36,946 nt of DNA from Desulfobacterales bacterium (GTDB lineage: Bacteria; Desulfobacterota; Desulfobacteria; Desulfobacterales; G020353555). The translations under genes and the position numbers were made by a program. The stretch's first letter is position 1, and each line of letters starts with the position of its first letter. The notes beneath the pieces are model-generated. The model was not told where the DNA came from and made no database searches. It saw nothing but the letters and a program-made list of their open reading frames with translations. The stretch covers positions 6,274,658 through 6,311,603 of the forward strand of contig CP070697.1 in assembly GCA_020353555.1 (NCBI GenBank), written 5' to 3'. Positions 1 through 36,946 of this stretch are shown here, in pieces.

Positions 1-848
1 TCCGGTGGCGATGAAACCGCCGGCCAGTCGGGGTCGGGCTGCACTTGCTGCGGCATCACCGATTCGGCCTGAACTTTCTTTACCGTTGTGCCCAAGCGGG
101 GCCGTGCCTGAATTTCGAACGCCAGGTAGGCCAGGGCCGCCCTCTGCACATCAGCATCCAGCCATTGGTCCGGAGCGCACCTGGGCCGAGCTAATTCTTC
201 GATCAGTATCTGGGTGAAGCGGTTCATCAGATCGGACCGGTTGCGCCCCAAGCGCCCATCCGTGCTAAACACCTGAACCATGACGGATAGCATGAAGGGG
301 TTTCGCGCCAGCTGCAGTAAACTGCGCTGAGCATCACTTTCTTCGGCTAACCGCTGCCAAAGGCCCTGCCAGGTTTCCGGCAAGTCATTCCGCAGAAAGT
401 CTTGAATCTGCTCATTATTGAACGGCTGGATCTCCACCCGCTTCAGTCCGGACAGCTCCTCACCGTAATCCAGCACCCGGCACGTCACCACGAAGCGATT
501 GCCTTCCTTCGACCACCTGTTGATAAAGTGTCGCAGGGCCCGGGTACGCTCGGCATAACCCTCATGCGGCATTTCGTTCAGAGCGTCGAACAGGAAAAGG
601 AGCTTTCCCGCCTTCAGGTAGGCAATCAGAGCGGCGGCCAGCTCGGGGCTGTTCCAGTTCCAGTGATCGGCGCTCTCCGGCCCGGCCCAGCCGTCACCGA
701 TGAAGTCCTCCACCTTCATACCAAACTCAAATGCGCTCAAGCGCAACGGCAGCGGCAGTTGGCCGTTTTCACCGGCCAACTCATAGGCCAGATGTTGCAG
801 GGCCGTGGTCTTGCCGCAACCCGGCTCCCCCAGCAGGATGACGCAAGG
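1..848 (-). pseudogene. NACHT NTPase part of a split TIR-NACHT protein, runs off the left edge
   Basis: Reading on from the TIR gene in the same minus-strand frame, past its TAA stop at 849-851, gives 282 codons without a stop to the window edge. The first residues hold a Walker A motif (GEPGCGKTT, about 12 codons after the TAA), then a Walker B-like stretch LLFLFDALNEMP near 590-610 and the sensor-like FVVTCR near 480-490. This is the order of a NACHT/STAND NTPase. The C-terminal sensor region lies outside the window. No frameshift is needed, so one codon separates the two halves. A separate internal start is possible (ATG near 720) but would leave out the Walker A motif, so an independent working protein is unlikely. 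Nonsense mutation, sequencing error or readthrough are the alternatives. Confidence 0.75.
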
Positions 849-1898
849 TTACTTGTCCACGGCCTCACGCAGGCTGTCGAGCCTGACGCGCCGGATTTCG
901 CGAACTTCCTCAACCAATTCGCGAAATTCAGCTGCAATCCGCTGCTGCCGGCGCCGGACAGAATGTGGGACGTGGGTAGCGGCTTTGCCTTTAACCGGTT
1001 CGGTGGTCTCACCGGCCAACGGAATGTAATAGCGCGCATCCTCGGAAAAGCGGTTTCTGATGCTTTCCCGACAGCGCTGCTCCGCGGCATCCAAGGCTTT
1101 GAGGTCGACAGCTTCGGGAGCGAACGCTTCCCGGACTTCAAGGTCGCCGAGATTGCGACGATGGGCCTCGATAACCACTTTGAGTTTCTTGATTTTATTG
1201 ATGACAAGATCTCGATTGGCCTGGTGCACATCACCGTTGACCCTCCAATCATCTTGAATAAACCCGCCTAACATCTTTTCCACATGTGTGCGGCCACCGA
1301 CTCCGCTTCTTGGTTCTGCCTGAAGTTGCTTGAGAATATTTCGCAACTCGTTGTCGATCTCTTTGTCTCTTTGGCGAGCGGCTCGACTTACGAGGGGCTC
1401 CAGTAAGTCAAGCAGCGGTCGAAGAACCGCATACTGCTCGTCGTTGCGGATGCGGGCAAATTCGAGTTGCACCGAACTCGGTTGGCTTTCAGATCCACGG
1501 CCCCGAGTGAGTTTCCCCACGATTTTTTCAAGCCCGGCCGGGTAGTCCGCTTCCGGGCGCAGGTCCACGTATTTGCGGTCCCGCAAAAAGAGCGGAATTT
1601 CACAGTCTGTCTTCAGTACCGGAATGACATTGAATTTCCTGCCCGCAAGGCCCTTGTGCAGGGCCATGCGCACCTCTTCCTGCACCCACCGGGACGCCAC
1701 CGAGGCCGGCGACAAAATCACGATCAGGTAGTCCATGCGATCGATGCCGGCCTCGATCTTTCCAATGATCGAATCGCCCGGCTCGAGCTCGGCCTCGTCG
1801 AACCAGACCGAAATCGCGCGTTCCTTGAGATCCCGCACCAGCCGCTGCGCAAAATCCCGGTCCGGTGAGCTGTAACTGATGAAGGCACCAGGGAGCAT
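849..1898 (-). CDS. TIR domain protein (N-terminal half of a TIR-NACHT STAND protein)
   Basis: The product is 349 residues. Residues 1-130 form a TIR domain: AFISYSSPDRDFAQRL at the start, WFDEAELEPGDSI near 32-44, and SRWVQEEV near 69-76, where E75 aligns by eye with the NADase glutamate of catalytic TIR domains such as SARM1. Residues 150-345 are charged and helical, without a recognised domain, and lead straight to the in-frame TAA before the NACHT Walker A motif. The ATG at 1898 has an AGAGGAG ribosome site. Bacterial TIR-STAND proteins are known or suspected antiphage sensors that deplete NAD+ when triggered; this role is inferred from architecture. As written, the ORF would give a TIR without its NTPase, so its state as a working gene is uncertain. 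Confidence 0.85.
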   Translation of the reverse strand: MLPGAFISYSSPDRDFAQRLVRDLKERAISVWFDEAELEPGDSIIGKIEAGIDRMDYLIVILSPASVASRWVQEEVRMALHKGLAGRKFNVIPVLKTDCEIPLFLRDRKYVDLRPEADYPAGLEKIVGKLTRGRGSESQPSSVQLEFARIRNDEQYAVLRPLLDLLEPLVSRAARQRDKEIDNELRNILKQLQAEPRSGVGGRTHVEKMLGGFIQDDWRVNGDVHQANRDLVINKIKKLKVVIEAHRRNLGDLEVREAFAPEAVDLKALDAAEQRCRESIRNRFSEDARYYIPLAGETTEPVKGKAATHVPHSVRRRQQRIAAEFRELVEEVREIRRVRLDSLREAVDK

Positions 1899-2260
1899 CG
1901 GCTCCTCTCCATGAAGTGATTTTTCCGTTGACGGTTTAGCCGGCTTTGCCGTGGGGGACAGTCACAGCCTGCGAGGGCGGCGGAGTCGATAGGCGCGCAG
2001 AAGGCAATTGGAGATGTCCGGCAATTCGGGAGGCTGGTTGTCGATGGTGTCCGCGGAGGTAACTCGGCCGCGCCGCAAGGGTCCCAAAACCCAGGTAAAA
2101 CTTCATACCAGATTTCGGGCGGTTTTGTAAATAGTTGGCCCCGGTGAGCCATGCGGGCAAACGGAACGAATTCGGAGTCGTGCGGATCCTTTGGGATGTG
2201 ACGACGAGCTCCCGCAGAAAGGTATGCAGCCCGCAGGGAGCTCGTCTAGCGGCCGTACAC
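1899..2260. other. Intergenic spacer between TIR gene and binding-protein gene
   Basis: This 362-base stretch holds no convincing coding region. It contains the TIR gene's ribosome site next to 1898 and one clear hairpin (2203-2246), listed separately. I see no tRNA, riboswitch or insertion-sequence end. Confidence 0.5.
2203..2246 (-). terminator. Hairpin downstream of the sugar ABC operon, possible terminator
   Basis: A perfect 11-base inverted repeat (GACGAGCTCCC at 2203-2213 and its complement at 2236-2246) with a 22-base loop lies 15 bases beyond the stop of the binding-protein gene. No T run follows it on the minus strand, so it may be a Rho-dependent end or an mRNA 3' stabiliser rather than an intrinsic terminator. 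Confidence 0.35.
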
Positions 2261-3214
2261 TTAGAAGACGCTGGCCGGATTGTAGTGCCTGCAAACGTTA
2301 TCTTTGGTGATGATCGGTGACGGCAGGACCGTTTTCAGGGGCGCTTTTGCGCCTGCCAGCACTGACATCATCCGGTGGAATGCTGCCCTTCCGATTTGGT
2401 CGGAATTATTCAGGCCGGTGGCAGCATAGTTGCTGCCCGCTGTCATGATGTTGACCAGCGCTGCCTTTTCACCATCCACACCGACCAGAAACATCTCTTG
2501 ACTTCGACCGGCATCTGCGATGGCCTTTTGTGCGCCCAGGCACATGGAGTCATTCTCACAGAACACCGCATCGATTTTCTTGAAACGGGCCAGCATCGCC
2601 TCCATGAGTTTGAAACCACCATCGGAGCTCCAACCGCCAAAATCAGGAGCCTTTTGCACCTCGATACCGGTTTTCTCCACAACCGAAAGCATGCCGTTGG
2701 TGCGATCAAGGCCAATGGAGTTGTCGGCCGGCCCTCCACGCAGGACTACCAAAAGTCCCTTGGCGTTCAACCTGTCGGCGATATACTTGCCATCCTGCAC
2801 CCCGATGGTGTAGTTGTCCGGACCGACCCAACTCGTGTATTCACCACCTTTGAGCAGCCTGTCGACCATTACCACCGGCACCTTGGCCTTTTTGATGCTG
2901 TCCAGCGCCGCAGGTGCTGCTTCCAGCCAGGCACCGCTCAGAATGATCCCGTCGACATTACGCGCCAGCACGTCCTCCACATCCCCCGTCAGTTTGGCGG
3001 CATCGCCACCTGCGTCGGTGATAAACAGCTTGATGTTCGGATAGAACGCCGCCTCCTCTTCGACCGCTTTAGACATACCGATGAAATATGGACAGCAAAG
3101 CGAAAAGTTAACCATTCCCAAACGAATTTCTTTTTCGGCCGCAAACGCAGGCAGGCCCAGCCCCCCAACCAGCATGAATACGATGATCACGGTTAAAATT
3201 GATTTTGCCTTCAT
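2261..3214 (-). CDS. RbsB-type sugar ABC transporter substrate-binding protein
   Basis: The 317-residue product begins with a signal peptide (residues 1 to about 25, hydrophobic VIIVFMLVGGLGLPAFA). The mature part has the type I periplasmic binding fold of the RbsB/LacI-like group (Peripla_BP_4), with EIRLGMVNFSLCCPYF at the start and VFCENDSMCLGAQKAI in the second lobe. It should capture a small ligand, probably a sugar or polyol, in the periplasm and pass it to the permease encoded upstream. The start has a strong AGGGAGGA site. It is the last gene of a minus-strand operon with aldehyde dehydrogenase, ATPase and permease. The ligand cannot be named; an AI-2-like or polyol ligand is as possible as a pentose. 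Confidence 0.88.
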   Translation of the reverse strand: MKAKSILTVIIVFMLVGGLGLPAFAAEKEIRLGMVNFSLCCPYFIGMSKAVEEEAAFYPNIKLFITDAGGDAAKLTGDVEDVLARNVDGIILSGAWLEAAPAALDSIKKAKVPVVMVDRLLKGGEYTSWVGPDNYTIGVQDGKYIADRLNAKGLLVVLRGGPADNSIGLDRTNGMLSVVEKTGIEVQKAPDFGGWSSDGGFKLMEAMLARFKKIDAVFCENDSMCLGAQKAIADAGRSQEMFLVGVDGEKAALVNIMTAGSNYAATGLNNSDQIGRAAFHRMMSVLAGAKAPLKTVLPSPIITKDNVCRHYNPASVF

Positions 3215-3355
3215 TCTCCATCCTCCCTTTTTGAGGTTAATAAAGAGCGTACCTAACAGCGAATTACTACATCGTGTCGCAACTATTGGTTGTTTTCGAC
3301 GCTGCCCTCCTTATTTAAGTTGTGACAGCCGCTTAGATCAAGGTTTCGTCGCCTA

Positions 3356-4330
3356 TTATTCTTTGCGACGCGCCAATACCGCAAACAAAATGATGAGACC
3401 TTTAAGTATTTGCTGATAGTATGACTGGACATTGAACAAGTTCAGCAAATTGTCAATCAAACCCAGAGCAAGGACGCCGCCCATGGTTCCGAGCGCACCG
3501 CCACCGCCACCGCCGAGAATTCCGCCCCCAATCACCACTGCGGCAATCGCATCCAGCTCATATCCCACCCCAACACTTGGCTGTGCGATTCCGAGCCGGG
3601 AAGCTAAAAGCACGCCGGCAACACCGGCGAAAAACCCGGAGACGACATACGCCAGGATGATATGGGCTTTGACATTGATGCCTGCCAGTCGAACGGCTTC
3701 TTCATTGCCGCCAATTGCGACGATAGAGCGTCCGATCGTCGTGCGGTTCAGAAATATCCATACCAGCGGGAAAAAGGCCAGCAGGATCAGGGCCGGGACC
3801 GGAACCGGGCCAATAAATCCGCCTCCCAAAAGGGTGCGGAAAGCCGGGTCTGCAGGCACTTGCGGCGTCTCGGAATAGACATAGACGATTCCGCGGATGG
3901 CACCCATGGTCGCCAATGTAACGATAAAGGGTTGCAATCTAAATCGAGCAATCAGAACCCCGTTGACAGCCCCAACCGTCATCCCGACGGCCAGAGCGAT
4001 TAGCATAGCCGCGGGAAACCACATACCTGCCTGCAGCCCGGCAGCCATGATACCGGTCAACGCAACAATCGGGCCGATTGAGAGATCGATGCCGCCGCTC
4101 AAGATCACAATCAGCATCCCGAAGCTGAGCAAACCATTGGTCACAATCTGACGAAAGAGGTTGCTGAGATTGCGCTGGGTAAAGAATACGTCCGTCATGG
4201 TGGTGGCAATCAGAAGCAAGATGAGGAACGCCACCATAAACCCATAGTCTGCCAAACGAAAACGTGATTTTACCCCCGACCACTTTCCGCCGGCCTTCTT
4301 GCTTGTCGAACTCACGATCGATCCTGTCAT
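3356..4330 (-). CDS. RbsC-type ABC transporter permease
   Basis: This is a 324-residue inner-membrane permease of the BPD_transp_2 family (RbsC/AraH/XylH type). Hydrophobic segments run throughout, starting at DYGFMVAFLILLLIATTM. The family signature LSGGIDLSIGPIVAL is present, followed by glycine-rich transmembrane stretches such as VVIGGGILGGGGGGALGTMGG. The ATG at 4330 overlaps the stop of the ATPase gene in an ATGA arrangement, which marks translational coupling; a longer reading from 4387 would overlap that gene by 61 bases with no support. A gap of 141 bases separates it from the binding-protein gene. The substrate is set by the binding protein and is unknown. Confidence 0.9.
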   Translation of the reverse strand: MTGSIVSSTSKKAGGKWSGVKSRFRLADYGFMVAFLILLLIATTMTDVFFTQRNLSNLFRQIVTNGLLSFGMLIVILSGGIDLSIGPIVALTGIMAAGLQAGMWFPAAMLIALAVGMTVGAVNGVLIARFRLQPFIVTLATMGAIRGIVYVYSETPQVPADPAFRTLLGGGFIGPVPVPALILLAFFPLVWIFLNRTTIGRSIVAIGGNEEAVRLAGINVKAHIILAYVVSGFFAGVAGVLLASRLGIAQPSVGVGYELDAIAAVVIGGGILGGGGGGALGTMGGVLALGLIDNLLNLFNVQSYYQQILKGLIILFAVLARRKE

Positions 4331-5865
4331 TCGGAATTGAGTGTTTGGGCCGACCCCTCCATCCAGGTGTCTACGCCTGTGGCACACGCCAACAGACTTT
4401 CTTCACCGGCCTGCGCTTTTGAAAATTCGCCGACTATCCGTCCTTCCCGCATAACCAAGACCCGGTTGCTCAGGCCGAGTATCTCCGGCAGTTCTGAAGA
4501 AATCAGGATGATTCCCACCTCGGTATCGGCCAACTCTCCGATGAGGTGATAAATTTCTACTTTGGTGGCCACATCAACTCCCCGGGTCGGCTCATCCAAG
4601 ATCAGCAACCTGGCACGGGCCAGCAGCCATTTCGCCAGAGCCACCTTCTGTTGATTTCCGCCGCTCAGCGTTCGAACCAGCCTATTGATTTCAGGGGGCC
4701 GGATCGACATTTCCTGCACCTTGGCCTGCACCAGCTCCTTTTGCTGCCTTCGATTTAGAAGCGTCCAGCGGCTGACACGATCCATGGTTGCCAACCCGAC
4801 GTTATCACAAACCGAACAGCTCATGATCAGTCCGTCGCGCTTGCGGTCTTCGGTTAAAAGAGCGATCTGGGCCTTGACCGAATCGTTTGGAGATTTGAGT
4901 TTGATGAGTTTCCCATCAATCTGAATTTCACCGGAGGTCGGTTGTTCCGCACCGAAGATACATCGGGCCACCGCGGTGCGTCCGCTGCCCACCAGTCCGA
5001 AAATTCCCAGTATTTCTCCTCTTGCTACTGAGAATGAGACATTTTGGAATTCGCCGGGCTTGCTCAAGTTATTGACTTCCAACAATTGATCACCGGGCTG
5101 TTTCCGTCGTTTTGGATAAATTGCCTCAAGCGGACGGCCGACCATCATTTTGATGAGTTCATTTTCAGTCGTTTCGCGCGGGATGACCGTACCAACCGTC
5201 TCTCCGTCTTTGAGGACCGTAATTCGATCTGCGATTTCAAAAACCTCGTCCAGCCGATGGGATATGTAGAGCACCAGAACAGATTCTTGCTTGAGTCTGC
5301 GGATCAGGGCGAACAGACGTCTCAACTCTTTTTGCGAAAGGACAGCCGACGGTTCATCCAGAATCAAGATCCGAGGTTTGGTTGCCACGGCCTTGGCAAT
5401 TTCTACCATTTGCTGGTGAGATACACTCAAACGGGAGGTTGTGGCCCGAACATCAATGGCGGTGAATCCGACAGACTCCAAAAGTTCCTGCGCCCGGCGG
5501 CGGGCGCCCGGCCAATCGATCCACCACTTGAATCTGCCTGTTGGCATCTGGCCCATTAAGATATTTTCGGTCACGCTGAGATGCGCTATGAGGCTGAACT
5601 CCTGATATACGGTTCGAATACCCAGCAGGAAGGCAAAATGAGGCGAACGCGGCCGAACGGGATTGCCTGCCAGTATGATCTCGCCGGAATCCGGTTGGAT
5701 GGCACCGGCAAGTATCTTCATCAGCGTTGATTTGCCGGCACCGTTTTCTCCGACAACTGCGTGAACCTCACCGGCCTTTGAGGAGAAATCCACTCCTTTC
5801 AGAGCCTGGGTGCCGTCGTAGCTCTTTTTGATTCCTCGTACTTGCAGGAAGTCGGAGGTGTTCAT
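4327..5865 (-). CDS. RbsA-type sugar ABC transporter ATPase (two nucleotide-binding domains)
   Basis: The 512-residue protein carries two fused ABC domains, as usual for the RbsA/MglA/AraG group. The first has Walker A GENGAGKST (39-47), an atypical signature LSVSHQQ and Walker B ILILDEPSA. The second has the degenerate Walker A GLVGSGRTA, the signature LSGGNQQ and Walker B LLILDEPTR. A degenerate second Walker A is normal in this family. It powers the RbsC-type permease. The ATG at 5865 sits behind AGAGGGG; a GTG one codon earlier (5868) would have almost no spacing. It starts 15 bases beyond the aldehyde dehydrogenase stop and overlaps the permease start. Confidence 0.92.
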   Translation of the reverse strand: MNTSDFLQVRGIKKSYDGTQALKGVDFSSKAGEVHAVVGENGAGKSTLMKILAGAIQPDSGEIILAGNPVRPRSPHFAFLLGIRTVYQEFSLIAHLSVTENILMGQMPTGRFKWWIDWPGARRRAQELLESVGFTAIDVRATTSRLSVSHQQMVEIAKAVATKPRILILDEPSAVLSQKELRRLFALIRRLKQESVLVLYISHRLDEVFEIADRITVLKDGETVGTVIPRETTENELIKMMVGRPLEAIYPKRRKQPGDQLLEVNNLSKPGEFQNVSFSVARGEILGIFGLVGSGRTAVARCIFGAEQPTSGEIQIDGKLIKLKSPNDSVKAQIALLTEDRKRDGLIMSCSVCDNVGLATMDRVSRWTLLNRRQQKELVQAKVQEMSIRPPEINRLVRTLSGGNQQKVALAKWLLARARLLILDEPTRGVDVATKVEIYHLIGELADTEVGIILISSELPEILGLSNRVLVMREGRIVGEFSKAQAGEESLLACATGVDTWMEGSAQTLNSE

Positions 5866-5883
5866 CACCCCTCTGTCACCGAC

Positions 5884-7341
5884 CTATGCACGGACCGGAG
5901 AAGGAGCAGACAGTGCATTATGGACGATGATTGTTTTTTGTTCCGTCATATCATTGAGTGTGTCATGCAGGCCCTCGCGGCCGTGACCGCTGAGCTTGAT
6001 CCCTCCAAACGGCAGGCTTTCGACTCGAAGCGCGGAAGACCAGTTGATAATGACTCCGCCAACTTCAAGTTTATGGGCGACGTCAAGGGCTCTGGATATA
6101 TCGTTGGTAAAAATAGCGGCCTGCAACCCGTAAGGACTGTCATTGGCCATTTCGATGGCTTCGTCAGCAGATTCGAAAGGAACTAACGGCACCACCGGTC
6201 CAAAAGTTTCCTCGCGGAAAAGCTTTGCCTCTGCAGAAATGTCGGTCAAGACCGTCGGTTCGAAAAAGGCATCTTTCCGATTTCCCCCGACCCATATCTT
6301 GGCTCCCGATCGGACCGCCGCGCGGACAACCTCCTCCACCTGGCGGGCAGCCTGTTCGGTAATCAGCGGCCCCACATCGGTTTCTTCGTCCATTTGATCA
6401 CCCATTTTCAAGGCTTTTGTTTTGCGGGTCAGAATCTCAGCGAAACGCTCAGTTACGTGAGAATCGACAAACACCCGTTTGACGGCACAACAGATTTGTC
6501 CGTTGCCGCGTGCCAATCGACCTAAAATGACGGCATCCGCAGCCTTCTCGAGGTCGGCATCATCAAATATGATGGTGGCATCGTTGCCGCCCAGCTCCAG
6601 GTGCACCTTCTTTAAGGTATGCGCAGCCAGTTGTGATATTTTGATTCCCACCTGCGTGCTCCCTGTGATTGTCACCATCTGGATTCCCGGTGCTTTTGCC
6701 AGGTATTCTCCGATCAATTCGCCGGACCCGGTTATCATTTGGTGAGCGGCCTTTGGCAAGCCGGCTTCTTCCATCAATTCCGCAATCTTCAGCAATGTCA
6801 GCGGGCAGTCGCTCGGAGGCTTTGCAATAACGGCGTTGCCTGCCGCCAAAGCCGCCGCTCCCTTATGGGCATACAGTTCAACGGGGTAATTAAACGGAAC
6901 CACGGCCAAAATCACGCCCAAGGGCTGTCTCAGCGTCACCGCAAAGTGTCTTTCCATACCTGGAACTGTATCAAGAGGGACTGTGCGGTTGAAAATCCGT
7001 TTAGCTTCCTCAGCAAATCCCCTGAAGATACGAATAGAAGCTGACAGCTCCTCACGGGTTTGGCGAATCGGCTTTCCGTTCTCGCGCGCCAGCAATACAC
7101 TTAATTCCGAACTTTTTCCCTCCATGGCCTGGGCTGTCCGATGTAAAATGGCCGAACGCTCGTAGGCCGGCAGATTTCGCATCCTTTCTTTGCCATGTTG
7201 GGCAGCCGCTAAAGCCCGTTGTGCATCTTCGAGGGTTGCTTCCGGCACCCGATCAATCACGTCGCCACTGGCAGGATTATAAACCTCCCGAAACTTGCCA
7301 TCGGAGGCTTCAATCCATTCGCTGTTTATCAACATTTTCAT
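5884..7341 (-). CDS. NAD(P)-dependent aldehyde dehydrogenase
   Basis: A 485-residue member of the aldehyde dehydrogenase superfamily, close in length and motifs to lactaldehyde/glycolaldehyde and non-phosphorylating glyceraldehyde-3-phosphate dehydrogenases. Visible residues are N151 (VPFNYPVEL), K174 (VIAKPPSD), the general base E249 in LELGG, and catalytic C284 in GQICC; EETFGPVVPLVPF and LPFGGIKLSGHGREG are also present. It oxidises an aldehyde to an acid in the cytoplasm. It is the first gene of the operon with the sugar-type ABC transporter, which suggests that it acts on an aldehyde formed from the imported compound. The start has a GAGAGGGA ribosome site. The exact substrate is not evident. 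Confidence 0.9.
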   Translation of the reverse strand: MKMLINSEWIEASDGKFREVYNPASGDVIDRVPEATLEDAQRALAAAQHGKERMRNLPAYERSAILHRTAQAMEGKSSELSVLLARENGKPIRQTREELSASIRIFRGFAEEAKRIFNRTVPLDTVPGMERHFAVTLRQPLGVILAVVPFNYPVELYAHKGAAALAAGNAVIAKPPSDCPLTLLKIAELMEEAGLPKAAHQMITGSGELIGEYLAKAPGIQMVTITGSTQVGIKISQLAAHTLKKVHLELGGNDATIIFDDADLEKAADAVILGRLARGNGQICCAVKRVFVDSHVTERFAEILTRKTKALKMGDQMDEETDVGPLITEQAARQVEEVVRAAVRSGAKIWVGGNRKDAFFEPTVLTDISAEAKLFREETFGPVVPLVPFESADEAIEMANDSPYGLQAAIFTNDISRALDVAHKLEVGGVIINWSSALRVESLPFGGIKLSGHGREGLHDTLNDMTEQKTIIVHNALSAPSPVRA

Positions 7342-7416
7342 AGTCGTTCCCTCTCTTGCTTGGACTGCCCGGTTTCCCGTGGCGCGAAAGTAAAGAACGC
7401 AGTTTTATCTGGTTTA

Positions 7417-7443
7417 AATATAAAAAACGCACGCTGATTGCAA
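7417..7443 (-). promoter_or_regulatory. Possible promoter of the aldehyde dehydrogenase/ABC operon
   Basis: On the minus strand a TTGCAA hexamer (7438-7443) is followed after 15 bases by TATATT (7417-7422) in an AT-rich patch about 75 bases upstream of the operon's first ATG. The spacing is shorter than ideal, so this is only a candidate sigma-70 site. Confidence 0.25.
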
Positions 7444-7572
7444 GAAGATCTGACTGTTCCGAGATGATTGGGCTTGCAAGTCCCAAAGATTCTCGTTATT
7501 TTTGGCGAGGCCAACCGCTCCCACCCCCACCCGGATCCGAATCTCGCCGCGGCCGGAGAGCTCAAAAGAGGT

Positions 7573-8271
7573 ATGATCAAGAAAATCGTAGTGGGAAACG
7601 CACTGATCAGCTGCATCTGGCTTCAGGCCTGCACCGAGCTGCTGGTGCCAGGGACAGTCGCCGGCGCCGGTGAAATGTATCGATACACCACCACCAATAT
7701 TGCCAAAAAAAAACTGATGGGCAATATTAGTCAGGTCAACGCGGCCGCCCGAAATGCGCCAAAGAAAATGGCGATTCGACTGCATTCGGTGGACCCCGCT
7801 GATTCCGAAACCCAAATGATCGCTTCAACTGTCGCGCTGGATATCACCATCAATCTGATAACGATCACCGCCGCCACAACCAAGGTCACGGTAAAAGCCC
7901 GTCGCGGATACCCACAACCGCTATACTTATTCCTATGGCGAAACCCGGTTTGAAGACCAAGTGACCTGGGCCGGAGACCTCTTGCAATGGTTTGAGGGCA
8001 AGCGCGATGGTTTCTTCAAGGTCGACATGGGAACCGCTTTGAAGGATTATACGCAATGCTTCAGCTGCGACTGAAGGCAGTCTCCATATCCCAGACCCAG
8101 CTGGTTCAGCTTGTTCCATACACGGTCATTCCCCACAAATCCTCACCCCCGGCAAAAATTCATTTAAAGTACGGATTCAAATCGATGTGCCCAAACGGCG
8201 GCTGCAGACGCAACCGACAATATTGCCCGGACCTCAATATATTCTTGACTTTGGGCAAAATAAAATCTTAA
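7573..8271 (+). pseudogene. Decayed lipoprotein gene(s), N-terminus DUF3568-like
   Basis: An ATG at 7573 opens a reading frame with a lipoprotein signal (lipobox LQAC at about residues 17-20), then GAGEMYRYTTTNIAKK and ITAATTKVTVKA, which resembles small DUF3568-type lipoproteins by eye. After about position 7900 the frame runs into an unlikely tail and stops at 7953. Sense resumes one base over at 7907 (RYTYSYGETRFEDQVTWAG, then LLQWFEGKRDGFFKV) until TGA at 8072-8074. Further pieces follow in other frames (SISQTQLVQLVPYTV near 8090-8135; RRLQTQPTILPGPQYILDF near 8190-8255). Repeated frame changes point to a pseudogene, or to errors in the sequence. It lies between two divergent operons. Family assignment is tentative. 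Confidence 0.4.
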
Positions 8272-8533
8272 GGGTTCGTGTGGGGACTTGGCTGCTGGAT
8301 GATGGATCGTCGGGCCAGGACTGCGGTTTGCTGCTGGCAACCACTGAGGCCCGACAGTCTTCACAAACAGCCGGAGACGGTCAAAGCGCCTGCGCTGTTT
8401 CGGCTGGTATCGGAGTTTGGAAACGCGCGCAGCCGCAAACACCCGCACGCGCTTCCCTGAGACCGACGCCTTAAAGACAAAGTTCTCCTTGGACGCCCAC
8501 AATACATAAACGACCCAAGCGAAGCGGATCATC
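8272..8533. other. Spacer before the amidohydrolase operon
   Basis: There is no supported gene here. It follows the decayed lipoprotein remnants and leads to the first amidohydrolase. I see no strong ribosome site or promoter for that gene; its ATG at 8534 is preceded only by purine-poor sequence. Confidence 0.4.
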
Positions 8534-9781
8534 ATGCAAAAACCGACTCCATTCGTCTTAAAGAATGTCGTGATCATTGACGGTACAGGTGCCGCTCCGA
8601 TCGGCAGCGGTTCAGTGGTCGTGGAAGGTGACCGGATCAAAGAGGTTCTGCCGGGCGCGCCCGGTCGGATTCCCGCGCAGGCCGCGGTCCTGGACGGCCG
8701 CGGGCAGACCCTCCTGCCCGGGCTGATAGACGCTCACGTTCATGTTGCCTCCTCTGAAGCCAACCCCATGGAACAGCAGCGCCGCAATTATCCGTCCATA
8801 CAGGTTATCAACACCGTAAAAGTTCTCGAAGAAACCCTGATGCAGGGGTTCACCAGCGTGCGTGACTGCGGCGGCGCTGATCCGGGCTTCCGGGTGGCGC
8901 AGGAACAAGGCCTGATCCGTGGGCCGCGACTGTCTGTGAGCGGTCGCTTTATCTCTCAAACCGGCGGCCACGGCGACTTCCGCCTTCCGACGGAGATCTA
9001 TGACCCCCGGGAACTTCCCGCCGGGATGGCCGGCGGCGTGTACGACGGGGTGGACGCGGTTCGCAAGGCCGCCCGAGAGCAGCTTCGCAGCGGCGTCGAC
9101 TTTGTCAAAGTCATGGCCGGCGGTGGTTGCATGTCGCCGGCTGATGAGATCGATACCAGCCAGTACAGTCTGGACGAGCTCAGAGCCGTGGTCTGGGAAG
9201 CCGAAGCCGCCGGCAAATACGTTGCGGCCCACTGCTATTCGGATCGCAGCATCATCAACAGCGTCAAGTCCGGCATCCGCACCATCGAGCACGGTAACCT
9301 GTTGACCCAAGCAGGGGCTTTGGCGATCAAGGAGGCGCAGGCCTATCTGGTACCCACCATTGTCACCTATGAAGTCATGCCGGAGATGGGCCACAAGCTC
9401 GGCGTCCCCGCGAACAATTTGCGCAAGATGATCCAGGCGCGCGATCACGGCCTGGAGGCCCTATCAATCGCATACCGCAGCGGGTGCAAGATTGGCTCCG
9501 GAAGCGACTGTCTCGGTCCCATGCACGTGTTCAAAGGCCGGGAACTGGAGATCCAGGCGAAAGTCATGGGGCCCATGAATGCCATTGTGGCCGCCACCAA
9601 GACGAATGCTGAAATCATCGGCCAAGCGGATGATTTGGGCACGATCGAGGCGGGCAAACTGGCCGACCTGATCCTGGTGGACGGCGATCCGCTCAAAGAT
9701 ATCGGGCTGATCCAGAACTTTCACGAAAAGATAACGGTAATTGTGCAGGGCGGCTGTTTCTACAAAAATCTGTTGGCCTGA
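8534..9781 (+). CDS. Amidohydrolase (imidazolonepropionase/prolidase-like), first tandem copy
   Basis: This 415-residue cytoplasmic metal hydrolase belongs to the COG1228 amidohydrolase group. It has the full binuclear metal set: H68 and H70 in DAHVH, K192 in DFVKVMAGGG (the lysine usually carboxylated), H233 in AAHCYSD, H253 in TIEHGN, and D325 in GSGSDC. The C-terminal LGTIEAGKLADLILVDGDP is the typical beta-sandwich signature. Characterised relatives include Xaa-Pro and Xaa-Arg/Lys dipeptidases and cyclic amide hydrolases, so the substrate may be a dipeptide, blocked amino acid or lactam. It is followed 66 bases later by a very similar gene and then by a Dpp-type transporter, which suggests uptake and cleavage of one class of amides. 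Confidence 0.9.
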   Translation: MQKPTPFVLKNVVIIDGTGAAPIGSGSVVVEGDRIKEVLPGAPGRIPAQAAVLDGRGQTLLPGLIDAHVHVASSEANPMEQQRRNYPSIQVINTVKVLEETLMQGFTSVRDCGGADPGFRVAQEQGLIRGPRLSVSGRFISQTGGHGDFRLPTEIYDPRELPAGMAGGVYDGVDAVRKAAREQLRSGVDFVKVMAGGGCMSPADEIDTSQYSLDELRAVVWEAEAAGKYVAAHCYSDRSIINSVKSGIRTIEHGNLLTQAGALAIKEAQAYLVPTIVTYEVMPEMGHKLGVPANNLRKMIQARDHGLEALSIAYRSGCKIGSGSDCLGPMHVFKGRELEIQAKVMGPMNAIVAATKTNAEIIGQADDLGTIEAGKLADLILVDGDPLKDIGLIQNFHEKITVIVQGGCFYKNLLA

Positions 9782-9847
9782 AGACAGGCGACGATCATTG
9801 GGAAATTATGGAATATAAGGTGGTTTTCGATAACCAAGGAGACGCGG

Positions 9848-11095
9848 ATGAATGAACCCAGAAAAACAATCGTCTTTGAGAATGCAGTGATCATCGACGG
9901 CACGGGGGCCGAGCCGGTCGAAGGCGGTACCGTCGTCGTTGAAGGGGAACGAATCAGAGAAGTGTTGGATGGCCCGCCCGGCCACCTGCCTCCGGGTGCC
10001 GAGGTCGTGCCGTGCCGCGGCAAGACGTTGATCCCTGGACTAATCGACGCCCATGTCCACATCAGCTCGGTGGAGGCCGATATCGGAGAACAGCAGCGCC
10101 GCAACTATCCATCGGTGCTCGTCATTCGAACGCTTAAAATCATGAAGGAGTGTCTCGATCAAGGCTTTACCGCAGTTCGGGATTGCGGTGGCGCCGACGC
10201 CGGGTTCAGGATCGCAACGCAAACCGGACTTGTACCCGGGCCACGGCTTGCGGTCTGCGGCAAGGGCCTGTCCATGACCGGCGGCCACGGAGATGGTCGT
10301 TTGCCCACAGAGTTTCACAACCCGGTGAATTTTCCGGCCGGACTGTCTTGCGTCGTGGCCGACGGGGTGGATGCCTGCCGCAAAGCGGCTCGCGAGCAAC
10401 TGCGTCAGGGAGCGGATTTCATCAAGGTTATGGCCGGCGGCGGCTGCATGTCACCGGCGGACGAAATCGATACCGCCCAGTACAGCCGGGACGAGCTCAA
10501 AGCCGTAGTCTGGGAAGCCGAGTCAGCGGGAAAGTATGTCGCCGCTCACTGCTACTCGGATCGCTCGATCCTGAACAGTGTTGAGTCCGGCATCAGGACG
10601 ATCGAGCACGGTAACCTGATGACTGAGGCGGTTGCCTGCAAGCTCAAGGAGGCAGGCGCCTGTCTGGTGCCGACCGTGGTCGCTTACGAAGTGATGTCTG
10701 CGCTGGGCGAGAGCTACGGTGTGCCCCACATATACATCGCCAAAATCAGGCAAGCCCGGGAAAAAGCACTTGAGTCGCTTGCGGCAGCTTACAAGGCCGG
10801 TTGCATCATTGGTTCGGGTTCCGACTGTCTCGGCCCCATGCAAGTTCACAAAGCCAAAGAGCTCGAGCTTCAGGCTAAAGTGATGGGCCCCATGGGTGCC
10901 ATCGTCGCTGCCACAAAAACCAACGCCGCGATCATCGGCTGGGAGAAAGATCTGGGCACGATCGAAGCCGGCAAGCTAGCCGACTTGATTCTGGTTGACG
11001 GAAACCCCCTTGAAAACATAGCCATCCTGCAGGACTATCAAGAAAGACTGACGGTCATTGTCCAGAACGGCCGGTTCTACAAAAATATCGCCTGA
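9848..11095 (+). CDS. Amidohydrolase, second tandem copy
   Basis: Also 415 residues and collinear with the preceding amidohydrolase; by eye about two thirds of positions match, without gaps, so the pair arose by tandem duplication. All metal ligands are kept (DAHVH, DFIKVMAGGG, AAHCYSD, TIEHGN, GSGSDC). Differences cluster in likely substrate-facing parts, for example SGRFISQTGGHGDFRLPTEI in the first copy against CGKGLSMTGGHGDGRLPTEF here, and around LVPTIVTYEVMPEMG/LVPTVVAYEVMSALG. The ribosome site AAGGAG lies 8 bases before the ATG, far better than that of the first copy. The two enzymes may handle related substrates of different side chain. Confidence 0.9.
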   Translation: MNEPRKTIVFENAVIIDGTGAEPVEGGTVVVEGERIREVLDGPPGHLPPGAEVVPCRGKTLIPGLIDAHVHISSVEADIGEQQRRNYPSVLVIRTLKIMKECLDQGFTAVRDCGGADAGFRIATQTGLVPGPRLAVCGKGLSMTGGHGDGRLPTEFHNPVNFPAGLSCVVADGVDACRKAAREQLRQGADFIKVMAGGGCMSPADEIDTAQYSRDELKAVVWEAESAGKYVAAHCYSDRSILNSVESGIRTIEHGNLMTEAVACKLKEAGACLVPTVVAYEVMSALGESYGVPHIYIAKIRQAREKALESLAAAYKAGCIIGSGSDCLGPMQVHKAKELELQAKVMGPMGAIVAATKTNAAIIGWEKDLGTIEAGKLADLILVDGNPLENIAILQDYQERLTVIVQNGRFYKNIA

Positions 11096-11132
11096 TCGCA
11101 ACAGCCGGTATTTGCCCAGTCCGGTTTGACCG

Positions 11133-11162
11133 GATCGTTCCCGGGGCCGAATCGGCCCGATC
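11133..11162 (+). other. GC-rich inverted repeat between amidohydrolase and binding-protein genes
   Basis: GGGCC (11144-11148) and GGCCC (11154-11158) around a five-base loop are flanked by GATCG at 11133-11137 and CGATC at 11158-11162. No T run follows. It could attenuate or separate expression of the transporter genes, or be chance in GC-rich DNA. Confidence 0.25.
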
Positions 11163-11225
11163 AAATCGTGGCCGCACGACCCAGCGAGTGGGCCCTTCGG
11201 CGGTCATCATATTATGTCAGGAAGC

Positions 11226-11237
11226 AAAGGAGGTGAT
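11226..11237 (+). promoter_or_regulatory. Near-perfect Shine-Dalgarno sequence without a start codon
   Basis: AAAGGAGGTGAT matches the complement of the 16S rRNA 3' end over its whole length, but no ATG, GTG or TTG stands at a usual distance after it. It lies about 73 bases before the ATG of the binding-protein gene, which has its own AAAGGAGG site. It might be a ribosome standby or leader site. Confidence 0.3.
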
Positions 11238-11310
11238 ATCGCAACACAGCAAACGACGACTGAGTTTGACGCTATGATTAACCCGATTTCTGTCAGAAAA
11301 GGAGGCCACG

Positions 11311-12942
11311 ATGCGTATCAGAAGAAAGCTTAAAGAAGTCGCTTGGGTGCTGGTCGCGCTGGGTCTATTCCTGGGCCTTGCGGGCACAGGCCAGGCTGCT
11401 GAGTCAGGCGGGACCATCATCGAGGCCATCGCCACCGAGCCGACCAATCTTAACACCCTCAAGGCGGCGCGCAGACCGGAGTTCACGATTCTGCACATGA
11501 TGTTCGAGCCGTTGTTCACGGTAAACAAGAAGCTTGAGATCGAGCCGTTGCTGGTAGATTCCTACAAGGTTTCCGAAGATGGTCTGATCTGGACATTCAA
11601 GATCAAGGATGGCATTAGCTTTCACGACGGCACACCATTGAACGCCGAGGCGGTCAAGTTCTCGTTAGAACAGGATCAGGCCGGAAACCAGGGCGCCCGG
11701 ATCTCAGCCATCAAGGAAATCAAAGTGGTCGATGACATGACGGTCGACGTTGCTCTGAAGCATCCCTACCCCGTTTTCTTGACCGCCTTGTCCAACCCCA
11801 ACATAACCATTTTTTCTCCGACCGCGTACCAGAAAGCTCCCCAAGACTGGGGCAGTAAGGTCCTGGTTGGTACGGGCCCTTACATGTTTGAGGAGTGGAA
11901 ATCCGGCGATCGCGTGAGCATGAAGAGAAACCCAAGCTACAAACATGGTCCTTCCTTTGTCACGGACAAAGGTCCGGCCTACGCTGACCAGTGGATTATT
12001 CGGTTCATTCCCGAAATCGCCACGCTGATTGCCGAGCTGACTTCAGGTGAGGTCGACCTGTCCGACTACCCGACCGAGCGCGACGTGGATCGACTCGAGA
12101 AAGCAGCCGAGACCGACGTCATTGTGGATAAGTCTACGGTAGCGGTCTACATCAACATCAACTGTTCATCCGAAAATAAGCCCTTCGACGATCCAAGAAT
12201 GCGCTCGGCACTGTGTCACGCGATCAACGCCGGCGCGGTCCGCAAAGCGGCCATGAACAATATCGGTGATCCGCTGTATACCTCCATCTCGCCCCTGACC
12301 ATGGGCTACGACCCTGCTTCGGCGGAGATCGCCAAGCCATTGGTCGAGTACAGTCCCGAAAAGGCCGCGGCTATCCTCGACGAGCTCGGCTGGAAGGATA
12401 GCGGCAAAGGCTACCGGGAAAAGGACGGCCAACCCCTGGAGGTCGAATTCTTGGCCTTCAGCATCCCCAAGTTCAAGCGCATCGCCGAAGTCGCCACGCC
12501 CATGCTGGAAAAGGTCGGTTTTAAGGTCAACCTGAAAATCCTGGAAGCCGGCGATCTTTATGAGCGGACCCTGAAAGGACAGCACGACCTGTTATCGACT
12601 TCTTTGGTCGGCAGCGCCGGTATTGCCCTGGACGACATGGTGACAACCCTGCATTCCAAAAATCTGGGCACCATCGCCCAGTGGGCGCATTACAGCAAGC
12701 CGGAGATGGACAAGCTTTTGGATACCGCCTTGTATGACCTGGACCCCGACAAGCGCGCCGAGGCCCTCAAAGAGGCGCAGGAAATGGCTGCCAGGGACGT
12801 TGTCTGCATTCCGATCGCCAACGCCATGGAGATCTTTGGGTACAAGAAAACCGTCGGAGGAGTGGAAAACTATCGGACGCACCCCTGGGCCTACAACCAG
12901 GCCGACGAAACCAGAGCTCTGGAGTTGTGGCAAGGCAAATAA
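11311..12942 (+). CDS. DppA/OppA-type peptide ABC transporter substrate-binding protein
   Basis: A 543-residue periplasmic binding protein of the SBP_bac_5 family. A signal peptide covers about residues 1-30 (VLVALGLFLGLAGTGQAAES). Family landmarks are EPLLVDSYKVSEDGLIWTFK, ISFHDGTPLNAEAVKFS, GTGPYMFEEWKSGD and MRSALCHAINAGAVRKAAMN. It binds a peptide or similar solute and delivers it to the DppBCDF-type complex encoded directly downstream. The ATG has an AAAGGAGG site at good distance. The substrate range of this family includes dipeptides, glutathione, opines, nickel chelates and sugars; the adjacent amidohydrolases favour a peptide or amide ligand. Confidence 0.9.
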   Translation: MRIRRKLKEVAWVLVALGLFLGLAGTGQAAESGGTIIEAIATEPTNLNTLKAARRPEFTILHMMFEPLFTVNKKLEIEPLLVDSYKVSEDGLIWTFKIKDGISFHDGTPLNAEAVKFSLEQDQAGNQGARISAIKEIKVVDDMTVDVALKHPYPVFLTALSNPNITIFSPTAYQKAPQDWGSKVLVGTGPYMFEEWKSGDRVSMKRNPSYKHGPSFVTDKGPAYADQWIIRFIPEIATLIAELTSGEVDLSDYPTERDVDRLEKAAETDVIVDKSTVAVYININCSSENKPFDDPRMRSALCHAINAGAVRKAAMNNIGDPLYTSISPLTMGYDPASAEIAKPLVEYSPEKAAAILDELGWKDSGKGYREKDGQPLEVEFLAFSIPKFKRIAEVATPMLEKVGFKVNLKILEAGDLYERTLKGQHDLLSTSLVGSAGIALDDMVTTLHSKNLGTIAQWAHYSKPEMDKLLDTALYDLDPDKRAEALKEAQEMAARDVVCIPIANAMEIFGYKKTVGGVENYRTHPWAYNQADETRALELWQGK

Positions 12943-13032
12943 GACTAAACCAAGCAAGGCCGAACCCTGCAAAAAATCGGCAGAGGGTTCGGCCCGACCA
13001 CACAATGCGCAACACAGAAAGGGGTTGCCGTC

Positions 13033-13974
13033 TTGGGCAGGTACCTCGCGCGCCGGCTGTTGATGCTCCTGCCGGTCTTATTGATTGTCACGGTGTTGAT
13101 TTCCTCCCTCGTATACATGTCTCCGGGCGATCCGGTCAGGGTCATGCTCGGTCTGCGCGCCAATGAGGAAGCCGTTGCGAAGATCAGAGCCGAACTGGGT
13201 CTGGACAGACCCGTCTACATCCGCTACTTGAAATGGCTCGCCAGCACCGTCAAAGGTGATCTGGGACGTTCCCTGCAGAGAAATGAACCGGTCACTGAAA
13301 TGATTGCCGACAGCTTGCCCTATTCGGTTCAGTTGGCCTTCTTCGCCCTCGTGGTGGCGGTCGTTTTGGCCATTCCCGCCGGGGTGATCTCGGCCACCCG
13401 GGTCAATACCTGGATCGATAATTTTTTGTCGTTCTGGTCCCTTTTTTGGGTTTCCATGCCCGGATTCTGGGTGGCGATTCTGGGATTGCTTATTTTTTCA
13501 ATGCATTTGGGCTGGTTTCCGGTCTCAGGACAGGGCGGCCCGATCTGGACCCTGCAGGGCCTCAGTTACATCATTTTGCCGGGCCTGATACTGGGCTTCC
13601 GCCAGGTGGCGGTCATCATGCGCCTGATCCGGGCCAGTATGCTGGAGATTCTTAGCGCCGACTATACGCGCACGGCCCGCAGCAATGGGCTGGCCGAACG
13701 GGTCGTCATCTACAAGCACGCCCTGCGCAATGCCATGATTCCCACCGTGACCATATTCGGCCTTCAGATTCCGGAATTTTTGTCGATGTCCGTCATTATC
13801 GAAACGGTTTTTGCCTGGCCGGGAATGGGGCGCATGCTGGTAGATGCCGTGCTCAAACGCGATTATACGCTTGTCCAGGGTATTGTCCTGGTTTATGCGG
13901 TACTAGTGGTTTTGATCAACCTGCTGGTGGACATTCTCTACATCTACATCGATCCAAGAATCAAACAAGAGTAA
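13033..13974 (+). CDS. DppB-type ABC transporter permease
   Basis: The 313-residue permease begins MGRYLARRLLMLLPVLLIVTVL, the usual DppB/OppB first membrane helix, followed by the family motif SPGDPVRVMLG. The EAA-type loop that contacts the ATPases is at ARSNGLAERVVIYKHALRNA. Five or six membrane segments can be seen. The start codon is TTG (13033), behind GAAAGGGG at suitable distance. It forms the heterodimeric channel with the DppC-type protein encoded 25 bases downstream. The gap of 90 bases to the binding-protein gene is short enough for one transcript. Confidence 0.92.
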   Translation: MGRYLARRLLMLLPVLLIVTVLISSLVYMSPGDPVRVMLGLRANEEAVAKIRAELGLDRPVYIRYLKWLASTVKGDLGRSLQRNEPVTEMIADSLPYSVQLAFFALVVAVVLAIPAGVISATRVNTWIDNFLSFWSLFWVSMPGFWVAILGLLIFSMHLGWFPVSGQGGPIWTLQGLSYIILPGLILGFRQVAVIMRLIRASMLEILSADYTRTARSNGLAERVVIYKHALRNAMIPTVTIFGLQIPEFLSMSVIIETVFAWPGMGRMLVDAVLKRDYTLVQGIVLVYAVLVVLINLLVDILYIYIDPRIKQE

Positions 13975-13999
13975 GCGCCGGCCTGACGAGAGAAGACGT

Positions 14000-14875
14000 A
14001 TGAGCAAGAGCTCTCCGCGCAAAAGAGCTGAAACCCATCTGAAAGGCGCTCTCAGACGCATGCAGACAGACAAGGGCGCTCTGGCCGGAACGGGGATCAT
14101 TGTCATTCTGATCTTTCTGGCGGCCTTGGGCCGTTTTATCACCCCGTACGACCCCAACGAGCAAAACTATGATGAGATGCTTTTGCCGCCCAGTTTATCC
14201 CACCCGCTTGGGACAGACCAGTACGGACGGGATATTGCAACGCGCATCATCTACGGCTGCCGTTACGCTTTGCTGATCGGAGTGGCGGTAGTAGGCATTC
14301 ACTTTGTGGTCGGCGTCAGCCTGGGTTTGCTGGCCGGCTACTACGGCGGGTATGTGGAAACGATCATCATGCGCTTGGTGGATGTGATGCTTGCCATCCC
14401 TTCAGTGGTTCTGGCCGTAGCCATCGCGGGATTTTTGGGAGGCGGCATCCAGAATGTGATCATCGCGGTTGGCGCGATCGGATGGCGAGCTTACACCCGC
14501 CTGGTACGAGCCGAGGTGCTGTCCGCCAAGGAACAGGTGTTTGTCGAGGCCGCGCGTGCCATCGGCTGCGGGGACCTGCGGATCATTCTGCGCCACATCA
14601 TGCCCTACACCATGGCGCCGGTGATCGCCTACACGTCTTTAGGAATTGCAACGGCCATCCTCTGGTCGGCGGCGCTGAGCTTTCTGGGCATGGGCGCTCA
14701 GCCGCCGACACCGGAATGGGGGGCCATGCTGGCAGATGGAAGGGAGTACATGCAGGACGGCTGGTGGATCGCGACCTTTCCGGGTGTGGCGATCATGGTG
14801 ACAGTTCTGGGATTCAACTTTTTTGGAGACGCACTGAGAAACGCCCTTGATCCCAAAACGGAGAAAAGGATCTGA
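14000..14875 (+). CDS. DppC-type ABC transporter permease
   Basis: A 291-residue inner-membrane permease and partner of the DppB-type protein. It has the short cytoplasmic N-terminus of the family, then TGIIVILIFLAALGRFITPYDP, the conserved HPLGTDQYGRDIATRIIYG, and the EAA loop EAARAIGCGDLRIILRHIMP. The C-terminus LGFNFFGDALRNALDPK is the typical ending. The ATG follows GAGAGAAG. Its residues fit a complete, unbroken family member. Confidence 0.93.
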   Translation: MSKSSPRKRAETHLKGALRRMQTDKGALAGTGIIVILIFLAALGRFITPYDPNEQNYDEMLLPPSLSHPLGTDQYGRDIATRIIYGCRYALLIGVAVVGIHFVVGVSLGLLAGYYGGYVETIIMRLVDVMLAIPSVVLAVAIAGFLGGGIQNVIIAVGAIGWRAYTRLVRAEVLSAKEQVFVEAARAIGCGDLRIILRHIMPYTMAPVIAYTSLGIATAILWSAALSFLGMGAQPPTPEWGAMLADGREYMQDGWWIATFPGVAIMVTVLGFNFFGDALRNALDPKTEKRI

Positions 14876-14965
14876 AATGAGTAGCCTTGCGTGTGGGCCA
14901 CCGGAGCGATCACACATAGCGGTATTCGATTCGGACAATCAGGAATGTTAAAGGAGACGGGTTCA

Positions 14966-15946
14966 TTGCCGCCGGTTCTTGAGATAGCAGATCTCAAGGT
15001 TTTTTTCTACACTGATTACGGTGTTGTAAAGGCCGTAGACGGTGTTCGCTTCCATCTCAACGCTGGTGAAACGCTGGGCCTTGTCGGGGAAAGCGGCTGC
15101 GGGAAATCCGTAACCGCCATGGCTGTATTGGGTTTGGTCAGATATCCCGGTCGAATCGTCGCCGGCGAAATCATATACCATCAAAACGCCAAGAAGGTCC
15201 GACTTTCGGGCCTCGACCCAAAGGGCAGGGAGATTCGCTCCATCCGAGGCAATGACATTGCCATGATCTTTCAAGAGCCGATGACATCACTCAATCCCGT
15301 CTTTACCGTCGGTTACCAGATCATGGAAGCCATCATTCTGCACCAAAGACTCAATCGGAGACAGGCGCGCGAGGCGGCTATCAGCATGTTGGCGAAGGTC
15401 GGGATCCCTCTGCCGGAACAACGAGTCGACGAGTACCCCCATCAGCTTTCCGGCGGCATGCGCCAGCGGGCCATGATCGCAATGGCTCTATCTTGCCGAC
15501 CATCCATTCTCATCGCTGATGAGCCCACCACGGCGCTGGATGTAACGATCCAGGCTCAGGTGCTCGAACTCATGATGAACCTCAAAGCCGAGTTTCAAAC
15601 TTCCATCATTATGATCACCCATGATCTGGGTGTCATCGCCGGCATCGCCGATCGGGTGGTCGTCATGTATTTGGGCAAAGTAGTTGAGGAAGCCGGGGTT
15701 CGCGAGATCTTCTACAATACAAAGCATCCTTACACTCAGGGTCTGATGAATTCGGTGCCCTCGGTGAGAGGCAAGATCAGGGATTTGAAACCGATCCCGG
15801 GGGTCGTACCCGATGCTTTTGCGCTCCCAACCGGGTGTTCCTTTCAACCGCGTTGTTCACAGGTCTCGAAAATGTGCCGCACCGAAGCACCGCCATTGAC
15901 AGAAGTGGGGCCAAACCATTGGGTCGCATGTTGGCTGCATTCTTGA
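14966..15946 (+). CDS. DppD-type ABC transporter ATPase
   Basis: The ATP-binding subunit of the peptide-type importer, 326 residues from the TTG at 14966. This start is chosen because AAAGGAG (14950-14956) stands nine bases before it; the ATG at 14945 has no room for a ribosome site and the earlier GTG has none. Motifs are Walker A GESGCGKS, signature LSGGMRQR and Walker [13 protein letters not shown]. The oligopeptide-transporter C-terminal domain carries the cysteine motif [14 protein letters not shown], which in this family can hold an Fe-S cluster. It works with the DppF-type ATPase encoded next. Confidence 0.92.
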
Positions 15947-15953
15947 GGAAAAG

Positions 15954-16973
15954 GTGACGGAAAATAGTATTCTCCTCGAAATAAGGAATCTGAAAAAGCA
16001 CTTCCCGATTTATAAAGGGATTTTTCGCTCTGCCGCCGGCTGGGTCAAAGCCGTCGACGGCATCTCTCTGAAGCTGAAAAAGGGAGAGGTTTTGGGATTG
16101 GTGGGTGAGAGCGGCTGCGGCAAGACGACGGCGGGTCGGTCAATTCTCCGGCTATTGGAGCCCACTGCTGGAGAAGTCCTATTCTACAGTCACGGGCAGG
16201 CAGAACCGATCAACGTCACGACGGCTCCGCCCAAGGTAATCAAAAAGCTTCGTCAAGACATGCAGATCATCTATCAAGATCCTCAATCGTCGCTCAACGA
16301 ACGCATGACAGTGGGCTCAATTGTGAGCGAGCCGCTCCTAGTCCACAAAATTGGTGCCCCCAGCGACCGGGAGCAAGAGGCGGAAAAGTTACTCAAAGCG
16401 GTCGGGCTGGAGGGCGATCACATGGCCCGTTATCCCCACCAGTTTTCCGGAGGCCAGCGACAGCGGATCGCGATTGCGCGGGCCTTGTGTCTAAAACCAA
16501 AACTGATCATAGCCGACGAGGCGGTCTCGGCCCTGGATGTATCCATTCAGGCTCAAGTGCTGCTCCTTCTTAAGGAACTCCAAAATGAGTTTAATCTGAC
16601 TTACATTTTCATCACTCATGATTTGGCGGTGGTGCGTTACATCACCAACCGGGTGGCGGTGATGTACCTGGGCAGAATCGTGGAATCAGCCGCTACCGAA
16701 GAACTGTTCAACAATCCGCAGCACCCTTACAGCGAAGCTTTGATATCCGCCGTTCCCGTTCCGGATCCCGATTACCGGGTCAGGCGAATCCTACTTCAAG
16801 GAGATGTCCCCAGTCCGATCGATCCGCCTCCAGGTTGTCATTTCCATCCCCGTTGCCGTTATGCCGAGGATATATGTCGAAATGAGACTCCAACATATCG
16901 AGAACTGAGTCCCGACCGTTTCGTAAGCTGCCACCTCGCGGACAAGCTCAATCTCTGGTCTTTCAGCAAATAG
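15954..16973 (+). CDS. DppF-type ABC transporter ATPase
   Basis: The second ATPase of the importer, 339 residues from a GTG start with GAGGAAAAG before it, only seven bases after the DppD-type stop. Motifs are Walker A GESGCGKTT, signature FSGGQRQR and a Walker B reading LIIADEAVSALD, where alanine replaces the common proline after the catalytic glutamate, a tolerated variant. The C-terminal cysteine motif CHFHPRCRYAEDIC is present. It closes the operon; no clear terminator follows it. Confidence 0.92.
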   Translation: MTENSILLEIRNLKKHFPIYKGIFRSAAGWVKAVDGISLKLKKGEVLGLVGESGCGKTTAGRSILRLLEPTAGEVLFYSHGQAEPINVTTAPPKVIKKLRQDMQIIYQDPQSSLNERMTVGSIVSEPLLVHKIGAPSDREQEAEKLLKAVGLEGDHMARYPHQFSGGQRQRIAIARALCLKPKLIIADEAVSALDVSIQAQVLLLLKELQNEFNLTYIFITHDLAVVRYITNRVAVMYLGRIVESAATEELFNNPQHPYSEALISAVPVPDPDYRVRRILLQGDVPSPIDPPPGCHFHPRCRYAEDICRNETPTYRELSPDRFVSCHLADKLNLWSFSK

Positions 16974-17136
16974 GATTGACATGCAAACGCACTCAGTTGC
17001 CATTCTATGACAATTTCTCCAAATCAGATCGGCCCAGAGGGGAAAGACTATCTGGAAGCACCGGATGCGCGCCAAAACCAAAAGCACGGACCGCACAGCA
17101 TCCTTTCCATGCCAAAGCCGAGCTTGAGCCCTTTGA

Positions 17137-17301
17137 TCCGGTTCGATCCGCTTTCCTGAGGATATGTTAGCGGAACTGAAAATTCTCGCAAACAAGAAAG
17201 ATGTTCCTTATCAAAGTTTAGCAAAGATTTATCTGGCAAGACAAATTGCTTTGGAACGGCGCTCTTCGACTATCTCACCGAGAAATAAAGCCAGCCGATA
17301 A
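17137..17301 (+). pseudogene. C-terminal remnant of a CopG-type antitoxin gene
   Basis: After a TGA at 17134-17136, this frame reads SIRFPEDMLAELKILANKKD and then VPYQSLAKIYLARQIALE, ending at TAA 17299-17301. This is the ribbon-helix-helix end of CopG/BrnA-type antitoxins (isirfPEdmlaeLk...VPYQSLik.yLa). The usual N-terminal half is missing or lies in another frame upstream, and no toxin gene is next to it. An ATG at 17164 could still start a 45-residue peptide. I read it as a relic of a toxin-antitoxin locus. Confidence 0.5.
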
Positions 17302-17330
17302 GGTTTTGAACCTTCAGTGCCGGCAACGAG

Positions 17331-17530
17331 AAGCTCAAGGCTCAAAGCTCAAAGGCCGAAGCGGAAAGCGCAAAGCAAAAAGCCGGCGGCTGGCTGCGGG
17401 GGACCACGCCCCATCGCACCTGCCGCCTTCGCCCGCGGGTAAGAAGACTGACTTAATCTCTCTGTGCCTTTCAGCCTTGAGCTTTCAGCTTTCAGCTTTT
17501 TGCTTTGGCCCTTGAGCCTTGAACTTGCCC
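17331..17530. repeat. Imperfect inverted, low-complexity intergenic repeat
   Basis: The left side is built of units such as AAGCTCAAGGCTCAAAGCTC and GCAAAGCAAAAAGC; the right side (17460-17530) holds their complements, such as GCTTTTTGCTTTGGCCC and TTGAGCCTTGAAC. Together they could fold into a long, loose hairpin. The middle part, 17390-17450, is unrelated. The stretch from 16974 to 17555 otherwise holds only the antitoxin remnant. Confidence 0.45.
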
Positions 17531-17555
17531 TTTTGCGTTGTTAGCAGGTGCCACC

Positions 17556-18467
17556 ATGCAGCCAAACTTTGCCAAAGTGATCGCCAAGCTGGACTGGATG
17601 CGCCGGCAGCGGATATGGCCCCAGGGTCTGCGGTATCTCTGGACGGATGCCTTCGGCGTGGTTCTGTTGGTCTCCCTCTATAACCAACTGGGAGATGCGC
17701 AATACCTGGCGCAAGCCGAACAGGTCGTGGGGGATGTCCAGCGCGTGTTAGGCCGGCCGCGGGGCATCCGCATCGGACAAGCCCCCGATCGGGATGGACA
17801 GTACTTCCACTACCTGGCCATGTGGCTCTATGCCCTCGGCCGGCTGGGCAAAGTAAAACCGGCGTACCGCCGCCAGGCCGTCGATCTGGTCCGCCAAATT
17901 CATCCGGCGTTTGTTCAGCCCGGTCAGGGCGTGATTTGGAAGATGCAGGAGGACCTGAGCGCGCCCTACCCCGGTTATGGGTGGGGCGCCCTGGATCCTT
18001 TTCACGGCTATGTTGTTTACCGTCTGCTCGATGCGCGACAGCTGCGATCCGAGATTGCCGACATGGCGCTGCTGGTGGAAAAGACTTACCGGGATCTGGA
18101 GATCACCCAGGATCTCGGGCTGGGCATGATGCTCTGGTTTACGCACTTTTTCCCCGACGAACCGTGGGCCGCGGTGCAGCGGGAGCGCGCTTTGGCCACC
18201 CTCGATCAGATGTGGATCGAACCGGCCGGTTACTTTTGCCGCGAGCCTTTGTTCCCGGAAGTCAAGTTTGCTTTTACCAACTACGGGATCTCTCTGGGCC
18301 TGCAGGCGGCGGGCGCCCATCCCGAGCGGGTGGCACGGCTGAATGCCTTTTTCGAGGCCTACCGCTCCGGCGATGAATACGATGTCGATGCCATTACCCA
18401 CGTGATGGCCTGCACGTCCTATTTTCCCGGTGAATTTACAATGCCGGCCGGCGGCCGGGAATCTTGA
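17556..18467 (+). CDS. Unrecognised 303-residue protein, alpha/alpha toroid-like
   Basis: I do not recognise a named family. The sequence is soluble, with no signal peptide or membrane segment, rich in aromatic residues and in paired helices (LVSLYNQLGDAQYLAQAEQV; YFHYLAMWLYALGRLGKVKP; MMLWFTHFFPDEPWAAVQRE), a pattern like six-hairpin glycosidase or similar toroid folds. Acidic residues stand in APDRDGQYFHY and GALDPFHGYV. The ATG at 17556 is preferred, though its ribosome site is weak (GCAGGTG); a TTG at 17538 is an alternative. It stands alone on the plus strand, facing the gene at 18492, and follows a repeat-rich accessory stretch. Confidence 0.7.
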   Translation: MQPNFAKVIAKLDWMRRQRIWPQGLRYLWTDAFGVVLLVSLYNQLGDAQYLAQAEQVVGDVQRVLGRPRGIRIGQAPDRDGQYFHYLAMWLYALGRLGKVKPAYRRQAVDLVRQIHPAFVQPGQGVIWKMQEDLSAPYPGYGWGALDPFHGYVVYRLLDARQLRSEIADMALLVEKTYRDLEITQDLGLGMMLWFTHFFPDEPWAAVQRERALATLDQMWIEPAGYFCREPLFPEVKFAFTNYGISLGLQAAGAHPERVARLNAFFEAYRSGDEYDVDAITHVMACTSYFPGEFTMPAGGRES

Positions 18468-18491
18468 ATCCCTCGGCGGGTCGCAGCCGGG

Positions 18492-19088
18492 CTACCCTTC
18501 GCAAAGCGCCTGTTTGACCGCGGCGGCCAATTGATGGAATGTCAGCGTAACCCTTTGGCGTCGGCGGCGGGCAAGCGCGGGAAACATTTGGCGGCGCAAT
18601 CCCAGCGAAATTTCAAGCTGAACGCCTTGGCCCGTGCGACTGCGATTGCAGATATTATTGGAATGCATTCCCGCATAGCGGCGGCTTTCCAAAACCGCAA
18701 AGCCGGCTCGCCGCAGGCCCGCTTTAATCTTGGCCTTAAGGCCTGAATCTTTTCCTCCGATATGGACGATTGCTTTTGGGTCCCGGCAACCGTGAACGGT
18801 CAAAACCTTGCGCGACTGCCGGGCGATGTCGATTCCCACCGGTTCGTCAAACTTGCTGCTGGGGATATGCAGTTTCAAATTGCCCTGGGACTTTAAGCCC
18901 TCAAAACTATAAAATGAATGCTGTCCGCCGGCGATGGCATCCGCGATTTCCGTCGTTCCGGGCTCGATTTCGCCTCCATGGGGCGCCATGATCGCGATTC
19001 CGGAGTTTCCGATTCTCCATTGAATACGATAATCCCTGCCGGCTTTTTCCGTTTTATTCAATTCGTGGAAGGACTTGTAGTTATCCAT
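18492..19088 (-). CDS. YjqB/poly-gamma-glutamate hydrolase-like metallopeptidase
   Basis: The 198-residue protein matches the PGA hydrolase/YjqB family (COG4195, DUF867), zinc peptidases related to carboxypeptidases and first known from phages that digest poly-gamma-glutamate capsules. Motifs are MAPHGGEIEPGTTEIADAI (H37, E40), KLHIPS (H74), LTVHGCRD (H99), GMHSNNICNRSRTGQGVQLE (H142, E159). There is no evident signal peptide. The ATG at 19088 is chosen over one at 19109 because it matches the usual family start, but neither has a good ribosome site. It converges with the gene ending at 18467. A phage or capsule link is family knowledge, not shown here. Confidence 0.82.
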   Translation of the reverse strand: MDNYKSFHELNKTEKAGRDYRIQWRIGNSGIAIMAPHGGEIEPGTTEIADAIAGGQHSFYSFEGLKSQGNLKLHIPSSKFDEPVGIDIARQSRKVLTVHGCRDPKAIVHIGGKDSGLKAKIKAGLRRAGFAVLESRRYAGMHSNNICNRSRTGQGVQLEISLGLRRQMFPALARRRRQRVTLTFHQLAAAVKQALCEG

Positions 19089-19207
19089 ATATTTACCCGA
19101 GCAGGTCATCGGCCGGCGGCTGAGCGGGTTTGACCCTGCGCGTCCCCAAGCGCGGGCAACCTGCGGATTTATTTAGGAGATGGTCGTCGAGTTTGCAATA
19201 AAAAAAC

Positions 19208-19235
19208 TTGACAGACCATAGTTTACGTATAGAAT
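19208..19235 (+). promoter_or_regulatory. Sigma-70 type promoter of the Phd-VapC operon
   Basis: TTGACA (19208-19213, perfect -35) is followed after 16 bases by TAGAAT (19230-19235, one mismatch in -10). It lies 28 bases before the antitoxin ATG, and AGGAG (19252-19256) is the ribosome site. Confidence 0.75.
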
Positions 19236-19244
19236 ATGCGTAAA
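19222..19244 (+). promoter_or_regulatory. Palindromic operator overlapping the -10 box
   Basis: A 23-base imperfect palindrome with arms TTTACG/CGTAAA and an inner ATA/TAT pair spans the -10 hexamer. Phd-type antitoxins repress their own operons by binding such palindromes, so this is the likely autoregulatory site. Confidence 0.6.
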
Positions 19245-19263
19245 ATAAAATAGGAGCGCACAT

Positions 19264-19494
19264 ATGAAGACCGCCACCGTTGGCGAAATCCAGAAAAACT
19301 TTGGCAAGATCCTAAAACAGATAAAAGCCGGGGAGGAAATAACCGTTACAAAACGGGGTAAACCGGTGGCTCGCATAACAGCTCTCGGCCCTAAAGACAA
19401 AATCGAGTGGCCTGATTTTTACAGTGAGGCGATTAAACTCGAGGGTAAACCTGTCAGCGAAATCGTCATTGACAGCCGAAAGGATAGATTTTAG
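19264..19494 (+). CDS. Phd/YefM-family antitoxin
   Basis: This 76-residue protein has the classic Phd start, MKTATVGEIQKNFGKILKQI, then KAGEEITVTKRGKPVARI, which form the DNA-binding dimer domain. The C-terminal part (about residues 45-76) should wrap around and block the toxin. It is followed without any gap by the PIN toxin gene, and a promoter with a palindromic operator stands upstream. It neutralises the VapC-type toxin and represses the operon; this is family knowledge that fits the layout. Confidence 0.92.
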   Translation: MKTATVGEIQKNFGKILKQIKAGEEITVTKRGKPVARITALGPKDKIEWPDFYSEAIKLEGKPVSEIVIDSRKDRF

Positions 19495-19935
19495 GTGGTT
19501 TACGTCGATACGAGTGTCATCGTTAAACTCTACTTCCAAGAAGAATATTCGCGGGAGGCCGCCGACTGGCTCAAAGAGAACAACGAAGCCATACCTTTGA
19601 CAAGCTTGCATGAGTTGGAATTCACCAACGCTATTCATCTAAAACGATTCAGGTCTGAAATCACCATGGCTGAGACGCGTCTTGTTATGTCAAAGTTCGA
19701 TGAGCACGAAAAGAAAGGAATATTTTATCGTCCGCATTTGGATTGGCCTGGAATCTTTGACCACGCCATTGATTTAGCAAAAAAACATTCTGGAACCACG
19801 GGCTCGCGATCCTTGGATATTCTTCACGTGGCCTCGGCATTAGCAATTAGAGCCGATAGGCTTCTGACTCTTGATGATCGACAATCGGAGATCGCCGATC
19901 GGGCCGGGTTGAAAATAGAGAATTTTTTAAAATGA
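19495..19935 (+). CDS. VapC-type PIN-domain ribonuclease toxin
   Basis: The 146-residue PIN protein starts at a GTG directly after the antitoxin's TAG stop. The acidic active-site residues are visible: D5 in VYVDTSVIVKLY, E42 in LHELEF, D108 in RSLDILHVASAL and D127/D128 in LLTLDDRQ. VapC toxins cleave tRNA or rRNA with Mg2+. The pair with a Phd-type partner is common. Its stop overlaps the ATG of the TatD gene (ATGA), so the nuclease gene may be on the same transcript. Confidence 0.92.
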   Translation: MVYVDTSVIVKLYFQEEYSREAADWLKENNEAIPLTSLHELEFTNAIHLKRFRSEITMAETRLVMSKFDEHEKKGIFYRPHLDWPGIFDHAIDLAKKHSGTTGSRSLDILHVASALAIRADRLLTLDDRQSEIADRAGLKIENFLK

Positions 19936-20696
19936 ATAAGATTGTCGACACCCATGCCCACATCTGCGATCCACTCTTCGACGAAGACCGGGAACAGGTG
20001 CTCGGTCGAGCCCAGGCCGCCGGGGTAACGGCCGTGATTGCCGTGGGTGAGGATTTGGCTGATGCCCGACGGAACTTGGCGTTGAGCCAGAAACACCCCC
20101 TGCTGCGTCCCACGGCCGGCCTTTATCCGACGCATCTCGACCGCGGTCAGGCGGACCAGATGCGGGCTTTCATTCGCCGGGAACGCCGCCGCCTGGTGGC
20201 CGTGGGCGAAGTGGGGCTGGATTTTTGGGTCGTCCAGGAAGACTCTGAAAAGGAGTTGCAGAAAGAGATTTTCGAAAGCTTTATCGCCTTGGGCAAAGAA
20301 CTTGACTTGCCGCTGAACGTGCATTCCCGCGCGGCCGGCCGGCATGCGGTGGCGCTCCTGCTGGCATGCGGGGCCACCCGGGTCCAACTGCATGCCTTCG
20401 ACGGCAAGGCCTCCGCCGCACAGCCGGCCGTCGAGGCCGGTTACTTCTTTTCCATCCCCACCTCCGTGGTCCGCTCCCGGCAAAAACAAAAACTCGTCAA
20501 GCACCTGCCGCTTTCTTCGCTGCTGGTGGAAACCGACAGCCCGGTGCTGGGCCCCACGCCCCAGGCGCGCAACGAACCCGCCAATATTGTTTTGGCGATT
20601 AAGGCCATCGCCGAGCTGAAAAATGTACCTGAGGAGGATGTCATCGAGGCGCTTGCCGAGAACACCCGGAGGCTGTACGGCGATCTTAACGGCTAA
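19932..20696 (+). CDS. TatD-family metal-dependent hydrolase/DNase
   Basis: A 254-residue TIM-barrel metallohydrolase. Metal ligands are H8 and H10 in VDTHAHICD, E93 in VGEVGLDFW, H131 in LPLNVHSRAAG, H154 in QLHAFDGKA and D202 in VETDSPVLG. The HAFDG motif differs from the common HCFSG of TatD but keeps the histidine. Family members are 3'-5' exonucleases involved in DNA repair or fragment clearance. Its ATG overlaps the stop of the VapC toxin gene, which suggests coupled translation and possible control by the toxin-antitoxin promoter; it may also just be a chance join. Confidence 0.88.
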   Translation: MNKIVDTHAHICDPLFDEDREQVLGRAQAAGVTAVIAVGEDLADARRNLALSQKHPLLRPTAGLYPTHLDRGQADQMRAFIRRERRRLVAVGEVGLDFWVVQEDSEKELQKEIFESFIALGKELDLPLNVHSRAAGRHAVALLLACGATRVQLHAFDGKASAAQPAVEAGYFFSIPTSVVRSRQKQKLVKHLPLSSLLVETDSPVLGPTPQARNEPANIVLAIKAIAELKNVPEEDVIEALAENTRRLYGDLNG

Positions 20697-20786
20697 CCGG
20701 TGGGCCCGTCCGCAGGAGGCAGCACCTTTGAAACCAGCGGGCAAACCGCAAAATGGGCTTTCCGGCCCACCCCTTGCCGCACTTTC

Positions 20787-21075
20787 GTAACTTCTCAATA
20801 AGTTGTGGTTCAGCCGTCGGATTCACCCCGATAGAGGGGTTATGGTATTTTCCGCAAGGCGATATGCGAGGTCTCGTCACCTGATTTTCACAGTGACCCC
20901 ATATTTGGGATGTTTTCTCAACACTTTATTATTACAAGCCATCATTTGTCCACATCGTAAATATGGGGTCACGTGGCCTCCGGTAGAATTCATAGCGACT
21001 TGCGGAAAATACCATAACCCGGCCTTTGGTTGACTTAACGCAGTCGATCTGCAACCTAACTTATTGAGAAGTTAC
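20787..21075. mobile_element. MITE-like element with nested inverted repeats
   Basis: The ends are a perfect 18-base inverted repeat, GTAACTTCTCAATAAGTT (20787-20804) and its complement (21058-21075). Inside lies a perfect 22-base inverted repeat (20837-20858 with 20999-21020; core TATGGTATTTTCCGCAAG), and inside that a 14-base one, GTGACCCCATATTT (20893-20906 with 20959-20972). The 289-base element holds no gene, and I see no clear target-site duplication. The structure fits a non-autonomous transposon (MITE) or a composite of nested palindromes. The 90 bases before it, from 20697, hold no gene. Confidence 0.6.
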
Positions 21076-21095
21076 ATCTCTTCAGATCCTTGGAA

Positions 21096-21581
21096 ATGCA
21101 AGCTCAGCCGGGAACATATGCGCTGGTCCTGGTATCCGCAGCCGATGTCGGGCTGCCGATCGGCAAATTCGGGGAGCTGCACGTGCGACCCGGATTCTAT
21201 ATCTATGTCGGCAGTGCCTTCGGCCCGGGGGGATTGAAAGCCCGCCTGGCGCACCATCGCCATATATCCCGGCGTCCGCGCTGGCACATTGACTATCTGC
21301 GCGCCGTCACCCGCCTGGAGGCCGTCTGGTATACCTACGATCCGGCCCGGCGTGAGCATCAGTGGTCAGAGGTCTTGAGCCAATCTCCAAACGCCGCCGT
21401 CCCGCTGCCCGGCTTCGGATCTTCAGACTGCCGCTGTGCATCGCATCTCTATTTTTTTGAAACCCAACCGTCGGTCAGTGCGTTTCGGCGCCGGCTGCGT
21501 GGCCGGTTTAAACGCCACGCCCGCATCATCGCCAAGTCGGGATCCTTTTTTTCTGATTGCGGGGCAGCGCCTTCGCGGTGA
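21096..21581 (+). CDS. DUF123 GIY-YIG-like (Uri superfamily) protein
   Basis: The 161-residue protein matches COG1833/DUF123: GTYALVLV at the start, ELHVRPGFYIYVGSAFGPGG (the GIY-YIG-like core), ARLAHHRHISRRPRWHIDYL, and GFGSSDCRCASHLYFF near the end. These small proteins are predicted nucleases; their biological job is not settled. The ATG at 21096 is taken, although a TTG two codons earlier is possible, and the ribosome site is poor. It starts 20 bases after the MITE-like element and converges with the epoxide hydrolase gene. Confidence 0.85.
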   Translation: MQAQPGTYALVLVSAADVGLPIGKFGELHVRPGFYIYVGSAFGPGGLKARLAHHRHISRRPRWHIDYLRAVTRLEAVWYTYDPARREHQWSEVLSQSPNAAVPLPGFGSSDCRCASHLYFFETQPSVSAFRRRLRGRFKRHARIIAKSGSFFSDCGAAPSR

Positions 21582-21586
21582 AAGTC

Positions 21587-21606
21587 GGGTCGGCCGCACC
21601 CTTTTT
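21587..21606 (+). terminator. Weak intrinsic terminator after the DUF123 gene
   Basis: GGGT (21587-21590) pairs with ACCC (21598-21601) around a seven-base GC-rich loop and is followed by five T residues, starting six bases after the stop codon. The stem is short. Confidence 0.35.
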
Positions 21607-21655
21607 CGCAGTCTCCCGCGTGCCAAAGGGACCTTGCGTCCCCGGATTGGCGACC

Positions 21656-22792
21656 TCACCGCAGGGGACGGTAGAAAGCCCGCAGGTCCTCAACGAGCAA
21701 CTCCGGTTCTTCGAGCGCCGCAAAATGACCACCCGCGGGCATCTCCGTCCAGCGTTGGATGTTATAGACGTTCTCCGCCCAGGGGCGCGGGCTGTTATAA
21801 ATCTCCCGCGGAAAAATAGCACAGCCCACCGGCACCTCGACCCGCTCCGGGATGAGGTTTTTCGTCTTGCGGGTTTCATAGTAAAGCCTCATCGACGAGG
21901 TGATCGTCTGGGTCGCCCAGTAGATCGTCAGGTTCGTCAGCAGTTCATCTGGGGTCAATCGCCTTTCAAGGTCGCCCTGGCAGTCGGTCCAGGTATAAAA
22001 CTTCTCCACAATCCAGCCCGCCAGCCCCACCGGCGAGTCATTCAGGCCGTATCCGAGGGTCTGCGGTTTCGTGCTCTGAATCTCCCGGTAACCGGTCTCA
22101 TATTTCAGAAATTCCTGGCGATGCGCCAGGTACTGCTTTTCCTGGGCTGTCAGGCCCGCCTCGGGATCGGCGACCCCCTCCGGCGGCCGGCCGGCCACCA
22201 GATTCAAATGAATTCCGCACACGTGGCCGGCATCGAGCGCCCCGAGCCAACTCGCCACGGAGGATCCCCAATCGCCGCCCTGGGCACCGTAACGGGCATA
22301 ACCCAATCGGGCCATCAATTGCACGACGACTTCGGCCGCTTTTTTCACGTCAAAGCCCGGCGCGCGGGGCGGTTCGGAAAAGCCGAATCCGGGAAGCGAG
22401 GGGCAGACGACATGAAACGCATCCTCGGCCCGGCCGCCGTGGGCCACCGGGTCGGCGAGGGGCCCGACAATTTTGGTGAACTCAAAGATAGAGCCCGGCC
22501 AACCATGGGTAATTACAAGGGGCAGAGCGTTCGGGGCCGTTGAACGCTGGTGGATGTAATGAATTTTTAGATTCGCGATTTCGGTCCGGAAGTGTGCAAA
22601 TCGATTGAGCGCCTTTTCCTGCGCGCGCCAGTCAAACCCCGTTTGCCAATAATCGCAAAGCTTCTTTAGGTAACTGCGGTCTGTGCCGGCGTCCCATCCG
22701 CTCTGGATTTGACCGGGCCAGCGGGTTTGCGCGAGTCGACGGCGTAGGTCTTCAAGCACTGCATCGGGTATAGCGATTTTATAAGGTTCCAT
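21656..22792 (-). CDS. Epoxide hydrolase (EHN domain plus alpha/beta hydrolase)
   Basis: A 378-residue member of the microsomal-type epoxide hydrolase family. The N-terminal EHN domain is clear (YKIAIPDAVLEDLRRRLAQT, then RWPGQ and GFDWRAQEKALNRF). The hydrolase part has the oxyanion motif HGWPGS (96-101), nucleophile D174 in QGGDWGS, and a C-terminal catalytic histidine in MPAGGHFAALEEPELL. It opens an epoxide with water to a diol, or in some relatives cleaves other esters. The start at 22792 has AGAGGA eight bases upstream and begins right at the domain, so the longer form from 22843 is unlikely. It is the last gene of the acyl-CoA cluster. Confidence 0.9.
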   Translation of the reverse strand: MEPYKIAIPDAVLEDLRRRLAQTRWPGQIQSGWDAGTDRSYLKKLCDYWQTGFDWRAQEKALNRFAHFRTEIANLKIHYIHQRSTAPNALPLVITHGWPGSIFEFTKIVGPLADPVAHGGRAEDAFHVVCPSLPGFGFSEPPRAPGFDVKKAAEVVVQLMARLGYARYGAQGGDWGSSVASWLGALDAGHVCGIHLNLVAGRPPEGVADPEAGLTAQEKQYLAHRQEFLKYETGYREIQSTKPQTLGYGLNDSPVGLAGWIVEKFYTWTDCQGDLERRLTPDELLTNLTIYWATQTITSSMRLYYETRKTKNLIPERVEVPVGCAIFPREIYNSPRPWAENVYNIQRWTEMPAGGHFAALEEPELLVEDLRAFYRPLR

Positions 22793-22856
22793 CTTGTCGT
22801 TCCTCTTTTTGGAAAAGAAGCCGATTTGAGATCGAACACTCACGCTCGGAAAAGAT

Positions 22857-23264
22857 TTAAACGCCTTGCTCCGGTGTAGCTTCGTCCTTCAAGACGTTCA
22901 ATGCCTGCCGATAGGCGGGATAGCGCGGGTTATCGATGGCCAGTCTGCCCACGACCGTCTGGCGCAGATGGGCGATCAGGGCCTCGTTTTGGCAGTCCAG
23001 CTCGCCCTCCCGGATTCGCCGGCACAGTTCGGCATTCAGCTCGCTTAAGCGGCCCTCTTGATGCAACAGCCGGCGCAGTCGCTCCTGTTCGGCGCCGTAC
23101 AGCCGCGGGCCGTGCTTCAGTTCGCGCTCCACGACGGCCAAGACGTTGATCGCAACCCGGGTATGAAAAGCGGTGCGCCCCTCCACGACCGGCGTAATTT
23201 GGTCTTGCAGAAATTCGCGCACCGCTTCAACCAGTTCTTCGATGGTGGGTCTATCGGCGTTCAT
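22857..23264 (-). CDS. DUF6285 protein
   Basis: This 135-residue protein has the hallmarks of DUF6285: an N-terminal RPTIEELVEAVREFLQDQI, the central FHTRVAINVLAVVERELKHG, and a C-terminal LAIDNPRYPAYRQAL. The function is unknown, but such proteins are usually encoded next to aminoglycoside-phosphotransferase-like kinases and acyl-CoA enzymes, as here: the kinase gene ends only 13 bases upstream. It may be a partner of that kinase. The start has AAGGAA nine bases before it. Confidence 0.75.
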   Translation of the reverse strand: MNADRPTIEELVEAVREFLQDQITPVVEGRTAFHTRVAINVLAVVERELKHGPRLYGAEQERLRRLLHQEGRLSELNAELCRRIREGELDCQNEALIAHLRQTVVGRLAIDNPRYPAYRQALNVLKDEATPEQGV

Positions 23265-23277
23265 CCCACGCGTTCCT

Positions 23278-24267
23278 TCACGTGATGAGATTCAAGAGAT
23301 CGATTTCGGTTTCCGATACCCGACGCCCAATGGCGGCCAGTTCCACCGAGCGGGCGGCGCCCGTTAAATGGGCCAAGACCTGTTCGAGGCAGATGATCCC
23401 CCATTTCAACGACCCGAATACCTCCCAGAATCGAACAATCTGCGGATCCACCGGCCCGCCCCCGGCCGCTTCGTAGGCGGCAAAGAGTTCGGCCCGCTCG
23501 CCGAATCCGCCCACCGGTTTAGCGATGCGGCCGAAACGCCAGGAATTCACACACAGCCAGCCCAGATCCTCCATGGGATCCCCCCAATGGGCCAGTTCCC
23601 AATCCAAAACGGCCCGAATACCCTCGGGTCCGACAATGAAATTGCCGTTGCGGAAATCCCCATGAACCAGGGTCGGTGCGCGCGTGGGCGGCAGGCGTTT
23701 GTCCAGCCAACGAAAGGCCAGTTCAAACACCGGACGGTTTTCGCCGGAGGAATCATACTTTGCCCGATAACGCTGGATTTGCAGCGGCGGCGGCAGGTCT
23801 TCCAAAGGCGGCAGACGGTCTTGCGCCAAGGAATGGATTTGAAAAAGAATTCGGCCGCATTGCCGGGTCATGCGGCGGCGCGCTTCCGCATACTGTTCGT
23901 CGCGCAGGATCCGCGAAGGCAGCGATTCACCGGCGATGCGCTCCATCACATAGCCCGTTCCGATTCCCTCAACTTGATCAAAAATCAGCCATACCTTGGG
24001 AGCCGGTACACCGCTTTGGTTGGCGGCCCGCTGCAATTGGGCTTCCGTCACCTTATCGATCCCCAGGGGGTTTGCAGGATCCTCCTTGCGCGCCAGGCGC
24101 AGGATCAGGGGGTAGCGCTTGTCCCCACAGAGGGCGTCAAACCCCCAGGTCTCGGCCACGGCACCGCCGGCAAGCCGATGCAGATCGACCACCGCGGCCG
24201 AACATCCGAGATGACGGGAGACGGCTGCCGCCAGGTTGGCCTGCAACTGCCCGGGCGCTAAAACCAT
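23278..24267 (-). CDS. APH/choline-kinase-like phosphotransferase (ACAD10/11 kinase type)
   Basis: The 329-residue protein has the kinase fold of aminoglycoside phosphotransferases. Catalytic residues are H202, D204 and N207 in VHGDFRNGNF and D222 in VLDWELAHWGDP; a nucleotide-loop region is at AGGAVAETWGF and LILRLARKE. Members in acyl-CoA gene clusters resemble the kinase domain of ACAD10/11, which phosphorylates 4-hydroxyacyl-CoA. A hydroxyacyl substrate is therefore plausible but not proven. The ATG at 24267 follows AAGGGAA; a longer form from 24336 would overlap the upstream gene and lacks support. Confidence 0.85.
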   Translation of the reverse strand: MVLAPGQLQANLAAAVSRHLGCSAAVVDLHRLAGGAVAETWGFDALCGDKRYPLILRLARKEDPANPLGIDKVTEAQLQRAANQSGVPAPKVWLIFDQVEGIGTGYVMERIAGESLPSRILRDEQYAEARRRMTRQCGRILFQIHSLAQDRLPPLEDLPPPLQIQRYRAKYDSSGENRPVFELAFRWLDKRLPPTRAPTLVHGDFRNGNFIVGPEGIRAVLDWELAHWGDPMEDLGWLCVNSWRFGRIAKPVGGFGERAELFAAYEAAGGGPVDPQIVRFWEVFGSLKWGIICLEQVLAHLTGAARSVELAAIGRRVSETEIDLLNLIT

Positions 24268-24286
24268 CGGAAATTCCCTTTGCCGG

Positions 24287-25129
24287 TCAGGTCGATCCGA
24301 CCTCCGCCACGGCATTTCCCAGCACGACCTTGCCATCCGGGGTTTTTACCCGAATGATGTATCGGCCGTTTTCCCGCTTCCAGCCTTCCGTGATCAACGT
24401 TTCATCGGGAAACACCACGTTCATGAACCGGGCGGCAAACGACTTGAAGCGGGCGGGATCACTTGCCCCAACAGCATGCAGAATGGCCCGGCCGGCATGA
24501 CCAAAGGTGCAGAGACCATGCAGAATGGGGCGCTCGAGTCCTCCCCTCCGGGCCCACGCCGGATCGATATGCAGCGGATTTTTATCGCCGCTGAGCCGGT
24601 AGAGCGCGGCCTGATTGGACGAGGTGGGATATTCCACGCGAAAGTCGGGGGACTGCCCTTCCGGCGGATCGAACCGTTCGGTCTGCAGTCCTCTTTCACC
24701 TCCGAAGTTTCCCGCGCTGCGGTCAATAAGCACGACCTTGTTTTCAAAAAGCAGTTGGTCGCTGGCATCGTGGGTCTCCAGGCTTAGGTTCAGCACCGCG
24801 CCCTTGTCCCCCTTATCATAAACCGCATCGCATATCCCCGAGGTATACACGGTTCCTGAAGAAGGAATCGCAGCGTGCACAATGGTCTTTTGCTCGCCGT
24901 GAAGCACGGCCGGCAGATTGAGACCCAAGTCGGCCATCAGCGTCATCATGCAGGGAAGCAAAGGAATGACCGCGTATGTGGGGAACACTTTAAGGTTTTT
25001 CTCGTAGATAAAATCAAGTTCCTCCACCCCGGCCCCGATACCCAGCGCATAGAGAATGACGTCGTCCTGATCATAGGTGAAGGGGATTTTCTCCGTCTTT
25101 TTTGCGATTAAATCCAGATTGAGGGCCAT
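24287..25129 (-). CDS. MaoC-type enoyl-CoA hydratase 2
   Basis: A 280-residue double hot-dog hydratase like the C-terminal half of peroxisomal D-bifunctional protein. The hydratase 2 motif YRLSGDKNPLHIDP is present, with D182, N184 and H187, and the N-terminal repeat starts with IPFTYDQDDVILYALGIG. It adds water to a trans-2-enoyl-CoA to give (3R)-hydroxyacyl-CoA, for oxidation by the SDR encoded just upstream. The start has AAGGAG. The 147-base gap to the SDR gene holds nothing recognised. Confidence 0.9.
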   Translation of the reverse strand: MALNLDLIAKKTEKIPFTYDQDDVILYALGIGAGVEELDFIYEKNLKVFPTYAVIPLLPCMMTLMADLGLNLPAVLHGEQKTIVHAAIPSSGTVYTSGICDAVYDKGDKGAVLNLSLETHDASDQLLFENKVVLIDRSAGNFGGERGLQTERFDPPEGQSPDFRVEYPTSSNQAALYRLSGDKNPLHIDPAWARRGGLERPILHGLCTFGHAGRAILHAVGASDPARFKSFAARFMNVVFPDETLITEGWKRENGRYIIRVKTPDGKVVLGNAVAEVGST

Positions 25130-25276
25130 GGGTTACTCCTTACGAAGTCCTCTGCTTATACAAAGTAACATTGAATCCGCGTTGGACCATTATTGCAACC
25201 TTCCAGGACGGCCGCTTAAACCCCTGGCACTGACGGTTTGATCATTTTGACCCATTGTCGCAACGCCCAGACGTTT

Positions 25277-26107
25277 TTACATCGACAATCCGCCGCTCAC
25301 CAAAATCACCTGCCCCGACACATAGTCGGCCAGGGGTGAAGCCAAAAACAGAATGGGCCCGGCGGCCTCCTCCGGGGTCCCCGGCCGGCCCAACGGAACC
25401 ATCAGAGTCATGACTTGGCGCTGGGCTTGGGGGATGCCGACGGGCACCTTCTCGCCGTCGCGTTCGAGATCTTCCGCTTCTTCCTTAGCCTTCGTCAAGC
25501 GGGTGTCGATCCAGCCGTAAGCGATGGCATTGCATTGAACATTGAATCGGCCCCATTCTTTGGCAATGCTTTTGGTAAACCCCGATAGCGCCGATTTAGC
25601 CGCGGCGTAGTTGGACTGGCCCGCATTGCCACTTGTTCCGGACATGGAGGAAATGTTGATGATTTTCCGGGCTACGGCGCGACCCGATCGCTCAATCTCG
25701 CGTTTGGCCGCGTCACGAAAAAAAGGAGCGGCCGCCCTGATAAGTTTGAAGGGCGCTTTGACATGAACGTCCATCATGGCATCCCACATTTTATCGGTCA
25801 TTTTGTGAATCACCCCATCCCAGGTGTAGCCCGCGTTGTTGACAAGGATATCAATGCCGCCAAAGGCGTCCGCCGCCGCCTGCACGATGCCGGCGGCAAA
25901 ATCATCGGCGGTGACATCGCCCACATAGGCCACGGCCTCACCGCCCGCCCCTTTTATTTCCTCAACCGTTTGACCCGCCGGTGCGGGGTCGATGTCACTT
26001 ACCACCACCTTCGCCCCTTCCCGGGCAAACTTCAGCGCGGCGGCCTGTCCGATCCCTCTCCCGGACCCCGTGATGACGGCGACTTTGTCCTGCAACATAT
26101 TTTCCAT
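25277..26107 (-). CDS. SDR-family 3-hydroxyacyl-CoA dehydrogenase
   Basis: The 276-residue short-chain dehydrogenase has the cofactor motif TGSGRGIG (13-20), NNAG (90-93), serine at 153-154 in NISSMSG, and Y167/K171 in SNYAAAKSAL. D38 after the second strand favours NAD over NADP. It resembles FabG and the dehydrogenase half of D-bifunctional protein. Beside the MaoC hydratase it probably oxidises a (3R)-hydroxyacyl-CoA to the 3-keto form for the thiolase encoded upstream. The ATG at 26107 has AAGGAAAG; a longer start at 26161 would run to within four bases of the thiolase stop and has no need. Confidence 0.9.
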   Translation of the reverse strand: MENMLQDKVAVITGSGRGIGQAAALKFAREGAKVVVSDIDPAPAGQTVEEIKGAGGEAVAYVGDVTADDFAAGIVQAAADAFGGIDILVNNAGYTWDGVIHKMTDKMWDAMMDVHVKAPFKLIRAAAPFFRDAAKREIERSGRAVARKIINISSMSGTSGNAGQSNYAAAKSALSGFTKSIAKEWGRFNVQCNAIAYGWIDTRLTKAKEEAEDLERDGEKVPVGIPQAQRQVMTLMVPLGRPGTPEEAAGPILFLASPLADYVSGQVILVSGGLSM

Positions 26108-26165
26108 CTCGGCTTTCCTTTCTAATCCGGTGCGCTCGCATCGCTGGAGGCTCGTCAACAAACCC

Positions 26166-27371
26166 CTAATCGATTCCGAGAATCGCTATCGCCGCCACGT
26201 TTTGATGCGGCATGCCCCCCAAATTATGGGTCAGTCCCAGCCGCGGGTTCTTCACCTTGCGCTCCTCCGGCACCCGTTCCAGCAGCTGTTCATACATGGC
26301 ATAAATCATCCGCAGCCCCGAGGCCCCGATGGGATGCCCGAAACATTTCAAGCCCCCGTCCACCTGGCAGGGAACTTGGCCGTTCAGATCATAAAACCCG
26401 CCCATGATATCTTCGTAAGCACCGCCTTTGGGGGAGATATGCAGATCCTCCATGGTGACCATCTCGGTGATGGAAAAGCAATCATGGACTTCGCACATAC
26501 TCAGCTCTTTGCGCGGATCTTTAACGCCGGCTTCCTCGTAGGCTTTGGTCGCCGCGATGCGGGTCGTGACAAAATGGGCGCCGTCCCAGCTCGTGCCGAT
26601 GGCCTCTTCACCGGAGCTGACCGATACGGCCAGGGCCTTGACTTTGACGATGTTCTGATTTTGCTTCAGATCTTTGGCGATCGCCGGTGTGGTGATGAGG
26701 GCGCAGGCCGCGCCGTCACTCACCCCGCAGCAGTCAAAAAGCCCCAGGGGATAGGCGATCATGGGCGCGGCTTTAATCTGCTCCTCGGTAACCGCCTTAC
26801 GCAAATGGGCCTTGGGGTTTAAGGCACCGTTGGCATGACTCTTGGCCGAAACATGCGCCATGGCATCTTTGATTTTTTCCATGGGAATGCCCCATTTGGC
26901 GCTGTAGGCCGTGGCCAGTTGCGCGAACATGCCCGGCGCGGTCATGTTGGCACTGATCATGAATTGCCGAACACCCATCCCCACGCTGGCGGGCAAGCCC
27001 CCGTAGCCGGTGTCCTTTAATTTTTCCACTCCCAACGCCAGGACGATATCGTAAACGCCCGCCGCCACGGAATAGCAGGCCGCCCTGAAGGCTTCCGTGG
27101 CCGTCGCGCAATAGTTTTCCGTTCGCGTCACCGGTATATAGGGTAATTTCAACGCCACCCCCAGCGGAACCGCCGCTTTGCCCACGTTGATCTCATCGAT
27201 ATGGGTGCCGATATAGGCCGCCTCGATTTCTTTTTTTTCGATACCGGCATCCGCCAGGCATTCGACAAAAGCTTCGGCCGCCAGATCTTCGGCGTACGCT
27301 TCCCACCGTTCACCAAACCGGGTGCATCCCATTCCCAGTATTGCCACCTTATCTCGGATTCCCTCAGCCAT
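26166..27371 (-). CDS. Thiolase-family acyl-CoA acyltransferase (SCP-x/archaeal type)
   Basis: This 401-residue thiolase has the nucleophile C88 in ENYCATATEAF, H296 in CEVHDCFSI, and H346 in KCFGHPIGASG. It belongs with SCP-x-like and archaeal thiolases rather than FadA. Such proteins often need a DUF35 partner, which here is fused to the HMGCS-like protein encoded directly upstream (stop and start adjoin at 27371/27372). It should cleave a 3-ketoacyl-CoA with CoA, though related DUF35-associated proteins in steroid degradation are aldolases that lack the nucleophilic cysteine kept here. The start has AAGGAGG. Confidence 0.92.
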   Translation of the reverse strand: MAEGIRDKVAILGMGCTRFGERWEAYAEDLAAEAFVECLADAGIEKKEIEAAYIGTHIDEINVGKAAVPLGVALKLPYIPVTRTENYCATATEAFRAACYSVAAGVYDIVLALGVEKLKDTGYGGLPASVGMGVRQFMISANMTAPGMFAQLATAYSAKWGIPMEKIKDAMAHVSAKSHANGALNPKAHLRKAVTEEQIKAAPMIAYPLGLFDCCGVSDGAACALITTPAIAKDLKQNQNIVKVKALAVSVSSGEEAIGTSWDGAHFVTTRIAATKAYEEAGVKDPRKELSMCEVHDCFSITEMVTMEDLHISPKGGAYEDIMGGFYDLNGQVPCQVDGGLKCFGHPIGASGLRMIYAMYEQLLERVPEERKVKNPRLGLTHNLGGMPHQNVAAIAILGID

Positions 27372-28829
27372 TTATTGTACCTCCTTCATGGGGACCGCCT
27401 TCCAGAAATAGCCGGAAATGTCCCTTTTTTCATCGTAGTATTTGCGGCGAAAACTCATGCTGACCACCATCCCGGTCGCCAGTTCCGCCAGATCACAATC
27501 GGTGAAGTCGAACATCATCTTGCCGCCGCCTTCAAACTCAATCTGGCCATAAATGGCCGGCGGATTAGAGGATGCCGCCAGCATATCACCGGTGAAGCTG
27601 GCAATACGGCCGATTTTATCCGCGAAACGGTAGTCTTCCATTGCCCCGACGGCGCCGCACGCGGCGTTGACACAAACCGCCTGGGGCGGAATCTGAACGG
27701 TGCCGCATTTTTGGCATTTTGTGCCCCACAGACCCAGGACCGTTTTCCGTGAACGCCACAGTGCCGACCAGCGGGTCCAGACGTCTTCCTCGGCGCGCAG
27801 CCCGGCATCGCCCGGCAATATATTGCGCCACACGAGATATTTGGTGTAATTGTCCAACTCCGCCCGGTGGGTCAGGCATTCGGAAATACCTTTGTTGTGG
27901 GCCTTGTTTTTGATATTTCCCGTGACCTCGAAATAAAGGGCATCACATCCGCTGCCGAAGCTGACCAGCAGAAGTCGGTCTCCCGGTTGGGCCGCTTCCA
28001 GGGCGTTGACCAACATCACCAGCGGCTGGGCGGTCCCGCTGTGCCCGATTTCCGCCTGCAGATTATTTTGATCCGCTTCCGGCGCAATGCCCATCAATTG
28101 ATTCAGTTTTTTGCGGGCGGCGGCGTAATGGCAGTCGTAAAGGACCTTGGCAAAATCGGCCATCTTGAGCTCATATTTATTCAGGAGGCCGTTGACGACC
28201 TCCGGGATAAACTGATCATAGCCCAAATCCCGGATCCAGCGATCTTCCCACTGGCGATCATATTTGGCGGACTGCCCGCGATAATGATCGGCAAAATCAT
28301 AGGTAATGGAATAAGACCCCTTGAACTCGGCGATCACATTTTGATCCCCGACGATCACGGCCGCGGCGGCGTCGCCGAAAATCAGCTCCTGGGGCGATGC
28401 CGGCTTGCCCAGTCGGCATTCGGATGCCGTAACCGCGATGTGGTTTAAGCGCTTGGCCTCCACCCCGTCCAGGGCCGACAGCAAGGCGGTTGTACCGGCC
28501 TTGAGGCCGCCGGAAAAATCGGCCGCGCGAATATGATCGTTCAGACCCAGGGCGGCGCCGACGATGCCGGCATTGAGCCTTTCCTTGTAGGGCATTGTGG
28601 TGGAAGCGCAATAGATGCCCTCCACCTTTGAACGGTCCATTCCGGCCAGAGCGTCGCGCCCCGCCGCCACGGTCATCGTGAGACTGTCTTCATCAAAATT
28701 GGCGACCGCTTTTTCGCCCCTGGCATGGGCGATATTGCCCGGGTTCATCCATCCCATCGCTTGATAAACGGCACTCCGCTTCAGCCGGTAGCGCGGTACG
28801 TAACCGCCATAGGAACATATCCCGACCAT
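27372..28829 (-). CDS. HMG-CoA synthase-like protein fused to a DUF35 zinc-ribbon/OB domain
   Basis: The 485-residue protein joins two domains. Residues 1-305 have the thiolase fold of the HMG-CoA synthase/FabH group (MVGICSYGGYVPRYRLKRSA, ELIFGDAAAAVIVG, GHSGTAQPLVMLVNALEAA). Residues 330-485 are a DUF35 domain with a zinc ribbon (C372, C375, C386, C391) and an OB part (IGRIASFTGDMLA, GGGKMMFDFTDCD). In HMG-CoA synthase the catalytic cysteine sits directly before KAGT; here the matching residue is L109 in FSGGLKAGTTAL, so ordinary synthase chemistry seems lost. H234 may match the catalytic histidine. It adjoins the thiolase gene, and a joint complex is likely. The start has AAAGGAGG. Confidence 0.85.
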   Translation of the reverse strand: MVGICSYGGYVPRYRLKRSAVYQAMGWMNPGNIAHARGEKAVANFDEDSLTMTVAAGRDALAGMDRSKVEGIYCASTTMPYKERLNAGIVGAALGLNDHIRAADFSGGLKAGTTALLSALDGVEAKRLNHIAVTASECRLGKPASPQELIFGDAAAAVIVGDQNVIAEFKGSYSITYDFADHYRGQSAKYDRQWEDRWIRDLGYDQFIPEVVNGLLNKYELKMADFAKVLYDCHYAAARKKLNQLMGIAPEADQNNLQAEIGHSGTAQPLVMLVNALEAAQPGDRLLLVSFGSGCDALYFEVTGNIKNKAHNKGISECLTHRAELDNYTKYLVWRNILPGDAGLRAEEDVWTRWSALWRSRKTVLGLWGTKCQKCGTVQIPPQAVCVNAACGAVGAMEDYRFADKIGRIASFTGDMLAASSNPPAIYGQIEFEGGGKMMFDFTDCDLAELATGMVVSMSFRRKYYDEKRDISGYFWKAVPMKEVQ

Positions 28830-28975
28830 GACGCCTCCTTTCGCTTGTGATAACGATTGCTCATCCCATTTCTATTGGAATTTCCCCGTCGCTGACCATC
28901 GCGCCGCATCGGTTCGACGCCGTTGGCCGGCCTCCCGTGCAGGAAGGGTCCGGTCCGCGGACCCTTCACCGCCCG

Positions 28976-30439
28976 CTAGGAGGCACGCAAATCCAAAAAC
29001 CGTCTATATTTGTACATCTGCCTGAGGACGTGCACCGCCCTTTCCGGCGTGGGGAACGAGACGACCTGAAATTCTTCCAGATTTGTTTTGTGCGAAGCTT
29101 CGCTTCCCAAGCCCACGGCGATAATCGGTTTGCCCGCGCGCTTCACCAGGCGGCCGATACCGTGCAGAATGTTATCGGAATTTTGGATCTGGCGCTCGAA
29201 ATCCTGGGATGCCCGGTGGATGGCCTCCAGCAACTGCGGCGGACCCTTGACTTCGTGGGAAAAAGGGTAGGATGGCAGGAGGCTACCCACACCGAGCGCC
29301 AAAACAGCATCCACGCCCTCCCAGTCGGCCAGGATTTCCAAACATTCAGGATACGGATCATAGGCAATGGTCGCCACCAAATCCACGGGATTTCCGCGAC
29401 TCCAGTATGGGGGAAGAAATTCGTCCAATCTTTGGATCAACGCGGCGGATAAAGGCGGAACGACCAAACCGTTTTCATCACAGCAATCGGCGGTGATGAC
29501 CCCCCAACCACCCCCGCGCGTGATGATTCCCACCCGGTTGCCCTTGGGCAGCGGATAATTGGCAAAAGCCTTGGCACAGTCTAGCAGGGCCTGGCTTGTG
29601 GTTACGCCCAGCATGCCGGCCTGCTCGACGGCCCCTTTAAAAATTCGGTCCGCTCCGGCCAAAGCGCCGCTGTGGGATGCCGCCGCGCGGCCGCCGGCGG
29701 CCGTGCGACCTCCCTTGAAGACGATAATCGGTTTTTTCCTGGAAATCGCTTGCGCTTCCTCCACCAGAGGGGTGCCCGGATCAATGCCTTCCAGATAGGC
29801 GAGAATAACCCGCGTATCCTCATCCTGTCCGAAATAGCGCAAAAAATCGACGCAGTTCAGATCGCCTTCATTGCCGCTGCTGACAAATTTTTCAAACCCT
29901 ACGCCCTGCTGTTCGCCCCAGCCCAGGATCTGAACCCCGAGATTGCCACTTTGGGACAACATGGACACCGAACCCTGCAAAGGCATCAGCGGAGGCATTT
30001 GGGCGTGCAGATTTGACGTGGAACAGAAAATCCCCATGCTATTGGGTCCCACCACACGAATGCCATGTTTTCTGGCCCGGGCGACCACCTCGCGTTCCAG
30101 TTCCGCGCCCTCCGATCCGGTTTCACTGAAGTCGGATGTTATCACGACCACAAACGGAATACCCTTGGCACCGCATTCATCCATCAGGGAAGGTACAACC
30201 TGGGCCGGCGTGACAATCAGCGCCAGATCCACCTTGTCCGGAATAGCGCGGACCGTGGGGTAACATTTATACCCCAGAATCGCTTCCTCGCGGGGATTTA
30301 CCGGATAGACCGTCCCCTGATAGTTGCCCTTCAGGATATTGAGCAGAATGATATGACCCCATTTGCCGCCCTCGGCCGAAACGCCGATCATGGCGATACT
30401 GGCAGGGTTAAAGAGTTTGCCCAGATCGGGCTGATCCAT
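28976..30439 (-). CDS. ADP-forming acyl-CoA synthetase alpha-type protein
   Basis: A 487-residue protein with the CoA-binding and succinyl-CoA-ligase-like domains of ADP-forming acetyl-CoA synthetase (ACD): LFNPASIAMIGVSAEGGKWG at the start, VGPNSMGIF, LSQSGNLGVQILGW, and the catalytic H256 in AASHSGALAGAD. The ATP-grasp (beta) domain is absent, so a separate beta subunit would be needed, and none is in view. It may activate an acid to its CoA ester or recover ATP from one. The ATG at 30439 with AGGAAGAGG before it is better than one at 30493. Confidence 0.87.
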   Translation of the reverse strand: MDQPDLGKLFNPASIAMIGVSAEGGKWGHIILLNILKGNYQGTVYPVNPREEAILGYKCYPTVRAIPDKVDLALIVTPAQVVPSLMDECGAKGIPFVVVITSDFSETGSEGAELEREVVARARKHGIRVVGPNSMGIFCSTSNLHAQMPPLMPLQGSVSMLSQSGNLGVQILGWGEQQGVGFEKFVSSGNEGDLNCVDFLRYFGQDEDTRVILAYLEGIDPGTPLVEEAQAISRKKPIIVFKGGRTAAGGRAAASHSGALAGADRIFKGAVEQAGMLGVTTSQALLDCAKAFANYPLPKGNRVGIITRGGGWGVITADCCDENGLVVPPLSAALIQRLDEFLPPYWSRGNPVDLVATIAYDPYPECLEILADWEGVDAVLALGVGSLLPSYPFSHEVKGPPQLLEAIHRASQDFERQIQNSDNILHGIGRLVKRAGKPIIAVGLGSEASHKTNLEEFQVVSFPTPERAVHVLRQMYKYRRFLDLRAS

Positions 30440-30507
30440 CCTCTTCCTTTCGATTCCCGCCGTTGCACGCCGGCCGCCGGGCCAGCCGGGCATTCAAGCG
30501 CTTTGAC

Positions 30508-31356
30508 CTAATCGTCCGTGTAAGGCGGTTCCTCCCACCAGGGATAAATATCGGGCAGATCCGTACTGGTTTTCATCTTGAATTCCGGGGCCCGCTTTTC
30601 CAGAAACGATGCGGCCCCTTCCTTGAGGTCGTCGGTTTGGAACATATATGTCAAGCACTTGGATTCCATGATATGGGCCGCCATGGGGTGGGCGGCGCCC
30701 AGCATCTTCCAGAGCATCTGCCGGGCCAAAGCCGTGGACACGGCCGAGGTGTTGGCCGCAATTTCATTGGCCATTTGGCGCGCGGCCGGCATAAGGTCTT
30801 CGGGGGGCACAACCTGGCTGAAGAGGCCCATCTCCAATCCCTCGCGGGCCGTAAACAACCGTCCCGTCAAAATCAATTCCGCCGCGCGGCTGATGCCGAT
30901 AATCTTCGGCAAGAAGTAGGTGCTGCAACCCTCCGGAACAATTCCTCGCCGATTAAAGACAAACCCGATCTTGGTAGCGGTCTCGGAAGCAATGCGAATA
31001 TCCATGGCCGTGGTCAGCGTTATCCCCACCCCAACGGCATGCCCGTTGACAGCGGCGATCAAGGGTTTCTGCATGTTGAACATTCTCAACGTGGCCTGTC
31101 CAGCCGTATCACGATGCGGTCCGGTTTGGCCTTCCAGATTGAAGCCTCCGCTGCTCAAATCCGCACCGGCGCAAAACGCCCGGCCGGCCCCCGTGAAAAT
31201 CACGACCCGTACATGATCGTCGTTATCGGCCAGGTCCAGGGCCTGGATGACTTCCGTCATCATGCGCGGCGTCCAGGCATTGAGAATATCCGGCCGATTC
31301 AGCGTAATCACGGCGATCCGCCCGTCCACGCGGTAAATAATCTGATCAAAATCCAT
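30508..31356 (-). CDS. Enoyl-CoA hydratase/isomerase (crotonase family)
   Basis: The 282-residue crotonase has the oxyanion-hole motifs FCAGADLSSGG and AVNGHAVGVGITLT. In the active-site region it reads NRRGIVPEGCSTYFLPK, so a glutamate near the family's second catalytic position is kept (PEG), while the first is not obvious. This form is common in hydratase/isomerase members of unsettled specificity. The long C-terminal tail ends in a WWEEPPYTDD type sequence. It may hydrate or isomerise a double bond in the pathway's acyl-CoA. The start has GAGGGGG. Confidence 0.88.
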   Translation of the reverse strand: MDFDQIIYRVDGRIAVITLNRPDILNAWTPRMMTEVIQALDLADNDDHVRVVIFTGAGRAFCAGADLSSGGFNLEGQTGPHRDTAGQATLRMFNMQKPLIAAVNGHAVGVGITLTTAMDIRIASETATKIGFVFNRRGIVPEGCSTYFLPKIIGISRAAELILTGRLFTAREGLEMGLFSQVVPPEDLMPAARQMANEIAANTSAVSTALARQMLWKMLGAAHPMAAHIMESKCLTYMFQTDDLKEGAASFLEKRAPEFKMKTSTDLPDIYPWWEEPPYTDD

Positions 31357-31454
31357 AAGGCCCCCTCTTCTCCATCAGCCGGCAGATGCAATCGGGAGAA
31401 ACACCGAGTGCCGGGCGGCGGCCTCCAACGGGTCCTCGGTCGCCACTCCCTGGG

Positions 31455-32807
31455 TTACCAGTCCATCCCGGCCTTTTTCCGCTCTTCCCGAAAGTGGTCC
31501 ATCGTCTCCACAAACGCTTCCACCTTGGAAAGCGCCTCTTCCTCATTGAACAAGCGCAAATCAACGATGTCCCCGGTCACGACCAAGCCCGGAACCTTGA
31601 GACGGTTTTCCAGCAGATCTTTAAGATTGAGCAACGTATAGGTGGCGGCGCGACAGGACATCAGCGGATGACAAAATATGCCATCGGTCCGATAATCATG
31701 GGCCGCCTGGAGGTAGGGCGCCACCATCGTGCCGGTGACAATTGCATGTTTCCGGGAAAACTCAAACGTATCGGTAAATTTTTGATAGGTCAGGCGGGCA
31801 ATACGCTCCAACGGATCACGCACGCCCTGAATTTCCTCCTGCGGGATCGGGATGGGCGCATGATACCCGAAGCTTTCATAGACCATCGCGATTCCGAATT
31901 TCTCCGCCAATCTGTCGAAAAAGCCCAGGCTGTGCCATGGAGGAAGTTCGGCAAACATCATGCGATATTTTTCATTGGGTATCGCGCCGATGCCTTTGTC
32001 GGCCTTGTCTCGAACTTCCGCATGCACTCTTTGATAAAACGCATAGGCTTCCGGATCGTAGGGCAAGTAAAAATGGGCCAGCATGATCGCCCAAAAGTCC
32101 TGCGCAACCATGGGGGAAGGGACGGCCCGGCGCAGCAAATCGACTTCGTGGGCCAGCTGCAAGGTCTTGAACGTCGTATCAACGATTTCTTCCAGCTTGT
32201 CCCAATCCATTTCCCGGCCTAAAAGCTTTTCCAGGAAAGCCACGAATTCTTTCAAATGCGCCACCATGAATCGGATGGTCTTGGCCTTCTGGTCGGGCAG
32301 GAAAAATTCCGTAACTCCCGGGAAGGGAAGTTCGAGGGTCCATTGCGGGACATCCAAGTAACGCTTCAACCCTTGAAACCATTTAAACCGGGCGTCGCAC
32401 GTCGCCCCCGATCCAATGAGCACCACCGGCTTCGGCATCCCGCCCGCGGGGGCATCCGGGGGAATCGCCATATCGTTTTCCGCCATATAACTGGCATAAC
32501 CGAAGCTGTTGCGGGCGTATCCGCAAAGGGTCGCGGGGAAGCCCTCGCTGTCACTGCGTTCCAGATAGGGCTCCGCCAGACGCGATGCCGCGCAGAAGGC
32601 CCCATAATTTTCCGGAAAGACCAGTTCAAGACCCATGGCCTTGGCGATCAGTTCGCCTTCATACCACGTCACCATGGACCATCCCACCGGACGACCTTCC
32701 ATCTGGGCCTTATGGGCATTTTTGATGAGTTTTTTGCCGAAATAACCGGCCTCCCTGGCGGTTTCCATACTCTTGGCCGCCGTGGCTTTCTTTTTTTCTG
32801 CTTCCAT
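31455..32807 (-). CDS. 2-hydroxyacyl-CoA dehydratase/benzoyl-CoA reductase-type subunit (HgdB/BcrC family)
   Basis: A 450-residue member of the HgdB/BcrC/BadD family, oxygen-sensitive enzymes that bind a [4Fe-4S] cluster and use one very low-potential electron for dehydration of 2-hydroxyacyl-CoA or ring reduction. Likely ligands are C95 in ATLCGYARNS, C137 in GATCDARFKW and C385 in HPLMSCRAATY. The active enzymes usually have two such subunits plus an ATP-driven activator with a BadF/HgdC fold; neither is encoded in this window. It could act as a homodimer or with subunits encoded elsewhere. The start has AAGGGA 11 bases upstream. Confidence 0.88.
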   Translation of the reverse strand: MEAEKKKATAAKSMETAREAGYFGKKLIKNAHKAQMEGRPVGWSMVTWYEGELIAKAMGLELVFPENYGAFCAASRLAEPYLERSDSEGFPATLCGYARNSFGYASYMAENDMAIPPDAPAGGMPKPVVLIGSGATCDARFKWFQGLKRYLDVPQWTLELPFPGVTEFFLPDQKAKTIRFMVAHLKEFVAFLEKLLGREMDWDKLEEIVDTTFKTLQLAHEVDLLRRAVPSPMVAQDFWAIMLAHFYLPYDPEAYAFYQRVHAEVRDKADKGIGAIPNEKYRMMFAELPPWHSLGFFDRLAEKFGIAMVYESFGYHAPIPIPQEEIQGVRDPLERIARLTYQKFTDTFEFSRKHAIVTGTMVAPYLQAAHDYRTDGIFCHPLMSCRAATYTLLNLKDLLENRLKVPGLVVTGDIVDLRLFNEEEALSKVEAFVETMDHFREERKKAGMDW

Positions 32808-33024
32808 AGTCTTTCAATCCCTTTTTCCCCCTGCACCGTTGCCGGTTTGGCGACACGCGCCGACGGCGGCAATCCCCCCGCGTCCACGGACAAAATCCTT
32901 CACTGCGGGCTTATTCAGCGCAGGCGCTAGTTTTTGCGGGCCTGAAACCAACACAAAAGGTGAGCGCGCAATCCCGGCCTCCATTTTGTGGGGTTTCGAC
33001 CCATCTTGAGGAATCCATCAAAGT

Positions 33025-33112
33025 TAGAATTTAATAGCAGGTTGGGTTGCGAAAGGCAAACCCATCACGCGCCGGCGAAGGGTCTCAACCCAACCCGCAA
33101 AATGAAATTCTA
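33025..33112. repeat. Small palindromic intergenic repeat
   Basis: The outer ends are TAGAATTT (33025-33032) and AAATTCTA (33105-33112). An inner pair, GGTTGGGTTG (33040-33049) and CAACCCAACC (33086-33095), forms a perfect ten-base stem. The layout is that of a short MITE- or REP-like repeat; the GGTTGGGTT core is common in such elements of many bacteria. It holds no gene. Confidence 0.5.
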
Positions 33113-33151
33113 CCGGTGGCTTTAGCTTAACCTTTTGGGGGTTAGGGGTCG

Positions 33152-33182
33152 GATAGGGTCCTGATTGCAATCGGTCCCTATC
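33152..33182 (-). terminator. Hairpin downstream of the small CxxC protein gene
   Basis: GATAGGG (33152-33158) pairs with CCCTATC (33176-33182), with a ten-base palindrome GATTGCAATC between them. It lies about 60 bases beyond the stop at 33242 and may end or stabilise the transcript of the ThDP enzyme and the small protein. No T run follows on the minus strand. Confidence 0.3.
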
Positions 33183-33241
33183 GCCCCCTGGGTTGGCCGA
33201 TCCAGGCCGGGAGGACCCCGCCGCCCGGCATTGCAAGGATG

Positions 33242-33469
33242 TTAATCGGGGAGGTACTCGAACACGACATCACACTCCCAGTGGATGGGCATCAACATCT
33301 TGGGATCGTATCCGTCCTCACAAATGAGTTTTAAGGGGTTGCTGGGGTCGGGTTTCAGATACCCCCGGTGGATAAAATGCTGCTTGCCGGCTTCCCTTCC
33401 TTCCCAGTGCCAGCCTCCGTAAGGGACATCTTGTTCGAGTCCGCACTTTGGGCATTTAAATTTTGGCAT
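33242..33469 (-). CDS. Small CxxC (zinc-ribbon-like) protein
   Basis: This 75-residue protein is not one I recognise. It begins MPKFKCPKCGLEQDVPYGG, with C6 and C9 as a zinc-knuckle CxxC, and has two further cysteines, C50 in LKLICEDG and C66 in IHWECDVV, plus several histidines (21, 31, 34, 63). One metal site of four cysteines is plausible. A strong GGGAGGA ribosome site supports it as a real gene. It lies 73 bases after the ThDP enzyme gene and is likely cotranscribed, so it may be a partner or electron/metal carrier for that enzyme. Confidence 0.75.
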   Translation of the reverse strand: MPKFKCPKCGLEQDVPYGGWHWEGREAGKQHFIHRGYLKPDPSNPLKLICEDGYDPKMLMPIHWECDVVFEYLPD

Positions 33470-33542
33470 CGCTTCATCCTCCCATTTTAGAAATGAAAAG
33501 GGTAGTCATCGCTCCGCTGATCTTGTGCGCTGCGGATTGCGG

Positions 33543-35507
33543 CTATTTGTCTTTCTTGGCTTCGATCTTTTGAAAGTATTTCGGCGGCGGCCCGCTCACC
33601 CATTCGAAATCCTCTTTTTCATCGAACGGTGGGAACAGCCGGGGGGGCTTGGGCCATTGTTCGTACCCCAATGCCTTGAAGATGTTACGGGTTCGCTCTT
33701 TAAAACTGTCCATACCGGTCCAAAGGTCTTCCGGAAGGTGATGCAGCATCACAAAAAAAAGGTTTTCATAGGTCGCGCGATCCCACAGCGTGTGATATGA
33801 ATCCGGATCCGCATGGATGTCCACAATCGCGGTCTTGCCCGAGTTAAAGGCCCGTTCCAGAGCGGGCACCAGCTCGTCATGGGTTCGGACGGTTTCTCCG
33901 TGACAATCCATATGTTTGTACATCTCAGCGTAAGGGATGCGACCCTCCAGGGTGCCCATCCCCCTGTCTGTGTCCCTCACATGGGGGTTTTGGGCACCGT
34001 GCCAATCTCGCCCGTACATGGCATTCCAGCCGCCGATCCAGGCCCCATTGTTGTGCACCACATAGACAATGGGGAGATTCTCCCGGCGCGCGGTTTCGAT
34101 ATCACCGCCCAATCCGCCGATCCCGGCATCGCCCAGAATAGATATGACCGGTTTGCCGGGCCGGCCGACCTGGGCGCCGATGGCCATGCCCACGCCGTGG
34201 CCCACGCCCCCCTGGATGCCGGCATCCAGAATACCGCCGGTTACCTGTGACTCGAATCTTTCGCTGACATAGGGGGAAAGGGTAAACGAATCCAGAATGA
34301 CGGTGGCCTCGGGGGCGGCTTTGTGGAGATAGTCCGCGATCAGCGATGAAGCCAGATCGGGACTGACCTGACCGGGCAGAGTGTATTGTTGTCGGATCTC
34401 TGTCAAGCGGCCTTGCAGCTTCTCCTGGGCCTTCTTTTTGATTTCGAGAATTTCATCCCGCCAGGCTGTTTTTGCGGCAAATCGATCGGCATACTTTTCC
34501 CGGATCGCCTTGTTCAACTTCTTCAGTGTCGCGTTGACATTGCCGATGGCTTCGATGTCCGTGGTGACTTCAGGCCAGATCTCCAAAGGTTCTTCGGTCA
34601 CCTGGACATAGCGTTTGTCTGCGCCCCATTGGCCGTATTGTTCCAGGACGTCGATCCTGAGCCCCATAACCATGTAGCGATCCGCCAGGGCGAAGGCCTT
34701 GCCCCGGGCGTCGCCGGCGACATGATGCGGATGGTTTTCAGGCACACTGCCGCGGCACGCCCGTCTTTGGTGAATCGGGACGTTCGTCAGCTCCGTGAAT
34801 TCCTTTAAAGCCGCCCCACAATCCGGCCACCTTCCTCCATGACCGACAACGATCAAGGGCCGTTTAGCTTCCAGTAACCAGCCAATCATACTGTCGATTT
34901 CTTCGTCGCTGGGAACGGGCTGCGGCAGTTCAGCGAGGGTGCGGTGTCTCATTTCGAGGTTGTAGTTCACTTGTCTTCTCGGATCCAACAATGATTGAGG
35001 TGCAAATTCGGTGTAATTCAGCGGGATCTCAATTGCCACAGGTGCGGGAGGGTATGCCATGCAGTCGCGGGCCGCTTTTCGAATGTAAAAGCAAAAGGTA
35101 CTTGGGTCCTCTATGAATTTGGCCCATTTGCAAAATTGCTTATATAGTTTGTCGGCTTCCAAAGGCTGAAAGGCGAAACGATCCCTGTCCGACAGCGGAA
35201 CCTGACCCAAAATACACATAAGGGGGCTGTTACTCAGTGCCGCCTGATTGACCGCCGGCAGCAAATTCGCCGCCCCAGGCCCCACCGTTGCCTGGCAGAG
35301 ACCGATCTTTCCGGTTACCTTCGAATACGCCTCGGCGGCATAACCGGCGGAGTCTTCGCGTCGAAAGTGGATCAACCGGTTCCCGTACATACACCAATAG
35401 TCATCAAAGCTGTTCATATGCCCGCCCGTGATGCCGAAATTGGTGTGAATGCCCTCTTCCATTAATGCGCGGACCATAATCTGCGGTCCCCAAACTAATG
35501 ATCCCAT
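33543..35507 (-). CDS. Thiamine diphosphate-dependent lyase/decarboxylase (acetolactate synthase superfamily)
   Basis: The 654-residue enzyme has the three ThDP domains in order: a PYR domain with catalytic E51 in HFRREDSAGYAAEAYSKVTG, a central domain (VVGHGGRWPDCGAALKEF), and a PP domain with the metal motif from G459-D460 to N486-N487 (ILGDAGIGGLGGDI ... VVHNNGAWIGG). It resembles oxalyl-CoA decarboxylase, 2-hydroxyacyl-CoA lyase and acetolactate synthase. It is longer than these (550-600) because of a C-terminal tail of about 60 residues rich in proline and aromatics. Next to a 2-hydroxyacyl-CoA dehydratase-type gene, a 2-hydroxyacyl-CoA or 2-keto substrate is attractive, but this is inference. 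The start has AAAGGAGG. Confidence 0.88.
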   Translation of the reverse strand: MGSLVWGPQIMVRALMEEGIHTNFGITGGHMNSFDDYWCMYGNRLIHFRREDSAGYAAEAYSKVTGKIGLCQATVGPGAANLLPAVNQAALSNSPLMCILGQVPLSDRDRFAFQPLEADKLYKQFCKWAKFIEDPSTFCFYIRKAARDCMAYPPAPVAIEIPLNYTEFAPQSLLDPRRQVNYNLEMRHRTLAELPQPVPSDEEIDSMIGWLLEAKRPLIVVGHGGRWPDCGAALKEFTELTNVPIHQRRACRGSVPENHPHHVAGDARGKAFALADRYMVMGLRIDVLEQYGQWGADKRYVQVTEEPLEIWPEVTTDIEAIGNVNATLKKLNKAIREKYADRFAAKTAWRDEILEIKKKAQEKLQGRLTEIRQQYTLPGQVSPDLASSLIADYLHKAAPEATVILDSFTLSPYVSERFESQVTGGILDAGIQGGVGHGVGMAIGAQVGRPGKPVISILGDAGIGGLGGDIETARRENLPIVYVVHNNGAWIGGWNAMYGRDWHGAQNPHVRDTDRGMGTLEGRIPYAEMYKHMDCHGETVRTHDELVPALERAFNSGKTAIVDIHADPDSYHTLWDRATYENLFFVMLHHLPEDLWTGMDSFKERTRNIFKALGYEQWPKPPRLFPPFDEKEDFEWVSGPPPKYFQKIEAKKDK

Positions 35508-35922
35508 AACGCCTCCTTTCTGTCGAAAAATGTTTCCGATTCCGAGGAATAATCCTTGAGGATGCTTTTATTCCTCCACGTTCCCGCGTATGATCACCGA
35601 AAAACTGCGCGCATTTCCCTGCCTTGAGCGATTATCGCGAAGGTAGTCTGCCGGCCCCCCGACCCGCATACCCCAAAATCACTCGGACCCCCGGCAAGCC
35701 ATCCGAGCGGAACATTGATCTTAAACTGAACGAATCCTTCTGATCCAAGCCGCGGAGCATGGGGCTATAGGAATTTTCGTAACCGTTTAGCCCTTTGAAA
35801 AAGCAGGGATAGGCCGACCGCTGATCGGCTTGGGGCAGCGGCAAAAACGCGCAATTAAGGGTTCGTAAAATCGACCCGCGCGGTGATTTCAAACAGGATG
35901 CCGCGCAGCCGTGACTGCATGT
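35508..35922. other. Spacer before the ThDP enzyme gene
   Basis: The 415 bases hold no convincing gene; an 86-codon minus-strand reading (35632-35892) lacks an ATG, a ribosome site and any family likeness. A hairpin (35544-35576) lies near the ThDP gene. A promoter for the downstream operon may be here, but I see no clear -35/-10 pair. Confidence 0.45.
35544..35576 (-). promoter_or_regulatory. Leader hairpin upstream of the ThDP enzyme gene
   Basis: GAGGAATAA (35544-35552) and TTATTCCTC (35568-35576) form a perfect nine-base stem with a 15-base loop, 37 bases before the ATG at 35507. It could be the end of an upstream transcript or part of the 5' leader. Confidence 0.3.
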
Positions 35923-36369
35923 CTAGGGCCGACCCCGCAGCTGGCGAATCAAATCCATCTGTCCGCGGGAATCGGGCGGCGGCGTTCGGCGCTGTTCTTC
36001 CGATTTGGCAACCAGGCGCAAGCTTTCCGTGGGACAGGTGGTCACACACAGCCCGCAGCCGATACAGCGGACCAGCTCGATCTCGGCCCGACCCTCGCCA
36101 TTCATCGTGATGGCTGCCATCTGGCACCGGTCCAGGCAGGTTTCGCAACCGCTGCACGATGCTGGGTCCACGGCCACCGAATAGTTGGAAAAGACCATCT
36201 CGGCCGGTCGGGGATGTTGGTTCAGGGCCTGCAATACAACACAACAGTCACCGCAACAGTTGCAGATCCCGCCCGGATTCTGGGCGGTGGCAGGCTGCGT
36301 CACCAGGCCCGCTTCCTGGGCGTCGGTTAGTATCTTGATGGCTTCATCAACTCCGACCTCTCGGCCCAT
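35923..36369 (-). CDS. Ferredoxin-type 4Fe-4S protein, C-terminal part of a split gene
   Basis: The 148-residue reading has a cysteine-rich start, GGICNCCGDCCVVLQAL, and then two 4Fe-4S motifs, CSGCETCLDRCQM and CIGCGLCVTTCPTES. It is in the same frame as the reading upstream (36385-36946), and only the TAA at 36385-36387 and five more codons separate them. In related proteins of anaerobic deltaproteobacteria both parts form one protein of about 340-360 residues. If translated alone from the ATG at 36369, with only a weak GGGG site, it would still be a ferredoxin. It probably serves electron transfer; its link to the acyl-CoA cluster is by position only. Confidence 0.75.
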   Translation of the reverse strand: MGREVGVDEAIKILTDAQEAGLVTQPATAQNPGGICNCCGDCCVVLQALNQHPRPAEMVFSNYSVAVDPASCSGCETCLDRCQMAAITMNGEGRAEIELVRCIGCGLCVTTCPTESLRLVAKSEEQRRTPPPDSRGQMDLIRQLRGRP

Positions 36370-36384
36370 GCCCCGATCCAGATA

Positions 36385-36946
36385 TTACTGGCCCATGGAC
36401 CCCATCATAAAGCAGACTTCGCGGGGCTTATCACAGCCCTTGCCGATCAGCCTCTGGTTCTTACGGCAAACGCAATCGGCCACCACGATCTTCTTCGCCT
36501 TTTTGAGAAACTCGCTGGCGTCTTCAAATGAGGCAATCTGGCGTGTGGCATCCAACGATCGCCGGACCGGTATGGTCCGCAGAAAACCGGCCGTTGCTTT
36601 GACCAGGGTTTCCCTGTAAGGTCTTGTGTTTGTGTAGTTGGCCGACATGGCGGCCAATTCCTCGTCCATCGTCGGCAATTGAAACTCCCAAATGCCATGC
36701 ATGAAGCCAATCGTGGCGTACTTGGCAATGGGGCCTCTTTTCCAGCGGTAGATAAGGCCGCGCTCGGCCATGTCCTGCAGATGGCCGGCGGCGGTTTCGA
36801 GCTTTCGCCCGGTTCTTTGGGCAAATTCCTCCGGTGTTTCGAGCTGCGGGGTTAATTGAAGCCATGTCTCGGCATCCTCTACCGTGAAGAGTTTTTTCAA
36901 TATCTTCAGTTCGACTTCGGCATCCGTTGCCGGAAAGCCAAATGAT
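36385..36946 (-). CDS. N-terminal part of the split Fe-S protein, runs off the right edge
   Basis: This frame is open from the window edge (SFGFPATDAEVELKILKKLF) to the TAA at 36385-36387. A TTG at 36900 could be read as a start, but coding sense clearly continues upstream, so the true start lies outside. The first half looks like a helical, winged-helix-like domain (TPEEFAQRTGRKLETAAGHL, then AERGLIYRWKRGPIAKYATI). Near the end come cysteines in VVADCVCRKNQRLIGKGCDK and PREVCFMMG. The frame goes on after the TAA into the ferredoxin part. Nonsense mutation or sequence error is the simplest reading. Confidence 0.72.
   Translation of the reverse strand, partial: SFGFPATDAEVELKILKKLFTVEDAETWLQLTPQLETPEEFAQRTGRKLETAAGHLQDMAERGLIYRWKRGPIAKYATIGFMHGIWEFQLPTMDEELAAMSANYTNTRPYRETLVKATAGFLRTIPVRRSLDATRQIASFEDASEFLKKAKKIVVADCVCRKNQRLIGKGCDKPREVCFMMGSMGQ

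Follow-up and report, generated by a model that had tools for sequence, protein, structure and literature searches.

Within the window, a 36,946-nucleotide stretch of the 6.84 Mb, single-contig genome of a Desulfobacterales bacterium, a 289-bp unit (20787–21075) has a TatD gene (end at 20696) on one side and a DUF123 reading frame (start at about 21090) on the other. Three perfect inverted repeats are nested in it, of 18 nt (arms 20787–20804 and 21058–21075), 22 nt (20837–20858 and 20999–21020) and 14 nt (20893–20906 and 20959–20972), exact to the base as a preliminary description of the sequence had reported, and they lengthen to arms of 27, 30 and 21 nt when mismatches are allowed. No perfect inverted repeat of at least 12 nt arose in any of 300 dinucleotide shuffles of the same 289 bases. 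Folded as RNA, the unit reaches -126 kcal/mol on the forward strand (z -11.2) and -120.2 kcal/mol on the reverse strand (z -10.5). It is short and without a transposase gene, and the open reading frames listed across it are short and mechanical (for example, 76 aa at 20803–21033), in agreement with the earlier statement that it carries no gene.

The unit is built of IS66-type ends around a folded core. The 18-nt repeats constitute its left and right outer terminal repeats, and in related genomes the first 16 bases of the left one also terminate one-ORF IS66-family insertion sequences. Between a left outer arm (20787–20839) and a right outer arm (21030–21075) is a conserved core of about 185 nt (20836–21021, forward strand), which is matched over its full length by a covariance model, R1, at 151 bits on the forward and 87 bits on the reverse strand. 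All on the forward strand, the outer and middle core stems are formed by a 5' arm at 20837–20866 and a 3' arm at 20991–21020, and the apical stem by arms at 20893–20913 and 20952–20972, enclosing a loop of variable sequence and near-constant length among relatives. In all 121 core copies collected by sequence or model match, the two inner repeats occur together, except in two short forms without most of the apical part. The idea that several independent palindromes had been inserted into each other is accordingly rejected for the two inner repeats, which are one conserved architecture; what survives of it is that the outermost repeat alone is exchangeable and also exists in a core-less 97-bp form.

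IS66-type ends and copies of the element

The 16-mer that forms the end of the window unit has exact matches in 99 of 389 genomes examined from the order, compared with four genomes, at most once in each, for the reversed control. Six pairs of these ends, 1.73–1.91 kb apart, enclose similar reading frames of 438–537 aa, and the one that was scanned is IS66 (PF03050, E 1.8e-18, above the cut-off; NF033517, E 1e-34, below its cut-off), so that the terminal inverted repeats are common to the unit and to autonomous one-ORF IS66-family elements in its relatives. Further, among 14 short core-less elements with IS66-type ends, the flanking octamers agree at 8/8 in eight and at 7/8 in four, and the core model matches none of the 14. 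Six of them (L324, L328, L330, L331, L334 and L335) have another perfect inverted repeat of 12–24 nt in the middle, and IS66-type ends look as if they often enclose palindromes.

Among 33 core-bearing units examined, both IS66-type ends could be placed in 18 with at most six mismatches, and the other 15, six of them CAGGG-ended, were left out of the duplication test. The flanks of the 18 units, 16 of which come from one genome, match at 4.44 of 8 positions against 2.16 when mispaired, with three at 8/8, a match equalled in none of 5000 permutations. Duplications of 8 bp thus go with these ends in core-bearing and core-less elements alike, and those of the core-bearing units are mostly decayed. 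The cited account of IS66, as far as it was available, gives 8-bp duplications and ends starting GTAAGCG (PMC11946415). The window family shares with MITEs derived from IS66-family insertion sequences the IS-like ends, the 8-bp duplications, the lack of genes and the short length; it differs in that its ends start GTAACTTCTC, that its middle is a conserved folded core and not a shortened insertion sequence, and that relatives of this core also occur between other ends. At the window copy, the flanks GCACTTTC and ATCTCTTC match at only 3 of 8 positions, and this copy is probably old, because its flanks no longer show a duplication.

The complete 289-bp unit has one copy in its own genome. Its outer part was found there twice more, as a 69-bp left end and as a 97-bp element, and the left outer arm recurs in both the truncated and the core-less form. 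The 97-bp element consists of query bases 1–53 and 246–289 with nothing between them, corresponding to the absence of 20840–21029 (boundaries set by eye and good to a few bases), and its flanks GCAGTTTC and GAAGTTTC are alike at 7 of 8 positions. The outer repeat therefore exists also as a MITE without the inner repeats, or as one that has lost them. A copy of the window's left end at G000:C1:3401169–3401237 (L002) stops about 20 bases into the core.

The core reaches further. A search of 40 relatives gave two core copies in one other genome, belonging to another family, in which the core is shared at 64% over 185 columns and the outer ends are different. With one of these two copies as query, 39 of the 389 genomes of the order gave matches (two candidates scored per genome), about 10 of them in the core and most others in the ends alone, and model R1 matched 37 of the 389 (six candidates scored per genome). 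When 150 candidates were scored in eight genomes, 18, 50, 26, 51, 8, 91, 6 and 46 model matches were obtained, counts in which both strands of some places are included; seven distinct core places were seen in the window's own genome. The matching stretches belong to records titled Desulfobacterales, Desulfobacteraceae, Deltaproteobacteria, Proteobacteria or Pseudomonadota. A wide taxonomic spread is rejected, as no record of another phylum matched the model among 80 tested of at least 119 stretches fitting a looser pattern. A phage or plasmid element is likewise rejected: the window unit had no match in phages, a 356-bp relative had none in plasmids, and of four viral contigs that fit the loose pattern none matched the model.

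Taken as a family, the element is a MITE with high confidence, and the preliminary description was right to propose one, on the strength of ends held in common with an IS66-family insertion sequence and 8-bp duplications at related units; the proposal fares less well for the window copy, which has no duplication. Similarly, its expectation of many copies is borne out for the core family, which has several dispersed copies, and not for the exact 289-bp unit, which is single in its genome.

Shortened cores were seen in L066 (295–398) and L343 (163–288), the latter with the outer stems kept and most of the apical part gone, and as model matches of about 103 nt in two genomes, G301 and G257.

Covariation and strand asymmetry in the core

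Model R1 was built from 17 aligned cores, the window copy among them, and their alignment yields a three-stem structure in which one copy or more has both bases changed at 25 of 48 pairs. A further 50 copies, which were not used in building the model and were found with it, were aligned by sequence without the model and gave the same three stems, with double changes in 33 of 40 pairs. In these 50 copies, 94.7% of cells are paired against 77.5% after shuffling, covariation stands at 0.465 against 0.146 in shuffled and at most 0.117 in slid alignments, and each of five measures is higher than in any of 500 shuffles or in any slide by one to three columns. Covariation beyond the controls, as looked for in a structured RNA, is thus present in copies that had been found with the model. 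The core is both multicopy and structured, and the choice offered earlier, in which single-copy conservation would point to a structured RNA instead of a mobile repeat, is a false one.

Other features of the core point the same way. At least two Watson-Crick types occur at 34 of 47 stem pairs and all four at 10 of them; after matches on opposite strands of one place were dropped (132 rows reduced to 101), 97 of 101 copies have a core of 179–190 nt; and, in three genomes, stem bases deviate from the genome consensus by 2.6–4.8% per side compared with 11–23% for unpaired bases. We hold with moderate confidence that the fold is kept by selection while the sequence changes. A known Rfam RNA is rejected, since the window has no match at the gathering score and core-overlapping matches of nine relatives at a relaxed threshold fall far below gathering scores.

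An unconstrained palindrome, or one repaired by template switching, is expected to have equal numbers of G.U and A.C oppositions. On the modelled strand, whose orientation is set mainly by the unequal loops, G.U outnumbers A.C by 119 to 27 genome-pair units (p 6e-15), and by 62 to 18 with helix ends excluded (p 8e-7), p-values that are too small as the copies are related, from counts made on an alignment fitted to the model. Because of this excess, the modelled strand probably folds, as RNA or single-stranded DNA. The two are not told apart by such counts, since G.T in DNA behaves like G.U, and RNA would be our preferred form; inspection by eye for promoters of the core gave no lead. The recent strand evidence is mixed, because the ratio of one-sided mismatches to one-sided G.U differs among three genomes, being 15 to 10 in the genome with most copies, 1 to 10 in another and 8 to 0 in that of the window.

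Could the fold be without function? It might be ordinary MITE filling, in which imperfect palindromes undergo template-switch repair at replication and the arms stay complementary as a result, a process that gives double changes without selection and that is reported in the literature. Among near-identical copies in three genomes, double changes are indeed far above independence (4 observed against 0.2 expected, 34 against 2.2, and 3 against 0.2), which such repair would fit as well; a 3x3 internal loop between the outer and middle stems is fully pairable in 23 of 96 copies, including the window's; and both strands fold stably. On the other hand, an excess of G.U over A.C on one strand is not expected from repair, a G.A opposition at the outer side of the 3x3 loop is kept in 72 of 96 copies instead of being repaired, and the unequal internal loops of 101 copies hold their lengths (left 25–29 nt, right mostly 15–19 nt) though unpaired. 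On balance, a functionless fold appears unlikely to us.

Probable exchange of ends around one core

By their ends, 74 of the 121 core copies could be labelled, 36 of these on one side only, and fall into seven classes, compared with fewer than 1% of shuffled flanks labelled per class; 47 copies have no recognised end. In an inverted-repeat scan of the flanks, a score of 12 was reached in 37 of 118 evaluable copies, against a null distribution with its 95th percentile at 11 and its 99th at 17.5.

Six further core copies were retrieved from the genome of the window, and all of them have CAGGG ends with 10-bp duplications. Over seven CAGGG-ended units, the flanks match at 6.14 of 10 positions against 2.52 (3 of 5040 permutations), and when lengths and shifts are scanned, 8 comes first for the IS66-type and 10 for the CAGGG-ended units, so that duplications are found at related core-bearing units of both kinds (18 IS66-type and seven CAGGG-type). 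The CAGGG end is present in 43 of the 389 genomes and its control in none. CAGGG ends and 10-bp duplications are also given for ISAs1 in the part of the cited source that was available (PMC11946415), and the likeness to ISAs1-like elements extends to both features; it stops at the transposase, as none was among seven reading frames tested near CAGGG ends (six belong to host families and one has no match).

A third end type matches, over 27–28 bases, both ends of a 1.6-kb insertion sequence carrying an IS4-family transposase (NF049925, 325 bits). Core-bearing units with these ends differ from IS4-family insertion sequences in having no IS4 transposase gene and no clear duplication length in the length and shift scan. 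The IS4 transposase had no match in seven of ten core-rich genomes, and three of those seven have IS4-ended cores. Beyond the IS66-type, CAGGG and IS4 ends, four further kinds recur. Some ends may have diverged rather than been exchanged, as the IS66, IS4 and two further types all have TAAC near the start.

In a tree of 99 cores (121 less those shorter than 170 nt, those containing N and any above eight from one genome), the end labels need about 10 changes, where seven kinds require a minimum of six, and at least four gains or losses of IS66-type ends are required by well-supported branches. The window core groups with IS4-ended cores, apart from the IS66-ended cores of another genome. The tree is weak, with 45 of 96 branches open and the window on a long branch, and the count of changes is rough.

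Drawing on the ends, the duplications at related units, the multicopy spread, the covariation, the strand asymmetry and the different ends around one core family, we put at roughly 0.6 the probability that this is a MITE family with exchangeable ends, the folded core of which has passed between transposases. The window element would then be a non-autonomous mobile element with the ends of an IS66-family insertion sequence, most likely moved whole by an IS66-type transposase acting in trans and recognising the outer repeats; IS66 as the mover of the window copy in particular is our inference from its ends. Its cargo would be the stretch of about 185 nt, one strand of which forms a three-stem hairpin, with related cargo carried elsewhere by the ends of other transposase families, namely IS4, ISAs1-like with 10-bp duplications, and further types. 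The fold may help the element to persist or spread under any transposase, and confidence in a particular role for it is low. More tentatively, the core could be a selfish folded module of about 185 nt, of RNA or single-stranded DNA, recaptured by the ends of successive transposon families, with an advantage from folding that is independent of the transposase.

The usual view of a MITE is of a shortened insertion sequence whose fate is tied to a single transposase. In the present family, the shape of a folded core is retained between ends that belong to various transposases and go with target duplications of more than one length. Cargo and vehicle are thereby separated, and one can test for what a mobile element without genes may come under selection. 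Among repeats with dedicated partners, REP/RAYT repeats have a tyrosine transposase and integron attC sites have the integron integrase, each with its motifs. ERIC, Correia/NEMIS, RUP and BOX are short repeats present in many copies between genes; their transcripts fold stably, and known insertion sequences have been proposed to move some of them, according to the available parts of the cited papers (PMC2229807, PMC3049150, PMC10969869). The core family resembles them in being small, mostly intergenic, multicopy and predicted to fold stably; it differs in having one folded core between ends from several transposase families, an arrangement that those parts do not describe for them. Searches of the open-licence literature gave no description of this element.

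It might instead be the core that moves, as RNA or single-stranded DNA with a preference for inserting centrally in palindromic MITEs; the outer ends would then be its landing sites. The core-less 97-bp element, with flanks alike at 7 of 8 and differing from the unit by a segment of about 190 bp in the same genome, would fit such movement, as would cores between seven kinds of ends, head-to-tail core copies (2855–3037 and 3070–3253 in L063, about 215 bases apart, and again in L066), and the palindromes of at least 12 nt in six of the 14 core-less IS66-ended elements, none of which match the core model. Yet the duplications lie outside the outer ends and have lengths fitting the outer transposases; among the matches listed, copies in G016, G185 and the window's genome share the outer arms and not the core alone; informal inspection brought no duplication to light at the border of the core; and the 97-bp form could have arisen by loss of the core. 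Movement of the core by itself is thus decidedly unlikely, and a MITE family that exchanges its ends is preferred.

A regulatory RNA of neighbouring genes (a terminator, attenuator or leader) would suit the very stable fold and the mostly intergenic position of the copies, only 7 of 101 of which overlap a called ORF of at least 90 aa, but is highly improbable and disfavoured, given the mixed orientation of neighbours at the 83 copies with both sides called (30 --, 27 ++, 16 +- and 10 -+, from crude longest-ORF calls that gave 18 of the 101 copies no called neighbour and the window, as left neighbour, an antisense frame over TatD) and given a comparison of two sites with a close relative, which has an empty site in one case and a site without the apical part in the other.

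At the first of these two sites, the relative is empty without a clean duplication; at the second, which is shared, it has lost about 91 nt including the apical hairpin. Empty and shortened sites of this kind are what old mobile elements look like. In a relative (G087), inspection by eye also showed two different dispersed repeats that have inverted arms (L360, 5676–5845 and 7409–7526), with many matches among relatives belonging to the same family.

Follow-up and report, generated by a model that had tools for sequence, protein, structure and literature searches.

A thiolase and an HMGCS-like/DUF35 fusion protein that look like a fused, fatty-acid-breakdown version of the archaeal and PhlACB thiolase complexes

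Two adjoining genes on the reverse strand of the window (the whole 36,946-nucleotide stretch of DNA that was analysed, from a bacterium of sulfate-reducer type) probably encode one heteromeric thiolase, composed of a catalytic thiolase, a DUF35 clamp and a dead scaffold resembling HMG-CoA synthase (HMGCS), which would carry out a beta-oxidation-like cleavage. In appearance the pair is a variant of the archaeal and PhlACB thiolase complexes in which two parts are fused and which serves fatty-acid breakdown, and on the precedent of these two systems a heteromeric thiolase appears to be the most likely model. What the sequences themselves provide is a set of residue losses and retentions, a strict pairing of the two genes, an operon context and natural fusions.

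We infer a physical complex, a role for the dead domain and a catabolic direction, as follows. The thiolase subunit would be the catalyst, with C88 accepting the acyl group and H296, C298 and H346 acting in thiolysis (compare SCP2-type thiolases), and the DUF35 part of its partner would clamp it. The HMGCS-like part would be a pseudoenzyme, incapable of Claisen chemistry, and might be kept because it completes the assembly and walls a shared CoA/substrate cavity, as has been proposed for PhlA. The unit would close a beta-oxidation-like cycle by splitting 3-oxoacyl-CoA into acyl-CoA and either acetyl-CoA or propionyl-CoA, its supply coming from the adjoining MaoC hydratase and short-chain dehydrogenase.

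The thiolase and its fused partner

The thiolase (26166..27371, reverse strand, 401 aa) scored 646.4 bits against the NF004810 model (cut-off 403) and thus belongs to the PRK06157 family. Its residues C88, H296, C298 and H346 are intact and were invariant among its relatives in two alignments (68/68 and 74/74). The HDCF motif is intact at positions 296-299 of the window protein. The BbsB equivalog model gave 139.4 bits against a cut-off of 750.

The fusion gene (27372..28829, reverse strand) encodes 485 aa. Its stop codon TAA directly abuts the ATG of the thiolase, which starts at the next base, and an RBS-like AAGGAGG (27380..27386, reverse strand) overlaps the final codons of the fusion gene, shortly before the two codons (junction ...AAGGAGGTACAATAAATGG). 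The same junction, with a ribosome-binding site inside the upstream gene, was also observed in the related loci L003, L005, L007, L008, L016 and L032, and this recurrence suggests that translation of fusion and thiolase is coupled. The ORF coordinates bear out the adjacency of the two genes, which had been pointed out in the earlier note. In L016, otherwise a close relative on the MAG chromosome CP070694.1, a stop interrupts the thiolase frame (11459-12661), possibly as a result of a sequencing error or of gene decay.

The earlier note had also described the partner as a DUF35 domain fused to an HMGCS-like domain, and both the Pfam/NCBIfam profiles and the PDB matches agree with this description. 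PhlA and 6esq_I matched residues 2-335 of the fusion, and 6esq_E matched residues 358-483. The N-terminal, HMGCS-like domain (residues 1-336, the end being approximate; 27822..28829, reverse strand), delimited by alignments and Foldseek, has lost its catalytic residues. It falls below the cut-offs of two HMG-CoA synthase models, NF003274 (207.8 bits, cut-off 244) and TIGR00748 (154.1 bits, cut-off 353.35). The C-terminal half matched zf-ChsH2 and OB_ChsH2_C and has the DUF35 layout of a four-cysteine zinc ribbon followed by an OB fold, PF12172 and PF01796 both exceeding their cut-offs. The zinc ribbon spans residues 367-392 (27654..27731, reverse strand), and its four cysteines (Cys372, 375, 386 and 391) are all kept in at least 95% of relatives. 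The OB fold corresponds to residues 404-461 (27447..27620, reverse strand; PF01796, 27.9 bits, cut-off 27.1).

An AlphaFold monomer of the fusion alone was obtained with medium confidence (pLDDT 66.9, pTM 0.59). Searched with Foldseek, this medium-confidence model had PhlA (5m3k_A), the archaeal HMGCS (6esq_I) and MucA of MucABC as its nearest structures, and the matches to PhlA and HMGCS (E ~1e-18, probability 1.00) indicate an HMGCS/KAS III fold of the thiolase superfamily. These closest solved relatives are all subunits of thiolase/acyltransferase complexes.

Lost and retained residues of the synthase-like domain

The active-site columns were located by alignment with the archaeal HMGCS (PDB 6esq_I), PhlA and 78 family members. 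L109 (codon 28503..28505, reverse strand) aligned without gaps to the nucleophilic cysteine of 6esq. In the 78 members this column is occupied by L, Q, I, V, A, T, M, P or R and by a cysteine in none, so that the cysteine loss proposed in the earlier note stands. The AlphaFold monomer (pLDDT 66.9) places L109 at the N-terminal end of helix 108-124, in the sequence register of the nucleophile. The position of the catalytic glutamate is taken by T77 (28599..28601, reverse strand; T in 75, S in 2 and A in 1 of the 78), and glutamate is found there in none of them. The catalytic histidine is replaced by D232 (28134..28136, reverse strand), in a column dominated by proline (P 53, D 10, Q 7, A 4, H 1, plus others). 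As judged from the alignment, the whole catalytic set is thus gone from the domain, a larger loss than the earlier note had stated.

No alternative active-site cysteine was found in the window protein. Position 108 is a glycine there and a cysteine in just 4 of the 78 relatives, and it was rejected as a replacement. C233, beside the former histidine, is shared by 63 of the 78 relatives, though not by the distant ones, and was not convincing either.

The domain nevertheless carries conserved residues of its own, which count against a role as a pure spacer. Besides T77 these are W194, E195, R197 and R200, in a family-specific motif that reads WEDRWIR in the window protein (residues 194-200; 28230..28250, reverse strand) and W-E-[DE]-R-x2-R as a consensus. 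Each of the four is kept in at least 95% of the 78 relatives and is not conserved in MvaS or PhlA. Purifying selection on both halves of the fusion is strong (dN ~0.1 against dS >0.9 with the nearest relatives), which argues that the dead synthase domain is in use and not decaying.

The same observations could mean that the synthase-like half is still an enzyme, which would act on a CoA ester without a cysteine, for instance by decarboxylating or dehydrating it or by aldol chemistry, with the help of family-specific residues such as T77, E195, R197 or C233, and hand its product to the thiolase. We consider this improbable. The near-invariance of T77 and of W194-E195-x-R197..R200, the strong selection on the domain and the frequency of C233 are in its favor, but conservation would be expected of a CoA/substrate cavity wall too, C233 is not kept in distant relatives, the three catalytic residues of HMGCS are all gone and PhlA, the nearest structural relative, has no catalytic role (PMC6392133). 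Between the functions that the earlier note had offered for the cysteine-less half, scaffolding and CoA binding come out as the likeliest. No evidence was found for decarboxylation or aldol cleavage by this half, and the thiolase retains the HDCF motif, which is altered in steroid aldolases.

Gene neighbourhood and known complexes

Downstream of the pair lie a short-chain dehydrogenase (25277..26161, reverse strand; PF13561), probably the 3-hydroxyacyl-CoA dehydrogenase of the same module, and a MaoC enoyl-CoA hydratase resembling MFE-2 hydratase 2 (24287..25129, reverse strand; PF01575, PF22622), both of which recur beside the pair elsewhere. Upstream are genes for an ADP-forming acyl-CoA synthetase-like protein, an enoyl-CoA hydratase, a 2-hydroxyacyl-CoA dehydratase-like subunit and a TPP enzyme. 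No acyl-CoA dehydrogenase adjoining the pair was found in the window. In Desulfosarcina alkanivorans the pair is preceded by two acyl-CoA dehydrogenases and an acyl-CoA ligase and followed by an SDR, a MaoC and two further acyl-CoA dehydrogenases. The gene row SDR-MaoC-fusion-thiolase was observed in Sphingomonas and Variovorax, and the neighbours of the proteobacterial and Rhodococcus pairs include acyl-CoA dehydrogenases and hydratases as well as CoA ligases and transferases. The context is one of general acyl-CoA metabolism, from which no substrate could be deduced, and no polyketide synthase was seen among the annotated genes of the window or in the plasmid neighbourhoods.

The three parts of the window pair are also those of PhlACB (Pseudomonas protegens, Chromobacterium sphagni; PDB 5m3k, 9skh), which combines an HMGCS-like subunit without Cys and Glu, as in the window fusion, with a DUF35 subunit and a catalytic Cys-His subunit of thiolase fold. 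PhlA has Gly115 and Cys83 in place of the Cys and Glu, the ligand is touched by residues of PhlC only, and PhlA, PhlB and PhlC line one cavity (PMC6392133); the same picture was confirmed in a second enzyme, where PhlC alone is catalytic (PMC12955522). The window domain is 30.5% identical to PhlA. PhlACB is made of three separate polypeptides and forms a heterododecamer, A2C2 joined by PhlB, whereas the HMGCS-like and DUF35 parts of the window pair, known from its genes, are one chain. The complex acts with PhlD in diacetylphloroglucinol synthesis, in contrast to the acyl-CoA degradation context, devoid of phl-like surroundings, of the window pair. In view of PhlACB, a bacterial precedent for a thiolase/DUF35/cysteine-less HMGCS-like complex (PMC6392133), the suggestion that the window might hold an undescribed type of bacterial thiolase complex could not be upheld. 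MucABC (Streptococcus macacae, PDB 9vbo) looks similar: the window proteins find matches in its HMGCS-like as well as in its thiolase-like subunit, and MucA, in our alignment, also lacks Cys and Glu. It is more distant (E ~1e-16), consists of separate subunits and is an acyltransferase according to its PDB title only.

By the precedent of PhlACB and MucABC, the pair could run towards synthesis or be a CoA-independent acyltransferase, so that a carbon acceptor would be acylated and no 3-oxoacyl-CoA cleaved. The identical three-part composition and the position of PhlA as closest solved relative of the synthase-like domain speak for this. The operons, with their dehydrogenases, hydratases and CoA-activating enzymes and their lack of polyketide genes, make it unlikely, as does the thiolase, which is nearer to 7yvy, the archaeal acetoacetyl-CoA thiolase and BbsB (171, 171 and 140 bits) than to PhlC (only 72-74 bits).

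Other known systems share parts of the arrangement. The archaeal complex (6esq) has the same three parts and the same thiolase catalytic residues as the window pair, and DUF35 joins its thiolase and HMGCS, which have a common CoA site (see the discussion in PMC12329534). Its HMGCS is active and its DUF35 protein separate, whereas the window domain, 27% identical, is catalytically dead. BbsAB, the benzoylsuccinyl-CoA thiolase (PDB 7pxp), resembles the window pair in joining a thiolase to a DUF35 zinc-finger partner, in serving anaerobic acyl-CoA breakdown and in being encoded alongside short-chain dehydrogenases, but has no HMGCS-like part. In the steroid aldolases Ltp2-ChsH2 and Sal-Shy, a thiolase fold is clamped by a DUF35 domain fused to a hydratase domain. 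These enzymes catalyse retro-aldol reactions, and their motif is changed (YDCY in Sal, PMC12329534); since the HDCF motif is intact in the window thiolase, such an activity was ruled out for it.

That DUF35 occurs fused to thiolase-superfamily, SDR, SCP2 and hot-dog domains has been on record since 2010 (PMC2954200). Our literature search found no paper on the present fused, degradation-linked family or on its SDR/SCP2-extended form. Thiolase/DUF35/HMGCS-like complexes, including bacterial ones without the cysteine, are already known, and what is new is the widespread fused, degradation-linked family with its SDR/SCP2 extension.

Pairing across genomes and extended fusions

Among 395 Desulfobacterota genomes, counted regardless of kinship, 110 had the fusion, 114 the thiolase family and 105 both. 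A contig scan yielded 21 fusion loci, assigned to Desulfobacterales, Desulfobacteraceae, Desulfosarcina, Desulfatibacillum, Syntrophaceae, Deltaproteobacteria or Proteobacteria. The thiolase was found downstream, on the same strand and within 3 kb, in 88 of the 94 fusion loci listed; among the other 6 it was present in 1 and frame-broken in 1, and the contig ended in 2. Beyond the phylum, the pair occurs in Alphaproteobacteria, Betaproteobacteria and Rhodococcus, and it was found on plasmids of Sphingomonas, Variovorax, Azoarcus, Novosphingobium, Sphingobium, Tistrella, Niveispirillum, Sphingopyxis and Rhodococcus. There the fusion is annotated as 'OB-fold domain-containing protein' or 'synthase III C-terminal domain protein' and the thiolase as 'acetyl-CoA acetyltransferase', so that a probable two-subunit enzyme is labelled as two unrelated proteins. 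The retention of a dead synthase domain with a thiolase across phyla suggests that dead condensing enzymes are standard in DUF35 thiolases and not peculiar to PhlA.

Since the thiolase frame directly continues that of the fusion, the two were also modelled as a single chain, with the stop codon read as glycine and 15 relatives in the alignment; the result was unreliable (mean pLDDT 42.5, pTM 0.36) and speaks neither for contact nor against it. That no contact was modelled there would fit two proteins merely encoded together and acting apart, the DUF35 domain serving a different partner, but this is very hard to reconcile with co-occurrence and adjacency that are near-perfect across several phyla and with the DUF35-thiolase contact seen in every solved relative discussed in PMC12329534.

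One group of Desulfobacterota has an extended form of the fusion. Locus L055 encodes an HMGCS-DUF35-SDR-SCP2 polypeptide of 910 aa (8525-11254) and a MaoC-SDR-SCP2 polypeptide (6250-8382, 711 aa counted from the MaoC start), both adjacent to each other and to the thiolase. A long open frame of ~800 to 985 aa was seen in ~18 genomes of the phylum sample. Judging from their domains, the neighbouring genes and the L055 fusions make up a beta-oxidation cycle that uses chemistry of the hydratase 2 type. It is conceivable, though we hold the idea only tentatively, that a bacterial beta-oxidation metabolon is organised around the pseudo-synthase/DUF35 protein as its hub, holding together an (R)-hydratase, an (R)-dehydrogenase, the SCP2 carrier and the thiolase, with the acyl-CoA unreleased from hydration to thiolysis; the two long polypeptides of some Desulfobacterota would make such a passage without release explicit. 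The pair offers a test of the role of the dead subunit, and substrate channelling could be probed with the natural SDR/SCP2 fusions.

Several other genes of the window, all on the reverse strand, deserve mention. The enoyl-CoA hydratase (PRK08260, 30508-31356) has a relative of 53% identity on a plasmid of Sphingomonas paeninsulae (L073:6638-7501), again close to the fusion-thiolase pair, which may hint that the substrate is shared. The 2-hydroxyacyl-CoA dehydratase/benzoyl-CoA-reductase-like D-component (HGD-D, 31455-32807) stands alone: the interval up to the next gene has no same-strand ORF of at least 120 aa and thus no visible partner subunit. The TPP enzyme (33543-35507, 654 aa) resembles acetolactate synthase, oxalyl-CoA decarboxylase and 2-hydroxyacyl-CoA lyase and has ~85 additional residues past its last TPP domain. 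At 22857-24336 a gene for a DUF6285 protein adjoins a phosphotransferase (APH) gene, the start of which overlaps the end of the MaoC gene. Finally, a stand-alone TIR-domain protein (849-1898) gave a weak Thoeris ThsB-like match.
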